Below are positions 1 through 64,000 of a DNA stretch of 64,000 nt, in pieces. Numbering within the stretch: position 1 is the stretch's first letter; the number at the start of each line of letters is the position of its first letter. Source of the DNA: Planctomycetota bacterium (GTDB lineage Bacteria > Planctomycetota > Planctomycetia > Pirellulales > Pirellulaceae). A program made the translations under genes and the position numbers. The stretch spans positions 1 through 64,000 of the forward strand of contig JACNKX010000100.1 in assembly GCA_014381825.1 (NCBI GenBank), given 5' to 3'. The notes beneath the pieces are model-generated. The model did not search any database. It saw only the letters and a program-made list of their open reading frames with translations, and had not been told where the DNA came from.

Positions 1-1435
1 GAGCACTACTCACTATACAACCCCGTTCTGCGCCCAGCGCATGGGGTCCACTTCAAACATTACTCCTGTGATATCACCCGCAAGCGGGAACGAAGGAACT
101 GGAAGCAGTACACAACTCAGCTTCGATGTGACGCTGTCGTCTTCAATCTCAGAAGCTGTCTCGTTCGACGTATCGACGATGGCAGGCACGGCACTGGCCA
201 ATACCGACTTTGTTCCATTACCAGCGAACACCACCGTCGACTTCGTGGCGAATCAGACAACACCCAGCCAAATTGTGGTTGAGACGATCGCCGATGCACT
301 ACCGGAAGCGAGCGAGGAGACGTTCACAGTAGCAACGTCGGGAGATGCGGATGTTATCCCGCCAACTTCGCTCAACGGTCAAGATGAGGCAGTGTTCTAT
401 ACAATCTTGCCTGGCGACCCGGCAACAGGCACGATTATCGATGACGATACGTTGCCGGCTGGCAGCGAGCTATGGCAAGGTGACCTACCAGGATTCACGG
501 TCGGGTCAGCGGGCTGTTTCTTTGATAATCCGCATTTCATCAATGCAGCCAGCCTTACACTAATCGTGCCATCTCCCGGTCTGGTCGCATTGGCCAATAA
601 TCCTTTCAACGGCACGACGACGTTTAGTGGCACGTTCTCCAATATGGAGACGCTGGTCCCTACTACGAATGAGATTGGTTGCTTAACGACGCCGGTCGCC
701 AACAATACTCCAAACGTAACTGTCGAAGCCGAAACTGGATTCGGTTTGCCGGTGATTCAAGTCAGCAGTGCCACGCAGATCCTGTTCCACGGCGATTATG
801 GCAACTCAGCCGCAGATGCGCAAGGATTTCAACTCCAGATCCAGTCGTCATCCGCAAGCGAAATCACTGGCCCTTACACCAGCTTTGACGAGGTTGACCA
901 AGGCATAAGCGTGTTTGGCAACTTCACACTCACGAAGGTGGCTGGTTTATCGGCTGCCGAGCTTCCGGCAGATTCTGACCTCGCAGGCACGATTCTCACC
1001 ACGGATGAATTACTTCCGACCCAAGAAGCCGTGGCAGCGCTATGGGGCAATGCCAGTGCTACCGCAGAACGACTATCCGAGGTGCGCGTCGAGATCTTGG
1101 ATCTGCCCGGCTCACTGCTCGGTGCGGCGGGTGGAAACACAATATTCATCGATCTAGATGCTGCAGGACACGGCTGGTTCGTAGATGCGACACCCAATGC
1201 GCATGAGGAATTTACCCTTCGTGATGACCTGTTCCGTGCGGCGCGTGGCAGCGATGCGGATGGCAGGATGGATCTCCTGACGGTGCTAGCTCATGAAATG
1301 GGCCACGTCTTGGGCTTGGAAGATCTCGATTCGGATCTCCACGCGGACGACCTCATGGCCGATACGCTGCCACTCGGAACGCGACGTTTGCCCTGGGCGG
1401 CAGCCGTCGATGAAGTGTTTTCCAAAGGGCTCTAA
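1..1435 (+). CDS. Calx-beta surface protein with C-terminal metalloprotease-like motif (5' partial)
   Basis: The reading frame is open to the left edge, so the first ATG at 41 is probably internal and the true start lies outside the window. A Calx-beta-like domain occupies roughly the first 120 visible residues (acidic, Thr/Ser-rich, with an NEGTG-type opening). Near the C-terminus, at 1292, is HEMGHVLGLED, an HExxHxxGxxD zinc-protease signature with aspartate as third ligand, as in snapalysin-type metzincins; a LMADTL segment follows, comparable to the downstream Met-turn region. Planctomycetes have many giant exported proteins ending this way, with unknown substrate. Exported location is inferred from composition. 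It could be an inactive structural domain rather than a protease. Confidence 0.75.
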   Translation, partial: STTHYTTPFCAQRMGSTSNITPVISPASGNEGTGSSTQLSFDVTLSSSISEAVSFDVSTMAGTALANTDFVPLPANTTVDFVANQTTPSQIVVETIADALPEASEETFTVATSGDADVIPPTSLNGQDEAVFYTILPGDPATGTIIDDDTLPAGSELWQGDLPGFTVGSAGCFFDNPHFINAASLTLIVPSPGLVALANNPFNGTTTFSGTFSNMETLVPTTNEIGCLTTPVANNTPNVTVEAETGFGLPVIQVSSATQILFHGDYGNSAADAQGFQLQIQSSSASEITGPYTSFDEVDQGISVFGNFTLTKVAGLSAAELPADSDLAGTILTTDELLPTQEAVAALWGNASATAERLSEVRVEILDLPGSLLGAAGGNTIFIDLDAAGHGWFVDATPNAHEEFTLRDDLFRAARGSDADGRMDLLTVLAHEMGHVLGLEDLDSDLHADDLMADTLPLGTRRLPWAAAVDEVFSKGL

Positions 1436-1550
1436 CGCATCATCACGTGCTACTAAGTCGCAATATGACAAAGCGCGATAGCATTGATGCCATGTTTCCA
1501 TGCAATGCGTGGCCGACGGAATATCTCTCGGACGGTCCTGCCTCCGTCGC

Positions 1551-1581
1551 ATCTATGTTGACACGTTGTGCCAACATAGAT
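1551..1581. terminator. Hairpin between surface protein and waaF-like gene
   Basis: Arms 1551-1564 and 1568-1581 pair over 14 positions with one G:T, around a 3-base loop. The hairpin lies 115 bases after the first gene's stop and 72 bases before the next start. There is a short T-rich stretch about ten bases further on, so it may be a terminator; a role in the waaF leader is the alternative. Confidence 0.4.
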
Positions 1582-1653
1582 AGCGTCCCACTTTTGGTCG
1601 TGTAATTGCAGTCACATCGCGCCTCTATCGGCTCCGAAATCGGCTTAAGATCG

Positions 1654-2709
1654 ATGAAGATCGCCATCGTACTTCCCAACTGGATCGGTGATGCCGCCAT
1701 GGCAACGCCGACGTTGCGCGCGATCTCAGAGCGCTTCGGTACTTATGCAGAGATCATTGGCGTGATGCGACCTTATGTCGCGGAAGTTCTGGAAGGCACT
1801 TCTTGGCTCGATCAATGTGTCCTCTATGATCCAAAGTCAGCTGACCGATCACTCAGCTCTTGGTCGCTCGTGCGACGGTTGCGATCGATGAAGCTTGATT
1901 CAATCGTCATGCTTACCAACTCGCTTCGTACGGGCGTGAGCAGTTGGCTCAGCGGTGCTCCGCAGCGAGTCGGCTATGTACGGAATGGCCGTGGGCTGTT
2001 GCTGACGGATAAACTTTACGCGCCTTGTGATGGGAGAAGATTCACGCCTATCTCAGCGGTAGACTACTATCTCGATCTGGCGAAGCATCTTGGATGCGAG
2101 AACATCTCTCGCGATATAGAACTCGCCACAACAGACGCGAACGAGGAAGCCGCGAACGGTGTTTGGAAGAAGCTAGGACTGGGCAATGGTGGTGAAACAG
2201 TTGTCCTTTGTCCTGGGAGTGCTTTTGGGCCAGCAAAGCATTGGCCCACCGAATATTTCGCCGAACTCGCGACGAAGATCGTCGACACGCGTGGTTGCAA
2301 CGTGCTTGTCGCCTGTGGTCCCGCGGAACGCGACAACGCTCGCGAGATCGCACAACTCGCGAATCGCCCGCAGATAGTCAGCTTGGCGGACGAGGCGTTA
2401 AGCATCGGGCTGACAAAGGCCTGTCTTCGCCGTTCACGCTTAGCCGTCGCGACGGATAGTGGGCCGCGGCATCTTGCTGCCGGATTCGGAGTGCCGACCG
2501 TCGCGCTCTTTGGCTCGACTGATCCGCGTTGGAGTCTCAATTACAATCCTCGCGAAATCCGTTTGAACGAGACCGTTCCTTGCGGGCCGTGTGCGAAAAG
2601 AGCTTGCCCGCTAACGCATCATGACTGCATGAAGCATCTTCGCGTCGAACGTGTTTTCAAAGCGGTGCAGTCGCTTCTTGAACGGTTGTCCGACACAAAA
2701 GCCGCATAA
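1654..2709 (+). CDS. waaF: GT9 glycosyltransferase, lipopolysaccharide heptosyltransferase II family
   Basis: A 351-residue protein that should transfer a heptose (or related sugar) from a nucleotide donor to the inner core of lipopolysaccharide on the cytoplasmic face. It opens with the family signature LPNWIGDAAMATP, has a TDSGPRH nucleotide-sugar binding motif near residue 270, and a cysteine/histidine cluster C-x2-C-x4-C-x6-C (CGPCAKRACPLTHHDC) from residue 310 that is typical of the HepII branch. An in-frame start exists at 1606, but 1654 matches the usual N-terminus directly before KIAIVLPN. A clear paralogue lies at 59960-61084. The gene stands alone, facing the DUF1552 gene. The sugar actually transferred is not determinable from sequence. 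Confidence 0.85.
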   Translation: MKIAIVLPNWIGDAAMATPTLRAISERFGTYAEIIGVMRPYVAEVLEGTSWLDQCVLYDPKSADRSLSSWSLVRRLRSMKLDSIVMLTNSLRTGVSSWLSGAPQRVGYVRNGRGLLLTDKLYAPCDGRRFTPISAVDYYLDLAKHLGCENISRDIELATTDANEEAANGVWKKLGLGNGGETVVLCPGSAFGPAKHWPTEYFAELATKIVDTRGCNVLVACGPAERDNAREIAQLANRPQIVSLADEALSIGLTKACLRRSRLAVATDSGPRHLAAGFGVPTVALFGSTDPRWSLNYNPREIRLNETVPCGPCAKRACPLTHHDCMKHLRVERVFKAVQSLLERLSDTKAA

Positions 2710-2745
2710 GTTCGACGGGCAACGCGACGATTTGTGCGCTCACGT

Positions 2746-4065
2746 CTAGCTTAACCCCGTCAGCGGTCCGTCGCCACAGAAGTCCGGATTGCCAAACGTA
2801 TCGACCTCGTTACCAAAACCATGGGCGATCGAGAGCAGCAGTCGGTTATGAGGCACCTTCGGGAACTTGAGCGAACGGCCCATGTTAAAGTCGAGTCCGT
2901 TGCCGAGCATCACAAACGGGATGTTGTCTAGCGTGTGCGAGTTGCCTTGGCCAAGTTCGTTCCCCCAAAGAATAGCCGTGTTATCAAGCATGCTGCCCGT
3001 GCCACCGAGTTCCGGTGTGTCGGACAAACGCTGTGCGAGATAGGCGAGTTCGCCAGCGAACCATTTGTTGATGCGAGTTAGCTTCTCTTGTGAATCTTCG
3101 TTGTCGTTGTCGTGATGCGATAACGAGTGATGACCTTCGTCGATTCCGAGCCACCGCATCTTGGCTTGGCCCACTGAGTTCGTGTACTGCAGCGTTGCGA
3201 TACGAGTGAAGTCGGCGGCAAGGCTGTTTACCAGCAGGTCAATCTGCATGCGGCTGATCTGCGGTATGTTGTCGTTCTCTTCTTTGATGCCAGCATCGAG
3301 TTCCGGCACGGCGTGGACTATCTTTGACGTCGCACTGGACTTCAGCTCTTGTTCCATTTCACGAACGAAAGTCGCTTGTTCGTCGAGCAAGTGGCGATCT
3401 TCCGCGCTGACGATCGAGCGGAGCTTTTGAAGATCGGCTTGTACTTCGTCCAGAACGCTCTTCAAGCTCTCTTGGTCTTTCAGTTGGCCGTACAGTTTGT
3501 TGAACATCTGATAGGGATCGTCGATCGGAGCCACTGGTTTGTTGGGGCCCGAATAGCTCATGCGCGTCCAGGTGTCGGCTCGATCCGGCACCATGATGCC
3601 AAACTCGAGCGATCCAAACCGCGTACGCGTTTTCGGGTTGGACTGCAAAAAAGTCTTTAGCCCTTGATCCAGCGAGATGCCCGTTGACCAGCCAGCTGGC
3701 GTGTGCGAACCACCTTGAATGTTGCCCGGAAACAGCTCGATACCGGTTAGCAGGCATCCCATCCCCCGCATGTGGCTGTCGCCGTCACCGCGCACCTTGT
3801 CGCAGACGCCATGCATTACGAGCATCTTGTCTTTGAAAGGCTCGAGCGGCGCGAGGCTCTCTTTCAGCGTGAACGAATCGCCTTCTTCGTCTGGCCAGAA
3901 GTTCCAGGGCACCACACCATTGGGACTGAACATTACGATCAGCCGCTTCTTCCGCACCGCCGTATTCGCAAAACCAAGGCTCGGCAGATTCATCATGAAC
4001 GGCAAGGCCGCGGTCGTGAGGCCAAGGTCTCGCAAGAAGCTACGGCGACTCGTGGATTGGGACAT
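2746..4065 (-). CDS. Exported DUF1552 protein
   Basis: A 439-residue protein with a twin-arginine type signal ([12 protein letters not shown]) followed by a hydrophobic stretch ending near FANTA, so it is probably exported folded. The body matches DUF1552, a sulfatase/alkaline-phosphatase-superfamily-like family abundant in planctomycetes and almost always next to a DUF1592/DUF1588 cytochrome protein, as here. The biochemical role is unknown. Start 4065 (ATG) is preferred over an upstream TTG at 4077 because TTGGAGA stands just ahead of it. The 3' end converges on the waaF-like gene with only 36 bases between. Confidence 0.85.
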
Positions 4066-4086
4066 CGTGTTCTCCAAATTTGTTTA

Positions 4087-4139
4087 ACCCAGTCGCGTCG
4101 CGACGGCTCGCGCAACAGACCGTCGCGATGCGACTGGGT
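4087..4139. repeat. 20-bp-arm intergenic inverted repeat
   Basis: Arms 4087-4106 and 4120-4139 are reverse complements at 19 of 20 positions, separated by 13 bases. The palindrome nearly fills the 98-base gap between the DUF1592 and DUF1552 genes. It lacks a U-tract on either strand and so resembles a REP-type palindrome more than a simple terminator, although in RNA it would form a very stable hairpin between two co-directional genes. Confidence 0.75.
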
Positions 4140-4163
4140 CAAACGAAGGTAGTGGTGGCGTCT

Positions 4164-6521
4164 CTAGTCTATCGTTTTGCTAGGTACGAGCGCAGACGTC
4201 TTGGCGATTTCAATTAATAACTTGTTGATATTAAACTCATGCTGCACGAACAGCTGTCGTAACTCGTCGCGTTTCCCCAGCCCGTACGCCTGCACAGGTT
4301 GCTTCACCGAGTATTGGAATAGCCGTTCGGAAAACGCCGCATGAGCTTCACTATTGTCGGCGAGGAACTCGGCCAATTCGCGTACACCAACAAACGCGGC
4401 CTTCTCACCCGAGAGTCGTTCGTAGAAACCGGACGCGTCGATCGGCTGGCCTTTCTCTTCGCGACGAAAGCGGCCGACCGCGTCGTAATGTTCCAGCGAA
4501 AATCCGAGCGGGTTGATCATTTCATGACAGAGAGCACATGCGGTCGGCTCGGTCTGTAAACGGATTCGCTCCCGCGTCGTGAGATCGGGATGCGATTCAG
4601 CGGGAATGGGCGTGACGGCATCTTTGGGAGGCTTCAAGGTCCGGCCCAAAATGTTACGCGCGATGAAGACGCCGCGATGAATCGGCGAGCTTGTCGTGTG
4701 GTAGGCAAACCCAGTCATCATCAAGGGGTGTGACAGAACACCGGCTCGTTCCACTGGATTCACCGCGACTCGTTTCAGCGACGAGCCGTCCGCGCCTTCG
4801 AGCTGGTAGAACTTTCCGATCCGATCGTTCGCATAGAGTCCATCGGACAAGAGCAACTGGCGAAAGTCGGTTTGTTCGCTCCAAATGACTTCTTCCAACG
4901 AAAGATCGATCGAGGCACGTAGGTCCGAAATGAGTTCTGGCGTAAAGTCCGGGAACTGCTCCTCGTCCTTTGTCAGTTCTTCGAATTCGTCTAGCTTCAG
5001 CCATTGATGGAGAAACTGACGGAGTTTCGCTTTTGCACGAGGATCGCGCACCATACGTTCCGCTTGACGTTCGACTTGTTCAGACTTCGTCAGCTCGCCG
5101 CGCGCAGCGACTTGCCAGAGTTGGTCGTCGGGCAGTGAATCCCAAAGCGTGAACGAAAGCCTTGCTGCGACGTCGTAACTGTCGTTCACATTTGCAACTT
5201 CTCGAAAGAGAAAACGGGGCGACTTGAGTGTTAGCAACGCAACTCGTTTGACAGCGATCGTGCCGTCGCCAGTTTCATTGAAGTGACGATCGACGTACAG
5301 TTCACGTTCGGTATCGGAGAGTGGTCGTCGGAACGCACGCTCCACGAACTTTCCGCAGAATTCGCGAAGTTTCGCGTCACGCTTGTCATCATCCTGCTTC
5401 ACGCCGGAAAGATCGCGCAACTGCGAAATAGCCTTGTTGGCGACTTCGATTGCCGCCAGTGTGGTCGCATCGTTCCAAGCCTTACCAACCGTCGTTCCTC
5501 TTTCGTAACCGTCGCTCTTGTCGTCGGGTGGGAATGCCGTGTTGACGACTAACGATTGCCGCGCACCCTGTGGTGTCAGGTGCCGCTCGGGGATGACTTC
5601 TTCTTGACGACGCGGCGGCTTCCAGAGGAGTCGGATCGACGCCGTCTTCTCCTTGAATTTGAAAAACTCAAGCCGGATCGGATAGCTTCGCCCGCCCAGC
5701 AACTTGATCGAAGCTCGATATTCGGTGTCGTTGCCTGATCGCACCCAAGCGTCGATCAATTTTGAATCACGATCGTTGACCCATAATCTCGCGCCGTTAT
5801 CGGTTTGGACGATGAACTCATACTCGCCCGTATCAGGAGCGATTACCGAACCTTGCCACCGAATTGAAAACTCTTCGCTACCGATGTCCTTATCCGGGCT
5901 GCGTTCTTCAAAGTCGAACGCGATTGTTGCATCAACGCGTTGGATCTTCCGTTCGTTGCCTCGAAAGTTGCGTGAGTTAAAGTACTCGGCGGTCAAACCT
6001 CGCCGCTCGTCCCAGCGACTTGTGCCGGTGAAGCTGCCGATTAGATCGGTGACGGTATTCTGATACTGCCGGACCGTCAGCCGTGTCAGCTCCACGCGCG
6101 GTGGTTTGTTGCGAGCTTGCGCAACCGGCGAATAGAACGTTTCGTAGATGTACTTCGCCGCCGCCTTTGCTTCGTCGCCGACGATGTGGTCTGGAGTTTC
6201 TTCCGGCATCGTCTCGACGATGACTTTCGTCAGATCCAGAAGCGACCGGTCGCCGACAAGCGGCTCTGGTTGCTTTTTGGGTACGCCCTCGCCCCTTGTG
6301 CCGTGGCAGGCCGCACAGTGTTGCTCATAAATCCGTTGTCCTGCTGAAATCCCATCGACGTCGGCGAACGCGTTCGTTGCAAGAAATACTCCGGCAACGG
6401 AGATCCCGAGGACGCGCAAACACACTAAGCACTTTGCATTGCTTGTCAATTGCCAACCCTGATTAATAAGAGGAATCAGTGGTGCGTAAAATCGGAGGGA
6501 GGAATCTAGGCGGGAGGACAT
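4164..6521 (-). CDS. Cytochrome c / DUF1587-PA14-DUF1595-DUF1592-DUF1588-DUF1585 protein
   Basis: About 785 residues, probably exported. A hydrophobic segment ends near NAFADVDG; then comes a class I cytochrome c domain with CAACH (about residues 69-73), a DUF1587 segment interrupted by a PA14 carbohydrate-binding-like domain (about 175-305), and DUF1595, DUF1592, DUF1588 and DUF1585. DUF1588 contains a second CALCH, so two haems c could be bound. The family is typical of planctomycetes and is partnered with DUF1552, the next gene downstream (98 bases). An extracytoplasmic redox role, perhaps in polysaccharide breakdown, is inference. Start 6521 is the first ATG; a TTG at 6569 also exists and the signal sequence is unusually far from either, so the start is uncertain. 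Confidence 0.85.
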   Translation of the reverse strand: MSSRLDSSLRFYAPLIPLINQGWQLTSNAKCLVCLRVLGISVAGVFLATNAFADVDGISAGQRIYEQHCAACHGTRGEGVPKKQPEPLVGDRSLLDLTKVIVETMPEETPDHIVGDEAKAAAKYIYETFYSPVAQARNKPPRVELTRLTVRQYQNTVTDLIGSFTGTSRWDERRGLTAEYFNSRNFRGNERKIQRVDATIAFDFEERSPDKDIGSEEFSIRWQGSVIAPDTGEYEFIVQTDNGARLWVNDRDSKLIDAWVRSGNDTEYRASIKLLGGRSYPIRLEFFKFKEKTASIRLLWKPPRRQEEVIPERHLTPQGARQSLVVNTAFPPDDKSDGYERGTTVGKAWNDATTLAAIEVANKAISQLRDLSGVKQDDDKRDAKLREFCGKFVERAFRRPLSDTERELYVDRHFNETGDGTIAVKRVALLTLKSPRFLFREVANVNDSYDVAARLSFTLWDSLPDDQLWQVAARGELTKSEQVERQAERMVRDPRAKAKLRQFLHQWLKLDEFEELTKDEEQFPDFTPELISDLRASIDLSLEEVIWSEQTDFRQLLLSDGLYANDRIGKFYQLEGADGSSLKRVAVNPVERAGVLSHPLMMTGFAYHTTSSPIHRGVFIARNILGRTLKPPKDAVTPIPAESHPDLTTRERIRLQTEPTACALCHEMINPLGFSLEHYDAVGRFRREEKGQPIDASGFYERLSGEKAAFVGVRELAEFLADNSEAHAAFSERLFQYSVKQPVQAYGLGKRDELRQLFVQHEFNINKLLIEIAKTSALVPSKTID

Positions 6522-6605
6522 CTCGAAGTGTCTCACTATCACGTTAGAGACGGGCTGTACGAGTGTCAAGAAGTGGACGGCTGGAGAGTGGGTGAAGCCG
6601 CGTTG

Positions 6606-9600
6606 TTAAGTCGCTTCGAGAATGCTGGCGCCGAAGGTAAAGCCACCGCCAAATGCGCAAATCCCTAAGCGGTCGCCCTTCTTTGCATTCGGTAAGATCT
6701 CGCTCAAGCAAAGCGGGATACTCGTCGACGACGTGTTCCCGAAACGGCGAATATTGCTGTAGACGTTGGCGTCGATGCGATGTTGGATCGCGTCGATGAT
6801 TCGTTGATTGGCCTGGTGAGGCACGATCATCTTCAGATCGTTCACACCGACACCTTCGCGTTGGCAAACACGATTCAGCGAAGCGATCATCGAACGTACC
6901 GCTTCGCTGAAGACTTTCTTACCCTGCATTCGAATGAAGCCGCCATCTCGAAATGGAACGGTCAGTGCTCCGCCATCTTCGCCATTGGCCGACAGTTCAG
7001 GTCGATAGAGCTTGCCCTTAGCGTTCTCGTAGTGGCTCTCGCCATATAGCACCGTTGCGGAAGCGGCGTCACCGAATAGGATCGCCGTATCGAGATCCTT
7101 TCGATCTAACAGCGGCGAGAGGACTTCTGTCGTAACAACCAAAACTCGTGCATCAGGCTTGCTTTGCAGGAAGTCATAGCCGGCCTGCAATGCATACAGG
7201 TATCCACTGCAGGCTGCACTGATATCAAACGCTTGGAGCGTGGCGTTGGACCTGCCGCGAACGAGCCCGCTGAGTACTTGGCAGGCCATCGAAGGCGTTA
7301 CCGAGGTTGGGCTCGTTGTGCTGCAAATCACCAAGTCGAGTTGATCGACGAGTAAGTCTTCTTGTTCCAGCGTTCGTTGTGCGGCTTGGACGGCCATGTT
7401 GACGGCGTTCTGTTCTCCCGCCACCCAATTGCGACTTTCAATGCCCGTCAGCCGCATAATGTCTTCGACGGTCATGTCGTCGGTCGAAGCAAGTAGCTCG
7501 CTATTGGAAACGATTCGATTTCCGGTCACTGCGGCGATCGAAGAGAGCCCCACATCGAAGGCCCGGCGATCGTATCGTTGAGGCAGAGGCAGGCGCTCGG
7601 ATGGTCGCCGGCGGACGAGGATTGGCTCGCCTGGATTCTCGAGCAAGACTGCGTTCTTGTGTACGACCGAGTCATCGGTTCGAATTCGCATCATCGGTTT
7701 GCCAACCGCGATGCTACCTCCTTCTTCGGCCAATAGCTGCGCGACTTCGCCTCCGACGGATGTTGTCATTTCGAAGACGGACTTTGCCGCTTCGACCGAT
7801 GCGACGACGTCCCCCTTCTGAACTTGCGAGCCAACCGTCGTTAAAAACTCGACGACCGTCACGGTTTCGTCGGATGGAGCTGACCCGATGGCGAGCAAGT
7901 CAAATAGTCCCTCTTCTTGTTCGGCGGGTTGTTCCCACGTGAGATCAAAATCAAGCAGCGCTGCCGCGGTCGATAGCACACGTTGGTACGAAGGCATAAC
8001 TTCGATTTGGCTGCCGTAATGGCATGGAATGAAGGTGTCGGCTCTCGTGATGCGACGCATCGAAACTGGAAAGCGAGACTTTTCGCCGACCGTCGCAAGC
8101 ACTTCGCTGCCAAAACCACAGGTGTGATTGTCTTCGTGGACGACGACCAACCGAGATGTTTTTTCGACCGATGCGACGACCATGTGTTCGTCCCACGGTG
8201 AAAGCGAACGCAGATCGATAACTTCAACTTCAACGCCAGCTCGTTCGAGGTCGTCTGCCGCTTTCTCACAGAGCGACACGGTATTGCCCCATGCGACGAA
8301 CGTGATATCGCGACCGGTGCGTACTTTGCGAGCCGAGCCAATCGGCACGAATTGCTCAGCAATGTTCGGTGACGTTGCGAGCGACACATCGTTCAACATT
8401 GCCTTTGGATACAAGATCAATGACGGACGTTCTGATTTGAAAGCCGCATTCAGCATCCCCGCCGCATCGCACGCGTTGGACGGCATGAAGACGTCGATGC
8501 CAGGTGTATGTGTGACGACCGATTCGAATGTTTGGGCGTGATACGGACCCAAGCCAGGACGATAGCCACCGCAGGCGGCCATAACAACCAACGGAACTTT
8601 CCACTCGCCGCCCGTCCGCCAAAACATAGTCGCCAGTTCGGAAGTGAGCTGGTTGTAGGCCAACGGAAGGAAATCTGCGAACTGAATGCACGCCACAGGG
8701 CGCTGGCCTGCCAATGCTCGACCGATCGAAGTTCCAACGATCGTCGACTCGGATAGCGGCGAATTGCAAACTCGCCCCTCGTACTTTGTGCTCAAGCCAC
8801 GTGTGACACCAAACACATCACCCTTCGGATCTTCAACGTCCTCACCATAGATGAAGACTCGCGAATCTGTTGCCAGTTGATGGTTAAGAACTTCTCGCAG
8901 CGCCTGTCCCATCGTGAGCGTCGCATTCTCGTCATCGCCTCGCACTTCATAAGAAGGATGCGTCAATTCGACAGGAATCGTCGCCTTCGCTGATAGTTGC
9001 GGTGTTGGGTCAATTCCCGCCAAAGATTCTTCGGCGGCGGCAGCAACTTCAGATTCCACGTTTCGGCGGAGTGCTGACAAGACGGATGTCTCGCAACCGT
9101 CTGCGAGTAGTCGATGTTCGAGTTGTGTGAGCGGATCACCTGTCGTTGTCGCGTTTTGAATCTCGTCCGCGGTGCGATACACACGCTGATCATCGGCGTT
9201 TGTGTGACTTGCCAGTCGTTCTGCCTCGAAGAGCACTAACTGGGGAGTGCGCTCTTGTCGCATCTGCGCAACGATGGAACCGAACTGTTCGAAGCAAGCT
9301 GCGGCATCTCGGCCATCAACTCGCTGGATCGGTAACCCGTAATACGAGGACGCATCGCCAGCTGGCAGCGAGAAGAAGGTGCGACCGCGTGTCGTCGTCG
9401 AAATCGCCAAGCGATTGTCTTCGACGACAAAAAGTACCGGCAATTGGTCGCGGACGGCAGCGGCGATGGCCTCGGTAACCTCACCTTGTTGTGTCGTTCC
9501 GTCTCCATTCGCACAGTAAACGATGGGGCAAGATGCTTCGCCTTTCACAGCCGCAGCGACACCAACCGACTGCAGCGCGTTGTTGCCCGTCGGCGTCACC

Positions 9601-9923
9601 ATGCTCAGAATGTGCAAGCCCGGGTCGCTGTAAAAACCACTCATCCTCCGACCACGCGACGACGAACTGTCTTTGCACAAAAAGGCGTCGAAGAACGAAC
9701 GAATCGGCATTCCGCGCGCGACGAGTAACGCTTTGTCGCGATAATGACAGTGAAGCCAGTCGGCTTCGGTCATGTGAGTCGCGATTGCCGCAGTTGATTC
9801 ATGCCCGCTGCCAGCAACATGGAAAAACGCTTCGCCACGCTGCGTGAGTTCCTGCTCGACTTTGTCGATCTGCCGCGCGGTGTACATCGCGCGGTAGAGA
9901 GTCAGCAAGGAATGCTGGTTCAT
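6606..9923 (-). CDS. Fused 2-oxoacid dehydrogenase E1-alpha/E1-beta, lipoyl domain and beta-ketoacyl-ACP synthase III
   Basis: A 1105-residue protein with no frameshift. Residues 1-320 are E1-alpha with the thiamine diphosphate motif GDGTTQQGE...EDN (140-170) and SHTNADDQRVYR (239-250). Residues 330-655 are E1-beta (GEDV, PLSESTIVG, IQFADF, YHAQTFES). Residues about 672-750 form a lipoyl-type domain with lysine 714 in VEAAKSV. Residues about 785-1105 are a complete KAS III: catalytic Cys905 (SAACSGY), His1036 (VPHQANQR) and Asn1063 (FGNTSS). The E2 acyltransferase domain is absent and KAS III stands in its place. Known chemistry: E1 decarboxylates a 2-oxoacid onto the lipoyl arm; KAS III condenses an acyl thioester with malonyl-ACP. 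Inference: the acyl group passes directly to Cys905, making a beta-ketoacyl-ACP primer for branched lipids or a specialised metabolite. Start 9923 is supported by GAGGT seven bases upstream. Confidence 0.9.
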   Translation of the reverse strand: MNQHSLLTLYRAMYTARQIDKVEQELTQRGEAFFHVAGSGHESTAAIATHMTEADWLHCHYRDKALLVARGMPIRSFFDAFLCKDSSSSRGRRMSGFYSDPGLHILSMVTPTGNNALQSVGVAAAVKGEASCPIVYCANGDGTTQQGEVTEAIAAAVRDQLPVLFVVEDNRLAISTTTRGRTFFSLPAGDASSYYGLPIQRVDGRDAAACFEQFGSIVAQMRQERTPQLVLFEAERLASHTNADDQRVYRTADEIQNATTTGDPLTQLEHRLLADGCETSVLSALRRNVESEVAAAAEESLAGIDPTPQLSAKATIPVELTHPSYEVRGDDENATLTMGQALREVLNHQLATDSRVFIYGEDVEDPKGDVFGVTRGLSTKYEGRVCNSPLSESTIVGTSIGRALAGQRPVACIQFADFLPLAYNQLTSELATMFWRTGGEWKVPLVVMAACGGYRPGLGPYHAQTFESVVTHTPGIDVFMPSNACDAAGMLNAAFKSERPSLILYPKAMLNDVSLATSPNIAEQFVPIGSARKVRTGRDITFVAWGNTVSLCEKAADDLERAGVEVEVIDLRSLSPWDEHMVVASVEKTSRLVVVHEDNHTCGFGSEVLATVGEKSRFPVSMRRITRADTFIPCHYGSQIEVMPSYQRVLSTAAALLDFDLTWEQPAEQEEGLFDLLAIGSAPSDETVTVVEFLTTVGSQVQKGDVVASVEAAKSVFEMTTSVGGEVAQLLAEEGGSIAVGKPMMRIRTDDSVVHKNAVLLENPGEPILVRRRPSERLPLPQRYDRRAFDVGLSSIAAVTGNRIVSNSELLASTDDMTVEDIMRLTGIESRNWVAGEQNAVNMAVQAAQRTLEQEDLLVDQLDLVICSTTSPTSVTPSMACQVLSGLVRGRSNATLQAFDISAACSGYLYALQAGYDFLQSKPDARVLVVTTEVLSPLLDRKDLDTAILFGDAASATVLYGESHYENAKGKLYRPELSANGEDGGALTVPFRDGGFIRMQGKKVFSEAVRSMIASLNRVCQREGVGVNDLKMIVPHQANQRIIDAIQHRIDANVYSNIRRFGNTSSTSIPLCLSEILPNAKKGDRLGICAFGGGFTFGASILEAT

Positions 9924-10277
9924 GATTACCTCAACGTTTGTCGACGCTCAAGTTGCTGGATCGGGGACTAGGTTGCGAGCGAGGTCGGCCCTGTGTCGGG
10001 AACAGGGACGGCTCTTGTATTAAAAGCAGCGAAGTTTCAACAGAGCAAAACCTGACTCGGCAGCATTTTTTGTCGCCTGCTAGCGTTGCCAGCACGTTAC
10101 GGCAGACCATCAGAACAATGGCAGCCTCTAACGGTTTATTGGATTATCCGGCCCGCGCAGATGATGCGTTCCGAATTCGGAAGCGAGCAGAGGCTAATCA
10201 CAGAGGTACGGAGGGCACAGAGATTTACTGCAAAGATGTTCTCTGCGTGTCTACTCTCTTCTGCCCCAGGCTAGCCG
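9924..10277. other. 354-base intergenic region
   Basis: Separates two minus-strand genes. No convincing gene. The left part should hold the promoter of the E1/KAS III gene on the minus strand, but I cannot point to a clear -35/-10 pair. The right end contains the CACAGAG-type repeat listed separately. Confidence 0.5.
10195..10256. repeat. Degenerate CACAGAG/CTCTG intergenic repeat
   Basis: Contains AATCACAGAGG, GGGCACAGAG and then, inverted, CTCTGCGTGTC. This resembles, in worn form, a dispersed intergenic repeat built of CACAGAGG units and their complements that I recall from planctomycete genomes; that recollection is unverified. Confidence 0.4.
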
Positions 10278-11567
10278 CTAGACCTTTGGTTCCCATCCCG
10301 GTTCATACTCACGGCCCCACAAGGCCACCGCTTCTTCGTTGTCGAGAATGTGGCCGTTGGTTGGGTCGCAATTCAACGTCGTGCCAGTGCGTTGTGCGAT
10401 ATTGCCGAGATGGCACAGCAGCGTGCTGCGATGTCCCTTCTCGATCTCGGAGTTCAATTCAAGCGGTTTGTCGTTGCGGATGGCTGCGACAAAGTTGGCG
10501 ATGTGTTCGTCGTCACCGCGACTGGCGGCCTTCTCTTCGCCGACGACCTTATCGCCTTTGTCGTACTGGATGTACGAACCGTTGCTGTCGATATCCACCG
10601 TCCCATTGTCGCCGTAGAACGTGATGAAGCCGGCGCGGTGTTTGTTACAACTCAAACCTTGCCACGAGATTTGACCCTTGTCGCCGAACTCAAAGCAAAC
10701 CGTATGCGTGTCCGGAGTTTCTTGATCATCTTGCCAATGATATCGACCGCCACTGGAGGTCACTCGCGTCGGGAAATCGACATTCAATCCCCAACGGCAG
10801 AGGTCCAGCGTGTGAACGCCGTTGTTGCCAAGTTCGCCGTTGCCCCAGTGCCAACGCCAATGCCAGTTGTAATGAACCACATTGTCGAGATACGCGCGGC
10901 GTGGCGCGGGGCCCTGCCAAAGGTCGTAATCCACGTGTGCCGGCACATCCGCCGGTTTGCCCGTGCCAATCGAGCCGCGAGCGCTTGCGTACCAACTGCG
11001 AACCAGATAGATGCGCCCGATGGCACCTTCATGCAGCTTCTGAATCGCCTGCTGCCAGCCGCCACCGCTACGGCGTTGCGAACCCATTTGAACGGCTCGA
11101 TTGTGCTTGCGAGCAGCCTGCACCATTAACTCGCCTTCGCGCGGATTATGGCTGCAAGGCTTCTCCACGTAGACGTTCTTTCCTGCGGAACAACCGAGGA
11201 TCGTCGCTGGCGCGTGCCAATGGTTCGGCGCGGCACAGATCAGGGCGTCGACGCTTTTATCGTCCAGAATCCGACGAAAGTCTGTGATTCCTGCGGGAGC
11301 TTTCCCCGAAGTCTCTTCAATCCGTTTGGACAATGCGGGAATTCGATTCGAGTCAATGTCACACAAGTACTTAACTTCGACGTTTGGTTGCTTCGCGAAA
11401 CCGGCGGCAAGTGCCGCGCCGCGACTTAACCCCATCACTCCGATGACGACTTTTTCGTTCGGCGACGAAGCGGCGATCGCTTTCAAGCTGGATAGGCCAA
11501 GGCCGACTGCTGCCGTACCAGCAGCTGAATTGCCGATAAAGTGGCGTCGATTGATGGACTCTGACAT
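10278..11567 (-). CDS. Tat-exported Gfo/Idh/MocA family oxidoreductase
   Basis: A 429-residue protein with a twin-arginine signal (NRRHFIGNSAAG) and a Rossmann fold starting at VVIGVMGLSRGAALAAGF, followed by the EKPCSHNPRE segment where the EKP motif carries the dinucleotide-contacting lysine of this family. Members catalyse NAD(P)-dependent redox steps on sugars or inositols; in planctomycetes many copies are exported and their substrates are unknown. GGGAGAG before the ATG at 11567 supports the start. It lies 47 bases downstream of a second member of the same family, so the two are probably co-transcribed. The Rossmann glycines are looser than the usual GxGxxG, so cofactor use is uncertain. 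Confidence 0.85.
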   Translation of the reverse strand: MSESINRRHFIGNSAAGTAAVGLGLSSLKAIAASSPNEKVVIGVMGLSRGAALAAGFAKQPNVEVKYLCDIDSNRIPALSKRIEETSGKAPAGITDFRRILDDKSVDALICAAPNHWHAPATILGCSAGKNVYVEKPCSHNPREGELMVQAARKHNRAVQMGSQRRSGGGWQQAIQKLHEGAIGRIYLVRSWYASARGSIGTGKPADVPAHVDYDLWQGPAPRRAYLDNVVHYNWHWRWHWGNGELGNNGVHTLDLCRWGLNVDFPTRVTSSGGRYHWQDDQETPDTHTVCFEFGDKGQISWQGLSCNKHRAGFITFYGDNGTVDIDSNGSYIQYDKGDKVVGEEKAASRGDDEHIANFVAAIRNDKPLELNSEIEKGHRSTLLCHLGNIAQRTGTTLNCDPTNGHILDNEEAVALWGREYEPGWEPKV

Positions 11568-11614
11568 GAGGACTCTCCCGCAATTGTGATTTGTTTCTTA
11601 GTGAATTCGAAGCG

Positions 11615-12937
11615 TTACAGCGTCCAGCCTTTGCGATATTCTTTGTGGACAAACTGCTGAGCTTTATCGGAATTTGTGACTTTCAAGTTCTCGGAGTCCC
11701 ACTCGACTTTCTCGCCTGAACGATAAGCGACCGTGCCGAGCAGTACCGACTCGGTCAGCCCACCGGAGTAATCAAAGTTACAGGTCGTCGGGCCGCCGTT
11801 CTTGATCGCGTTGACCCATTCTTCGTGATGTCCAATCGAGGCTGGAATATAAGGTTCGGGAGCCTTGAAGTCGGAGAAGTCCTCCGCAGGGACTAGCGAA
11901 CGCTGACCGTAGTTGGAAAGGATCATTCCTTTCTCGCCGATGAACAGCTGGCCGCTGCTGACGTTCATCGGTTTGCCGTTCTGATCAAGGGGCTGACGCT
12001 TGACGACTGCTGCGAGCTTCTCAGGTTTCTTGCCACTGTCGTACCAAGTCAACTTCACCGGAGGCAGTTCATTGCGGGAGGGGTATTCGTAATCCACGAT
12101 GCACCAGGCTGGTGTACTTACCGGATCAACTTCCGGTCCTTGAGCGGAAACGGCCGTTGGATTTTGGAGCTTCAACGCCCAGTGGACGAGATCCATGTAG
12201 TGACAACCAAAATCACCCAACGCGCCCGTTCCGTAGTCCCAAAAGCGACGCCAGTTAAACGGGTGGACGCCTTCGCTGTACGGTCGTTCGACTGCGGGGC
12301 CGAGCCATAGATCCCAGTCTAGATTCTTTGGCACGGGCGTTCCCGTTGTGAACTTGCCTCCTGTATAAACGGCGCTGGCCCAGACATGCACTTCTTTGAT
12401 CGGGCCGATCGCTCCCGTTTCGACGAGTTCAACAACGCGTCGATAGTTGTCGAGCGAGTGAATCTGAGTACCCATCTGCGTGACGAGACTATTTTCCTTC
12501 GCGAGATTCGCGAGCGTTCTTGCTTCGTAAACGGTATGCGTAAGTGGCTTCTCGCAGTAGCAATGTTTCTTCAATCGCATTGCCATTGCGGCGGCAGGGG
12601 CATGCGTATGGTCGGTCGTTCCAACAACAACCGCATCAATGTTGTCCGCTTCCTTTTCAAGCATCACGCGAAAGTCACGGTACTTGTTGGCCTTCGGGTA
12701 TTTAACGCAACCCTTTTCCAATAGATCTGAGTCGATATCCGCAATCGCGATAATGTTTTGTGAAGACACCCCCGCGATGTCCGCACCAGCTCGGCCCGTT
12801 GCTCCAACGCCCGCGATGTTCAAACGCTCGTTTGGCGACTTGGACGGCTGCGCTTGCGTGGGGTTAACGAAATAGCCAGCTGTTGCGGTGAGCGCGGTTG
12901 TTTGTACAAAACGACGGCGACTGATTTGCCTAGGCAT
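11615..12937 (-). CDS. Tat-exported Gfo/Idh/MocA family oxidoreductase
   Basis: A 440-residue protein with twin-arginine signal SRRRFVQTTALTATAGYF, Rossmann motif GVGATGRAG and CEKPLTHTVYEA, the family's catalytic-lysine region. The C-terminal alpha/beta domain contains GALGDFGCHYMDLVHWAL, matching the histidine-bearing substrate region of the family. A longer in-frame reading starts at 13069, but the AGGAG at 12945-12949, seven bases before the ATG at 12937, and the Tat signal right after it fix the start. It precedes the neighbouring family member in a likely two-gene operon; the two differ enough to suggest different substrates. Confidence 0.87.
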   Translation of the reverse strand: MPRQISRRRFVQTTALTATAGYFVNPTQAQPSKSPNERLNIAGVGATGRAGADIAGVSSQNIIAIADIDSDLLEKGCVKYPKANKYRDFRVMLEKEADNIDAVVVGTTDHTHAPAAAMAMRLKKHCYCEKPLTHTVYEARTLANLAKENSLVTQMGTQIHSLDNYRRVVELVETGAIGPIKEVHVWASAVYTGGKFTTGTPVPKNLDWDLWLGPAVERPYSEGVHPFNWRRFWDYGTGALGDFGCHYMDLVHWALKLQNPTAVSAQGPEVDPVSTPAWCIVDYEYPSRNELPPVKLTWYDSGKKPEKLAAVVKRQPLDQNGKPMNVSSGQLFIGEKGMILSNYGQRSLVPAEDFSDFKAPEPYIPASIGHHEEWVNAIKNGGPTTCNFDYSGGLTESVLLGTVAYRSGEKVEWDSENLKVTNSDKAQQFVHKEYRKGWTL

Positions 12938-12944
12938 CAAATGG

Positions 12945-12949
12945 CTCCT
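12945..12949 (-). promoter_or_regulatory. Shine-Dalgarno site deciding the start of the Gfo/Idh/MocA gene
   Basis: AGGAG on the minus strand, seven bases from the ATG at 12937. It excludes the 44-codon longer reading that lacks a signal peptide at its N-terminus. Confidence 0.7.
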
Positions 12950-13072
12950 GACAGTGTCGTTGGCGACGGAATGATTGTTGGTAGGAGACAGTTGTGTCAA
13001 TTTCGACTCAACTATCTGCCCACACGATAATGCTGTCGCTTGCGATTTGCAAACAAATTGCAACGCCAACGC

Positions 13073-13792
13073 TCATTCGCTTGATTTGTATTGTAATGCG
13101 ATTACCGAGGCGAGGGCGACGGCCGCTGTCTCCGTACGCAACACGCGCGTTCCGAGTGATACGTTGGTCCAATAATGATCGTTCGCGAGAGCGATTTCTT
13201 CTTCGGTAAAGCCGCCTTCCGGTCCGACCGCGATGATAGCCGCACCAGCATTCGTGGACCAGGACGTGGCACCTTCGTCAGGCGTGGGTGGATGTGCGAT
13301 CAGCTTCGTGGCCGACTCGGTAGCCTCGGCCAGAAAGCTGTTAAACGTAGTCGCATGACCGACCGCCATGAGCTGATTACGACCACACTGTTTCGAGGCT
13401 TCGATCACTGCCCGACGCAATCGCTCTAATGTGTTCCCGCTCGGCTGAGCCACACTGCGCTCCGTAACGAGCGGTACTAACTCGGACACGCCAAGTTCCA
13501 CAAGTTTCTCGACAAGCCAACGTTGACGATCTCCCTTGGGCAACGCGGCTCCAACAACGAGTCGAAACGGAAGCTCACGACTGATGTTGCGTCTCTCGAT
13601 GACTGAAAGCTCGATTTCAGATCGTCCAATCTTCGCGATCCGCGCAGGAAACTCGCCACCCTGACCGTCGAACAAGATCAACTCGTCACCAACCTTCGCT
13701 CGCATCACTTTGCTCAAGTGGTGGGCTTCTTGCCCTGTGAGCGTTGCAGTTTCGCTTGTGATTGGCAAATCAACGAAGAATCGGCGGCTCAT
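13073..13792 (-). CDS. rsmE: 16S rRNA (uracil1498-N3)-methyltransferase
   Basis: A 239-residue SPOUT-class methyltransferase that methylates U1498 of 16S rRNA with S-adenosylmethionine. An N-terminal PUA-like part (HHLSKVMRAKVGD) is followed by the knotted SPOUT domain with the diagnostic VGPEGGFTEEEI (about residue 190) and LGTRVLRTETA (about 213). Length is normal for the family. It is separated by 135 bases from the downstream oxidoreductase gene, which has its own ribosome-binding site. No strong Shine-Dalgarno precedes 13792, but this start fits family N-termini (MSRRFFVD). Confidence 0.93.
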   Translation of the reverse strand: MSRRFFVDLPITSETATLTGQEAHHLSKVMRAKVGDELILFDGQGGEFPARIAKIGRSEIELSVIERRNISRELPFRLVVGAALPKGDRQRWLVEKLVELGVSELVPLVTERSVAQPSGNTLERLRRAVIEASKQCGRNQLMAVGHATTFNSFLAEATESATKLIAHPPTPDEGATSWSTNAGAAIIAVGPEGGFTEEEIALANDHYWTNVSLGTRVLRTETAAVALASVIALQYKSSE

Positions 13793-14015
13793 TAGTTCGT
13801 TTGGATCGAGGGAGAGTTTGGGTGCAGCTAGCGTTCAGGCAACAATATACGGGGATTCCAAGCGAATACAGCCCTGACAACGCAATTGATGATGCTGAGC
13901 GCAGACCGCAATGTGACCTAGCTTGCGGATTCAACTTGACTAGAATGAGCCGTTTGAATCTGAACTCGATAGTCCGACCAGCGAAAAGCGTTTTGCACAG
14001 TTTGGAGGATCGGCG

Positions 14016-14573
14016 ATGCCGACCGAAGACGGTACGCCTGCAGCCGACGAAATGATCGAGGTTGATCTGCGCAATCCCGCGGTCGCCGCGGTATGGGCGT
14101 GGGTCTGTCCTGGCGCTGGCCACATCTATCAACGTCGCTATTCCAAAGGCATCCTGTTTATGGTTTGCATCTTGGCGACTTGGTTTTTTGGTTTGAGTTT
14201 GGGCGGCGGACACGTCGTTTATGCATCGTGGAAAAAGAACGATCATCGCTGGCAATACTTCTGTCAGTTGGGCGTTGGTACGCCCGCGTTGCCTGCCATC
14301 GTTCAGAGCCAGCGCGCGAAGAAAGGCCAAGAGCCACTAATGGATGGTTGGATGGCTCCGCCCAGGAATGTCGCCAACTATGAAACACCAGAAGACGAAC
14401 TTTCGCAGTGGCACTTGGAATACCATTCGTTCTTCGAACTCGGCACGCTTTACACGATGATCGCCGGCCTGCTGAATGTGTTAGTAATTTATGATGCCTA
14501 CGCGGGTCCGATGGTGATCATTTCGGAGGAAGAGTCAGACAAGCCGCCACCCGATAACCAAGACGATTCGTAG
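14016..14573 (+). CDS. Planctomycete membrane protein, possibly DUF6677
   Basis: A 185-residue protein. After an acidic N-terminus, NPAVAAVWAWVCPGAGHIYQRR and the following hydrophobic segments (about residues 22-65) resemble the TM2-type glycine-rich hairpin; another membrane helix is near residue 150 (MIAGLLNVLVIYDAYA). I believe this matches DUF6677, conserved in planctomycetes, but could not check. Function unknown. GGAGG at 14004-14008, seven bases before the ATG, supports the start. It heads a plus-strand run ending in trkH. Confidence 0.8.
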   Translation: MPTEDGTPAADEMIEVDLRNPAVAAVWAWVCPGAGHIYQRRYSKGILFMVCILATWFFGLSLGGGHVVYASWKKNDHRWQYFCQLGVGTPALPAIVQSQRAKKGQEPLMDGWMAPPRNVANYETPEDELSQWHLEYHSFFELGTLYTMIAGLLNVLVIYDAYAGPMVIISEEESDKPPPDNQDDS

Positions 14574-14584
14574 ATGGAATCAGT

Positions 14585-14655
14585 GTACGATGGCCCTCCG
14601 AGGCCGTCGATTGTCGGAATCACTTGAGCGCGACGGCCTCGGAGGGCCATCGTAC
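14585..14655. repeat. Perfect 25-bp inverted repeat with 21-base loop
   Basis: Arms 14585-14609 and 14631-14655 are exact reverse complements, built around GGCCCTCCGAGGCC. It lies in the 93-base gap between two co-directional small membrane-protein genes. I recall similar GGCCTCGGAGGGCC intergenic elements in Rhodopirellula-type genomes (unverified). No U-tract follows, so a REP/mobile-palindrome origin is likelier than a classical terminator, though it could stop or stabilise transcripts. Confidence 0.85.
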
Positions 14656-14666
14656 GAAGAAACAAC

Positions 14667-14873
14667 ATGATCGATTTATTGGCTTTCGTGGCTGACACAA
14701 ACCGTTTGTGGTATGCGCTGCCGCTCGTCGTTTCGGTGAGCTTGGTATACGGAGCGACTCGCCATGAGTTAATGGGACCAATTCTGAACAATGCGTTCCG
14801 CGCGGCAGTTTGGATTGGCGGCTTCATGTCAATTATCTTTGCTGTGTTGATGTTGATTTCTTGGGCGGTGTAG
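14667..14873 (+). CDS. Small two-helix membrane protein
   Basis: A 68-residue protein with two hydrophobic helices (about 15-30 and 47-67: WIGGFMSIIFAVLMLISWAV). No family recognised. The short loop HELMGPILNNAFRAAVW between the helices looks conserved-type. It lies between the DUF6677-like gene and the ferredoxin gene, all on the plus strand, so it may belong to the same transcription unit. The start has a weak AAGAAA-like upstream purine run only. Confidence 0.6.
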   Translation: MIDLLAFVADTNRLWYALPLVVSVSLVYGATRHELMGPILNNAFRAAVWIGGFMSIIFAVLMLISWAV

Positions 14874-14946
14874 TTTCTTGGCGACTTAGAGCGACTGCGT
14901 CTTTGCAGCAATTGCCGTTTCCGCTGCTCTTCGAATCAATCAAATC

Positions 14947-15336
14947 ATGTCCGCATTTACCCATCACATCTTCATCTGCGGCAATCAGCGCAGCCCAGGA
15001 CATGCGCGCGGTTGCTGCGACGCAGATGGTTCCGAACAGTTACGAACCGCTTTCAAGGCAGAAGTAAAGCGTCGTGGCTTGACTCCGCTGGTGCGAGCGA
15101 ACAAAGCCGGTTGTCTCGATCAATGCGAGCTAGGCCCAACCGTGGTCATCTATCCACAAGGAATTTGGTACGGAAATGTTCAGCTTGAAGACGTCTCGCG
15201 AATCATCGACGAGACCGTCGTCGGTGGAAAGGTTTTGGAAGACCTGTTGATCGCTGACGAGTTGCTCAACACTAAAGGAGGAACGATCCAGCCCTCGAGT
15301 TCTGATGACTCGGCAGCTGAGACCGGAGCGAAATGA
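14947..15336 (+). CDS. Thioredoxin-like [2Fe-2S] ferredoxin
   Basis: A 129-residue protein. Cysteines at 11, 23, 56 and 60 give the C-x11-C...C-x3-C pattern (ICGNQRS, GCC, AGCLDQC) of thioredoxin-like [2Fe-2S] ferredoxins, the fold also found in the NuoE subunit of complex I; VVIYPQGIWYGNV is the family's next strand. The C-terminal 35 residues are acidic and low-complexity. It should carry one electron in the cytoplasm; its partner is unknown. Its stop overlaps the trkA start by four bases (ATGA), implying translational coupling with potassium transport regulation. Confidence 0.88.
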   Translation: MSAFTHHIFICGNQRSPGHARGCCDADGSEQLRTAFKAEVKRRGLTPLVRANKAGCLDQCELGPTVVIYPQGIWYGNVQLEDVSRIIDETVVGGKVLEDLLIADELLNTKGGTIQPSSSDDSAAETGAK

Positions 15337-16679
15337 GAATCGTCATTCTGGGAGGCGGAACGGTGGGAACATCGATCGCCGGCCTGTTATGCCATCACGG
15401 TCACAGTGTGACCGTGGTCGATCGCGACGCGGCTCACGCACGCGAGATCAACAACGAACTCGACGTGCGAGCGGTCACCGGATCGGCTTCGCAATCCAGC
15501 GTGTTGTTTCAGGCCGATGTGCTGGGCGCAGACATTTGTCTTGCCGTGACCGGTGACGACGAAGTGAACATCGTCGCGGCCAGCATGGCGAAAGCGATGG
15601 GAGCTCGTCGCGCACTTGCACGCGTCTATGCACCAGTGTTTCGCGACCTGAGCACGTTTGACTACAACCGTCACTTCAACATCGACCGGATGCTAAGCTT
15701 GGAGCATCTGTCAGCGATGGAGTTGGCTCGCGGTATTCGAAATCCGGGATCCGTCGTCCTCGAAAACTTCGCTCGCGGCGAGTTGGAAGTGCAGGAAGTG
15801 GTTATTCGCGAAAGTTCCGATGCCGTCGGAGTGCCGCTCAAGGATTTGCAGCTTCCGAAGCAAGTTCGGATCGGTTCCCTCTGTCGCGGTGACAAGACTT
15901 GGATCGCTGGCGCCGCGGATACGATAGAACTCGGAGACCGCGTCACGCTGATCGGTCGCCGCGAAGATGTTGAAATTGTTCACGAGTTGATCCAGAAAGA
16001 ACGAGCCGCGAAGCAAGGCGTCGTGATCGCTGGGGGCGGCGAAACCGGCTACCATTTGGCTCGTACGCTGGAGAACGAACATTACTCTGTTGTCCTAATG
16101 GATCAAGCACCTGATCGGTGCGAGTATCTCGCGACCCATTTGGATCGAACGACGGTTGTTCAAGCCGATGCGACGCGGCGCCGAGTCTTGGAAGAAGAGC
16201 GAGTTGGCACGGCAGACTACTTTGTAGCGTGCACCGGCGACGACGAAAACAACATCATGGCCTGCGTCGAAGCAACGGATACCGGTGCCGAACATGTCAT
16301 GGCGATCGTCAGCCGACCTGACTACGCCGGAGTTGTTGGCAAGCTGGGGATCGACCTCGCGGTCAGCCCAAGAAACGTGATGGCCAAGCAAGTCCTTGGC
16401 TTCTTAAATAGCGGACCCGTTGTTTCGCGAACCTCATTGACCGGCGGAAGCATTGGCGTATACGAGATCGAAGTTCTTGAGGGTGCCCTCGCCACCGAAC
16501 ATGTGTTGGCAAATGTCCCGTTGCCCGCGTCGTGTCTGATCGCGGCAGTCATGCGAGACGACTATGTGCGGGTCCCCGGAGCTGACGATCGACTTTCGCC
16601 AGGCGAAGTTGTTGTCGCCTTGATTGACGATGTATCGCTCGAAGCCACTTTGACGCAATTCACGGTGAACGGCAAGTAG
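15333..16679 (+). CDS. trkA: Trk potassium transporter regulatory subunit TrkA
   Basis: A 448-residue cytoplasmic protein that gates the TrkH potassium channel in response to bound nucleotides. It has the full two-module architecture: RCK_N domain 1 with GGGTVGTSIAG at the N-terminus, RCK_C, then RCK_N domain 2 with IAGGGETGYHLA near residue 235 and a second RCK_C. The glycine-rich motif is intact in both halves. GGAG four bases before the ATG and the four-base overlap with the ferredoxin gene support the start. trkH follows after nine bases. Confidence 0.95.
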   Translation: MRIVILGGGTVGTSIAGLLCHHGHSVTVVDRDAAHAREINNELDVRAVTGSASQSSVLFQADVLGADICLAVTGDDEVNIVAASMAKAMGARRALARVYAPVFRDLSTFDYNRHFNIDRMLSLEHLSAMELARGIRNPGSVVLENFARGELEVQEVVIRESSDAVGVPLKDLQLPKQVRIGSLCRGDKTWIAGAADTIELGDRVTLIGRREDVEIVHELIQKERAAKQGVVIAGGGETGYHLARTLENEHYSVVLMDQAPDRCEYLATHLDRTTVVQADATRRRVLEEERVGTADYFVACTGDDENNIMACVEATDTGAEHVMAIVSRPDYAGVVGKLGIDLAVSPRNVMAKQVLGFLNSGPVVSRTSLTGGSIGVYEIEVLEGALATEHVLANVPLPASCLIAAVMRDDYVRVPGADDRLSPGEVVVALIDDVSLEATLTQFTVNGK

Positions 16680-16688
16680 GTTGCTATC

Positions 16689-18545
16689 ATGAACCTTCGC
16701 GTGGTTAGCAAATTGCTTGGCATCGTCGCTATGCTGATCGGCGGCATGATGGTGTTCAGCCTGCCGTGGGCACATCCCGCATTGGGGCGGCGCAACATGG
16801 GCGACGTCGCTGGCTTTCTCGAAGTGCGTGGATTTGTCGCGCTTGTATTGAGTATGGCAATCAGTTTCTTAGTTGGCTGGTTGCTGATTCGCTATGGCCG
16901 TGGAACAGAGATTCGTTTGTATCGCAAAGAGGCAATGGCGGTTGTCGGACTCAGTTGGATCTTGGCCACGGTACTTGGTGCGTTGCCGTTTTGGCTGCGC
17001 GGAACGTATCGCGGCCCTGCGGTGCGACTCGCGGCGGATAGCAAGACTTGGCAAGTATACGATTCAGAGAACTATCTATGGCGACACTGGGACACGAAGG
17101 ACGGAAAGCAACAGCTCGGTAACGTCGAGCATCAGGTGGTCTTGGCTTTGTATAAGGCGGGCGCGAAGGGCCTGGCGCCAGACGAGTTCGCGCGAAACGT
17201 CACCGTCGACAGCCCAGTTCAACTGCTCGAAAGACTCAAGCGTGGTGATGGTGATTGGCAAGCCGCGATCATTTTCCCGGACGAAGAGGAAGCTCCCGAT
17301 GCGCGCCGAGGAAACTATCGGTTGCGATGGATCAGGATGGGAGTTGCCGACGCGCTCTTCGAATCGCAATCTGGTTTCAGTACGACTGGCGCGACCGTTC
17401 TCTCCGATCTCGAAGATCCCGTTCTTGTTCCGCACTGCTTACTGTTTTGGCGAAGCAGCACGCACTTTCTTGGCGGACTCGGAATCATTGTTTTATTCGT
17501 TGCGATTCTTGGGCAGGGTTCCGCTGGCAAGGCGATGATGCGAGCTGAAATGCCTGGCCCGAGCAAAGATGGTTCGCAAGCGCGGATGCAGCAGACCGCA
17601 TGGCTGTTTGCCGCGATCTACTGCATTTTGAATCTGGTGCTGACGATCATCTTATGTATCCAGGGACTTAGCTTGTTCGACGCGCTATGTCACGCGTTTG
17701 GCACCATGGCGACCGGAGGATTCAGTACCTGGAACAAAAGTCTCGGCCACTTTGATAGCGCCATGATCGAGTACACGGTCACGCTCTTTATGATCATCGC
17801 AGGAACGAATTTTACGCTGCTATACTTTGTCGCGTTCGGCCAGTTCAAGCGCATGTTCGAGGACGTTGAATGGCGAACGTACCTTGGAGTGATCGCGGGC
17901 GTTACGCTTCTCGTCGTATTGACGGGACTTCGCCATGGCAACTTCGAAGGTCCGAGCGAAGCGATCCGATACGGTTTGTTCCAGGTTGTCGCGATTGTCA
18001 CGACGACGGGATTCGGAACGCACGATTTCGATCAATGGAGCAGCTTCGGACGAGGCGTGTTGTTCTTGTTGATGTTTGTTGGCGGCTGTGCCGGCAGCAC
18101 CGGCGGTGGCATGAAAGTGATCCGCCATATCCTATTCCTGAAAATCATGAAACTAGAGATTGAACAGGCATTTCACCCGAGCGTCGTCCGACCCCTTCGA
18201 CTTGGCGGCAGGCCCGTCGAAGATCCAGACCTTCGTAAGAACATCCTCGTCTACTTTGGATTGATCTTGGTCATCTTCGTCTTCAGTTGGATGTTCGTCG
18301 TGGCGATCGAGCCTGATGCGACTTGGGGCACCACGATCGAACACAAATTGATCGACAGCGCTAGCGCCGTCGCCTCAACACTCAACAACATTGGTCCGGG
18401 CCTAGGCACGGTTGGCTCGACTCAAAACTATGGTCACTTCAGCTCAACCACCAAGTTCCTATTCGTCTGGCTGATGATGATCGGCCGAATTGAGATCTTC
18501 GCGATCCTCGTGTTGTTCATGCCGTCGTTCTGGCGCAATCGATAG
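16689..18545 (+). CDS. trkH: Trk potassium uptake channel TrkH with large extracytoplasmic insertion
   Basis: A 618-residue inner-membrane potassium channel subunit, well above the usual ~480. Four pore-loop regions are visible: STTGATV (about 231), ATGGFST, TTTGFGTHD and NNIGPGLGT, plus GGCAGSTGGGMK, the loop typical of TrkH/KtrB. The extra length is an insertion at about residues 105-215 between a helix ending ALPFWLRG and the first pore loop, a part that should face the periplasm. The insert is polar, with a possible helix-turn-helix-like stretch (HQVVLALYKAGAKGL). Adjacent to trkA, its expected partner. The insertion's role is unknown. Confidence 0.93.
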   Translation: MNLRVVSKLLGIVAMLIGGMMVFSLPWAHPALGRRNMGDVAGFLEVRGFVALVLSMAISFLVGWLLIRYGRGTEIRLYRKEAMAVVGLSWILATVLGALPFWLRGTYRGPAVRLAADSKTWQVYDSENYLWRHWDTKDGKQQLGNVEHQVVLALYKAGAKGLAPDEFARNVTVDSPVQLLERLKRGDGDWQAAIIFPDEEEAPDARRGNYRLRWIRMGVADALFESQSGFSTTGATVLSDLEDPVLVPHCLLFWRSSTHFLGGLGIIVLFVAILGQGSAGKAMMRAEMPGPSKDGSQARMQQTAWLFAAIYCILNLVLTIILCIQGLSLFDALCHAFGTMATGGFSTWNKSLGHFDSAMIEYTVTLFMIIAGTNFTLLYFVAFGQFKRMFEDVEWRTYLGVIAGVTLLVVLTGLRHGNFEGPSEAIRYGLFQVVAIVTTTGFGTHDFDQWSSFGRGVLFLLMFVGGCAGSTGGGMKVIRHILFLKIMKLEIEQAFHPSVVRPLRLGGRPVEDPDLRKNILVYFGLILVIFVFSWMFVVAIEPDATWGTTIEHKLIDSASAVASTLNNIGPGLGTVGSTQNYGHFSSTTKFLFVWLMMIGRIEIFAILVLFMPSFWRNR

Positions 18546-18556
18546 GTAAATCCTCC

Positions 18557-19369
18557 CTAAGCGCCCGCCAGGACTGCTTTCCGAACGGTGGCGAAGTGAC
18601 GTTTGGAGCTTTCGAAGAAGGCGGTCGGAAGGACGTTGTAATCTTGGAGAGCCGCTTCCACGAGTTCCCAGCCGACTGCGGCAGCCTCATCGAAAGCTCG
18701 AAGACCCTTTTCGATTCGCTCGTTCTTATCCGCAAAGTTGCGGAAGATGAACGGGCGTCGGCCCTGGAAGTAGGCGAAACGTATTAACGGTCGCAGGGCG
18801 AGGAGTTTCACTAGCGGCCAATCAAACCGTTCTGTTGCATCTTGAATGCGCGGCCCCACGACCGTCTCTTGTTCGTTCAGGAAAAACGCCTTGAACACAT
18901 CACGTTTCTCAGCCGTCGAAAGCTCCTGTCCGCTACGTCGCGCCGCGTGACAACGTTGCAGCGAGACGAGCAGTGACTGTGGTACGAATTGTTCTGCTTC
19001 CGGGTGATCACCGAATCGTTCAGTGAAGTGATAGGACGTATAGGTTTCGATGCAGACGCGTCGATTGATTTCGCGAAAGGCATCGGCGAACGCGTCGAGT
19101 TGACTGAGTCGAGCCACTCGCTTGCTTGGCGAAAACGCATATTGCCACGAACACCACCACCCCAACTTTAGTCCGAAGTGAAAGTAGCCTCGCGCCCACA
19201 TCGCACCGTGAGCAGCAATCAACGGGAAGATGAGATTCCGCTCCGAATGCTCGTACAAATGATGGTAAACAGTTGCACGTTGGCCAAGATCGGTTAACCC
19301 GCCAGCGAGTTTCTCAGCTTCCGTGTGCAGGGAATCGAAATAGCTCCTGAGAGCTGGATTGGTCGGCAT
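18557..19369 (-). CDS. Conserved hypothetical protein
   Basis: A 270-residue protein that I do not recognise. It is mostly helical, rich in Arg, His and aromatics, with an amphipathic stretch HFGLKLGWWCSWQYAF around residue 62 and HYFTERFG-like segments; no confident transmembrane helix or signal peptide. A GGGAG nine bases before the ATG at 19369 fixes the start; a longer reading to 19567 exists but its N-terminus looks like non-coding translation. It converges on trkH and follows the symporter gene on the minus strand only after a 200-base gap. Confidence 0.7.
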   Translation of the reverse strand: MPTNPALRSYFDSLHTEAEKLAGGLTDLGQRATVYHHLYEHSERNLIFPLIAAHGAMWARGYFHFGLKLGWWCSWQYAFSPSKRVARLSQLDAFADAFREINRRVCIETYTSYHFTERFGDHPEAEQFVPQSLLVSLQRCHAARRSGQELSTAEKRDVFKAFFLNEQETVVGPRIQDATERFDWPLVKLLALRPLIRFAYFQGRRPFIFRNFADKNERIEKGLRAFDEAAAVGWELVEAALQDYNVLPTAFFESSKRHFATVRKAVLAGA

Positions 19370-19579
19370 TGTTCGAGGCTCCCGGACGTTTTGAGTTGAT
19401 GTACTGTCAGCACAACCGCACAAATTAGACGTCGTTAACAGGGCTCCCCGAATGGTGAGCCAGACAGTTCTGTCTCGCAGCCCGCGCGCGAGTCGTTCTT
19501 GCACTGAGAAAACGTCGCCAAGGGGACCGATGCGAACGAACGCCTCTCCGGTCGCGGCTGGGGTCACCTAGTTCAGTCG

Positions 19580-21079
19580 CTATTCCAAGTTACCGGGAGC
19601 GTCCTGAAGCGCTTCCGGGTGACCATTTCCGGCTGCTTCCAACCGAGCGATCACCGCACAACCGCATGAGTCGCTCCAGACGTTGACGCTCGTGCGGCAC
19701 ATGTCGAGCACGCGGTCGACGGCGATGATGATGCCTTGCATTTCTACCGGTAACTTCACGGCTTGCAGGATGATCACCATCATGACCAATCCCGCATGTG
19801 GAATGCCCGCTGCGCCGACGCTCGCTAGAAGAGCCGTAAATGCAACGATGACTTGCTCGCCGATCGGCAAGTTGTGGCCGTGATAAAGTTGTGCGATGAA
19901 CAGCACGGCAACGGCCTCGTACAGTGCCGTGCCGTCCATATTGATCGTGGCACCCAACGGCAACACGAACGAACTGACTCGGTTACTCACGCCAGCGCGT
20001 TCTTCCACGCTGGCCAGCGTCAACGGAAGCGTCCCGTTGCTGGACGCGGAACTGAATGCGGTCAGCAACGCCGGGCTCATCGCCTTTACGTATTCCAACG
20101 GGTCACGCCTAGCGACAAACTTAATGATCAACGGCAATGTAATGATCGCGTGAAACGAAAGCGCGCACACCACGGTCAGCATATACCAACCAAGCGATTT
20201 GAAGACTTCGATGCCTTGCGTGGACGTGACGTAAAGCATCAGAAACAACACACCAAGCGGCGCGAGTTTAATGATCGCCATCGTCATCGCCATCATGACC
20301 TCGAACGCAGCGCCAAAGAAGTCACGGACGATTTGTGCAGTCTTTCCCCCAACGATCAAGGCAAAGATCGCGAATGCCAACGAGAAACAAATGATCGACA
20401 GGAAGTTGCCATCGGCCAAGGCTCCGATCGGGTTGGCCGGGATCATCGTCTCAACTTGATTGAACAGCACTTCACCCAAGTTGCCCGAAGTGACTTTGGC
20501 TTCTTGAGCTTGCTCGTTCATCTCGCCGCCAAGCCCTGGCCGAATGATATTGACCATCGCCAATCCGGTGACGATCGCAAGCAGACTGGTGATCATGTAA
20601 TAGGTCAGCGTCCGCCCAAACATCTTTCCGAGGCGCTCCGCGTGTCCAAGGCCCATGACGCCGGTGACCAGCGACGTCGCGATCAGCGGCACAGCAACCA
20701 TGCGAAGCATCCTCAAGAACAGCCCGCCCAATCGCTGCGCGGCTTCGCCAACCCAACGTGACCAAGAACGTCCATGCTGATGAAAGATGTCAAACGCCTG
20801 CGCATCCTGCGCGTGAAGTTTCTCTAGCGTCGCTACGGAGTTAGGCGTACGTCGAGTCCCATCGATGACGAATCTCCGCTCCGAACCATCCTCCTGCGTT
20901 AGCTCGATGGTGATCAGGTTCGCGCTGTCGTGAAGCGTGGCCGCCGTAATTCCAGCGGGCAGTTTGTCGTCCGCAACGGTCGTGTTTCGATCTGAAACCG
21001 TAAAGTTGAGCGTCAACCCAATCGCCGCGCCTAAGACCATCCCACCGAGGATCTGCCAATGAAGAGCGAGTCGAGACAT
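19580..21079 (-). CDS. Dicarboxylate/amino acid:cation (Na+ or H+) symporter
   Basis: A 499-residue inner-membrane transporter of the DAACS (GltP/DctA) family that imports acidic amino acids or C4-dicarboxylates with cations. The substrate-binding signature GATINMDGTALYEAVAVLFIAQ, the serine-rich re-entrant hairpin AFSSASSNGTLPLT and the C-terminal DRVLDMCRTSVNVWSD are all present. It is about 70 residues longer than usual because of a periplasmic insertion between the first helix and VAVPLIATSLV (about residues 30-105, with a small beta-rich segment). GGAGAAGGA before the ATG supports the start. It is not obviously in an operon. Confidence 0.93.
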   Translation of the reverse strand: MSRLALHWQILGGMVLGAAIGLTLNFTVSDRNTTVADDKLPAGITAATLHDSANLITIELTQEDGSERRFVIDGTRRTPNSVATLEKLHAQDAQAFDIFHQHGRSWSRWVGEAAQRLGGLFLRMLRMVAVPLIATSLVTGVMGLGHAERLGKMFGRTLTYYMITSLLAIVTGLAMVNIIRPGLGGEMNEQAQEAKVTSGNLGEVLFNQVETMIPANPIGALADGNFLSIICFSLAFAIFALIVGGKTAQIVRDFFGAAFEVMMAMTMAIIKLAPLGVLFLMLYVTSTQGIEVFKSLGWYMLTVVCALSFHAIITLPLIIKFVARRDPLEYVKAMSPALLTAFSSASSNGTLPLTLASVEERAGVSNRVSSFVLPLGATINMDGTALYEAVAVLFIAQLYHGHNLPIGEQVIVAFTALLASVGAAGIPHAGLVMMVIILQAVKLPVEMQGIIIAVDRVLDMCRTSVNVWSDSCGCAVIARLEAAGNGHPEALQDAPGNLE

Positions 21080-21289
21080 GAGTTCCTTCTCCGGGGGATT
21101 CGCCTCGAATTTGTGGCGAGACGTGATGAGCTCTTTTCGTGCGGAAGTCGCGAAGACGCAGCGTGCGGTAGAATCTGGTGATGCGGATTATAACGCGAAG
21201 TATTCCGCGAGCGACAGGGCGACTGGTGAATCGTGTGACGTACAATTCGAGAGACGAAGATCTAGAATCATCTGGTCGGGAGAGTTGGT

Positions 21290-21595
21290 ATGGGACGCTT
21301 TCTAGCAATTGCAGCGATAATGGTCGTCACGAGTCTAGCGAGTATGGACAATGCTGACGGCGCACCACGCGGTCGCTTGCGGCTGTTTGCTCGGAGCTAT
21401 TCATCGAATGGTCCGATCGCCTTTGGCGCGCCGACGTTTCCGAATAACTACGGCACTCGTTATCGCTCGCCATCCGTAGAACAGCTATACCCGAAATACT
21501 ACGGCAGCTTTCACTACCGTCATCTCGACAACATCGGTATCCCGTCCGGAGACATCGGCCTCCGTGGAAACGGATTGTACATGTCGCCGTGGTAA
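21290..21595 (+). CDS. Small secreted protein
   Basis: A 101-residue protein with an N-terminal signal peptide (FLAIAAIMVVTSLASM, cleavage probably around ADGA) and a mature part rich in Tyr, Gly, Arg, Pro and Ser. It has no recognised domain and no cysteine. GGGAGAG stands seven bases before the ATG. It lies between the divergent symporter gene and the convergent P-type ATPase gene, so it is probably its own transcript. Function unknown. Confidence 0.65.
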   Translation: MGRFLAIAAIMVVTSLASMDNADGAPRGRLRLFARSYSSNGPIAFGAPTFPNNYGTRYRSPSVEQLYPKYYGSFHYRHLDNIGIPSGDIGLRGNGLYMSPW

Positions 21596-21600
21596 CCGAG

Positions 21601-23766
21601 TTACTTTCGCAATAGCCGCATACCGTTGAAGACGACAAGTAACGACGCGCCGGTGTCGGCAGCGATGGCCATCCAAAGTGATGCGAGCCCGCACGCGGCG
21701 AGTGCGACGAATAGCAACTTGAGTCCCAAGGCAAACGCGATGTTTTGCTTGATCGTACCGAGCGTGCGTCGCGCTAGCCGGATTAACCAGGGGATCTTCG
21801 AGAGATCATCGGACATGAGCGCGATGTCGGCGGCTTCGATCGCTGCGTCCGTGCCGATAGCTCCCATGACGATGCCGACAGTCGCTGCGGCCATCGCCGG
21901 TGAATCGTTCACTCCATCGCCAATCATCGCGACTGAGCCGTATTCTTGGTGCAGCGATTTAAGTTCGCGAAGTTTGTCTTCCGGCAATGCCTCGGCCAAA
22001 AAACCATCGACGCCCACGGCATCGGCGATCGCCTGCCCCGTCTCTTGGTTGTCGCCGGTCAGCATTCGGATGTGCTGAATGCCAAGTTGCCGAAGTTGCT
22101 GAACAACACGATCAGCTCCTTCTCGCACCGTATCACCGACACTGATCAAACCGCAGACATGCGCCTCGCTTCCTATTGCGATGACCGAACCGCCTGCGGC
22201 CTTGAGGTCGACACTGTGGCTGTGAGCTGCCTCGGAATTCGGCATTCGTTCGAGCATCAGCCGATGACTGCCAATCCAATAGGGCTTTCCGTCCACGGTT
22301 CCTTCGGCCCCTCGCCCAGTCAGGCTTTGATAGTCGTCGGTCTCGGCGATTTGAATACCTTCCTGTTCGGCACAATCTAAGATCGCTTGGGCAATCGGAT
22401 GCGTACTTTGCGATTCGAGGGCCGCGGCCCGATGGAGCAACTCGGCTCGCGAATGATCGTTCAGCGGAACAACCTCTCTCACCACAGGTTCACCACGTGT
22501 GAGCGTACCGGTTTTGTCGATCGCGATCGCGTGCAAGCCTGCGACAGCCTCCAGGTATCGTCCCCCTTTGATCAAGACGCCGTGATTGGCGGCACGTGTT
22601 AAAGCTGATACCACACTGACGGGCGTCGAGATGACTAACGCGCACGGACAAGCAATTACAAGCAAGACGAGGGCGTTGTAAATCCAGATCCCCCAGGAAG
22701 CACCTCCAAGCAGAGGCGGGCCAATCGCGATCAGCAATGCTAGAGCCATCATCGCCGGAGTGTAGTAACGAGCGAACTTCTCGATCCATTGTTCTGAGGG
22801 AGCTCGGCCTGCGTGAGCTTCTTGAACCAGGTGAATGATTCGCGCCAAAGTCGTGTCGCTGGACTGACGGGTGACTTCAATCTCAAGGGTGCCGCCACCG
22901 TTAATCGTGCCAGCGAACGCGTTGTTGCCGAGTATTTTCGCGACGGGAAGCGATTCACCAGTAATCGGCGCTTGATTTACAGACGACTCGCCCGCGACGA
23001 CTCGCCCGTCCAATGGGATACTCTCCGCGGGATGCACGATGATCTTTGCGCCGATCTGCACGTCAGCGACGGGCCGTTCATGGGTGTGATCACAACTGGG
23101 GTCAAGAACTCGTGCGGTTGGAGGCGTGAGGCTCAGCAGCGAACTTACAGCGCGGCGCGCTCGTTCCATGCTCCAGTGTTCGAGCAGCAGAGAAACCTGG
23201 AACAAGAAAGTGACGACCGCGGCCTCCAGCCACTGCCCCAAACAGATCGCCCCCGCGACGGCGACGCACATCAGCAAGTTCATGTCGGCTCGAAGTCTCC
23301 GCAGGGCGAGCCATGCCTTGGGAAGCACGAACCAAAGTCCGAGGCCGATGGATAGCGAATAGAACAGCTGCGAAGCGAGCGGCGTCGCGTGTTCGTTACT
23401 TAGTAACTCCACTTCGAATGGAGCGAACGGATTGCCTGCAGTAAGAGCATGCGCACCGAAGCCGAGTGCGACGGTCACTGCGGCGACAAGCGTCAGCAGA
23501 AGGCGTACGTTTTGGAATCCGGTCGATGATTTCGGCTCACTCGGCTGATCCTCGCGGCTGGCATGCATGCCGATCTCAGTGACTTGTGCGATGATCTTGT
23601 CGACGGAGGACGTAGCGTCATCATAGGAAACCAACATGCGACCATTGATCAGGTCGAAGTTCAGATCTTCGATGCCCGGCTTGCTTCGTAGTTGCTCGCG
23701 AAGCTGTGCCGCCTCGTCCGCGCAATCAAGCTCGGCGACTTGCAGGGCGATTTTAGTGGTGGCCAT
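21601..23766 (-). CDS. Heavy-metal translocating P-type ATPase (Zn/Cd/Co type)
   Basis: A 721-residue inner-membrane pump exporting divalent soft metals with ATP. It has an N-terminal HMA-like domain (1-70), eight predicted membrane helices, the CPC motif (373-375, IACPCALV) of P1B ATPases, phosphorylation site DKTGTLT (Asp417), STHPIAQ in the nucleotide domain and the GDGVNDSPAM hinge. NEAAHSHS and a DPSCDHTHERP loop add metal ligands. Oddly the HMA domain has ELDCADEA, a single cysteine instead of CxxC, with acidic residues beside it, which suits zinc more than copper. It is divergent from a ZIP transporter gene, sharing a 139-base intergenic region, so a metal homeostasis pair is likely. 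Confidence 0.93.
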   Translation of the reverse strand: MATTKIALQVAELDCADEAAQLREQLRSKPGIEDLNFDLINGRMLVSYDDATSSVDKIIAQVTEIGMHASREDQPSEPKSSTGFQNVRLLLTLVAAVTVALGFGAHALTAGNPFAPFEVELLSNEHATPLASQLFYSLSIGLGLWFVLPKAWLALRRLRADMNLLMCVAVAGAICLGQWLEAAVVTFLFQVSLLLEHWSMERARRAVSSLLSLTPPTARVLDPSCDHTHERPVADVQIGAKIIVHPAESIPLDGRVVAGESSVNQAPITGESLPVAKILGNNAFAGTINGGGTLEIEVTRQSSDTTLARIIHLVQEAHAGRAPSEQWIEKFARYYTPAMMALALLIAIGPPLLGGASWGIWIYNALVLLVIACPCALVISTPVSVVSALTRAANHGVLIKGGRYLEAVAGLHAIAIDKTGTLTRGEPVVREVVPLNDHSRAELLHRAAALESQSTHPIAQAILDCAEQEGIQIAETDDYQSLTGRGAEGTVDGKPYWIGSHRLMLERMPNSEAAHSHSVDLKAAGGSVIAIGSEAHVCGLISVGDTVREGADRVVQQLRQLGIQHIRMLTGDNQETGQAIADAVGVDGFLAEALPEDKLRELKSLHQEYGSVAMIGDGVNDSPAMAAATVGIVMGAIGTDAAIEAADIALMSDDLSKIPWLIRLARRTLGTIKQNIAFALGLKLLFVALAACGLASLWMAIAADTGASLLVVFNGMRLLRK

Positions 23767-23905
23767 GCTCGAATGATTGAAGAAGTGTTCTGGTGCGTCA
23801 AGCTCGGCTTGCTTCCCCGGATCTGGCCCTTGTAACGCGGCTGCATTCGCCTAAGCTGGCGTGTTTCTTCATTTCGCAAGCTTTTTGACCTGCCGTCCGC
23901 CCCAT

Positions 23906-24889
23906 ATGTCGCCCACCTTGCTGCTCGTCGTCTACTGTGTCCTGATCGTCTCAGCTTCGTTGCTGGGCGGTTGGTTGCCGTTTTTTGTGCAACTGACTCA
24001 TCGCCGGATGCAAGTGTTGATGAGCTTCGTCGGGGGGCTGATGCTCGGGGTTGCGTTGTTGCATCTGATCCCACACGCCTTATTGGCCCAGGCGAAATCG
24101 GCACATCATGACGCTGCATCCGCGGCAACGTCGGTCGAACACGACGCTGTGATTGAAGCGGCAGCGATCGATCAGGTCGCCTATTCAGTGGTCGCGGGAG
24201 TTTTGCTGACTTTCTTCATGATTCGCTTCTTTCACGTGCATCAACACGGACATGAAGTGGGCGACGGACACGAGCACCATGATGACACTTGTGATCATGG
24301 GCCGCATGACCATACCCACACTCAGGCGCACACGCACCATCTCAGTTGGTCAGGGCTATTCTTCGGATTGGCACTGCATACCTTCTTCGACGGACTGGCG
24401 CTAGGTGTGAGCGTCAAAGCTGATGCGCTCGACGGAGTTGCGGTTTTGTTCGGTTTCGGTACGTTCTTGGCGATTGCTTTGCACAAGCCGCTGGATTCGC
24501 TGTCCTTGACGTGTGTCATGAGCGGCGGTCGCTGGACTCGCAAGTCGATCAGCATGGTGAATTTAGCATTCGCGTCGATGTGTCCGTTGGGCGCGGTCGC
24601 CTCTTATTTCACGCTGGGCTTATTTGGCGGCTCGCAAGCGATGGTCCTTAGCTGCGCTCTTGGTTTCGCAGGCGGGATTTTTCTGTGTATCGCGCTCGCC
24701 GACATCTTGCCCGAATTACAGTTCCATCAACACGATCGCGGTTTGCTATCCGCTGCGCTCTTGTTTGGCGTGTTATTGGCGTATCTGATCGGATTTGTTG
24801 AGCCAGCGCATAGCCACGCGGGGCCGCATCCACCGAGTGTTCCGGGACAGTCCTCGGACGATCACGTCGGGCATGATCACTCGAATTAG
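23906..24889 (+). CDS. ZIP family metal transporter with histidine-rich loop
   Basis: A 327-residue membrane protein of the ZIP family (zinc/iron/manganese import). About eight helices; a loop at residues 110-145 contains thirteen histidines, a presumed zinc sensor or chelator, and the C-terminus is also His-rich. Helix IV has HTFFDGLALG (158-167), close to the HNxxDG consensus. Helix V reads ALHKPLDSL (192-200), where many ZIPs have HExPHE, so a lysine and an aspartate replace expected metal ligands. The start at 23906 follows family N-termini; an upstream in-frame ATG at 23861 would add 15 unlikely residues. Divergent with the zinc-type P-ATPase. Confidence 0.88.
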   Translation: MSPTLLLVVYCVLIVSASLLGGWLPFFVQLTHRRMQVLMSFVGGLMLGVALLHLIPHALLAQAKSAHHDAASAATSVEHDAVIEAAAIDQVAYSVVAGVLLTFFMIRFFHVHQHGHEVGDGHEHHDDTCDHGPHDHTHTQAHTHHLSWSGLFFGLALHTFFDGLALGVSVKADALDGVAVLFGFGTFLAIALHKPLDSLSLTCVMSGGRWTRKSISMVNLAFASMCPLGAVASYFTLGLFGGSQAMVLSCALGFAGGIFLCIALADILPELQFHQHDRGLLSAALLFGVLLAYLIGFVEPAHSHAGPHPPSVPGQSSDDHVGHDHSN

Positions 24890-24908
24890 GCCGCTGCCAT
24901 CTGGGAAC

Positions 24909-25598
24909 TTACTCGCCGACCGATTCCTCGGCGGGAAAGCGTAATCCCGCGCAGATTGCGTAGGCGGCATCGCGGCTTTCATTCAACTTATTGGGCATAA
25001 CCAACAAGTTGATTTTGTAGAAGCGTCCACCGTGAAGTAGCGCCAGCGTTTGCCGCTCGACGAGGATCGTGCCTTCACCTATCTTCAGCTTCAAATTACT
25101 GACGTAGCGGGCACAGGGGACCGAACCGATCACCATGGGAATCGGCGGTTCGAGTATTACAGTTTTGCTCGCTTCTAAATCTTTAGCGACCGCGGCGGTG
25201 AACTCGCCCACATTGGCCTCCGTCACGTCGTCGAAACCGCCTAAGCTGTTTTCCTCGACGACGACATCGATTCGCGGCAAACTATTGCGGCTCTCGTTGT
25301 GGAACCGCACAACGTACTTGCTGTCGCGTGGCATCGGCTTCCAGTCGACTGGCGAACCGATCTCGATTCGCCCGCCATCAAGCGGTGGCAGGTATTCGCT
25401 CAGCGGCAGGGACGGCGGATCGATTCGTTTGATCTCAGGTGTCGCCGGAGCTGCAGGGACGGGTGCAGAGACTTCTGGATCGTTGGTTTCGGGGGCGGTG
25501 CGGGAAGGTGCGGCGTTACTGGCCGCGGGCTTTGGTTTGCCGCAAGCAGCGAGCGTCAGTGCCGCGAAGAGAACCATGAACGAGCAGCAAGCTCTCAT
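24909..25598 (-). CDS. Secreted lipoprotein of unknown function
   Basis: A 229-residue protein with a lipoprotein signal: FMVLFAALTLAACG gives a lipobox with Cys19, followed by a Pro/Ala-rich linker to about residue 50. The folded part is beta-rich (GGRIEIGSPVDWKPM, YVVRFHNESRN, RIDVVVEEN), with no domain recognised. Probably anchored in a membrane facing the periplasm. AAAGG precedes the start. It converges on the ZIP gene with 19 bases between; co-regulation is not implied. Confidence 0.75.
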   Translation of the reverse strand: MRACCSFMVLFAALTLAACGKPKPAASNAAPSRTAPETNDPEVSAPVPAAPATPEIKRIDPPSLPLSEYLPPLDGGRIEIGSPVDWKPMPRDSKYVVRFHNESRNSLPRIDVVVEENSLGGFDDVTEANVGEFTAAVAKDLEASKTVILEPPIPMVIGSVPCARYVSNLKLKIGEGTILVERQTLALLHGGRFYKINLLVMPNKLNESRDAAYAICAGLRFPAEESVGE

Positions 25599-25704
25599 TC
25601 GATCCGCCTTTTGCTAGAGAACATGAACGCGGCTTTTTTGCTCCGCGAAAATGCGGGCAATTTGGGAACGCTCGTTCGTCGTGCGAACGGCCACGTACTC
25701 GACA

Positions 25705-26004
25705 CTATTCCTCGATCGCTTCCTTGACCTTTTGGACGAAGTGCGGCGTCTTGCCGTCTTTGCTGAGTTCAACAGCCTTCTTTTCGGCCTGCTTCTTTTG
25801 GTTGAACTCGTACAGAGCGACGCGCTTCAGCGATTGGTTGAAGACGCCGTAGAAGAGTTTGATCCGGACTTCGGCTGCGACCTTCTTCTTTCGCTTGGCG
25901 GGCGCCTTCTTTTTCTTCTTCGGAGCGCCTTCGGCCTTTTCCTTGGCTTCCGCAGCTTCCACTTCTTCTCGTAACGCTTTGCGACTGACTACTTTGCGTG
26001 CCAT
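25705..26004 (-). CDS. Lysine-rich small protein, possibly nucleic-acid binding
   Basis: A 99-residue basic protein. Residues 12-45 alternate Lys, Ala and Glu and include KKKKKAPAKRKKK, a tail reminiscent of bacterial histone H1-like proteins. Residues 46-99 look like a compact domain (VRIKLFYGVFNQSLKRVALY, PHFVQKVKEAIEE). Similar small proteins occur in planctomycetes; function is unknown and DNA or RNA binding is inference from charge. Single gene between the lipoprotein and Bfd-like genes. Only a weak ribosome-binding site is visible. Confidence 0.75.
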   Translation of the reverse strand: MARKVVSRKALREEVEAAEAKEKAEGAPKKKKKAPAKRKKKVAAEVRIKLFYGVFNQSLKRVALYEFNQKKQAEKKAVELSKDGKTPHFVQKVKEAIEE

Positions 26005-26165
26005 AGAATACTGCCGAGCAACAAGGGGTCAAGCTATCGAGTCCCCTCCGGTGAAGGGGAACCTCATCAATTAGGCTCTCATGATAACGAATTCGCTATT
26101 GATTCGCCAGTTGGCGCTGGATTACAGAATGATGCGTACAGAATAATCATTTCTCGCCTGATTAG

Positions 26166-26465
26166 TCATTCTGTGTCGAAGACCGGAGTCGCTCCCGGCG
26201 GTGGAGTACCACCGCCTTTGCGGACATAGCTGCCCCGTTGCTTGGCATACTCTTCAGGCGTGGGAATGTCAGCGATCGTCTCGCCGTTGCTGACGCCTTC
26301 TTCGAATAGCTTCTCGAGAAAGGGGCGGCACCAACCGCAGCCCGTTCCCGCGCCAAAGCATTCGCTCAACTGGCCCGGACGCTTCGGTTTCTCGATTCGA
26401 ATGAAGTTTGTTACTTTGCGTCTGGTCACGTGGAAGCAGAGGCAGATTTCGTGATCGAGATCCAT
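26166..26465 (-). CDS. Bfd-like [2Fe-2S] ferredoxin domain protein
   Basis: A 99-residue protein. Cysteines 8, 10, 43 and 46 (ICLCFHV and GTGCGWCRPFLE) make the CxC...CxxC pattern of the BFD-like [2Fe-2S] domain, as in bacterioferritin-associated ferredoxin and NirB/NasB. A Pro/Gly-rich tail of about 30 residues extends beyond the usual ~65. Start 26465 is chosen because the iron-sulfur domain begins immediately and lies two bases after the stop of the M20 peptidase gene, implying translational coupling. The electron-transfer partner is unknown; no bacterioferritin is nearby. Confidence 0.85.
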   Translation of the reverse strand: MDLDHEICLCFHVTRRKVTNFIRIEKPKRPGQLSECFGAGTGCGWCRPFLEKLFEEGVSNGETIADIPTPEEYAKQRGSYVRKGGGTPPPGATPVFDTE

Positions 26466-26467
26466 GA

Positions 26468-27694
26468 TTAGGACTCCGTCGCGGTAGCGAGCCGCAAACC
26501 GATTCGACATGCTGCTTCGAATTCCTTGACGTTCAATAACTCGCTCACCATGTGCTGGTTCTTCTGGCCGCAACCAAGTGTGACCGCTGGAATGCCGTGC
26601 GCCGTCAGCCAATTTGCATCGACGCCTCCGTTGGCGATGGCGTGTTGCGGTTCCTGGTTGATCGAACGTACTGCCTGCGCGGCGATCTGTACGCTAGGCT
26701 CGGTAGTCTTCAAGAGGAACGATTCGTAATCGAGGCGGCCTGCGATCTTGACTTTGCCGCAAACGCCGTCGACGTTACGAACTTCCTTCGCCGCACGACG
26801 GAAGGCTTGTTCGAACTCGCGGACGATGCGTTTGCGAAACTTTGGGTCGTGGCTGCGAGCTTCGGCTTTCAACGCGACGTGATCGGTCACGACGTTCGTT
26901 GCTTCACCACCAAAGATATAGCCGACGTTGCTTGTCCCGTGCTTGCCACTTTTATGAATGTCACCGTGCCAACCGTTGCGCTGGAGATCCGCAATGGCCA
27001 GCGAAGCGATCGCGATTGCGCTGACTCCCGCTTCGGGAGCTCCTCCCGCGTGACTGGCGACTCCTTCGATCTCGATCAACATGCGATAGCCGCCGGTCGC
27101 TCCGATCGTTAGCTTGGTCGGAGAGCCCCCATCGAAGTTGAACGCGAGTTGCGGATTGGCGAGCAGACTCTTGGTTAGATGTCGCGAGCCGTTCAATCCT
27201 GTCTCTTCTTGAACGAACCAACAGAGAGTAAGTGGCGGATGCGGTAGCCCGCGAGTCAGAATCTCGATCGCCGCGCTGAGTAGCACTGCGCAACCCGCTC
27301 GATTATCAGCTCCGATCCCCGATCTGGGGTTTGCCGAACGAACCAAGTTACCTTTGCGAACCGGTTGCGAGCCGACACAGATTGGTACTGTGTCGAGGTG
27401 GGCCGACAAGAGTCGGCGTGGGCTACGTGCTGTTCCGGGAAGCCGCAGGGCGAGGTTGCCGAGTTGCCCCGGTACAGGCGTTCGTCGATGAGCCGTGTCG
27501 GTCTTGATGGCCGAAGCCGGCGCTCCGGCGTCTCGGAGGTGCTTGATGATACAGTCCGCGACTTCCTGCTCCTGGCCCGTCTTGCCGGGAATCGCCATTA
27601 GTTCCATGACAAGGTCAAATGCTCGCCCAAGGTGCGGTTCGAGCGACTCGTCAGTCGAAGTCTTTGGCTGTATGCTGGATTTACGTTTCGACAT
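26468..27694 (-). CDS. M20/M28-like metallopeptidase (tripeptidase T type)
   Basis: A ~408-residue cytoplasmic aminopeptidase-like protein. Metal ligands are visible: SAHLDTVP (His and catalytic Asp), GADNRAGCAV (bridging Asp), QEETGLNG (Glu-Glu pair), FNFDGG and a late HMVSELL histidine. A lid/dimerisation domain lies between, with GVASHAGGAPEAG carrying the conserved histidine. It resembles PepT-like M20 peptidases acting on small peptides. The reading extends to an ATG at 27748, but the extra 18 residues look non-native, so 27694 is preferred with moderate certainty. It is followed at once by the Bfd-like gene. Confidence 0.88.
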   Translation of the reverse strand: MSKRKSSIQPKTSTDESLEPHLGRAFDLVMELMAIPGKTGQEQEVADCIIKHLRDAGAPASAIKTDTAHRRTPVPGQLGNLALRLPGTARSPRRLLSAHLDTVPICVGSQPVRKGNLVRSANPRSGIGADNRAGCAVLLSAAIEILTRGLPHPPLTLCWFVQEETGLNGSRHLTKSLLANPQLAFNFDGGSPTKLTIGATGGYRMLIEIEGVASHAGGAPEAGVSAIAIASLAIADLQRNGWHGDIHKSGKHGTSNVGYIFGGEATNVVTDHVALKAEARSHDPKFRKRIVREFEQAFRRAAKEVRNVDGVCGKVKIAGRLDYESFLLKTTEPSVQIAAQAVRSINQEPQHAIANGGVDANWLTAHGIPAVTLGCGQKNQHMVSELLNVKEFEAACRIGLRLATATES

Positions 27695-27807
27695 TCGCTT
27701 AGGTCCGAGGCGTAGGTCGCGGGAAAGGCCGTCGTCTGTCCACCGCATCTTAGCGAAAGCAGCAGTAATCCGCGATGAGCTGTCTCATCACGATCTAGGG
27801 TCACGTC

Positions 27808-28269
27808 ATGCGTTTTTTCATCGCCGGTATCATGCAAGGTTCGCATCGCGACACCGTCATGCATGAACAAGATTACCGGTCGCACGTGAAATCATTGCTG
27901 GTGCGTCATTTTCCCGAGGCGGATGTATATGATCCTCTCGCGAACCATCAAGACTCGCTTGACTATGACGATGCGATGTCGCGGGAAGTCTTCTATCAAC
28001 ACAATCGCCTGTGTCGCGAAGTCGATGTCGTTGTTGCGTTTGTTCCCGAAGCTTCGATGGGAACTGCCATCGAAATGTGGGAAGCCCATGAGCATGGTTG
28101 CGGGATTGTCATTGCGATCAGCCCGCTGTCGCACAACTGGGCAGTGCGATTCTGTAGCCATGTCATCTTTCTTGATATCGAGGCATTCGAAGCGGAATTG
28201 ACATCCGGAGTCTTGGAAGAGGAGATCGAGCGGTTACTCGCCGAGAAACGGCAGGGCAGGGGATCATGA
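27808..28269 (+). CDS. Nucleoside 2-deoxyribosyltransferase-like fold protein
   Basis: A 153-residue protein. MRFFIAGIMQGS at the N-terminus, the long acidic helix and VVAFVPEASMGTAIEMWEAHEHG resemble the nucleoside 2-deoxyribosyltransferase/LOG-like Rossmann fold, where SMGTAIE forms the phosphate/ribose-binding turn with a catalytic-type glutamate. Members cleave or exchange N-glycosidic bonds in nucleos(t)ides, but the substrate here is unknown. Its stop overlaps the rlmN start by four bases (ATGA), so the two are co-translated. Confidence 0.7.
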   Translation: MRFFIAGIMQGSHRDTVMHEQDYRSHVKSLLVRHFPEADVYDPLANHQDSLDYDDAMSREVFYQHNRLCREVDVVVAFVPEASMGTAIEMWEAHEHGCGIVIAISPLSHNWAVRFCSHVIFLDIEAFEAELTSGVLEEEIERLLAEKRQGRGS

Positions 28270-29309
28270 GGCACGTGCTAGACCTGAACAACGAGTTGTC
28301 AGCTTGGTTGTCTGAACACGGGCACCCTGCATTTCGGGCGAAACAACTGCGTCAGTGGTTATTCGAGACACGCGCCGTCTCGTTTGACGACATGACGAAT
28401 TTGTCGAAGCAATTGCGAACGGAGCTGGCGGACGAGTTTCAAATCTGGACTTCGCAAATCGCGAAGCATTTGGAAGCCGGTGACGGGACAGAGAAGCTGC
28501 TGTTAGAGCTGGCCGACGGTGGAAAAATCGAGTGCGTTTTATTGCGAGATGAATCACGCCGCTCGATTTGTATTAGCTCGCAAGTTGGCTGTGCCATGGG
28601 TTGCGTGTTCTGTGCGAGCGGCTTGGACGGAGTCGACCGCAACCTGACAACTGGCGAATTGGTCGAGCAGATGTTGCGACTTGCCAGACTGTTGCCGGTA
28701 GAAGAACGGCTCAGTCACGTCGTCGTCATGGGAATGGGAGAACCGCTCGCCAACTTAGATCGCTTGCTTCCCGCGCTGGAAATTGCGAGCAGCCCGGCGG
28801 GACTTGGCATCAGTCCGCGACGGATCACGATTTCGACGGTCGGTTTGCCGCCAGCGATGCGGCGACTGACGAAAGAGTGTTCGCGTTATAATCTGGCGGT
28901 CTCACTTCACGCACCGAACGACGAACTCCGAAATCAACTGGTTCCCGTAAATCGCAACACGGGATTGAAAGACATTCTTTCCGAAGCCGATCGATACTTC
29001 GAGGCATCAGGGCGCAGGCTGACGTTCGAGTATGTGTTGCTGGGTGGGTTGAATGATCTGCCGGAGCACGCGCAGCAACTCGTCGCGCTGTTGCGTGGGC
29101 GACCGGCACTGCTGAATGTGATTCCTTACAATCCAGTCGCTGGCTTGTCTTACAAGACGCCTTCCGTGGCCGCGCAACGTCGATTCCGCGAGATCCTGGA
29201 CAAGGCGGGTCTAAACGTTCAGTTTCGCGTACGCAAGGGTGACGAGATTAACGCTGCCTGTGGTCAATTACGGCGATCGACGCCAAATGTTGTCTCAATC
29301 AAGGCGTAG
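28266..29309 (+). CDS. rlmN: Dual-specificity 23S rRNA/tRNA adenine-C2 methyltransferase
   Basis: A 347-residue radical-SAM enzyme that methylates C2 of A2503 in 23S rRNA and of A37 in some tRNAs. The [4Fe-4S] cluster cysteines are 109, 113 and 116 (GCAMGCVFC); Cys102 seven residues earlier and the cysteine of INAACGQL near the C-terminus are the two mechanistic cysteines of the RlmN/Cfr family. GMGEPLAN and SLHAPNDELRNQLVPVN are also diagnostic. RlmN rather than Cfr is favoured by length and context. Co-directional with the preceding gene, with ATGA overlap. Confidence 0.95.
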   Translation: MRHVLDLNNELSAWLSEHGHPAFRAKQLRQWLFETRAVSFDDMTNLSKQLRTELADEFQIWTSQIAKHLEAGDGTEKLLLELADGGKIECVLLRDESRRSICISSQVGCAMGCVFCASGLDGVDRNLTTGELVEQMLRLARLLPVEERLSHVVVMGMGEPLANLDRLLPALEIASSPAGLGISPRRITISTVGLPPAMRRLTKECSRYNLAVSLHAPNDELRNQLVPVNRNTGLKDILSEADRYFEASGRRLTFEYVLLGGLNDLPEHAQQLVALLRGRPALLNVIPYNPVAGLSYKTPSVAAQRRFREILDKAGLNVQFRVRKGDEINAACGQLRRSTPNVVSIKA

Positions 29310-29433
29310 TAATAGCTCAGAGACCTTGGTCCCGAAACGCCGCATTCGAGGCAAAGGAACTTTTTTGCGTATGCGGGGTTTCGTACATTGAAGCGAAACA
29401 GCAAGCAATTCTAAATGGGAGCTTCAATACTTC

Positions 29434-30081
29434 GTGTCGGTTAGCGAGTCATCGATCCACAAGTACGAGTTGCTCGACCCGGACGTGCGACTGATGCTGC
29501 AAGTGCGCGATGACGACGCTGCTGCGTTTGAAGAGCTCGTGATGCGTTACCAGAATCGTGTCGTGGGGATTCTGACGCATCTGACTCGCAAGCGCGAACA
29601 GGCCGAAGATCTCGCCCAAGAAGTCTTTTTGCGAGTCTATCGCGCGCGGAAGCGATACACACCGAACGCCAAGTTCTCGACGTGGCTGTTCACGATCGCG
29701 AACAATGTCGCCCTGAATGCAAAGCGGTCGTTGGCTCGTCGTCGGGAAGTCAATCTTGGAGTAGATGCTCGCGGTGATGACGGGCCTCCGGCGTTAGATC
29801 AGATGGCGTTAGAAGCCAGTGGCTTGATGCCGGCTCGGCAATTGGACAAAGCCGAGCGGGCCGAGATGGTTCGGCTAGCGATCGAAGCGTTGTCCGAGCG
29901 ACAGCGGGTCGCGTTACTGCTGTCGAAGTTCGAGAACATGAGTTATGTCGAGATCGCGGAAACGATGGAGATGACCGTGCCGGCGACCAAGTCCCTGTTG
30001 TCCCGCGCTCGAGAGAACCTACGCGCGATCCTCGAACCTTATATGCAAGATGGCCAGAGCCCGACGGAGGCCGCTGACTGA
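29434..30081 (+). CDS. ECF-type RNA polymerase sigma factor
   Basis: A 215-residue sigma-70 family factor without region 3. Region 2 reads DDAAAFEELVMRYQNRV...AEDLAQEVFLRVYRAR (about 30-80), then KFSTWLFTIANNVALNAKR; region 4 is LSERQRVALLLSKFENMSYVEIAETMEMTVPATKSLLSRAR (about 150-195). The start is GTG at 29434. It overlaps the next gene by one base (TGATG), which encodes a membrane anti-sigma-like protein, so its release probably depends on an envelope signal. Target genes are not evident. Confidence 0.92.
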   Translation: MSVSESSIHKYELLDPDVRLMLQVRDDDAAAFEELVMRYQNRVVGILTHLTRKREQAEDLAQEVFLRVYRARKRYTPNAKFSTWLFTIANNVALNAKRSLARRREVNLGVDARGDDGPPALDQMALEASGLMPARQLDKAERAEMVRLAIEALSERQRVALLLSKFENMSYVEIAETMEMTVPATKSLLSRARENLRAILEPYMQDGQSPTEAAD

Positions 30082-30584
30082 TGAGCGAGCCCAACGATCA
30101 ACACGAAACGACCTTCGACGAAGAAATCATCGCTTACTTAGACGGCGAGTTGGACGTTGAAGCTGTGAGACGCTTTGAAGCGCGTTTGGCCGATGATGCT
30201 GAGTTGTGCCAGCAGGTGAAGCAGCATCAACGCACCTGGGACTTGCTTGATGAATTGCCTCAAGCCGACGTTGGCGAAGGTTTCACTCAAACCACGGTCG
30301 AGATGGTCGCGATTTCGATCGGCGAGCAAGTCGAGAAGGCGAGTGATCGCGATTCGCGTCATGCGAAATTCAATTGGTTGCTCGGCGGCAGCGTCGCGTT
30401 GGTCGCTTCACTCGCGGGATATGCTCTGGTCGCCTCGATCGTTTCCGCACCGAATCGCCAGTTGGTAGAAGATCTTCGCGTCATCGAGAACTTGGATGAG
30501 TATCGAGTGGTGGAGGATATCGAGTTTCTGCGAGCCTTGGAACGTGAAGGCCTGTTTGCCTCGGAGGTGAACGATGGACTGTAA
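30081..30584 (+). CDS. Membrane anti-sigma factor lacking the zinc motif
   Basis: A 167-residue, single-pass protein. The N-terminal ~60 residues (IIAYLDGELDVEAVRRFEARLADDAELC) match the anti-sigma helix bundle, but the HxxxCxxC zinc motif of zf-HC2/ZAS domains is missing; only one cysteine remains. A membrane helix spans about residues 99-121, leaving ~45 residues outside with many acidic groups. It should hold the upstream sigma factor at the membrane. The next gene starts inside its last codons (overlap of 11 bases). The assignment rests on position and pattern. Confidence 0.82.
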   Translation: MSEPNDQHETTFDEEIIAYLDGELDVEAVRRFEARLADDAELCQQVKQHQRTWDLLDELPQADVGEGFTQTTVEMVAISIGEQVEKASDRDSRHAKFNWLLGGSVALVASLAGYALVASIVSAPNRQLVEDLRVIENLDEYRVVEDIEFLRALEREGLFASEVNDGL

Positions 30585-31521
30585 GTGTCAGTCAGTTCGA
30601 TGCGTTGTCATGGCCGTTGCCCTCTGTATTCCGGACGTCGCTTTCGCTGACGATGTCGCCTTCGAGCAGCATCGCGAGCGGCTAAGCAACATGACAGCGA
30701 CCGAAAAGGAAGCGTTGCGCCAACAGCAGGAACGTTTCGCGCGACTTGCACCCGGCGAACAGAACAAGCTGCGGCAACTAGATACGGCGATCGTCGCAGA
30801 CCCGCAAGGCGATCGGTTGCGGCAGGTCATGCGAGGCTATAGCGAATGGCTTCGCGCTCTTCCCTCAAGTCAACGAATCGAGCTGTTATCTTTGCCAGCC
30901 GCGGAGCGAGTAGAGCGAATTAAAGCTTTGCTCAGCGAGCAAGAGAAACAACGCTTTCAGGATTTGTTCGGTTCCAAATTGCAACCGAGTGACCAGAAAG
31001 TGTTGCTTGACTGGGTTCATGGATTAATCATGCGAGATGAATCGCGGATCATGCGGCAATTGACACCGATGGAACGCCAGCGATTGCTTCGAGTCGAGGA
31101 CTCGATGCAGCGACGGGTGATGATGGCGATGACGTTTCGCTGGAAGTCGGGCGGGATCAGGCTGTTTGAATTGCTCCAGCCGACCGATGCCGACGTGAAG
31201 CAGCTTGCTACAAAGTTATCGCCGTTGGCTCGCGATACGCTGGACGCTGGCCGCGACGACAACGAACGCGAACAACTGATTCAGATGTGGGCCCGTGCCG
31301 TGATCGACAGCCGAGTTCGTCCGCAAGTTGCGAAAGACGAGATACAACGTTTCTTTGAACAGAAAGTTACAGACGAGCAGCGAGCGTACCTCGAAAGCTT
31401 GCCGCGCGAACGAATGCGGATCGAACTTCAGCGGTTGTACTACCAGTACCGCTTCAACGGCTCAGGCAGACGAGGGCCACGTAGAGACGCAGGAAAACGA
31501 CCCAACCCGAACGACCAATGA
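30574..31521 (+). CDS. Exported helical protein linked to the sigma/anti-sigma pair (DUF3106-like)
   Basis: A 315-residue protein with a signal peptide (VVMAVALCIPDVAFA, cleavage before DDVAF). The mature part repeats short helical units such as LSNMTATEKEALRQQQERFARLAPGEQNKLRQL and LSLPAAERVERIKALLSEQEKQRFQ, resembling DUF3106 and CpxP/Spy-like periplasmic helical proteins. The C-terminus is basic (RRGPRRDAGKR). Because it overlaps the anti-sigma gene it is probably the periplasmic arm of this signalling unit; this is inference from position. Confidence 0.75.
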   Translation: MDCKCQSVRCVVMAVALCIPDVAFADDVAFEQHRERLSNMTATEKEALRQQQERFARLAPGEQNKLRQLDTAIVADPQGDRLRQVMRGYSEWLRALPSSQRIELLSLPAAERVERIKALLSEQEKQRFQDLFGSKLQPSDQKVLLDWVHGLIMRDESRIMRQLTPMERQRLLRVEDSMQRRVMMAMTFRWKSGGIRLFELLQPTDADVKQLATKLSPLARDTLDAGRDDNEREQLIQMWARAVIDSRVRPQVAKDEIQRFFEQKVTDEQRAYLESLPRERMRIELQRLYYQYRFNGSGRRGPRRDAGKRPNPNDQ

Positions 31522-31547
31522 CCTAGAAGATGTTGGTCATTATCCGA

Positions 31548-32279
31548 CTACGTAAACTCTTGGTGCGTCGGTTTGATCACGATGTCCGAAACATGTGCTC
31601 GCGGTGGCAGTGCAGCGATTGCGACGATCACGTTACCGAAGTCTTCCGGCTGCAGGATCGCTGCCTTGTGATCGTCGCTGACGGGATTCGGGCGATTGTC
31701 CAGGATTGGTGTATTGACTTCACCAGGATAGACCGACGTGACACGAATCCCTTCCGGGCCAAGTTCGTTCGCGACCGCCGTGCTGAGCGCGGCCATAGCG
31801 AACTTGGATGCGGCATATGCGACTCCACCCAATGCCGAGGCGCGAAGACCAGCGATTGAGGACACGTTGATGATTAAGCCATCTCGCCGCTCACGCATCT
31901 GCGGCAGGACCGCGTGCATGCAATTGTAGGCACCGGTTGAGTTGATTCGCATGACTTGGTCCCATTGGTCGGGCGTCATGTCCGTCATTTTACGTGTTTT
32001 GATATTGATGCCAGCTGAATTGACGAGAACGTCAACGCGTCCTAGTTCGTCCGTCGCCCAAGCCACGAGATCGTTAACACTCGCGCGTTCACCAGCGTCA
32101 GCAGGGTGGAAGAGCAGCGGAGTCTTTGTATTTGCACTCGCTGATGCCTCCCGCAGCGTCTCTTCCCTGCGACCGCTGATTGCGACCCGGCAACCTGCAT
32201 TTGCCAACGCCTTCGCGATTCCGTAACCGATGCCCGTGCCGCCGCCGACGACTAATGCTGTTTTGCCTTCGAGATTCAT
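31548..32279 (-). CDS. Short-chain dehydrogenase/reductase
   Basis: A 243-residue classical SDR. GGGTGIGYGIA (dinucleotide binding, from residue 11), NSAGIN, the catalytic serine in INVSSIAG and YAASK (Tyr-x3-Lys) are present, then a PGEVNTP stretch. It should use NAD(P)H to interconvert a hydroxyl and a carbonyl group; the substrate is unknown, though the sequence is close to 3-oxoacyl reductase-like members. GAAAGG upstream of the ATG at 32279 supports this start over 32348. Divergent from the RDD gene by about 155 bases. Confidence 0.9.
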   Translation of the reverse strand: MNLEGKTALVVGGGTGIGYGIAKALANAGCRVAISGRREETLREASASANTKTPLLFHPADAGERASVNDLVAWATDELGRVDVLVNSAGINIKTRKMTDMTPDQWDQVMRINSTGAYNCMHAVLPQMRERRDGLIINVSSIAGLRASALGGVAYAASKFAMAALSTAVANELGPEGIRVTSVYPGEVNTPILDNRPNPVSDDHKAAILQPEDFGNVIVAIAALPPRAHVSDIVIKPTHQEFT

Positions 32280-32434
32280 TTTCGTGTGCCTTTCGTTGCA
32301 GCTACGCCAAAGTCGTCTCATTTGTACGAATCCGCGACACAAGAGCAAGTAGGCGCGTGGTTGCGGAGCGAAGCGCCTTGGCGAATAATCTAGTCTCTTG
32401 CATTACTCTTCCAACTGTGGCTCCGGGGGCCTGG

Positions 32435-33325
32435 ATGGCAACCAAGTCTGCCCAAATTGATTCGACGGTCGAGATCGTCACTCCTGAGAACATCGCGTTC
32501 CACTACCAAGTGGCGGGCCCGTTCAGGCGTTTTCCAGCCTACTTGTTGGACCTGCTGATTCGCTCGGGACTGATCACACTCGTGGTGATCGTTCTAGGAT
32601 TTGCCGGTGCCTTGACAGGCATGGGAGGCATTATGACGGCCGGGATCTTAATGCTGTTGTTTGTTACCGAGTGGTTTTACGGCGGTGTGTTCGAAACTTG
32701 GATGAACGGTCAAACGCCAGGGAAGTGGATTCTCGGCATTCGAGTACTCAGCACGGACGGCCAGCCGATCAATGGCTTGCAAGCGACGCTGCGGAACATT
32801 CTCCGAGCGGTTGATATGTTTCCACCGATATTAGGAATGTGCTCGATCGGCTTGCTATCCATGACGCTCACTCGGCGATATCAGCGACTCGGAGATATCG
32901 TTTGCGGAACGATCGTCGTTGTCGAGGAGCGCAAATGGCTGACGGGCGTAGCCAAGATGGATGACGCTCGGGTTGCACAACTTGCGAGCTATATCCCGGC
33001 GGACTATCGAGTCAGCCGTACGCTGGCCAAGACGCTGGCAGCCTATGTCGACCGACGGCGATTTTTCTCGATTCCGCGTCGGCGTGAAGTGGCGCGGCAT
33101 CTCGCCGAGCCGCTGCTCGCACAGTTTGGTTTTCCATTGGACACAAGTTATGACTTGCTGTTGTGCGCGCTGTACTATCGCACGTTTGTGGCGGATCGTG
33201 GCAACGAAGAACGCGGCGCGAGTGCCATCGGGACGTCTCCCTTTAGCCCGTCTGCACCTGTGAACGCGCCCGCCGAGACGCCGGCGAATCCTTTCGACAT
33301 CATTCCGACTCAGACCGGAAACTAA
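32435..33325 (+). CDS. RDD family membrane protein
   Basis: A 296-residue protein. The RDD domain at about residues 28-165 has an opening membrane helix after FRRFPAYLLDLLIRSG (a Pro/Asp variant of the Arg-Asp-Asp motif), TPGKWILGIRVLSTDGQPI and a third helix; the C-terminal half is soluble with positively charged helices. First gene of a seven-gene plus-strand operon with SpoIIM, DUF4129, DUF4350, MoxR and DUF58 proteins, a set that commonly co-occurs. Role unknown, perhaps small-molecule or ion transport. An in-frame start far upstream at 32180 is rejected since it overlaps the divergent SDR gene. Confidence 0.87.
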   Translation: MATKSAQIDSTVEIVTPENIAFHYQVAGPFRRFPAYLLDLLIRSGLITLVVIVLGFAGALTGMGGIMTAGILMLLFVTEWFYGGVFETWMNGQTPGKWILGIRVLSTDGQPINGLQATLRNILRAVDMFPPILGMCSIGLLSMTLTRRYQRLGDIVCGTIVVVEERKWLTGVAKMDDARVAQLASYIPADYRVSRTLAKTLAAYVDRRRFFSIPRRREVARHLAEPLLAQFGFPLDTSYDLLLCALYYRTFVADRGNEERGASAIGTSPFSPSAPVNAPAETPANPFDIIPTQTGN

Positions 33326-33328
33326 TTC

Positions 33329-34309
33329 ATGAAAGTTGCCGATCTACTCGAACAACGCCGCAAGAACTGGCAAGAGCTAGAACAGCTTTGCGAGCGAGCA
33401 CAGACGCGCCGCAAGAAGAACTTGCCGCCGGCGATGCTGTCGCATTTTGCTTCGCTTTACCGTGCTGCATGCGCGGATCTAGCGTTGGCGGATTCCTATC
33501 AATTGCCACCAAATACCGTTGCATACCTTCACCGCTTGGTGGGGCGAGCACATAACCAGCTGTACCGCAGCCGCAACTTTAACTATCAAGCGTGGGGCCA
33601 GATGCTGTTGGTTGATGTGCCTCGACGGATCTTCAACGACCGATGCGTGCAAACGTCCTTTGTCGTGTTCTGGGGAATCTTCATTCTCTCTGCGTTTATT
33701 GCCTACTCAAAAGACACGTGGCCAAGTTATGCCGAAGACATGCTCGGCGACAGCATGATTGAACAGTTAGAGACGAGCTTCGCCGACCCGATCAATGGAC
33801 GGAACCCGCAAGCGAATTTCCTGATGGCTGGGTTCTACATTCGGCACAATACGGGTATCGGACTGAAGTCTTTTGCCGGTGGTATCCTGATCATTCCGGG
33901 ATTGTTCGTAACCGTGTTCAATGCAGCGTTTCTTGGTGCCTCGTTCGGATATATGGCGAGGCCCGATATTCCTGAAGGTCAAAACTTCTTCCACTTTGTA
34001 ACGGCCCACGGTCCGTTCGAGTTGACGGCGATCGTACTGTCCGCCGGGGCAGGACTTCGGATCGGTGTTTCGTGGATTTCCACGGGCGGTCTGACGCGTG
34101 AGTCTTCGTTGCGCAAAACTGCTGCAGACGCTATGCCGATCATGGGAGCCGCGATCGGCCTGTTCTTCCTGGCCGCGCTGATCGAAGGCTTCTTATCGCC
34201 ATCGAGCGCTCCGTACTGGATCAAGTCGATCGTCGCGATGCTTTCAAGCGGGCTGCTGATGTTTTACTTCGTCGTCCTCGGCTTCCCACGCCGTGGCGAT
34301 GTCTTCTGA
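33329..34309 (+). CDS. Stage II sporulation protein M (SpoIIM)-like membrane protein
   Basis: A 326-residue protein. Residues 1-90 are a soluble helical domain (LEQRRKNWQELEQLCERA, LADSYQLPPNTVAYLHRLVGRAHN) and the rest contains about five membrane helices with FNAAFLGASFGYM and GPFELTAIVLSAGAGLRIG, a HGP-x-E motif typical of SpoIIM/UPF0052-like membrane proteins. In sporulating Firmicutes SpoIIM drives septal peptidoglycan remodelling; in planctomycetes it is nearly always beside MoxR/RDD genes, with unknown function. It starts three bases after the RDD stop. Confidence 0.88.
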   Translation: MKVADLLEQRRKNWQELEQLCERAQTRRKKNLPPAMLSHFASLYRAACADLALADSYQLPPNTVAYLHRLVGRAHNQLYRSRNFNYQAWGQMLLVDVPRRIFNDRCVQTSFVVFWGIFILSAFIAYSKDTWPSYAEDMLGDSMIEQLETSFADPINGRNPQANFLMAGFYIRHNTGIGLKSFAGGILIIPGLFVTVFNAAFLGASFGYMARPDIPEGQNFFHFVTAHGPFELTAIVLSAGAGLRIGVSWISTGGLTRESSLRKTAADAMPIMGAAIGLFFLAALIEGFLSPSSAPYWIKSIVAMLSSGLLMFYFVVLGFPRRGDVF

Positions 34310-34341
34310 CCTAAGACTACTGACCTCTTCCCCCTCCGAAC

Positions 34342-35253
34342 ATGCAGCTCGACACCACCCGCATTGCGATTCGCGAACGCAACCTGCTCGACACGTTCGA
34401 TCTGGCATTGCACGTGCTGCGCGATTACTTCAAACCCTTGCTGATCACATTCTTCGTCGCGGTGATTCCGCTGATGGTGATCAACGACCTGTTGATCGGG
34501 TGGATGCTTGATGTCGAATATCGCGACACATTCTTCTACATGGAAGAGGCAGGATCTATTTGGCGTTTTTGGTGGTGTATGACTTGCTTGGTGTTCATCG
34601 AAGCGCCGCTCGCCTCGATCTTCACAACGTCATTTCTCGGGCAAGCTGTGTTTGTCGCTCAACCGCCGTATCGCGAAGTGTTTCGCGACGTCGGCAAGAT
34701 GTGGGCCCGCGTCGCTTGGTGCCAATTGCTCGTGCGGGCGATCTTGCCAGCTTGTCTCGTGTTTCTACTCGTCGATCGGTATGACGAATTCAATCCGACC
34801 GTCGAGTTACTGCTGTTGGGATCGCTCGCGGTCTATGCCGCATTTGTCCGAGCGATTCGCCCATTCATAAACGAGATCGTGTTGCTCGAGAAGAATCCAC
34901 TTCGCTCGCGGAACCCGACAGCGATCACAATCGGAAAACGCTCGAAAGACTTGCATGGCCCGAGCGGCGGAGATTTGTTCGCGCGTTGGCTGGCGACAGC
35001 GATGTTCGGTGTCCTGTTAACGATATGCGCGTTCGGGATGTTTCTGTTCTGTAGTGGTGTCTTTCTGAACGATTGGCAGCCCGGTCCGACGATGCTTCGT
35101 TATCTTTATCCACTCGCGATGTGGGTAGTCGCCGGATATCTTTCCGTGGTTCGCTTTCTGGGTTACCTCGATCTGCGCATCCGCCACGAAGGCTGGGAGG
35201 TCGAGTTGCGTTTGCGTGCGGAAGCAGCAAGACAGGCGGCGAAACTGGTATGA
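34342..35253 (+). CDS. Polytopic membrane protein of the MoxR cassette
   Basis: A 303-residue membrane protein with six or so hydrophobic segments (DYFKPLLITFFVAVIPLMVINDLL, LVFIEAPLASIFTTSFLG, ILPACLVFLLV, LLLLGSLAVYAAFVRAI, MFGVLLTICAFGMFLF, PLAMWVVAGYLSVVRFLGY). No family recognised; it sits where a second membrane protein usually lies in this operon type. Its stop codon overlaps the next start (ATGA), so translation is coupled. Function unknown. Confidence 0.8.
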   Translation: MQLDTTRIAIRERNLLDTFDLALHVLRDYFKPLLITFFVAVIPLMVINDLLIGWMLDVEYRDTFFYMEEAGSIWRFWWCMTCLVFIEAPLASIFTTSFLGQAVFVAQPPYREVFRDVGKMWARVAWCQLLVRAILPACLVFLLVDRYDEFNPTVELLLLGSLAVYAAFVRAIRPFINEIVLLEKNPLRSRNPTAITIGKRSKDLHGPSGGDLFARWLATAMFGVLLTICAFGMFLFCSGVFLNDWQPGPTMLRYLYPLAMWVVAGYLSVVRFLGYLDLRIRHEGWEVELRLRAEAARQAAKLV

Positions 35254-36065
35254 GTCTACGCGAACGCCAATACGAAGCGGGATTTGAGTACAGTGCTTGG
35301 GCACGGAAGCTTTGTACGGTTGTCGTGATGGTGCTGCTTGTCCCTCCGTCGTTAGCCGGTCAACTTTCCGACACCGAAGCGGTTGAAGCGGGACGTGAAG
35401 CATTGGACGGGGCGGCGCGTTTTCCTTGGTACGATTCGGATTCCGATGGCATTCGACGTTTTGATGTCGAGCCACCCGCGGACCTGAAGAATCGCGGATC
35501 CAAATGGGAACGAAGGATCAAGCCGAAGAATCTTACGCCGTGGTCGATGCCGGTTTGGCTGTGGACCGTGTTGGAAGTACTAGGGTGGACGTTGCTTGTG
35601 ATGGCATTGGTCGCGGTTGGGTATTTCTTGGTGCGAGCATTCTTGATAGCCGAAACAGGACATGCCAACGGTGGATCCTTCACCGAGGGCGTACTCGGCC
35701 CGGGCGATGCTGACCGAGTAGAAAGCCTGCCGTTTCAGTTGAAGGCACCGCAAACCGATCTTCTCTCAGAGGCCCGTCGGCATTACGAAGCCGGCAATTA
35801 CAAAGACGCGATCATCTATCTCTACAGCTACCAGCTGGTCGAATTAGACAAACATCAGCTGATCCGCTTGACCAAAGGAAAGACGAATCGCCAATACCTC
35901 CGCGAGGTCAGACGGCGCGGTGATTTGTTCAGCTCGCTCCGAACTACGATGTACGCTTTCGAGGACGTCTTCTTTGGTAATCACGCGCTCGATCGCGGTC
36001 GATTTGAATCTTGCTGGAGCGGTCTCGATCTGTTCCGACAGAGCTTGGAGCAAGCGACCGTATGA
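35250..36065 (+). CDS. DUF4129 domain membrane protein
   Basis: A 271-residue protein with a signal-anchor near the N-terminus, a transmembrane helix around residues 98-130 (SMPVWLWTVLEVLGWTLLVMALVAVGYFLV), and a C-terminal DUF4129 domain (LLSEARRHYEAGNYKDAIIYLYSYQLVELDKHQLI ... KTNRQYLREVR ... FEDVFFGNHA). DUF4129 often neighbours DUF4350 and MoxR genes. The start overlaps the preceding stop (ATGA) and the stop overlaps the next start likewise, so a tight operon is certain. Role unknown. Confidence 0.88.
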   Translation: MSLRERQYEAGFEYSAWARKLCTVVVMVLLVPPSLAGQLSDTEAVEAGREALDGAARFPWYDSDSDGIRRFDVEPPADLKNRGSKWERRIKPKNLTPWSMPVWLWTVLEVLGWTLLVMALVAVGYFLVRAFLIAETGHANGGSFTEGVLGPGDADRVESLPFQLKAPQTDLLSEARRHYEAGNYKDAIIYLYSYQLVELDKHQLIRLTKGKTNRQYLREVRRRGDLFSSLRTTMYAFEDVFFGNHALDRGRFESCWSGLDLFRQSLEQATV

Positions 36066-37369
36066 GCACATTACAACCGAATACAGTTCGCGGAATTGGC
36101 GGATGCTTCTCTCGTGCGTTATGTCACGAAGCGGCAATAGCTTTGGCACTGTTGTGCGCTGGCATCGGTTGCGCTCCTACGGACGTCGAGAGTACGTATG
36201 GCAAACGCCGTGGCTCAGAAGGCGGACCGAGTGTCAATGGAACTGCGGTATTGGCCGGCATGTTCGAAGAAGCTGGACATCGTGTTTCGACTTGGCCACG
36301 TCTGTCGCCTAAGTTGGAAGAGTGCCAGACGATCGTTTGGTTTCCCAACGACTTCGAACCGCCAAACCTCGAGCAACGCGACTTTTTGGAGGGGTGGTTG
36401 GACAACGAGCCGGGCCGGACGATGGTCTACGTCGGTCGTGACTTTGATGCAACGTCGGCATATTGGAAGCAAGTACTTGCGAGGGCCCCGCCCGAGCAGA
36501 AGATGGAAGTGATGCGTCGCGAAGCAACCGCTCGGGCGTCGCATGATGCCGCCAGAAACAGGATGCCTGAAGCGGACCTCGCCGAATGGTTCAACGTTTA
36601 TCGTGACGAGCCTTATCGCACGGTGACTTCTTTGAAGGGACCGTGGAGCGAGAAAGTCGATGCCGCCCAGATCGAGATCGAATTGGCCGGTCGACTGGAA
36701 GTTCCAGGCGAAGCAGATATCGATGCGTGGGTCGACCGTGACGACAATTATTGGGATGATCGCCCTGGGTTCACGCCTTTGTTGGAGTCCGAGAGCGACG
36801 CCGAATTCGACAAAGATGCGATTGTCTATCAGGTCAGCTTTGATGAGTGGATTGATAGCAAGATCATCGTCGTCAACAATGGTTCGTTTTTGCTGAACGA
36901 ACCACTGGTCAATCGCGAGCATCGTAAGCTCGCGGGGCATCTTATTTCGACCTGCAGTACGGGCAGAGTCGTGTTCCTAGAGAGCGGGCAGGGCGGCCCA
37001 GAAGTTTATGACGAAGAACCCGGAACCAAGATACCGACTGGATTCGAAGTCTTCACCGTTTGGCCGCTCGGCTTTATCATCATGCATCTGACAGTACTTG
37101 GTATTCTTTGCTGTGTTGCGATCTATCCGATCTTCGGGCGGCCTAAAACGGCTCCGATGGCCGAATCGTCGCAAGTAACTTTCGCGTCGGATGTTGCTGA
37201 TTCAGAAGACGCAGCCACCATCATCCGCGCCGACTTTGGAAAACATATCGACGCATTGGGCGAATTGCTTGAACAGACCGAAGATCGGCAATACGCTCGC
37301 GAGCGAGTATCCTATTACCACGAACACGTTAGCCGCGACTCCGGTGCCAGCCATCGAAGTACGAAATAA
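36062..37369 (+). CDS. DUF4350 domain protein, probable lipoprotein
   Basis: A 435-residue protein. IALALLCAGIGC gives a lipobox-like end of a signal peptide, though a plain signal is possible. The DUF4350 domain (about 45-330) includes GTAVLAGMFEEAGHRVSTW, WFPNDFEPPN and later GSFLLNEPLVNREHRKLAG; a second membrane helix (FIIMHLTVLGILCCVAIYPI) follows near residue 345. The family often has a GATase-like fold and is linked to MoxR operons. It is translationally coupled to DUF4129. Function unknown. Confidence 0.85.
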   Translation: MSTLQPNTVRGIGGCFSRALCHEAAIALALLCAGIGCAPTDVESTYGKRRGSEGGPSVNGTAVLAGMFEEAGHRVSTWPRLSPKLEECQTIVWFPNDFEPPNLEQRDFLEGWLDNEPGRTMVYVGRDFDATSAYWKQVLARAPPEQKMEVMRREATARASHDAARNRMPEADLAEWFNVYRDEPYRTVTSLKGPWSEKVDAAQIEIELAGRLEVPGEADIDAWVDRDDNYWDDRPGFTPLLESESDAEFDKDAIVYQVSFDEWIDSKIIVVNNGSFLLNEPLVNREHRKLAGHLISTCSTGRVVFLESGQGGPEVYDEEPGTKIPTGFEVFTVWPLGFIIMHLTVLGILCCVAIYPIFGRPKTAPMAESSQVTFASDVADSEDAATIIRADFGKHIDALGELLEQTEDRQYARERVSYYHEHVSRDSGASHRSTK

Positions 37370-37381
37370 TCGAGGAAATTC

Positions 37382-38722
37382 ATGAGTACGACGCCATCTG
37401 AACCAGAATCTCCAACACCTGCCGCGAGTGACACGATCGAATTCGGCTGTTCGGCCTGCGGCCGCATGCTCAAGGTGCCGCAGCAGGCTGCCGGACGTCA
37501 AGCCAAATGTCCGCAATGCGCGACGGTACAGATCGTTCCCACTACGGATAACAGCGCGGCCACGTCACCGCAATCCATGGATTCGTACGGAACTGCTGCG
37601 CCGCCCGTAGCGACGACCAACGTACCGATAGCCTCAGCTAGTCCCGCGACCAGTCAGCCGGCTGCGCCTCCCGCAGCATCACCTTTCCCCGTTGCAGCGC
37701 CAATTCGACCGACTGAGTCCGCGGCCTTCTCGTTACGTGAATCACTGTCCGGTGGACACGAGGGGCGCGAGACGCCGACGAAGCAATTGTTCGACAACGT
37801 GACAGAGGAGATCGCGAAGATCTACGTCGGTCAAGACGAGTTGGTCTTGGGGGCTCTTGTCGCATTGTTCTCCAGCGGACACGTGCTGATCGAAAGTGTA
37901 CCCGGTTTAGGGAAGACCCTGTTTGTTCGGACGCTTGGAAAGGTACTCGGCTGTCAGTTCGGTCGCATTCAGTTCACGGCCGACTTGATGCCATCAGATA
38001 TCACTGGCGCTCCGATCTTCGACATGAAGAATCAGGACTTCAGATTTCGTCCCGGGCCGGTGTTTACCCAGTTCCTGCTCGCTGACGAGATCAACCGCTC
38101 GCCCGCGAAAACGCATGCAGCTCTACTTGAGATCATGCAGGAATATCGGGTTACCATCGACGGCGAAGCACACACGATCGAACGACCATTCCTGGTGTTG
38201 GCGACGCAGAATCCGATCGAATCGGAAGGCACATATAACCTCCCGGAGGCACAGCTCGATCGATTCATGTTCAAGCTGTTGGCCGACTATCCGGTGGAGC
38301 AAGAGGAAGCCGAGATCTTGCGGATGCACAGTCAGCAAATCGACATCAACAAGCGGTTGGACGAAGAACTTCAGACGATCACGTCGCCCGCTGAGATCAT
38401 GCGAATCACCGAAGAGAACGGAAAAGTGCGTGTCGACGACAAGCTGGTGGATTACATCAACAAGATTGTCCGGCTCACTCGCCAATGGCCACAGTTTCAC
38501 ATGGGAGCGTCGCCGCGAGCTGGATTGGCCTTGATGCAAGGCGCGCGAACGCTCGCCGCGTTCAATGGCCGAGACTATTCGGTTCCCGATGACGTCGTAC
38601 AGATCGTAATTCCCGCGTTACGTCATCGCGTGATACTGACGGCCGAAGCGGAAGTCGAAGGGCACGAAGTCGATTCGCTGCTCGCCGACTTGGTCCGCTC
38701 TGTTGAAGTACCCCGTATCTAA
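37382..38722 (+). CDS. MoxR-type AAA+ ATPase with N-terminal zinc-ribbon finger
   Basis: A 446-residue ATPase. Residues about 21-55 are a zinc ribbon-like finger (CSACGRMLKVP...KCPQC); a Pro/Ala-rich linker leads to the AAA+ module with ESVPGLGKTLF (Walker A), LADEINRS (Walker B), ATQNPIESEGTYNLPEAQLDRFMFK and PRAGLAL (sensor 2 area). MoxR ATPases act as chaperones or complex-remodelling factors, here presumably on membrane or DUF58 proteins in the operon. The finger is an extra compared with plain MoxR. Starts 12 bases after the DUF4350 stop. Confidence 0.93.
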   Translation: MSTTPSEPESPTPAASDTIEFGCSACGRMLKVPQQAAGRQAKCPQCATVQIVPTTDNSAATSPQSMDSYGTAAPPVATTNVPIASASPATSQPAAPPAASPFPVAAPIRPTESAAFSLRESLSGGHEGRETPTKQLFDNVTEEIAKIYVGQDELVLGALVALFSSGHVLIESVPGLGKTLFVRTLGKVLGCQFGRIQFTADLMPSDITGAPIFDMKNQDFRFRPGPVFTQFLLADEINRSPAKTHAALLEIMQEYRVTIDGEAHTIERPFLVLATQNPIESEGTYNLPEAQLDRFMFKLLADYPVEQEEAEILRMHSQQIDINKRLDEELQTITSPAEIMRITEENGKVRVDDKLVDYINKIVRLTRQWPQFHMGASPRAGLALMQGARTLAAFNGRDYSVPDDVVQIVIPALRHRVILTAEAEVEGHEVDSLLADLVRSVEVPRI

Positions 38723-38738
38723 TCGGGCAGCAGGATCT

Positions 38739-40175
38739 ATGAACGATTATCTCGATACAGCTGGCGAGGGGATGAAGCTGCTGCAGGCGCTGCCGTGGCT
38801 GACGCTGGTCGTGATCTTTGCGCCGATCGTCGCGCTGGCGTCGTGGCGGAAGATTTATCCGCACGTTCCGCTCGTGTTGATGATGGTCGCGCCTTGCTTG
38901 CTGACATTCGCCTTGTTGATTTGGGAAGACTTGTTTCTCGTGGTGGCTCTTGCGGATGTGGTCGTTGTGCTGATTGCGTTCGGAGACTTTTGGACCTTGC
39001 CACGTACAGAAGCCTTCTCGGCCGAGCGGACCGCGACGCGAGTTGCTTCGATTAACATGCCACATCGAATTACGCTCTTGATCAACAATCATTCGAAGCG
39101 TCCGTTCTTCGTGTCTGTGCGTGACGATATCCCCGATGAATTCATTGCTGAGCCGGAAGAATTTTCGACGCTGATGGAGTCCCGCAGTCGAGTCACGATG
39201 CATTATGAAATCCGTTCGCAACGTCGCGGAGCATTTACCCTGACGCAAGTTTACATCCGGACGCGCAGCTTCCTCGGGTTATGGCGGCGATTCCTGAACT
39301 ACCCGGTCGAGACGGTCATTCATGTCTATCCCGATATGAAACAATTGTCGGAGTACGCAATTCTAGCGAGAACGAACCGATTGAGTTTGGTGGGAGTGCG
39401 TCGGACGCGAAAGATTGGCCAAGACAATGAGTTCGAGCGGCTTCGCGATTACACGCCGGACGACAACTACAAACATATCGATTGGCGAACAACAGCGCGT
39501 CGTAACAAACTGACCGTCAAAGACTTTCAAACGAACCAAAGCCAGAGGATCATCTTCCTGCTGGACTGTGGTCGCATGATGACGAACAACTCGTCCGGAC
39601 TCAGTCTCCTGGATCATTCGCTGAACGCAATGTTGATGTTGAGCTTTGTTGCCTTGCGGCAAGGCGACTCGGTCGGGCTTGTCTGTTTCTCCGATCAAAT
39701 CCACACATTCGTACCGCCGCGCAGTGGCATGGCGCAGATGAATCGGCTGCTTCACGCCGGATTCGATCGCTTTCCCAGGCTGGTCGAATCGCGCTACGAC
39801 GAAGCGTTTGTCTATCTCGACACGCACTGCAAGAAGCGGTCGCTCGTCGTACTGATGACGAACTTGATCGATGAAGTCAATTCACATCAGGTCCATCAAT
39901 ACCTGACGAATCTTGTCGGACGTCATTTGCCGCTTGGGGTGCTGTTACGCGACCATAGCTTGTTTGATGCTGCGGATGCCGTCGACCCGCGAATTCCGGC
40001 AACGGATCGAAAACTGTTTCGCGCCGCCGCCGCCGCCGAGATTCTGACATGGCGGCATCAAGTTCTCACCGACCTGGAACATCGCGGCGTGCTTTCACTT
40101 GACGTGTTTCCCGAGGACATGACTGCTCCTTTGGTCAATCAGTACCTTGATATCAAGGCTCGGCACTTGCTGTAG
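38739..40175 (+). CDS. DUF58 domain protein, MoxR partner
   Basis: A 478-residue membrane-anchored protein: two helices near the N-terminus (about 15-75), then a large soluble part carrying the DUF58 signature RDYTPDDNYKHIDWRTTARRNKLTVKDF and a von-Willebrand-A-like Rossmann domain (IIFLLDCGRMM, HSLNAMLMLSFVALRQGDSVGLVCF). DUF58 and MoxR form a common pair in which DUF58 is a likely client. The start is ATG 38739 after GCAGGAT. It ends the cassette; a 131-base gap then precedes the giant gene's TTG/ATG candidates. Confidence 0.92.
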   Translation: MNDYLDTAGEGMKLLQALPWLTLVVIFAPIVALASWRKIYPHVPLVLMMVAPCLLTFALLIWEDLFLVVALADVVVVLIAFGDFWTLPRTEAFSAERTATRVASINMPHRITLLINNHSKRPFFVSVRDDIPDEFIAEPEEFSTLMESRSRVTMHYEIRSQRRGAFTLTQVYIRTRSFLGLWRRFLNYPVETVIHVYPDMKQLSEYAILARTNRLSLVGVRRTRKIGQDNEFERLRDYTPDDNYKHIDWRTTARRNKLTVKDFQTNQSQRIIFLLDCGRMMTNNSSGLSLLDHSLNAMLMLSFVALRQGDSVGLVCFSDQIHTFVPPRSGMAQMNRLLHAGFDRFPRLVESRYDEAFVYLDTHCKKRSLVVLMTNLIDEVNSHQVHQYLTNLVGRHLPLGVLLRDHSLFDAADAVDPRIPATDRKLFRAAAAAEILTWRHQVLTDLEHRGVLSLDVFPEDMTAPLVNQYLDIKARHLL

Positions 40176-40393
40176 GCTGTTGACTCGTTCGGTTGATTGG
40201 CTTCGTTTTGGGATGCTGATAAAACCGGCATAATCCCTGCGAAGTGTGTTCGAAACGCAGGTCACTTAAAGTTTGACCATTTCGTGGTTTGCAACGATAA
40301 TCGAACTTGAGTCTCAGTCGCTGGAACGCGTTGATTGCCTTCACTTTGGGGCGCGGCAGGGATGATTTTTCTCTTCAATACGTTGGATCTGCG

Positions 40394-43300
40394 ATGCAGT
40401 TGCCGAACTGGTCCCGAAATTTGTTGCTGCGTCGCCGACGTCAACGCGAGAAGTCCGCGAGACAGCAGTTGTTCGCACCCGTTCGACTTTCACTTCGCAA
40501 GCTTGAAGAGCGACGTGTGTTGGACGTCTCGGCGGCGTTCATGACCGGGACCGGGGTTCTGGAACTTGACGTCACAAACACAAGCGACGTCGCGACGCTT
40601 CAGGAATCCGGCGGCGACATTTCCATCCGCGACGCTGGCAACAATAGCATCGACATTGAAGTCGATGGCGGTACTCCGATGTCCGTTGCCTTGAGTGACG
40701 TAAAGCGAATCGTCGTTCACGGCGATGGGGCAGCAGGCCAGGAAGTCGTCATTGATACGCCTTTGGCTCCGATGGACGGCGTTTTCGTAGATAGTTCAAT
40801 CGAATTGACTGTCATCAACGATCCGATCACGCGCGTCGGCAACAACGGCATCGCATTGAATTCGTTGTCCGTGCAACTCGGCGCGGATCTCGAAGCTCCC
40901 GGCTTGGACATCACGTTTGGCGGCGATGTGAGACTGGCAAGCGACGTGTCGGTGACGGCTTCGAATGTTGTATTTGAGGGAATGGTGGACGACGACGGCG
41001 ATCTTGCGACCAATTCTAACTTGACGGTCAATGCAGACGGTTTGACGCTCTTTGTCGGAAAAGTTGGCAGTAACGATGCGCTCGACGGCATCAAGACGGA
41101 CGCCGCTGGGCACAGCGAGATTAATGCCGATATTAACGCGTCCGGTAACACAATCACGTTCAATGACCCGGTAGTGCTTACCAACAGTGTCAGCTTGACC
41201 GACACCGGTACCACCGGCATTCGGTTCAACGATACGGTCGATAGCGCTTCCGACGCTCAACACAGCCTGACCGCGACGGCGACGAACGGTCGCGTGACTT
41301 TCAGCGGCGACATAGGCGACGGTGCGGCAGGGGATCAGAGTCTCGGATCACTGACAATCACCGAAGCCGCTGAAGGCGTAATCTTTGGCGACATGGCTGG
41401 TGTCGCCCAAATTCGGACGGCGAACGGCGGTATCAACATCGGCTCTGTTGCTGGAGGTATCGGCGGCGTTGGCATTCAGCTCAACGGTGGCGCTGGAAAC
41501 CTGCTGACAATCACAACCAGTGGTGGCAACGTCCGTTGGAACGCCGCGACCGCGTTGGTCACGGATGTCGATGTGTTCACCGACGGTGGCACGTTGACTC
41601 TGACGGCCGACGCGCCGCTGGACAGCCAGCCCAACGCCGTTCGCAAGTTGAAGGTGAACGCAGGGTCGGGCGCGGTCGAGTTCAACGAAGACATCGGTCG
41701 GGCCGTCCCTTTACGCGGACTCGAAATCTCGCGCGCCGATGCTGGAGTCACGTTCGGTGGTGCCAACGTCGAGACGCCCGGAATGGGCGGCAGCGGACCA
41801 GTCACATTGATCAACTCAACCGGCCCTGTCTTGATCGGATCGACAGATGCCATCGGCGGTTCGGGCGTCGTGTTTAACGCCGGTGCTAACTCGACACTTC
41901 GGATTGTCACGACGAGTGACAACGTCACGATCAACGGGGCGGTAAAATTGCAGAGCAACGTATCGATCAATACGGGTAATCGAGGCGGTGACATTACGTT
42001 TACCGATGCTTCGCCCATTGATAACCAAGCGGCGGAACTGAAGGATCTGACCCTTGCTGCTGGTGAAGGATCGGTTTTTCTAGATCAGAATGTTGGCAGC
42101 GATCCAATCGGTAAGTTGACCGTCACACGTGCGTTTGGTGGCGTTACGATCGGCACTGACGCATCCCCTGTCACGATCGTGCATGCCGCTCGCGGAATCG
42201 ACATCGGAGTTGGATCGAACCAGGTTGCGGGTTCGGGAATCGTGTTGAACGGCGGTACCGGCACGCTGACTTTGGAAACGAACAACACAAACATTCGACT
42301 AAATGGGCCAACGACTTTGGCGGCTAATGTCTTGTTCGACACAGACGCTGGAATTGGAGACGTGACACTAACCGGTGATACGCCGGTAGATAGCGAAACA
42401 GGCGAGTTCAATGATCTTTCGTTCAATCTCGGCGCGGGTGCCGTGTTTATCAACGAAGATTTGGGCCGGACGAACCGCCTTGGATCGCTAACGGTGCTGA
42501 CCGCCGGTGGCGGAGCGATCTTTGGCCAAGCAACGACCGAAGTTCCAGGTGCTGGCGGCACAGGTCCCGTTGAGATCATTAACACCGAGGGTGAAATCAG
42601 AATTGGCGAGACGAGCGCGATCGGTGGAGTCGGCGTCGTGTTCCGCGGTAGCGCGATCGCTCGATCGACGATCACGACAACGGCTGATGATGTTCTCGTC
42701 AACGGTCCCACAACGCTCGGCACTGACCTCACCGTCAAGACAAGTTCGGGAGGCGGCAATCTCACGTTTACAGGCAACTCGACCGTGGATGGCGTCACGG
42801 GTATCACCAGCAGCCTCACGCTTGACCTTGGCGACGGGGCGTTGTTCTTTAATGCAGACGTTGGAAGTAGCACGGCGCTCGGGCGATTGACCGTCGTTTC
42901 AGCGAAGTCCGGAGTGACGTTTGGCGACTCCGATGCGGTTAACCTTGTCCGCGCGAGCCAGCCGATTGATATTGGAGTTGGCACGAATGTCATCGACGGT
43001 GGTATCTCGTTGAACGGCGGCAGCAGTGAAATGTTGATCGCAACATTGAACGCCCATGTTCGCTTGAATGGCCACGTTCGCGCGCAGAGTGATGTCGCGA
43101 TCGATACGGGGGATGGCGGCGGAGCGATTACGCTGACGAGTAGTGCAACTGTTGACAGCGACGATGGACCGATCAACGCAACGAACGTTGAACGTAACTC
43201 GATACGACTCGATGCGGGTAAAGGATCAATTTCCGTCAACGCCAACTTCGGCAGCCAACAACGTTTGGGGGCGTTCACCGTCGAACGCGCCGATGGCGGG

Positions 43301-46300
43301 GTCGTTATCGGCGGAGCGGATACAAGTTCGACCGGAGGAGCCGGGCCCGTTACCGAGATCGCAACGGACGGACCGATCAATATCGGTTCTACTTCGGTGA
43401 TTGCCGGAGGCATTGAGCTTAACAGTGGCGGTGCGACGCTGTTGATCGATGCCGCTGCGGCCAACATCGATTTTAATGGACCGATTGAACTCCAATCAAA
43501 CGTCGAGATTAACACCGGCGCCGTTGGTGGTGATTTGACATTGTCCGGTGCTTCGACACTCAATAGTCAATCGGGCGAAGCAAACGGTATAGCGATCACT
43601 CTCGGTACAGGGAACGCGATTTTCGGTGCGGCGGTTGGCGCGTTGAACCCGTTAGGAGAACTGCGCGTAGCAACGGCAAACGACGTAACAGCAAAGTCCG
43701 AAGTCAATGCCGGGCGTCTAGTCCAGCAAGCGGGCAGTGGGACTACGACCTTCGACGGAGCAATCAACACCACTTCCCCATCGCTTTCAGGCATCGACCT
43801 TGTGGGCAATGCTTTCGTTTTCAATGGCCTTGTCATGACGACCGGCGACGGTCGCGTCTCGATCATTCATTCAAGCGTGCTCGATATCAACGCGTCGGCA
43901 GACATGCGACTGGAAGGAGCCTTTGACGAGAGTGGCACTGGCAGCGTCGAGATCGCGGCAGACATTGTCACGAGTGGTGACGCGATTCACTTTGGCAGTC
44001 CGGTCACGTTGACGGACGGTGTGACGGCTGATGTTCTCTTCGATACAACTTCGTCCGGCAACGCAGCGGGAGCGGATATCGTTTTTGACGCCACCGTGAA
44101 CGCCCAGAACGTCGGGGCCGAATCACTCACGTTGAACGCGGGTACATCCGGTAGCATCACGTTGGGCGCTGCAGTCGGCGACGTTACTCGCGCTGGCCAT
44201 GTGCGGATTATCGAGGCGAACGATGTCACATTCTCCGGTTCGCTTGTGGCTGACGGTATCTCTCAAGATGCCGGCCATGGTTTCACGGCCTTCAATGGAA
44301 CTGTCAATACAAATGATGTGACCGCCGCAGGCATCGACATTAACACGACGGATGTCTCGTTCCTTGATGCTGTGTCCACCTTGGGTGACGGACGCGTCGA
44401 AGTGACGGTGACGGGCGTTCTCGATATCGGTGCTGCGGCTAATCTGAGCCTTAGCGGTGCCTTTGCTCAAGACGGCGATGGCTCGGTTCAAATGTCGGCA
44501 GATATCACAACGAGCGACGACGATATTTCATTTGCAGATGAAGTGACCGTACGTGAGTCCGTTCGATTCGACACAGACACTGGGGCAGGAAACTTGCTGT
44601 TTGCGAGCACGTTGAACGGCACGAACGATTGCCTAGAAGACATGACGCTCGCCATCGGGACTGGCAATGCATCGTTTCAGAGTGCGGTCGGCAGTTCCGT
44701 TGGACTAGGTGATATTCTCATCGACGACGCAGCCGACGTGCGATTTGATTCCACCTTGCGTGCAAGTTCTATCAAACAGTCCGCCGGCACGGGCGAGACT
44801 CGCTTTGATGGCGCGGTGACCTTAAAGACTGCGACTGGCGTTGACGTGACGACAGGTTCGGTGACGATCAATAACACCTTCGATACGTCCACCGTCGCGG
44901 GGCCGATCAACATCGCGGCGTCTGACGAAATTGCCGTTAACGGTTCGGTAACTTCCGGTAACGCGACCGTTCAGCTATCAGCTGACGATGACATCTTGTT
45001 TGGTGGCGCTGGAGCAGTCACTACGACCGGCGCCGATGTCACGATTCACGCAGATGCGGACGCTTCGGTCAACGGCAGCGGCGGTGCCGTGCTGATGAAC
45101 GATGGAGCTGGTATCGAGACGGGTGCTGGTGTTATCGATGTTGGTGCGGACGAGAACATCCAGTTAGGTCGCCTTGTTACGACATCGTTAGTTCGGTTGA
45201 CCAGCACCAGCGGCTCCGTTGTTGATGGTGGCAACTCGGGTGGTGCGGACATTGTTGCGGATCGGCTTGCCATCCGCGCGAGCACAGGCGTTGGGACCGT
45301 GGATCCGCTCGATACTTCGGTCAACACGATTGCTGTTGAGAACAAGCGGTCGGGCGGTGTGAGATTCGAGAACGCGACGGGCGGCTCTCTGTCTGTCGGT
45401 GATGTCGATGGATTGTCCGGAATCATGAACGGACCCATTGGAGTGCCGGAGAAGCTTGTCGGTGACGTCGAAGTCATTCATGTTGGCGCGATTAACGTGG
45501 TAGCTCCTATCTTGAACGATGGCGGCAGCCACACGATCGTTCGAGCCGAATTGCCGGGCGATCTGACGATCGACGCTCCGATCCAGAACCGTGGTGGTAA
45601 CGGCTGGATATTTTTGTTCTCTGGCGGCGATCTTGTCATCAATCACAGTCTTCCGGAGCCAGAAGCCGAGATTTCGGTCGAGAACGAAGGAGCGATCCGA
45701 GGCGAAGCTCGCGGCGACGTGATTATCGACAATACGGATACGGATTACGTCATCGTGCGAACACATTCCGAACGATTTCCAAACGCGACAACGCTTCCAA
45801 CGCTATCCGCCAAATTTGTGGACCCAGCGCGATATCCCGACGAAACGGACACCGCTTTTTACACGGAGCTAGAAGCCGAATTACGAGTGATTCGCGAATC
45901 GATCTCAGGTCAGGCCACGAATTTTTCTCCGATCTTCGACATCGAAGCCGTTGACCAAGGTGGATCGGACGTTGACTCCAACGGTCGCGGCATTGTGAAG
46001 ATTACGATCGGCGATAGCGTGCATCTTGAAACGAACTGGCACTTCACGATCAACTGGGGCGATGGCAACATCGAAAACTATTCTATTCCCGGAAATCCAC
46101 AAGCTAGCCTAGCGTTTTTGACTGCGAACAATGCCAACACAAACATTGTGCCGGATCTAACCAACATGCCGCGCATCGACAGCGGTGTCGGAGGCGAGCC
46201 AGGTGTTTACTATGTTCATCACAAGTACCTGAGCCCACCCGACCCCAGTGATCCGGCCGCTCCAACTCCGATCTCTGCCGAGTTGCGTTATGACGCACGA

Positions 46301-47191
46301 GAGGAAGGTGAGCAGGCATTGGATCTTGGTCGTCCTGATGACGGCTCAGGCATCTTTAACGGAATTCGGTTCTTTCGGAACGGGACCGAGCCAGTCATCT
46401 CGACTGACGAAGACGTACTTACAAATCCCGGCGAAGGCGCGTTCTTCGCCATTAAGATCGTTGAAAGCGTGATCATCCCGGTTGAATCCCGGCAATCCAC
46501 GACGGTCTATGTGGCGACGAGTTCAACGACAACGACTGTAGCGTCCGGATCGACTTTTGAGTTCGTCGCGGCTTCGTTCGAGGCAGAAACGTTCGAAGAC
46601 TATCGATTGTTTATGCGAGTCGTCGACGATGTCATTGCTCGCGCAAAACAGACACAAGCTGAGCCGCGAGCGGCTACCGCAGGTGAAGGCATGGACGAGT
46701 ATGCCTTGCCGCTGGATTTGTTGAATGATCCGCTCAGCATCTTTCGCGAGCGAAAGTTCCCGAACGGACATTATCGTATCTACTTGGAAGAAATTCGCAC
46801 CGGACGCATTCGTCTGATCCTGGATGTCCACATCTATGAAGGCCGCGTTGTACCTGAGAACTTCCGAGATGGTGCCGCCGAACGACAACCCGGTAGCGAC
46901 GATAGCTCACAGTTGGAAAGCGCCAGCAATCCGCTGGCGAGCACAGTAACGAAGGAAGCCGACTTCGTCGTTGAAGCCGGTCGTGGCGAGATGACCGTCG
47001 TTCGAGCAGTTGCCACGAACGATGCAGCGGAAGCGACCGCGAGCGATAGCACCGATACGCCTCGTCGATCAAGCTTGCTGTTGCCCGTTGCCGTGGCGAC
47101 TTTGCCTTGGCGATCACGAGTTCGGAAGGCGCTTCAATCCCAAGAGCGATCGATTAGTCGAGCGTCGTTACGACTCCGAAGGCATCGTTGA
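40394..47191 (+). CDS. Giant repeat-containing surface protein
   Basis: About 2,265 residues. The N-terminus is very basic (RRRRQREKSARQQ) and followed by LRKLEERRVLDVSAAF, a planctomycete motif found behind the N-terminus of many giant exported proteins; an export role is inferred. From about 41280 to 43650 lie six ~120-135-residue repeats with motif LTVxxAxxGVxIG ... INxGxxxGG, in two alternating types (see repeat entry), probably a parallel beta-helix; weaker repeats continue to about 45000. A PKD-like stretch (HFTINWGDGNIENY) lies near 46040. The C-terminus, SSLLLPVAVATLPW followed by Arg-rich residues, may be a membrane anchor. Start is uncertain: TTG at 40307 extends it by 29 residues; the last 24 bases overlap the LOG gene. 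Confidence 0.82.
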   Translation: MQLPNWSRNLLLRRRRQREKSARQQLFAPVRLSLRKLEERRVLDVSAAFMTGTGVLELDVTNTSDVATLQESGGDISIRDAGNNSIDIEVDGGTPMSVALSDVKRIVVHGDGAAGQEVVIDTPLAPMDGVFVDSSIELTVINDPITRVGNNGIALNSLSVQLGADLEAPGLDITFGGDVRLASDVSVTASNVVFEGMVDDDGDLATNSNLTVNADGLTLFVGKVGSNDALDGIKTDAAGHSEINADINASGNTITFNDPVVLTNSVSLTDTGTTGIRFNDTVDSASDAQHSLTATATNGRVTFSGDIGDGAAGDQSLGSLTITEAAEGVIFGDMAGVAQIRTANGGINIGSVAGGIGGVGIQLNGGAGNLLTITTSGGNVRWNAATALVTDVDVFTDGGTLTLTADAPLDSQPNAVRKLKVNAGSGAVEFNEDIGRAVPLRGLEISRADAGVTFGGANVETPGMGGSGPVTLINSTGPVLIGSTDAIGGSGVVFNAGANSTLRIVTTSDNVTINGAVKLQSNVSINTGNRGGDITFTDASPIDNQAAELKDLTLAAGEGSVFLDQNVGSDPIGKLTVTRAFGGVTIGTDASPVTIVHAARGIDIGVGSNQVAGSGIVLNGGTGTLTLETNNTNIRLNGPTTLAANVLFDTDAGIGDVTLTGDTPVDSETGEFNDLSFNLGAGAVFINEDLGRTNRLGSLTVLTAGGGAIFGQATTEVPGAGGTGPVEIINTEGEIRIGETSAIGGVGVVFRGSAIARSTITTTADDVLVNGPTTLGTDLTVKTSSGGGNLTFTGNSTVDGVTGITSSLTLDLGDGALFFNADVGSSTALGRLTVVSAKSGVTFGDSDAVNLVRASQPIDIGVGTNVIDGGISLNGGSSEMLIATLNAHVRLNGHVRAQSDVAIDTGDGGGAITLTSSATVDSDDGPINATNVERNSIRLDAGKGSISVNANFGSQQRLGAFTVERADGGVVIGGADTSSTGGAGPVTEIATDGPINIGSTSVIAGGIELNSGGATLLIDAAAANIDFNGPIELQSNVEINTGAVGGDLTLSGASTLNSQSGEANGIAITLGTGNAIFGAAVGALNPLGELRVATANDVTAKSEVNAGRLVQQAGSGTTTFDGAINTTSPSLSGIDLVGNAFVFNGLVMTTGDGRVSIIHSSVLDINASADMRLEGAFDESGTGSVEIAADIVTSGDAIHFGSPVTLTDGVTADVLFDTTSSGNAAGADIVFDATVNAQNVGAESLTLNAGTSGSITLGAAVGDVTRAGHVRIIEANDVTFSGSLVADGISQDAGHGFTAFNGTVNTNDVTAAGIDINTTDVSFLDAVSTLGDGRVEVTVTGVLDIGAAANLSLSGAFAQDGDGSVQMSADITTSDDDISFADEVTVRESVRFDTDTGAGNLLFASTLNGTNDCLEDMTLAIGTGNASFQSAVGSSVGLGDILIDDAADVRFDSTLRASSIKQSAGTGETRFDGAVTLKTATGVDVTTGSVTINNTFDTSTVAGPINIAASDEIAVNGSVTSGNATVQLSADDDILFGGAGAVTTTGADVTIHADADASVNGSGGAVLMNDGAGIETGAGVIDVGADENIQLGRLVTTSLVRLTSTSGSVVDGGNSGGADIVADRLAIRASTGVGTVDPLDTSVNTIAVENKRSGGVRFENATGGSLSVGDVDGLSGIMNGPIGVPEKLVGDVEVIHVGAINVVAPILNDGGSHTIVRAELPGDLTIDAPIQNRGGNGWIFLFSGGDLVINHSLPEPEAEISVENEGAIRGEARGDVIIDNTDTDYVIVRTHSERFPNATTLPTLSAKFVDPARYPDETDTAFYTELEAELRVIRESISGQATNFSPIFDIEAVDQGGSDVDSNGRGIVKITIGDSVHLETNWHFTINWGDGNIENYSIPGNPQASLAFLTANNANTNIVPDLTNMPRIDSGVGGEPGVYYVHHKYLSPPDPSDPAAPTPISAELRYDAREEGEQALDLGRPDDGSGIFNGIRFFRNGTEPVISTDEDVLTNPGEGAFFAIKIVESVIIPVESRQSTTVYVATSSTTTTVASGSTFEFVAASFEAETFEDYRLFMRVVDDVIARAKQTQAEPRAATAGEGMDEYALPLDLLNDPLSIFRERKFPNGHYRIYLEEIRTGRIRLILDVHIYEGRVVPENFRDGAAERQPGSDDSSQLESASNPLASTVTKEADFVVEAGRGEMTVVRAVATNDAAEATASDSTDTPRRSSLLLPVAVATLPWRSRVRKALQSQERSISRASLRLRRHR
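41280..43660. repeat. Alternating long/short tandem repeats inside the giant gene
   Basis: Six coding repeats aligned on the V-x-INTG/FDTD-xxGG motif at 41567, 41960, 42329, 42728, 43093 and 43502. Steps are about 393, 369, 399, 365 and 409 bases: long units carry an extra Gly-Pro-rich linker (GxGGTGPV type), short units do not. The super-period is about 765 bases (762, 768, 764, 774). Earlier, a first short unit without the motif begins near 41280. The pattern implies duplication of a two-unit block. Confidence 0.75.
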
Positions 47192-48205
47192 GTTGAGTAC
47201 GTCGATCAGCTGACGCAATCTCCCGAGATTTCTACGATTGAATTGAAAGACCAAACGCGGCTTGTCATCAAGTTCCGGTTCATCACGTTCGGCTCGCAAC
47301 GGAGAAGTTTGGCGAATCACGCCTTCCACGACGATGCTCGAAAACTGCGTGTTGATCGTATCGAGTTGTTCGTCAGACAAGGGGTCGTTCAGACGCAGCA
47401 CGAGCTCTTCTCGAACGTATCTCATGCTGTGATATCGCTTGTAGAAACCGAGGATTTCTTCCAAGGTTTCTTCGCACGAGTCGGTCACTTTATAGAGCTG
47501 GAGATCTTCGGGTGATATCATCCCGCCTTGGAGTAGTTGCTCATTGATAAACTGGTTCAGCGATTCCCAGTAGGTGCCTCCCGGTGCGTCGAGGAAGATG
47601 ACTGGGACCATGTCGTGTTTGCCGGTTTGAAGCAGCGTCAGGACTTCCAGCCCCTCGTCAATGGTGCCGAATCCTCCTGGCAAGCAAACAACCGCGTCAC
47701 ACTCTTTGACGAACATAAGCTTTCGCGTGAAGAAGTATTTCATGTGGACTAATTTGGGGTCGCCATCGATCACGGCGTTGGCGGATTGCTCGAAAGGCAG
47801 CATGATGTTCAAGCCCATCGAATGGGCTCGACCCGCGCCCTCGTGACCCGCTCCCATAATCCCATCGCCAGCGCCGGTGATCACCATCCAGTCCTGCTCC
47901 GCCATCGCGCGACCGAGATCGACCGCTTGTTGATAGGCCGGCGCGTCAGGCTTGGTTCTGGCCGATCCGAAGATGGTCACCTTGCGGCGATGACGATATG
48001 GCGCGAAGACCTTGAAAGCATAACGTAACTCGCGAAGCGTGCGGCTGAGGATCTTTAAGTCACCCCGTGTCGAACCGTCTTCTCGCAGCTTCTCGGCGTA
48101 ATCCTTGATTGTGCGTATCAGATCGGCTGTTCGCAGCGTTCGTGAAGCAGAAGTTTCTTGCGATGAATCGGACGAAGGTGATGAACTATTCTCGTTGCTG
48201 CTCAT
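47168..48205 (-). CDS. LOG family phosphoribohydrolase-like protein
   Basis: A 345-residue protein with the LOG/TIGR00730 core (about residues 60-230): TIFGSARTKPDAPAY, MIVITGAGDGIMGAGHEG and the PGGFGTIDEGLEVLTLLQ signature with catalytic Glu; Arg of the NMLPFEQS region is also consistent. LOG proteins cleave the N-glycosidic bond of nucleoside 5'-monophosphates (cytokinin activation in plants). An extra ~50-residue N-terminus and a C-terminal domain with charged helices are added to the usual ~200. The 3' end overlaps the giant gene's 3' end by 24 bases on the other strand. Confidence 0.88.
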   Translation of the reverse strand: MSSNENSSSPSSDSSQETSASRTLRTADLIRTIKDYAEKLREDGSTRGDLKILSRTLRELRYAFKVFAPYRHRRKVTIFGSARTKPDAPAYQQAVDLGRAMAEQDWMVITGAGDGIMGAGHEGAGRAHSMGLNIMLPFEQSANAVIDGDPKLVHMKYFFTRKLMFVKECDAVVCLPGGFGTIDEGLEVLTLLQTGKHDMVPVIFLDAPGGTYWESLNQFINEQLLQGGMISPEDLQLYKVTDSCEETLEEILGFYKRYHSMRYVREELVLRLNDPLSDEQLDTINTQFSSIVVEGVIRQTSPLRAERDEPELDDKPRLVFQFNRRNLGRLRQLIDVLNSTMPSES

Positions 48206-48303
48206 GGTTCCCGTCTCATGCCTACAGATTGGCCAATATAGGAAAGTGTAGCGATGGGCGTTTGGCGCTGTTCCACCACATTATGAGTTAATCGTTCGGC
48301 GCA

Positions 48304-48327
48304 TAAAAAAACCCGGTCGCAACCGGG
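48304..48327 (-). terminator. Rho-independent terminator
   Basis: On the minus strand CCCGGT-TGCG-ACCGGG (48312-48327) is followed by seven consecutive T (48305-48311). It lies 25 bases after the stop of the 81-residue gene and is the only textbook intrinsic terminator in the window. Confidence 0.85.
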
Positions 48328-48351
48328 CTCGTACTTCATCGGCGGCAGTCG

Positions 48352-48597
48352 CTATGCCGATGGGCGGCGATAGTGCTGGTAAGCCAAGATCACTTCGTAT
48401 AAGTCCGTAGAGATCGTAACTTCATCATCCGCAAAGTCTCGCAGCCATGTCCGTTCACTCTGAACGGCATCAGCCAGCAAAGGAAATACCTCACTCAAAG
48501 GAATTGTGACGTCCTCACGAGTGGGAGTTACGGCTTCTAGTGTTTGCGTCGCCTCATCCGTCGGACCGTAGAAGATCCGAAGCCTTGGTTGACCCAT
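48352..48597 (-). CDS. Small conserved protein
   Basis: An 81-residue acidic protein without signal or membrane helix: RLRIFYGPTDEATQTLEAV at the start, ITIPLSEVFPLLADAV-like central helix, and WLRDFADDEVTISTDLYEVILAYQHYRRP. I recognise no family; similar small proteins occur in planctomycetes by my recollection. Support comes from a dedicated terminator just downstream and a 335-base divergent region upstream, which suggest a stand-alone transcript. Function unknown. Confidence 0.75.
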   Translation of the reverse strand: MGQPRLRIFYGPTDEATQTLEAVTPTREDVTIPLSEVFPLLADAVQSERTWLRDFADDEVTISTDLYEVILAYQHYRRPSA

Positions 48598-48932
48598 ACG
48601 AGTTGACCTTCCTATCGCAACTGTGTTGTGGGAGGACGTCCGTCACCGCGAATCTGCGGCGTGCGTGCATCGTTGCTACTCGTGCCTGTGTATCGGCGTT
48701 CCGGTTGTAACGGTTTGAATTAATCTGCCGAGAAAGTCGAATTTCTTTTTTGTGACCACTGCTCTGATCGATCGTTGTGCGCCGAAGACGCGACTCACGA
48801 CATGCTTGGACGGTGGACCGGCCGCTTCTGATCCTTGACAATACTCGCTAGAAGCGCTAGATTGCCGAGCTGTTAACCTCTAGCGAGATCAACCTTTGCG
48901 TCGAGCGGGTAGGATGTCCGCCCACTTCATTT
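48598..48932. other. 335-base divergent intergenic region
   Basis: Between the 81-residue gene (minus) and tex (plus). It holds the tex promoter listed below and a 9-bp inverted repeat CTCGCTAGA/TCTAGCGAG (48844-48852 and 48879-48887) around that promoter's -10. The left half is AT-richer around 48715-48760 (TTGAATTAATCT, TTTCTTTTTTG) and probably holds the minus-strand promoter, but no pair of boxes is convincing. Confidence 0.6.
48835..48863 (+). promoter_or_regulatory. Sigma-70-type promoter of tex
   Basis: TTGACA at 48835-48840, a 17-base spacer and TAGATT at 48858-48863. The -10 differs from TATAAT at two positions. Transcription would begin near 48870, giving a leader of about 63 bases to the tex ATG at 48933. 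Confidence 0.65.
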
Positions 48933-51548
48933 ATGCCGAACTCACCGAGTATCGATCTGGACCCGATCGCCGGCAGGATCGGGGTCCCCACTGACCGGGC
49001 AGAGAAAACGCTAGCGTTGCTTGATGAAGGCAACACCGTCGCCTTCATCACACGTTACCGCAAAGACCAGACCGGCGGATTGGACGAAGGCCAGATTCGA
49101 TGCGTGCTGCGCGAGGCGACACAAGCTCGACAACTCGCCGAACGTAAGGCGTCCGTGCTCAAGCTGATCGACGCTCAAGGAAAGCTAACGTCTGGTTTGC
49201 GAAAGCGAATCGAGTCGTCCAAGTCGTCCAAGGCGCTAGAAGATATCTACGCCCCGTTTAAGTCGAACAAGCAATCGCTCGCGTCGCTCGCTCGGCAGCG
49301 AGGACTCGCTCCGTTGGCGGGCGAATTGATGGCCGCCGACGGTTGCGATTTCGCGACGCGTGCGGAAGCGTTTCTGTCGCCCGATCACGAGTTGGCAAGC
49401 GCAGCGGACGTCTTGGCTGGCGTGAAGCAAATTATCGCTGATAGCTTTTGCGAACGGACAGATGTTCGTATCAAGCTGCGCGAGATTCTCGCTCGAACCG
49501 GAAAGATCGTCTGCACGAAGCAGGACTCAACCGACGCGGCTCAAGCAACCGTGTCGGAACTTGATCCTTCGACCGACGTCGTAACCTCCGAAAATACGCC
49601 GGACCAAGAGGGCGATCGTGAAGTCGCGCCGGGTCCGAAAGTCTCCGTTCGTCAGCGGAAACGAAACAAATTAGAGAATTCGCTGCGTGACTACTTCGAC
49701 TACAGCGAGTCGATTGGAAAGATCCGTGCTCACCGTATTCTCGCGATTAATCGCGGAGAACGCGCGAAGATCCTACGTGTACGCGTCGATGGCGACTTGG
49801 AAGCCTTGACTGCGACCGCCACGAAGATGCTTGTTGAAGAGACGCATCCCAATCGGGAGGTTCTGCTTGAATGCGCTCTGACTGCATTGAATAGGTTCAT
49901 TATTCCGAGCCTCGAACGCGAGATGCGGCGCGAGATGTCAGAAGCTGCCGAGTCACATGCCGTGGCAGTCTTTGCCAAGAATTTGCGCAAGCTGTTTCTC
50001 CAACGCCCCGTTCACGGGCGGCGAGTGCTTGCGATCGATCCAGGATTCAAGAGCGGCTGCAATTTTGCAGCGCTTGATGAGTTTGGCGCGGTGCTGCAAC
50101 ATGAAACGGTTTTTCTTATCGGCGATGATGAAAGACGCGATGCGGCGAGAGCGAAGGTCGTCGAGTTTGTTACGAATCACGATCTATCGGTCATCGCGAT
50201 TGGCAACGGAGCGGCCTGTCGCGATGCGGAACAGGTCGTCGCTGCGGCGATTGAGGGCGAGTTGCAAGATCGCGGCGTCGAGTATGTGATCGTCAACGAA
50301 GCTGGAGCAAGCGTTTACTCGACGAGTGTGATTGGTCGCGAGGAGCTGCCGGAGTTCGACGAAACACTTCGCAGTGCCGTTTCCATCGGGCGAAGGTTGC
50401 TCGATCCGCTCTCCGAATTGGTTAAAATCAATCCGGCCAATATTGGCGTCGGGATGTATCAGCATGATGTCAAGGCAAAACACTTGCGCGAGTCGCTTGA
50501 TGCGGTCGTCGAGTCTTGTGTGAACTTCGTTGGCGTTGATGTGAATACGGCGAGTCCTTCCTTGTTAAGTTATGTCTCTGGTCTGAATCAGCTGACGGCA
50601 CGGAGAATCTACGAATATCGACTCGAACACGGTCCCTTTCGCAGCCGAGAACAGATCCGTGAAGTGCCCGGCGTCGGTGATACGACGTTTGTCCAGGCGA
50701 TTGGATTTCTGAAGATCACCGGAGGTGACAATCCTTTCGACGCAACGTGGATTCACCCTGAGAGCTACGAGGTTGCGAAGCAAGTGCTGGAGCGGATGGG
50801 TAGCAGCATCGAGGAACTTGCCCGAATCGTTTCCAGCGATGTGAGTGCGACTTCGACCGAAGATAACTCGCCGTTGAAAGACCGTCCGTCCAAGCTAGAT
50901 CTCGGTGATTTGGCGAACGAACTTGGCGTCGGGGAGTTGTCATTGCGAGATATTTTAGACGCATTGGCGAAGCCCGGGCGCGACCCGCGAGAAGATTTAC
51001 CGGCCCCAACGTTTCGTTCGGGCATCATTAAGATCGACGATATCGAACCGGGAATGGAATTGTCCGGGACCGTGTTGAACGTTGTAGATTTCGGCGCGTT
51101 CGTCGACATTGGTATCTCCGATACTTCGTTGGTACATATCAGCCGCCTTGCCGACCGCTATGTCAGAGACCCACATGAAGTCGTCAGTATCGGTGATGTC
51201 TTACGGGTCTGGGTATTGGAGGTTGACCGCGAGCGCCGACGTGTCGCATTGACGGCGATACCGCCAGGCAATCGGTCCCGTGAGCCGCGAGACGCCAACC
51301 AGGGAAAGTCCCGACGACCGAAGCGGCAAGCAGCCAAACACGTGACGATGAAACAGAAGCCCGCTGGTCCACGTCCTCCGAAGTTTCGCCAAACTGCTCG
51401 CCGAAAGGAAGCCGCGAGCCGTCAACCGGCGAAGCCGATCACGCAGCAAATGGTCCAGGGAAAGGAACCCATGCGAACCTTCTCGGATTTGATTCAGTAT
51501 TATGAAGTAAAGCAAAAGGATGATTCGAGCGAGAATTCCGACGAGTAA
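48933..51548 (+). CDS. tex: Tex-family RNA-binding S1 protein
   Basis: An 871-residue protein, about 100 longer than E. coli-type Tex. Order: N-terminal helical domain (from IAGRIGV), a YqgF-like RNase H fold (RRVLAIDPGFKSGCNFAAL, about 360-480), helix-hairpin-helix domains (NTASPSLLSYVSGLNQLTARRIYEY and REVPGVGDTTF) and a C-terminal S1 domain (IEPGMELSGTVLNVVDFGAFVDIG, VHISRLAD). Extra segments: an acidic linker at about 196-240 and a basic Lys/Arg-rich tail after the S1 domain, probably RNA-binding. Tex helps transcription-associated RNA processing. It has its own promoter and may be co-transcribed with the next gene. Confidence 0.93.
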   Translation: MPNSPSIDLDPIAGRIGVPTDRAEKTLALLDEGNTVAFITRYRKDQTGGLDEGQIRCVLREATQARQLAERKASVLKLIDAQGKLTSGLRKRIESSKSSKALEDIYAPFKSNKQSLASLARQRGLAPLAGELMAADGCDFATRAEAFLSPDHELASAADVLAGVKQIIADSFCERTDVRIKLREILARTGKIVCTKQDSTDAAQATVSELDPSTDVVTSENTPDQEGDREVAPGPKVSVRQRKRNKLENSLRDYFDYSESIGKIRAHRILAINRGERAKILRVRVDGDLEALTATATKMLVEETHPNREVLLECALTALNRFIIPSLEREMRREMSEAAESHAVAVFAKNLRKLFLQRPVHGRRVLAIDPGFKSGCNFAALDEFGAVLQHETVFLIGDDERRDAARAKVVEFVTNHDLSVIAIGNGAACRDAEQVVAAAIEGELQDRGVEYVIVNEAGASVYSTSVIGREELPEFDETLRSAVSIGRRLLDPLSELVKINPANIGVGMYQHDVKAKHLRESLDAVVESCVNFVGVDVNTASPSLLSYVSGLNQLTARRIYEYRLEHGPFRSREQIREVPGVGDTTFVQAIGFLKITGGDNPFDATWIHPESYEVAKQVLERMGSSIEELARIVSSDVSATSTEDNSPLKDRPSKLDLGDLANELGVGELSLRDILDALAKPGRDPREDLPAPTFRSGIIKIDDIEPGMELSGTVLNVVDFGAFVDIGISDTSLVHISRLADRYVRDPHEVVSIGDVLRVWVLEVDRERRRVALTAIPPGNRSREPRDANQGKSRRPKRQAAKHVTMKQKPAGPRPPKFRQTARRKEAASRQPAKPITQQMVQGKEPMRTFSDLIQYYEVKQKDDSSENSDE

Positions 51549-51556
51549 AGGGCGTC

Positions 51557-52042
51557 ATGGGTTTTGAAGAACGGTTAAACGAAGCGATCCAACGAGGCAA
51601 GCACCGCGGTACCGCTAAGCAGGCCGAGGCCGAGGCGAAGGCGCTGAGCGAAGATGAGCTGAAGCGCCTGCACAATCAATATCGGCTGCAGCTGTCGGAG
51701 CAAATCGAACAGTGTCTCGATAAGCTACCGCATCACTTTCCGGGGTTCACGTTCGAGACGATTTTTGGCGAGCGTGGCTGGGGCGCCGCGTGTCGGCGTG
51801 ACGACATTCGTATGTCACCAGGCGGCAAACGCAACAACGAATACAGTCGACTAGAGATGACGATTCGACCGTTCAGTTCCTATCACGTCGTCGAGTTAGC
51901 GGGAAAGGGAACGATTCGCAATAAGGAAGTTTTCAATCGAACTTATTTCGAGAAGATCCAAGATATTGATCTAGCAAAGATCAGCGAGTTGATTGATCTA
52001 TGGATTCTGGAGTACGCGGAACTCTACTCGACCAAATCGTAG
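51557..52042 (+). CDS. Hypothetical protein coupled to tex
   Basis: A 161-residue protein with a charged helical N-terminus (RGKHRGTAKQAEAEAKALSEDELKRLHNQYRLQL) followed by a mixed alpha/beta part (PGFTFETIFGERGWGAACRRDDI, YSRLEMTIRPFSSYHVVELAGKGTIRNKEVFNR). I recognise no family. It starts eight bases after the tex stop, so it is likely in the same transcript. No signal peptide or membrane helix, so cytoplasmic. It converges with the PhyH gene 50 bases later. Confidence 0.75.
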   Translation: MGFEERLNEAIQRGKHRGTAKQAEAEAKALSEDELKRLHNQYRLQLSEQIEQCLDKLPHHFPGFTFETIFGERGWGAACRRDDIRMSPGGKRNNEYSRLEMTIRPFSSYHVVELAGKGTIRNKEVFNRTYFEKIQDIDLAKISELIDLWILEYAELYSTKS

Positions 52043-52092
52043 CGTTACCACTCTTGAGGTAGCGTGCTGTCGGAAGCCGCACCGAAGAACAA

Positions 52093-52833
52093 CTACGATT
52101 TCCCAACGCGATCGTGCCATTCTAAACTGCCGGACAACTCTTCCGCCGCATACTCGATGTGAATGACGCGACGATGCCGAGGTTGATTGGATTTCGCGGA
52201 AGCATGAAGCACGAGCGGATGCATCGCGATGATGTCGGTGGCCCGGACATCGCAGATTACTTCGGGAGTGTTAGCTTTCCAATCATCGATCTCGTCGTCG
52301 AGCCAGCCGTGCGAGTGTGAGCCAGGCAGTACTCGAAGCGCGCCGTTATCGGCAGGACAGTCGTCCAAGTGAACGCGGATCGCTAACATCTTCGCAAGTA
52401 CATCCGCCGGCGGCTGGACTTGCCAGACGCCCGCTTTCTCAGACCACGCGACGAAACCTTCGATATCGAGGCGCTCACGAACTGCAATGACACTGTCCTG
52501 ATGCCAGCCGAGCGACCAGTTCGCATCGGGAATCTTGTCAAAGAAAACCGCTCGCACGGCGAAGCAATCATCGCCAAGGATCGGACAAACTGACTGCCGA
52601 ATTGCTTCACTGGCAGCGAGTTCGCGTACTGCGGGGCACACGTCAAGAAGGTTGCGAACGCCATAGATACCTCGCTTACGACGGACGGATTCGCCCGCAG
52701 CGAGGTCTTGTATGTCGGACGTCAGCCTGAGGACCGTCGCTTCGCTGAGGACTCGTTCGATGATCGCGAATCCGTTGCTTTCGACTTGGGCAATGTATCG
52801 TGAAGTCGCGAGACTCGATCCCCGGAACCTCAT
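52093..52833 (-). CDS. Phytanoyl-CoA dioxygenase (PhyH) family protein
   Basis: A 246-residue Fe(II)/2-oxoglutarate dioxygenase of the PhyH family. The metal facial triad is visible: WHQDSVI (His, Asp) and a distal His in VLHASAKSN, followed by the 2-oxoglutarate-binding Arg in [24 protein letters not shown] is the usual double-stranded beta-helix loop. Substrates of bacterial PhyH members vary widely, so none is assigned. Its ATG overlaps the stop of the DUF255 gene by four bases, the last gene of a panB-DUF255-PhyH operon. Confidence 0.9.
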
Positions 52834-54893
52834 TTGCTCGTCAACTCGTTCCATAGCTCATCAATCCGATCTGATCCGCTGACCGGTCCTTGGCAGGCGA
52901 AATTCTCGCAGACAAAAACGGTAACCGACTCATTGGCGAGTTGTTTGCCCCGGAACATTGGGTCGAGGTGAGCTGAATGTGCCGCCTCGTCAGTCGTTCG
53001 AGCGGCGACGACGTGATTGGGGGCGTAGCGTCGAGAAAGATCTGCGGCGACGAGAGATACGTCCGCTTTGCTTGCGCCAAGAATCGCGATCTCCTTGGTC
53101 GGACCAAAGAGCATGTCGGCGGCGATCAGCAACTGGCCAGCTGCTGTCGGCGATTGACGCATGACTCCAACGGTCGATTCAAGAGCGGAGCGGGCTGCTT
53201 CAAGATAGTCGCTCCTTCCAGTCAGCTTTCCAAGTCGCAGCAACCCCGTTGCCGACATGGCGTTGCCGCTGGGAACGCTGCTGTCGTGAACATCTTTGCT
53301 GCGGGTGATTAGTTGCTCGTGATCGTCGGCTGTGAAGAAAAACCCACCGCCAGCCGAGTCTGTGAAGTGAGCGATGACTAGGTCGGCAAGCGTCACCGCT
53401 TCATCGATCCAACGTTCATCGAAGCTCGCTTCGTACAAGCTGACGAGAGCATTGATCAGGTAGGTGTAGTCATCGAGATACGCATCGAACTTCGCTACTC
53501 CGGCCCGCCAGGAGTGTAACAGCCGACCATCGTTGCGTCGCATTTCGCTTAAGATGAAATCAGTGGCAGCACTTGCAGCGGCGAGATACTTCGATTCGTC
53601 CAGGATGCCCGAGGCGCGCGCCATCGAGTCGATCATTAGAGCGTTCCAGCTAACGAGAATCTTGTCATCTTTGTCTGGCCGGATTCGCTGGTCTCGTACG
53701 GCGAGCAGTGCCGCGCGGCTCTCGGCCAATTCGTCGTTCAGTTCGTTCAAGTCCCAACTGCGAAGCGCCGCGCATTGAGCGATCGTCTTCGGCAAGTTGA
53801 GGATGTTGTTGCCCTCAAAATTCCCAGACTCCGTGACGTCGTAAACGTAACAGAATCGTTCAGCCTTCTCGTCGCCTAGTATTTCCTTGATCTCGGCCAG
53901 CGTCCAAACGTAGAACTTTCCTTCGACGCCTTCGCTATCGGCGTCCTCTGTACTGTGGAAACCGCCTCGCTCGTCGGTCATATAGGAAAGAATGTAATCA
54001 AGCGTTTCGCGAGTGGCTTGTGCATAGGTCTCGTCCCCGGTGATCAAATACCCATCGAGGTAGGCTGCGGTTAGTAGAGCATTGTCATAGAGCATCTTCT
54101 CGAAGTGCGGAACCAGCCACCTTGCGTCGACGGAATAGCGGGCAAATCCGCCTGCCAAATGGTCATAGATTCCGCTTCGCGCCATCTTATCGAGGCTTAG
54201 CTTTACCATGTCGAGTACGCCGTCTCGGCGCGTTCGGAACCAGACTCGCATGAGCAGTTGCAGATCCATCGAGTGCGGAAACTTCGGAGCCTGGCCAAAG
54301 CCGCCGTTGGTAAAGTCGAAGATCTGCTCCAGCTTTGCCGTCGCGTTCCCCATTAGTTCCGGTGTGAGTTCTCCGGCAGCTTCGTCTGTCCGCCCGACTT
54401 GCTGTAGGTGTCGAGTCAACTCGTCAGCCTGCTCGATCGCTTGTTCGCGTCGATTCAGCCAAGCATCTTCGACGCCGACGATCACTTGGGCAAAGCCAGG
54501 CATCCCCATGCTTGCTTCCGGCGGCCAGTACGTGCCGCCGAAAAACGGTTGTAGATCGGGAGTCAAAAAGACCGACATCGGCCAACCGCCGCGACCGGTG
54601 ATCAGTTGCACTGCATTCATGTAGATTTGGTCGAGGTCGGGCCGCTCTTCGCGATCAACTTTGATGTTGATGAACTTGTCGTTCAAGGCCGTCGCGATCG
54701 ACGCATTCTCGAAGCTCTCGTGTTCCATCACGTGGCACCAGTGGCAAGCCGAGTAGCCTATCGAAAGAAAGATCGGTTTCTGTTCGGCTTTGGAGCGTTC
54801 AAGTGCCTCGCGTCCCCACGGATACCAATCCACTGGATTGTTCGCATGTTGCAGCAGGTAGGGACTGGTTTCGTTGGCGAGTCGGTTCGGCAT
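52830..54893 (-). CDS. Thioredoxin-fold DUF255 / YyaL-type protein
   Basis: A 687-residue protein. The N-terminal thioredoxin-like DUF255 domain (1-170) contains the redox-type motif [15 protein letters not shown] and GGWPMSVFL; the rest is an (alpha/alpha)6 barrel like N-acylglucosamine 2-epimerase, with KMLYDNALL and [15 protein letters not shown]. It is the bacterial relative of SPATA20/YyaL; catalytic function is unsettled. The reading could extend to 55223, but its first 110 codons lie in the panB region and 54893 matches the family's [23 protein letters not shown] start. Confidence 0.92.
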
Positions 54894-54924
54894 GGTCGAC
54901 GGTACTCCTCGGCTCCTGCTACCG

Positions 54925-55722
54925 TTACTTGTAGCTTTCGGCGTCGCCGGGAAAATCTCCGTTGCGAATATCGTCTCGGAACTGAGCGACGGCATCGGTG
55001 ATAACGCCTTCCATGTCGGCGTATTGTCGTGCGAAGCGAGGTACGTATCCGCTTGTGAGCCCGAGCATGTCATGCACGACCAGGACTTGGCCATCGCAAG
55101 CCGCGCCGGCTCCGATTCCGATGGTTGGTACTTGGAGTGTCTCTGTGATTGTTTTCGCCACCCGTGACGAAACGCATTCGAGCAAGACCGAGAACGCGCC
55201 GGCTTCCTCAGCGGTTTTCGCATCCTTCAATAGACGCTCTTCGTCGCGTTGAACCTTGTAGCCCCCCAGTTGATGAACTGCCTGCGGGCTGAGTCCCACG
55301 TGCGCCATGACCGGGATGCCGGCAGCGACGAGCGCCGAAATGGTATCTGCCTGGTCTGCTCCGCACTCGAGTTTGACCGCTTGGCAACGCGTCTCCTTGA
55401 TGATCCGAGCTGCGTTCTCGATGGTCTTGTGGATACCAAGGTGATAGGCCGGAAAGGGCAAGTCGACGACGACAAAAGCCTGCTCGACGGCACGACCAAC
55501 GATCTCGGCATGATAGATGATTTGATCAAGCGTGACGGGCAGCGTGTTCTCGTGCCCTTGTACGACCATCGACATGCTATCGCCGACGAGAATCGCCTCG
55601 ACGCCAGCGCGATCCAACAATCGAGCTGTTGGAAAATCGTACGCCGTAAGCATCGTGATCTTATGCCCACGAGCTTTCATCGCCGATAAGTCTCTTACGG
55701 TAATTCGTTGGCTGGACGACAT
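54925..55722 (-). CDS. panB: 3-methyl-2-oxobutanoate hydroxymethyltransferase
   Basis: A 265-residue enzyme that adds a hydroxymethyl from 5,10-methylene-tetrahydrofolate to 2-oxoisovalerate, the first committed step to pantothenate and CoA, in the cytoplasm. Signatures: [64 protein letters not shown] and a C-terminal FARQYADM. Lys of AVKLE is the expected catalytic-site lysine. Two details differ from usual: VKLEGG reads VKLECG and GSYxxSP reads AYHLGI, suggesting a divergent branch but the enzyme looks intact. First gene of the operon with DUF255 and PhyH; no other pan genes nearby. Confidence 0.92.
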
Positions 55723-55857
55723 TAAGGCATTGTGACGCGGAGTTGCAAGGCTGACAACGGGCCGTTCCTCGCTCTGTGGTGAGGTTCCGCTGGCCGAGAG
55801 CGGCGACGTGCGTTATTCTGGAAGTGGCGAGGAAAACCCATTAGTAAGGTAAATCAA

Positions 55858-56619
55858 ATGCGATTCGCTTACGGCATTACCCTGTTGATCACGTTCTGTG
55901 TGGCGAGTTTTGCATGGAGCCAGGAAGGTACTCCGCGCGAGAACGTGACGGCGAAGGGAATCGTGAAGGGCGTTCGTCCCGGAGTTCTCGCGGTTGTAAC
56001 CGAGCAAGGTCAGCAGTGGCTCGTTAAAACGCCCGAGCGTCCACAGGGTATCTCGTTTGTGGCGTCCGCTAATCGAAGCTGGTTGCGTCCGGGGATGCTC
56101 GTCAAGTTCAAAAATTCTTTCGACGCAAAAGGAAAGCCCGCTGCTCTTGTCCGACAACTCGAAGTCATCTCGCTTCGTGCTGACACGCAAATCGGATTGA
56201 CTCCAGATGCGAAGCTCGCCGGAGGCGGAGCTGGATTGTTTTCGGACGACGAACCGGCAAAGAAATCCACAGCTCCGAAAACGATGTCGTTTACTGTTGT
56301 CGGCACACTGCGTGGCTTCAAGGATGGCAATATCCTTGTCGCGGCAGGTCGCACGACCGTCCAAAGCCAATTGGATGAGAAAGCCAGCATCTCCGTTGAT
56401 GTGTCAGATTATTCACTAGCACGTGATGGCGATTCCGTTCAGGTCAGCGGTTGGTACTACTTAGGCCAGCGTGACCGCGTGTTCAGCACCCGGCTGACGA
56501 TTTCATCCAAACAGAAATTAGGCATGGAGGAAGGGCCGGATAAAAAAGCCTCCGCCAAGAAGCAGCCTCCAAAGAAGGAAGATGTCGAAAAGGCTCTTGA
56601 AGACCTGTTCTCAAGTTAG
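55858..56619 (+). CDS. Exported hypothetical protein
   Basis: A 253-residue protein with a signal peptide (GITLLITFCVASFAWS, cleavage near QEGTP). It has two similar beta-rich segments: ENVTAKGIVKGVRPGVLAVVTEQGQQWLVKTP and TMSFTVVGTLRGFKDGNILVAAGRTTVQSQL, followed by DGDSVQVSGWYYLGQRDRVFSTRLTISS, suggesting a duplicated OB-like or small beta-barrel domain. The C-terminus is Lys-rich and acidic. Not a family I recognise. It stands alone between panB (divergent) and the glycosyltransferase gene (convergent). Confidence 0.75.
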   Translation: MRFAYGITLLITFCVASFAWSQEGTPRENVTAKGIVKGVRPGVLAVVTEQGQQWLVKTPERPQGISFVASANRSWLRPGMLVKFKNSFDAKGKPAALVRQLEVISLRADTQIGLTPDAKLAGGGAGLFSDDEPAKKSTAPKTMSFTVVGTLRGFKDGNILVAAGRTTVQSQLDEKASISVDVSDYSLARDGDSVQVSGWYYLGQRDRVFSTRLTISSKQKLGMEEGPDKKASAKKQPPKKEDVEKALEDLFSS

Positions 56620-56685
56620 CTCGGTTGCGACTCTCCTCATCAAGTCGCGTCGCTCTCGCGATGCCTTCTGAGACACAGCCGATTG

Positions 56686-57783
56686 TCAGGCGGCGCGATG
56701 CTGTGCTTGAATCTCGTCGGAGCAAACGTCGCTATAAACTTTAGATAGACGTGTCGTCCAAGCTTCGATTGAGAACTCGCGGATGGCGCGGTCGTATGCA
56801 GCGTCGGCAAATCGCTGTCGCAAGGGTTGGTCGTCGTGTAAGCGACGAATCGCATCGGCGATCGCTTCGACGTTCTCGGTGGGTACGACCAGGCCGTTCG
56901 TTTCGTCCTGGACCTGTTCAGGCAATCCACCGGCGTTGCTTACGACGGGACAGACGCGTTGCGCCATCGCTTCCATGATCGACATGCTAAGACCTTCCAT
57001 TCGGGATGGAGATGCGTAGATATCAAACAAGCCGGCTAAGTTGCCAGCGCCGGGGCGAGGGCCCGTCAGTCGGACGCGATCTGCGATTCTCGTGTCGGCA
57101 GCAAGAGCTTCCACGCGCGAGTCGCTGACCTGCCCAATAAGCAACCAGTAGACATTTCGTAGATCGGCAAGTTGTATTGCGGCTCGTAACAGGAGGTCGA
57201 TACCTTTGACGGGCCTAATGCTCGCCACAAGGCCCACGACAAAGGCGTCGTCCGGGATGCCAAACTCGCTTCGCGCCGAAAGAGGCGGAGTTTGAAGACT
57301 GTGGGGCGAACAGCCTTCCCAAACGGTTGCCAGCTTGCTACGAGGGATGTTTGATGCCGCCAGTGCCTCTTCGGTTGTGTGGCAAACGCAGAGGATCTTC
57401 GAAACTCGAGGATGCCAGAAGGTGATCCAGTTTGCAGGGTCGAGCAAACGAAGTTGGTTCACAGTGCCACGGTATCCAATAATTTTAGGCTGCTCGCGAA
57501 GTCCGCGACATGCGCCAATGACGTTCGCCAAGTTCCTGCTGGTGTACGCGTGAACAATATCGTAGTTGCCGCTTTGTATCCGTGCACGAATAGCGCGGCG
57601 TGCGGCGAAGTCGAGCTTGTTTCGGCAATGTAAAAACGTGAGTGGGATCGCGGAAGAATCCACCGGTGGCTCTTCGTTCCAGCGACACATTACATCCAGC
57701 GAGATATCCGGTCGCGCCGCGAGCATTGGCGCAACTCGTTGAACCTGTGCCGATAGATAATCAAAGACCCAAAGGACTCGCAT
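56686..57783 (-). CDS. GT4 family glycosyltransferase
   Basis: A 365-residue GT-B enzyme. VASIRPVKGIDLLLRAAIQL in the second half, YASPSRMEGLSMSIMEAMAQ and VVSNAGGLPEQV carry the retaining GT4 signature with its ExxxxxE-like motif. It transfers a sugar from a nucleotide-activated donor to glycan, lipid or protein in the cytoplasm; donor and acceptor are unknown. It lies divergent to the FkbM methyltransferase gene (198 bases), in a cluster of glycan-assembly genes. Confidence 0.9.
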   Translation of the reverse strand: MRVLWVFDYLSAQVQRVAPMLAARPDISLDVMCRWNEEPPVDSSAIPLTFLHCRNKLDFAARRAIRARIQSGNYDIVHAYTSRNLANVIGACRGLREQPKIIGYRGTVNQLRLLDPANWITFWHPRVSKILCVCHTTEEALAASNIPRSKLATVWEGCSPHSLQTPPLSARSEFGIPDDAFVVGLVASIRPVKGIDLLLRAAIQLADLRNVYWLLIGQVSDSRVEALAADTRIADRVRLTGPRPGAGNLAGLFDIYASPSRMEGLSMSIMEAMAQRVCPVVSNAGGLPEQVQDETNGLVVPTENVEAIADAIRRLHDDQPLRQRFADAAYDRAIREFSIEAWTTRLSKVYSDVCSDEIQAQHRAA

Positions 57784-57969
57784 CCGAACGCTCCGCGCGT
57801 AAGTGGTAGTTTCCCATCGCAGAGATGACAGCGAATGCTATCGGATGGGTCAAGGTCAGTCGTCGGAAACCGGTTGCTAGCACACGACTATAAAGAATCT
57901 GCCTTAACGTGATTTAAGCTGCCAGCTACCATACACCTCGACCCGTTGGGACTCTTCGCCCGCCGCACC

Positions 57970-57974
57970 AGGAG
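57970..57974 (+). promoter_or_regulatory. Shine-Dalgarno deciding the FkbM start
   Basis: AGGAG seven bases before the ATG at 57982. It excludes the earlier TTG at 57946, which would give a longer but unsupported N-terminus. Confidence 0.65.
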
Positions 57975-57981
57975 TGAATTC

Positions 57982-58746
57982 ATGCTACGACAGCTCAACA
58001 ACCTTTGGCGGTATGGGCGATTGCGCACGAATAGTTCGACGCCACGGAAGCGAAAGCCGAAGATTCTTTGCGAGCGACCCGAGCTTGAGATCGGAAACAT
58101 GATCGATTTTGTTCAGGCCCATCATGGCAAACGCGGGGAGGACTTCTTCTTTGTCCAAATCGGTGCCTTCGACGGCGTCACGGCAGACCCGATCTATGGC
58201 CTTGTCAGGAAGCACGGATGGCACGGGGTTTTAGTCGAGCCTCAAGTCGAAGCGTTCGATTTGCTCCAGAAGAACTACGCCGATCAATCGGGCTTGCAGT
58301 TCTTCAACATTGCCATCGGAGCCGAGGACGGCGAGATCTCGCTGTTTACTAGAACGGATGGAATGGTTCAGGCGGCGAGCTTGGAGAAACACCTGATGAA
58401 CAAGCCGGGCCGTCGTCGTCGGTTACTCCAAGAACGTCGTGTGCCCTGCTGGACGTTCGGTCGATTGTTGACGGAATCAAACGCGCCTCACGACATCGAC
58501 TTGCTTCAGATCGACGCAGAGGGATTCGACTATGAAATCATACGCTCCATCGACTTCAACGTAGTGAAGCCGGCGATCATTCACTACGAACACATGGTTC
58601 TCTCCGAGCCGGATCGGAACGCTTGCCTGGAACTTCTTGCCAGCGAAGGATATCGGTTTGTGTTACAGGACAATGACACGCTGGCGTATCGCGATGCATC
58701 TTACGTAGGGGAGCATCGTTCATCGACTGCGGCTCGCGCCGCCTAA
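57982..58746 (+). CDS. FkbM family methyltransferase
   Basis: A 254-residue SAM-dependent methyltransferase of the FkbM/Methyltransf_21 family. VQIGAFDGVTADPIYGLVRKHGWHGVLVEPQVEAFDLL is the SAM-binding glycine-rich and acidic region; DLLQIDAEGFDYEIIRSIDF the conserved acidic motif. Such enzymes O-methylate sugars in surface polysaccharides or antibiotics. Between two glycosyltransferase genes; the next one starts 41 bases on and is co-directional. Methylation of a glycan made by this cluster is inference. Confidence 0.88.
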   Translation: MLRQLNNLWRYGRLRTNSSTPRKRKPKILCERPELEIGNMIDFVQAHHGKRGEDFFFVQIGAFDGVTADPIYGLVRKHGWHGVLVEPQVEAFDLLQKNYADQSGLQFFNIAIGAEDGEISLFTRTDGMVQAASLEKHLMNKPGRRRRLLQERRVPCWTFGRLLTESNAPHDIDLLQIDAEGFDYEIIRSIDFNVVKPAIIHYEHMVLSEPDRNACLELLASEGYRFVLQDNDTLAYRDASYVGEHRSSTAARAA

Positions 58747-58787
58747 GCCACCGCTGATTCTTGTGGACCAGGAGAAGGATCGCTAAC

Positions 58788-59936
58788 GTGCCATCCGTTG
58801 TCATTGACGTCGAGCGTTTGAAGAACATTCATTGCGGATTGGGGCAGTTTAGTCTGCATCTGAGTCACGCGATATTGGATGCGGCGGGTAAAGACTTCGA
58901 TCCGATTCTGTTGCTTTGTCCCGAACAACAGAAATACTACGCCGATCGTTCGGTACGTTTTCTCGACGTGACGACAGTGCGTCGCGAGCCGGTTGCCAGT
59001 CTTGCACGACCGTTGCTTGGTGCAACGGGTTTTCAAGAGCGATGTAACCTTTGGCACACCACGCATCAAGATTCGAAGTGCTTGCCGATGGATCGACGTA
59101 CACCACTAGTATTAACGATCCACGATCTGAACATCCTGCGCGAAAAGAAGCCCGCAACCATACGCCGACGCTTGAAGTCGCTTCAACGCAAAGTAAATCG
59201 GGCGACCGTTCTAACAACCGCGTCCCAATTCGCCGCCGGTGAAATCCGCGATAACCTTGACGTTGGCGAAAAGGAGATCGCAATTATTCCGCATGGTGTA
59301 TGTGTTGATCCTCAATCGGACAGGAGCCGTCGACCGGAGTCTCTTCCAGAGGGGCCGTTCCTGTTCACGATCGGCGACATCACGCCAAAGAAGAACTTTC
59401 ATGTATTGGTTGATATGGTCAAGCAACTCGAATCGTCCGGGACGCCAAACTTGCGACTCGTTATCGCCGGGGCGAAACGAGATGATTATGCCTCTCGAAT
59501 CGAAAGAGAGATCCAAGGGGCGGGGCTCGCTGGTCGGATCATTCTTCCCGGTACGGTGTCCGATGAAGAGCGGAGTTGGTTATATCAGAACTGTGACGCG
59601 TTTCTGTTTCCCTCGATCAGTGAAGGGTTCGGCTTACCGGTGATTGAAGCGATGAGCTGCGGGCGACCGGTTTTCCTATCGAGTTCGACGAGCTTGCCGG
59701 AGGTTGGAGGTCGGCTAGCGTTTTATTGGCACGATTTTTCAGCTCGCTCGATGGCGCAAGTTTTCGAGGATGGCATGGCTGTCGTCGGTCAAGAGGCGCG
59801 CTACGAAGAAAGATTACGTGAACATGCTTTGCAGTTCACTTGGAAACGGGCGGCGAAAGCTTATCTATCGCTCTACGGTCGCGTGGCGGGACGAATTGTC
59901 GGCGGTAAATCGCAGGTCGCGCGGCGCGCCGCCTGA
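58788..59936 (+). CDS. GT4 family glycosyltransferase (GTG start)
   Basis: A 382-residue GT-B enzyme. N-terminal domain begins PSVVIDVERLKN; the second half has FTIGDITPKKNFHVLVDMV, LVIAGAK, ILPGTVSDEERSWLYQNCDAFLFPSISEGFGLPVIEAMSCGRPVF and SSTSLPEVGG, the GT4 signature. The TTG at 58761 lies too close to the preceding stop and lacks spacing, while GTG 58788 has AGGAGAAGG upstream. Co-transcribed with the FkbM gene. Donor and acceptor unknown. Confidence 0.88.
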   Translation: MPSVVIDVERLKNIHCGLGQFSLHLSHAILDAAGKDFDPILLLCPEQQKYYADRSVRFLDVTTVRREPVASLARPLLGATGFQERCNLWHTTHQDSKCLPMDRRTPLVLTIHDLNILREKKPATIRRRLKSLQRKVNRATVLTTASQFAAGEIRDNLDVGEKEIAIIPHGVCVDPQSDRSRRPESLPEGPFLFTIGDITPKKNFHVLVDMVKQLESSGTPNLRLVIAGAKRDDYASRIEREIQGAGLAGRIILPGTVSDEERSWLYQNCDAFLFPSISEGFGLPVIEAMSCGRPVFLSSSTSLPEVGGRLAFYWHDFSARSMAQVFEDGMAVVGQEARYEERLREHALQFTWKRAAKAYLSLYGRVAGRIVGGKSQVARRAA

Positions 59937-59959
59937 AAGCGGCGACTTGGCAGCATAGG

Positions 59960-61084
59960 TCACTTTTTCAATGCGACGATTGAGGCAAGTTTGTCTTCGA
60001 CGAGTGTTGTTCTGGCGAGTTGCTGCTGAACTGCCGCATATACTCGGTCGACCGTGTGTTCACTCATGCAACGATGATGTTTTAGCGGGCAATCTGATTT
60101 GCCGCACGGCCGGCATTCGACGTAATTCTGTAGATTGATCGCGAGCGGGTGTCCCGTATCACTCCACCGATAATCGATCGGACCGAACAACGTGACGACG
60201 GGTACATCGAAGGCCGATGCGATGTGACGAGGGCCGCTGTCCGTGGTCACCATCACTTGGCTGCGTCGAATACAAGCCTTTGCTACGCCGAGGCTCAGGT
60301 CCTGTTCCGCCATACTCACGACGCGAGGATGATTCGCGAGATGTTCGATGGCGGCCGCCGTTTCGCGTTCGCGAGGCCCGCAGATTACGAGAACGGCCGA
60401 GGTTTCATCGCGAGCAATTCGCTTGGCGAGCTCTGCAAAGTGTTCTGTTGGCCAGTCGCGGGACGTTCCAATCGCGCTACCCGTGTTCAAGATCACAACT
60501 CGCGAGGCTTGATCGAGTGCCAAGTTCTTCCAAACGCGATCCGCGCTTGTTTCGTCTGTTGGCAGTGTCGTGAGTTCGAGGTCGGGCGATTCGCGCGGAC
60601 AGCCGAGAGCGTATGCCAGTCCGAGATAGTAGTCGATTGGAGCGATCGGTTTCAGCTTGCCATTCTCGCGTGGTGCGCGGAGCTTCTTTGACAACAAAGG
60701 GCCGCGAGCGTTACGAGCATATCCGACGCGCTCTCTTGCACCGGATAACCAGGCCAACAAACCGGCTCGCAGCGAGTTTGTGAGCAATACCATGACATCT
60801 GGCTGCCATTGCCTCAGCTGTCTGACGACGGCAAGGCTGTGAGCGCTGCGATCCGAGGCTTTTCGATCAAAGTAAATCGACCTGTCAAGCCAACGCGTGC
60901 CATCCAACACGTTCGAGACGTAGGGGCGCATGATGCCAACAAACTCGGCTTCAGCTCCATAGTGCTGTCGCAGTGCGCGAAGCGTCGGTGTTGCCATCAC
61001 GACGTCACCGATCCAGTTCGGAAGAACGATACCGATCTTCTTTACCCGAGGTTTTCTGCTCGTGCGGGAGTCGCGACTTAGCAT
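59960..61084 (-). CDS. waaF: GT9 glycosyltransferase, heptosyltransferase II family (paralogue)
   Basis: A 374-residue protein. LPNWIGDVVMATPTLRAL starts the GT9 fold; TTDSGPRHIASAFDVPVVTLFGP binds the nucleotide sugar; the cluster CRPCGKSDCPLKHHRCM shows the same cysteine spacing as the copy at 1654. It resembles lipopolysaccharide heptosyltransferase II. Start 61084 is chosen because the upstream reading to 61147 runs into the GT2 gene. It follows GT2 by eight bases on the minus strand, in the glycan cluster, whereas the other copy stands alone 60 kb away. Which sugar or core step differs between copies is unknown. Confidence 0.88.
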   Translation of the reverse strand: MLSRDSRTSRKPRVKKIGIVLPNWIGDVVMATPTLRALRQHYGAEAEFVGIMRPYVSNVLDGTRWLDRSIYFDRKASDRSAHSLAVVRQLRQWQPDVMVLLTNSLRAGLLAWLSGARERVGYARNARGPLLSKKLRAPRENGKLKPIAPIDYYLGLAYALGCPRESPDLELTTLPTDETSADRVWKNLALDQASRVVILNTGSAIGTSRDWPTEHFAELAKRIARDETSAVLVICGPRERETAAAIEHLANHPRVVSMAEQDLSLGVAKACIRRSQVMVTTDSGPRHIASAFDVPVVTLFGPIDYRWSDTGHPLAINLQNYVECRPCGKSDCPLKHHRCMSEHTVDRVYAAVQQQLARTTLVEDKLASIVALKK

Positions 61085-61092
61085 GAGAAGTT

Positions 61093-61935
61093 TCACGCGA
61101 TTTTTCGTTGTCCTGGTGGTGGAATACCTACCGCCGTGGCGGCGCACGTCGGAACAATTGTGTCAGCGAGTGGTTGTTGCTTGCCGTGCCACTGCTCCCA
61201 AAGTCGAGCCTGTTTCTGAAACGAGTAGAACGCGATCATCATGCAGATTTGAAATCCGACCGCGCCGTCGAGAAATCCGAGCCGCAGCACGTAAGTTTGC
61301 AAAAACCTAGTCGGTGCGATGAGGAACATGCGGATTCGACTTGGACGCTTGCCTGCGGCATACCATCGCTCAGCTTGAAGCCGCGCATAGTGGTGCATCT
61401 TCTGGAGGTATTGGTCGTACGTCCAAAACGTGAAATGCGTCAGTCGATTACGGAGAGAGCCTACGCGACCACGATGCACGCGCACCGCCGCGTGGTCGGT
61501 ATCGCCGACAAAGCTTGCACATGTTCGGTCGAACAACCGCAGCGCCTTGTCAGCGCCCCACTGGCCGAAACGAGCGCGGTGTCCCATAAAGTGGTTCGCG
61601 CGATAGATCTGATATCCGCTTCGCTGCGGATCGACCATGACTCTACGGATTTCCTTAGCGAGCTTCGGTGTCACACGTTCGTCGCCGTCGACGATGAGGA
61701 TCCAATCATTTGTGGCTTGTTTCACCGCCCAGTTTTTGAAATCGCACGCCGTGTTCCATTTGCGTTCGATGACACGACAGCCTCCCGACTCGTGAGCGAT
61801 GGCAACTGTCGCGTCGGTTGATCCCGAATCGGCAATGATCAACTCGTCGGCAACATCGCAAACGCTATCAATACACGCGCAGACGTTTTGCGCTTCGTTC
61901 TTACATGGAATGATAACCGTCAGTCGGTTGCTCAT
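61093..61935 (-). CDS. GT2 family glycosyltransferase
   Basis: A 280-residue protein of the WaaE/KdtX-like GT2 group. LTVIIPCKNEAQNVCACIDSV, IIADSGSTDATV and LIVDGDERV (donor-binding and metal-binding DxD-like residues) are present; NHFMGHRARFGQWGADKALRLFDR and the C-terminal AFYSFQKQARLW match relatives that decorate the lipopolysaccharide core with glucose or another hexose. Starts ATG 61935; a longer reading to 61968 exists. Its product is likely a sugar addition to an inner core made with the GT9 enzyme immediately downstream. Confidence 0.88.
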   Translation of the reverse strand: MSNRLTVIIPCKNEAQNVCACIDSVCDVADELIIADSGSTDATVAIAHESGGCRVIERKWNTACDFKNWAVKQATNDWILIVDGDERVTPKLAKEIRRVMVDPQRSGYQIYRANHFMGHRARFGQWGADKALRLFDRTCASFVGDTDHAAVRVHRGRVGSLRNRLTHFTFWTYDQYLQKMHHYARLQAERWYAAGKRPSRIRMFLIAPTRFLQTYVLRLGFLDGAVGFQICMMIAFYSFQKQARLWEQWHGKQQPLADTIVPTCAATAVGIPPPGQRKIA

Positions 61936-62077
61936 AATCGGCGGCACATCGAGTTGCAGTCGACGCAAATGGTCTGCTGCTCCACTTTAGGGAGCAACCC
62001 AATCCGCACGAGTCTAGTCCATACCGAAAGACACGAACAAGATCACTTCGGGGAGGCCCGATGGAGAAGGAACGTCG

Positions 62078-62109
62078 TCTCGAGACCGCCAGTTCAGGCG
62101 GTCTCGAGA
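62078..62109 (-). terminator. Hairpin downstream of rpoC
   Basis: Arms 62078-62090 and 62097-62109 (13 bp each) around a 6-base loop, just after the rpoC stop at 62118. No run of T follows on the minus strand, so termination would be Rho-dependent or by another route; it may simply be a stable stem. Confidence 0.5.
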
Positions 62110-62117
62110 TCGGTTCG

Positions 62118-64000
62118 CTATTCGCTGTCGCTGGCGGTAGGTTCGTCAGGCGTGAACAAGCTGTCGAGGACGCTCGTGGCCTCGGGAGCAGGTTCGGTTT
62201 GCACTGCTTGCTCGGCGGGCGCTGTCTCACCAGTAGCACCGTTGCCATCGTCGCCACCTTCGAGTAGCGGGAAGCTGGTAACAAGGGCTCGCTCTTTCTC
62301 GGCAGCCATCGCTTGAAGCGCCTCGGGGCGGTAACGCACTTCGGACTCTTGGAACGTTCGGAAGCCTGTTCCAGCTGGAATCAAGTGACCGAGAATGACG
62401 TTTTCTTTCAATCCAACGAGTTCGTCGCTCTTGCCGGCCAACGCAGCTTCGGTGAGAACTTTTGTCGTTTCTTGGAAGCTGGCCGCTGAAATGAAGCTGG
62501 CACTTTGAACCGATGCTTTTGTAATGCCAAGCAACTGAGTACTCGCCGTTGCCGGCTTTGGTCGAGTTCCCTTGGCGGGTTTGCCACCCATCGTCTCAAT
62601 GCGAGCGTTCTCTTGCTCGAGCGCCTCACGTGGCACGATGGTGCCCTCCTCGAACATCGTTTCACCTTTATCCGAAACCTTGAGGCATCCGGACATGGCT
62701 TGGTTTGCTTGACGAAACTCGAAGCGATCCATATCCAGTCCCGGGAGCAACGTCGTATCGCCAGGATTCTCGATCTTCACCTTACGCAACATGCGAGCAA
62801 TAATGATCTCGATATGCTTGTCGTTGATTTCAACTCGCTGGCTGCGGTACACGCTTTGGATTTCGTGGACGAGGTACTGTTGGACCGCTTCTTCACCGGA
62901 CACTCGAAGGATGTCATGCGGGACCAACGGGCCATCGACCAGCGCTTGACCAGCCTTCACGATGTCGCCTGAATGCACGAGGAACCGCTTGCCGTGAGGC
63001 ACTAAGTGTTCACGTTCGATTCCGCTTTCGCTGCGGATCACGATCGTTCGCTTTCCTCGTCGCTTCTCACCCAAGATTTCGACTGTGCCATCGATCTCCG
63101 CGATGACGGCCGGATCCTTCGGCTTACGAGCCTCGAAAATCTCCGTGACGCGTGGCAGACCACCCGTGATGTCCGTGACGCCTGAGGCTTCTCGGGGCAT
63201 TTCGGCGATTACCGTACCGGCCGAAACCTTCTTGCCTTCCTCGATGAGAATGTGAGCCCGCTCCGGCAGGTAGTAAACGTCCAACGGCTTGCCATCGGAA
63301 TCTTCCAACACGACTTGCGGATGCAACTCGCCCTTGTGTTCCGTGATGACGGTACGAACGTGACCGCTTGGATCTTTTTCGAGTGACATCGTCTCGCCTT
63401 CGACGATATCTTCGTAGCGGATCTTACCGGCAACTTCAGCCAGAATCGGAATCGTGTGCGGATTCCATTGACACAACTTTTGGCCGGACTTGACCTCTTG
63501 GTTTTCTTCGACCAACAACGTCGCACCAGTCGGAACTTCGTACTTCTCGATTTCGCGTCCCTTCGCATCAAGGATCGCGATTTCACCATTTCGAGTCAGG
63601 ACGACGTCAATGCCTTCTGAACTTCGCACCACTTTCATGTGTGTAAAGCGAACAGTGCCTTCATGCTTTGAAAGGGTTTCACTTTCCTCGACGCTCGTAT
63701 TCACGGTGCCGCCGATGTGGAACGTTCGCATGGTTAACTGCGTGCCGGGCTCGCCGATACTTTGTGCACCGATGATACCAACCGCCATGCCTTCTTCGAC
63801 CATGTTTCCGGTCGATAGATCCATGCCGTAGCATCCTCGGCAGACACCAAGTGCGGCGTCGCAGGTCATTGGGCTACGGACTTGAATGCGCTCCAGACCG
63901 AGATCCTCGATCCGACGAGCGATCTCCGGCGTGATTAGTTGGCTCTCCTTGACGATAACTTCGTCGGTGATCGGATTGACAATGTTCTGACGACTGACGC
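62118..64000 (-). CDS. rpoC: RNA polymerase beta' subunit, C-terminal part (runs off window)
   Basis: The minus-strand frame is open from the stop at 62118 to the right edge; the fragment is about 627 residues, so roughly the last half of a ~1400-residue RpoC is inside. Signatures: a zinc-binding CDAALGVCRGCYG (C2), GIIGAQSIGEPGTQLTMRTFH of the bridge/trigger-loop region, and VTDITGGLPRVTEIFEARKPKDPA. It is part of core RNA polymerase, catalysing RNA synthesis. rpoB and ribosomal genes expected next are outside the window or elsewhere; on this side it is followed by glycan genes. Confidence 0.96.
   Translation of the reverse strand, partial: VSRQNIVNPITDEVIVKESQLITPEIARRIEDLGLERIQVRSPMTCDAALGVCRGCYGMDLSTGNMVEEGMAVGIIGAQSIGEPGTQLTMRTFHIGGTVNTSVEESETLSKHEGTVRFTHMKVVRSSEGIDVVLTRNGEIAILDAKGREIEKYEVPTGATLLVEENQEVKSGQKLCQWNPHTIPILAEVAGKIRYEDIVEGETMSLEKDPSGHVRTVITEHKGELHPQVVLEDSDGKPLDVYYLPERAHILIEEGKKVSAGTVIAEMPREASGVTDITGGLPRVTEIFEARKPKDPAVIAEIDGTVEILGEKRRGKRTIVIRSESGIEREHLVPHGKRFLVHSGDIVKAGQALVDGPLVPHDILRVSGEEAVQQYLVHEIQSVYRSQRVEINDKHIEIIIARMLRKVKIENPGDTTLLPGLDMDRFEFRQANQAMSGCLKVSDKGETMFEEGTIVPREALEQENARIETMGGKPAKGTRPKPATASTQLLGITKASVQSASFISAASFQETTKVLTEAALAGKSDELVGLKENVILGHLIPAGTGFRTFQESEVRYRPEALQAMAAEKERALVTSFPLLEGGDDGNGATGETAPAEQAVQTEPAPEATSVLDSLFTPDEPTASDSE

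Follow-up and report, generated by a model that had tools for sequence, protein, structure and literature searches.

A single planctomycete gene encodes a 2-oxoacid dehydrogenase chain whose acyltransferase (E2) domain has been exchanged for a ketosynthase III (KAS III) module, and in this chain the lipoyl arm probably acylates the KAS III nucleophile, Cys905, directly, for condensation with malonyl-ACP (probability about 0.65). Both halves are textbook enzymes, and their usual junction is free acyl-CoA. That dihydrolipoyl thioesters donate acyl groups directly to a ketosynthase, within a self-contained CoA-free initiation module that evolved once, in a planctomycete-verrucomicrobial lineage, by KAS III taking over from E2, has somewhat better than an even chance of being correct.

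The interest of the fusion lies in one protein, found across many genomes from two phyla, that keeps its catalytic residues and has lost the CoA-acylating domain, which makes a CoA-free route from 2-oxoacid to lipid starter directly testable. If the proposal is true, keto-acid carbon would be fed straight into lipid building without coenzyme A, and the passage of acyl groups from a lipoyl arm straight to a ketosynthase, which makes a 2-oxoacid dehydrogenase a CoA-free initiator of carbon-carbon bonds, would be a new class of acyl transfer. Lipid and polyketide engineering would also gain from it a natural scaffold on which unusual starter units could be loaded.

Architecture of the fusion

The gene (6606-9923) lies on the minus strand of the window, the 64,000-nucleotide stretch that was analysed. 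It opens with ATG and forms one open reading frame of 1105 amino acids with zero internal stops. Six Pfam domains exceed their gathering cut-offs, in the order E1_dh (residues 10-300), Transket_pyr (336-510), Transketolase_C (529-632), Biotin_lipoyl (688-747), ACP_syn_III (899-964) and ACP_syn_III_C (1020-1103). The scan gave no match to the E2 domain, 2-oxoacid_dh, at E 0.001. All six domains are present in 39/39 fusion proteins scanned, and 2-oxoacid_dh is absent from the same 39 at the same threshold. The original prediction, made from the DNA letters, had described this single 1105-codon frame running E1-alpha, E1-beta, lipoyl domain and KAS III, with no E2 acyltransferase domain; the open frame and the Pfam scan bear out both statements, and its placement of Lys714 (codon 7782-7784) and Cys905 (codon 7209-7211) is correct. 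The structure model of the protein has a mean pLDDT of 85.7 and a pTM of 0.70. Its features are as follows.

6606-9923, minus strand: the entire fusion gene (1105 codons and a stop codon), present full-length at 71 loci that encode 69 distinct proteins
8964-9923, minus strand: E1-alpha module, residues 1-320 (PF00676)
9414-9506, minus strand: thiamine diphosphate (TPP) motif in E1-alpha, GDG 140-142 to N170
7947-8933, minus strand: E1-beta module, residues 331-659 (PF02779 and PF02780)
8748-8750, minus strand: Glu392 of E1-beta, 71/71 loci
8538-8540, minus strand: His462 of E1-beta, 71/71 loci
7668-7919, minus strand: lipoyl domain, residues 669-752 (PF00364 at 688-747)
7782-7784, minus strand: Lys714, predicted lipoyl attachment site, Lys in 71/71 loci
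7563-7667, minus strand: linker from lipoyl domain to KAS III, residues 753-787, of varying length among relatives
6609-7562, minus strand: KAS III module, residues 788-1105 (PF08545 and PF08541)
7209-7211, minus strand: Cys905, KAS III nucleophile, 71/71 loci
6816-6818, minus strand: His1036, triad, 71/71 loci
6735-6737, minus strand: Asn1063, triad, 71/71 loci
6801-6803, minus strand: Arg1041, counterpart of E. coli FabH Arg249, 71/71 loci
7461-7463, minus strand: Asp821, at the E. coli FabH Trp32 position (CoA adenine stacking), Trp in 0/71 loci
7092-7094, minus strand: Leu944, at the E. coli FabH Arg151 position, Arg or Lys in 0/71 loci

The E1-alpha model matches 1umb_C with a Z of 37.7 (rmsd 2.5, 317 residues aligned) and the E1-beta model matches 1um9_B with a Z of 42.5 (rmsd 1.8, 319 aligned). 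Asn170, His240, Glu392 and His462, which we take to have the E1 catalytic roles, are invariant in 71/71 loci, while the three residues of the TPP GDG motif are kept in 71, 69 and 68 of them. A lost catalytic glutamate at the E1-beta GED/GQD motif, where position 361 is Gln in 31/71, was considered and rejected, since Glu392, presumably the TPP-activating residue of E1-beta, is invariant.

The closest solved sequences to the lipoyl domain are E2 lipoyl domains, in weak matches (best E 7e-5), and PF00364 is found in 39/39 fusion proteins scanned. From E1 to the lipoyl lysine the spacing is constant, at 70-71 residues in those 39 proteins, against 87-117 residues in the 13 measurable of 22 E2-type chains. 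This fixed spacing suggests that the lipoyl domain is packed against E1, its reach perhaps being restricted. On the other side of the lysine, 90-114 residues separate K714 from N807 in the 39 fusion proteins.

The ketosynthase module

The KAS III model matches 2ebd_B (Z 39.8, rmsd 2.1, 303 aligned), and its fold and Cys-His-Asn triad place the module in the KAS III superfamily. Its 261.8 bits exceed the cut-off of 249 set for NF006829, the broad KAS III model of NCBIfam, so the family score is compatible with an ordinary CoA-using activity. The module falls outside FabH proper, however, scoring 232.2 bits against the TIGR00747 cut-off of 292.1, with Trp32 in 0/71 loci and Arg or Lys at the Arg151 position in 0/71. 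Arg1041, the equivalent of the ACP-docking Arg249 in E. coli FabH, is kept throughout; this is consistent with condensation with malonyl-ACP.

In a superposition with CoA-bound E. coli FabH, the adenine sits between Trp32 and Arg151 (PMC4606726, in the part of the paper available). Among distinct loci of the sampled carrier genomes, Trp32 is kept in 18/18 FabH-grade genes and missing from 10/10 other KAS III paralogues, a fetched subset of those listed. Its absence therefore sets the module apart from an ordinary FabH but does not identify a lipoyl donor; a CoA-independent donor would be in keeping with the missing tryptophan, which is no proof of one. The argument from Leu944 is weak, because Arg occupies the Arg151 position in just 9/18 FabH controls. 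Retention of the phosphopantetheine-contacting Arg36 position (65/71 loci; Leu in the window protein) is neutral, since ACP bears the identical phosphopantetheine arm. The Thr28 position was dropped as an uninformative marker, with Thr in 8/30 control KAS III rows, which include two loci twice (L003 = L084, L006 = L090).

Replacement of E2

Relatives of the fusion point to its origin. Among 20 fetched, 17 are single E1-E1-E2 chains and three are E1-E1 proteins with an adjoining E2 gene; BLAST matched a lipoyl domain in 16/17 of the single chains, and Pfam confirmed lipoyl and E2 domains in 5/5 sister proteins scanned. L065, in which the frame is lost after E1-beta, was not counted as E2-type. 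Planctomycetota and Verrucomicrobiota have single-chain E1-E1-lipoyl-E2 proteins (L062-L064, L066, L120-L136), for which no name was found; these share the E1-alpha, E1-beta, lipoyl order with the fusion, are 33-43% identical to it over E1 among the matches listed, and are its nearest relatives in the tree. However, they end in an E2 acyltransferase (by BLAST, and by Pfam in three scanned) where the fusion ends in KAS III, and their E1-lipoyl linker is longer and variable where measured, whereas that of the fusion is fixed.

In the E1 tree (63 rows, including 33 of 72 KAS rows after thinning by identity), the 33 KAS rows and two contig-cut fragments form one clade with SH-aLRT 100, whose sister is a group of E2-type chains (SH-aLRT 95). 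The KAS III modules, thinned by identity to 14 of 71, also form one clade (SH-aLRT 100). Both are quick trees with SH-aLRT as their sole support measure, and two long end branches are flagged in the E1 tree. Because the KAS forms are one clade within an E2-type tree, these sequences indicate that KAS III replaced E2, most simply once. The idea that KAS III occupies the place of E2 had been part of the original prediction and now has a history behind it: sister proteins carry E2 at that site, and the tree shows the swap.

The two forms also seldom share a genome in Pirellulaceae. Among the matches listed for 149 Pirellulaceae genomes, 45 have the fusion and 28 have E2-type E1-E1 relatives; one genome (G035) has both, against 8.5 expected (hypergeometric 2e-4, ignoring kinship), in a count that was sorted by eye and did not use the short E1 fragments found in G031 and G131. 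E2 was verified for L134-L139, from 6 of the 28 non-fusion genomes.

Genomic context

The one E3 match above cut-off in the same genome lies on contig C87 (473 bits), and no listed E3-family match of this genome falls on C23, the contig of the fusion, which fits the earlier remark that no E3 is nearby. Across carrier genomes, E3 passes its cut-off in 16/17, the exception being G134 (89% complete), and LipA is present in 17/17. The genome has two other E2 genes, each beside its own E1: C87 carries E3-AceE-AceF and C81 a PDH-like E1/E2 pair. In five Verrucomicrobia genomes (G392-G396), E1-alpha is covered by the fusion and by no other match; further matches in the E1-beta region are weak (E 4e-9 to 2e-5) and lie in DXS-sized frames of 679-750 amino acids. 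Each of these genomes has one E2 match, beside E3, and the one scanned, from G392, is most like AceF.

Canonical FabH, passing TIGR00747, is found in 17/17 carrier genomes tested, so the fusion would be dispensable for ordinary initiation. Gene neighbours, called crudely as longest open frames, include no family recurring in more than 5/19 loci in one set (18 from the Verrucomicrobia group, one planctomycete) or in more than 4/19 planctomycete loci, mostly close relatives, in another; no product can therefore be read from gene context. The original prediction had proposed a branched or unusual lipid or a specialised metabolite as the product; no neighbour in either set indicates a specialised metabolite.

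Proposed mechanism and alternatives

In the proposed scheme, E1 would decarboxylate a 2-oxoacid, most likely a branched-chain one, on thiamine diphosphate and reductively acylate the lipoyl group that Lys714 is predicted to carry. From the resulting S-acyl-dihydrolipoyl arm the acyl group would pass to Cys905, bypassing acyl-CoA, and KAS III would condense it with malonyl-ACP to 3-oxoacyl-ACP, the start of a fatty-acid (or polyketide) chain. The arm would be reoxidised with NAD+ by a free E3, whose gene lies elsewhere in the genome. What the sequences show is the domain order, its conservation, the replacement of E2, the lack of the CoA-adenine tryptophan, the fixed distance from E1 to the lipoyl lysine, and genes for E3 and LipA in the genome. 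From these we infer lipoylation of Lys714, direct lipoyl-to-Cys905 transfer, the substrate and the product.

The fusion could instead serve proximity alone, with E1 and the lipoyl domain supplying a separate E2 in trans and KAS III using the resulting acyl-CoA as an ordinary FabH. The two other E2 genes (C81, C87) and the E3 of the genome would allow this, as would the pass on the broad KAS III model, and entry of Bkd-made acyl-CoA into fatty-acid initiation is a known route (PMC10026030, in the part available). This reading is nevertheless unlikely, though credible: both E2 genes are paired with their own E1, the CoA-adenine tryptophan is missing in 71/71 loci, and the domain lost in the swap is precisely the CoA-acylating one. 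Alternatively, E1 and the lipoyl domain may make the acyl donor while KAS III turns it into the beta-keto starter of a polyketide or of an unusual lipid, or condenses it with an acceptor other than malonyl-ACP. Canonical FabH alongside in all 17 carriers tested speaks for such a role, as does the position of Phe87, which we take to be the acyl-pocket gate: it is Thr in 56, Ser in 14 and Ile in 1 of 71 loci, which is compatible with a pocket for acyl groups larger than acetyl. Against this stand the absence of a biosynthetic cluster, with neighbour families recurring in at most 5/19 and 4/19 loci, and the retention of the Arg249 equivalent and Cys-His-Asn as in FabH, and we consider it improbable.

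A third possibility, that E1 uses pyruvate in an acetyl-CoA-independent route to acetoacetyl-ACP, is very doubtful. The E1 parts do score best against NCBIfam models with PDH names, each time below the cut-off; however, the genome already has E3-AceE-AceF and the PDH-like pair. E1-alpha also scores best against branched-chain enzymes (109.5 bits for the T. thermophilus branched-chain type, 98.5 for human BCKDH) versus 77 (1w85/3duf) and 68 (human) for pyruvate dehydrogenases, with P. putida BCKDH lowest at 60.5, so that these scores lean towards a branched-chain type without settling the substrate class.

Relation to known systems

The E1 fold, catalytic residues and lipoyl carrier are common to the fusion and Bkd/BCKDH (T. 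thermophilus 1um9), but the fusion lacks the E2 catalytic domain and any domain handing acyl groups to CoA; with E1, a lipoyl domain bearing its lysine and a genomic E3 but no E2, it is not a member of the E1-E2-E3 complexes. With FabH/KAS III (E. coli FabH and A. aeolicus 2ebd, 33-37% identical to its KAS III in structural alignment), the fusion shares the fold, triad and ACP-docking Arg, but it lacks the CoA-adenine tryptophan, scores below TIGR00747 and is sited behind a lipoyl domain. The branched fatty-acid pathway of bkd and fabH, as described in the available part of PMC10026030, has the same overall chemistry, from 2-oxoacid through acyl group to 3-oxoacyl-ACP, but there the acyl group moves between separate proteins as acyl-CoA. 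Among the papers listed from the open-licence literature, which leaves most subscription journals outside, none describes the fusion. Ladderane genes (PMC2649909, in the part available) were considered and have no bearing on it.

Conservation and distribution

The domain order recurs across genomes in 71 full-length loci, which encode 69 distinct proteins (L009 = L104, L015 = L107) with two further near-copies (L042/L043; L045/L047 at 98%). The window protein is among them, and the others are 44-74% identical to it. Lys714, Cys905, His1036, Asn1063, Arg1041, His240, Glu392, His462 and Asn170 are invariant in all 71. Identity to L031 at codon positions 1/2/3 is 0.72-0.84/0.83-0.97/0.37-0.47 over five stretches, so the protein is constrained along its whole length. 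Loss of the lipoyl lysine or the KAS III cysteine in relatives, or a missed stop between domains, had been named at the outset as refuting the proposal; with the lysine and triad kept in 71/71 loci and one open frame in each, these sequence-level refutations fail. The idea that unrelated genes were joined by a chimeric assembly or a missed stop, for which a frame change in the copy of genome G015 might be cited, is refuted to near certainty by a single frame in 71 loci, 69 distinct proteins and at least two phyla.

Carriers belong to at least two phyla, planctomycete and Verrucomicrobia-group genomes. A deltaproteobacterial fusion (L013) lies on a 4.5-kb MAG contig. Since a search of 235 genomes from its phylum turned up no other full fusion, the contig may be mis-binned or the gene horizontally acquired. 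The G015 copy is split by a frame change inside E1-beta; since the break falls within that module, its interpretation as a domain-boundary split was rejected.

Domain architecture and predicted structure

The fusion gene at 9923-6606 on the minus strand starts with ATG and runs for 1105 codons with no internal stop. In Pfam order the protein comprises E1_dh, Transket_pyr, Transketolase_C, Biotin_lipoyl, ACP_syn_III and ACP_syn_III_C, and a Pfam search of the whole 1105-codon protein found no E2 acyltransferase domain. The original prediction therefore described the gene and its coordinates correctly. Since E2 is absent, the fusion falls outside the E1-E2-E3 complex family. An AlphaFold model (39-row alignment, pLDDT 85.7, pTM 0.70) has the following structural matches:

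Residues 1-322, E1-alpha part: predicted fold matching T. thermophilus E1-alpha 1umb_C (Z 37.7, rmsd 2.5, 317 aligned)
Residues 334-659, E1-beta part: predicted fold matching T. thermophilus E1-beta 1um9_B (Z 42.5, rmsd 1.8, 319 aligned)
Residues 790-1104, KAS III part: predicted fold matching A. aeolicus FabH 2ebd_B (Z 39.8, rmsd 2.1, 303 aligned)

Each domain belongs to a known family. The open-licence literature searched contained no description of this architecture, and we know of no precedent for the domain combination, the exchange of E2 for KAS III or the implied CoA-free transfer.

Distribution and conservation

Looked for across genomes, the architecture recurs in Planctomycetota, Verrucomicrobiota and one deltaproteobacterial MAG. 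Scanning one genome per species gave 24 loci, of which 19 are full fusions (L008-L025, L028), nearly all in Verrucomicrobia-group MAGs; four others are cut by contig ends and L030 holds no fusion. Among the matches listed for Pirellulaceae, the fusion is intact in one frame in 39 of 149 genomes and in pieces in six more (contig ends; a frame change in genome G015), giving 45 of 149. An even draw over Planctomycetota (n=246) found it in its own genome and two others, with a full-length copy in G388. Of 288 Verrucomicrobiota genomes, counting the centre genome G392, 27 carry it whole and two in pieces. The deltaproteobacterial MAG was the only carrier among the 235 genomes searched of its phylum.

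The 71 full-length loci, which encode 69 distinct proteins, all keep the lipoyl site Lys714, the KAS III triad Cys905, His1036 and Asn1063, and Arg1041, together with the E1 residues His240, Glu392, His462 and Asn170. The lipoyl lysine and KAS III cysteine, both central to the proposed transfer, are thus kept in 71/71 loci, with no loss in relatives. Differences from loci L031 and L032 are most frequent at third codon positions in every stretch compared. Judged by these comparisons, the fusion is a conserved gene and not a chimera.

Two copies are unusual. The deltaproteobacterial one (L013, G686:C684) is full-length on a 4.5-kb contig and was not detected in the other 234 genomes searched of its phylum, which may reflect horizontal transfer or mis-binning. 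Another (L171, G015:C74:14000-19000) has a frame change inside E1-beta that leaves two overlapping open frames, either a sequencing error or a decaying gene.

Origin by module exchange

The nearest relatives without KAS III are single E1-E1-lipoyl-E2 chains in 17 of 20 fetched, as well as in L062-L064 and L066; in the remaining three, an E1-E1 gene adjoins a lipoyl-E2 gene. Pfam confirmed the E2 domain in 5/5 relatives scanned. A tree built on the E1 part joins all fusions with KAS III (KAS forms), together with two fragments of this type cut by contig ends, in one clade (SH-aLRT 100), whose sister is a group of E2-type chains from another planctomycete family (SH-aLRT 95). The KAS III parts also form one clade among KAS III (SH-aLRT 100). 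These trees and chains are most simply explained by a single event in which KAS III took the place of E2 within a chain that was already one polypeptide. Among the matches listed for Pirellulaceae, only one of 149 genomes (G035) holds a KAS form together with E2-type relatives, against 8.5 expected (hypergeometric p 2e-4, kinship ignored; E2 verified in 6 of 28 E2-type genomes).

The E1-lipoyl tether also differs. Pro644 lies 70-71 residues from the lipoyl lysine in 39/39 KAS forms, versus 87-117 in the 13 E2 forms measured, while the lipoyl-KAS side spans 90-114. This flexible tether seems to have been shortened and fixed in KAS forms, with the lipoyl-KAS side still variable.

The E2-type proteins have features of their own. 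At L062-L064, L066 and L120-L136, one polypeptide combines the E1-alpha, E1-beta, lipoyl and E2 parts of a 2-oxoacid dehydrogenase, and the three such chains scanned gave no Pfam match to an E3-binding domain. A motif scan found HRxxNG in sister E2 domains at 20 of 25 loci (L062-L064, L066, L120-L127, L132-L139) and no match in L065 or L128-L131. L065 (G258:C124) is an E1-E1 chain that loses its frame after E1-beta, where close relatives run on into lipoyl and E2.

Proposed acyl transfer to KAS III

By established enzymology, E1 and a lipoyl domain produce S-acyl-dihydrolipoyl, and KAS III takes an acyl thioester onto its cysteine before condensing it with malonyl-ACP. The sequences establish the parts, their order and conservation, and the E2-to-KAS III swap; we infer that E1-lipoyl acylation is coupled directly to KAS III. 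The S-acyl-dihydrolipoyl formed by E1 would pass straight onto KAS III for condensation with malonyl-ACP. As a whole, the best explanation, in which E1 loads the lipoyl arm, the arm acylates the KAS III cysteine without CoA and condensation with malonyl-ACP follows, has a probability of about 0.65.

The KAS III residues are consistent with this. According to one study, the CoA adenine is stacked between Trp32 and Arg151 when CoA-bound E. coli FabH is superposed on a related FabH (PMC4606726). At the Trp32 position, 52 of the 71 loci have Asp, 14 Ala, 3 Gly and 2 Glu; at the Arg151 position, 42 have Phe, 11 Gln, 8 Leu, 8 Pro, 1 Ala and 1 Thr. FabH-grade controls from 17 carrier genomes have Trp32 in 18/18 genes; at position 151 they have Arg (9), Lys (4), Pro (3), Thr (1) or Glu (1), so Arg151 loss is weak evidence. 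Trp32 is also missing from 10/10 other KAS III paralogues fetched, and its loss therefore marks the domain as no ordinary FabH, which is compatible with a lipoyl acyl donor without proving one. Arg36 is kept in 65/71 loci, and equivalents of Asn247, Arg249 and the Cys-His-Asn triad in 71/71. Arg249 of FabH serves in ACP docking.

The fusion lies outside FabH in the strict sense: its KAS module falls below the cut-off of FabH model TIGR00747 (232.2 vs 292.1 bits) and lacks the adenine contacts. It passes the broader KAS III model NF006829 (261.8 vs 249 bits), which slightly lowers confidence in the best explanation.

Regarding substrate, E1-alpha scores 109.5 and 98.5 bits against branched-chain enzymes, although only 60.5 against P. 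putida BCKDH, compared with 77 (1w85/3duf) and 68 (human PDH) against pyruvate dehydrogenases. These matches lean to the branched-chain type. The Phe87 position of the acyl pocket holds Thr (56), Ser (14) or Ile (1) and never Phe in the 71 loci, presumably allowing longer acyl groups. Because of the E1-alpha scores and this residue, branched or medium starters are favoured, at about even odds.

Genomic context

The fusion's own genome encodes E3-AceE-AceF on contig C87 (AceE 1427 bits), a PDH-like E1 and E2 pair on C81, LipA on C146 and a canonical FabH on C238; among the E3 matches listed for this genome, none falls on the fusion contig, C23. The E2 of the C81 pair (L157) has HRxxDG, versus HRxxNG in the sister E2s.

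The sole match covering E1-alpha in each of five Verrucomicrobia genomes (G392-G396) is the fusion. Their other matches to the E1-beta region score weakly (E 4e-9 to 2e-5), in frames whose size suggests DXS. Each genome has one E2 adjoining E3, and that of G392, the one scanned of the five, scores best to AceF. In these genomes, no E2 seems to be dedicated to receiving the acyl group from the fusion E1, an absence that is provisional because the genomes are drafts.

The fusion neighbourhood is largely kept in four close relatives (L144, L145, L152, L153), with genes named by eye as transporter-like, aminotransferase-like and others. Elsewhere in the window and unrelated to the fusion, a small gene resembling ferredoxin precedes TrkA-like and TrkH-like genes for potassium uptake at 14947-18545, also identified by eye.
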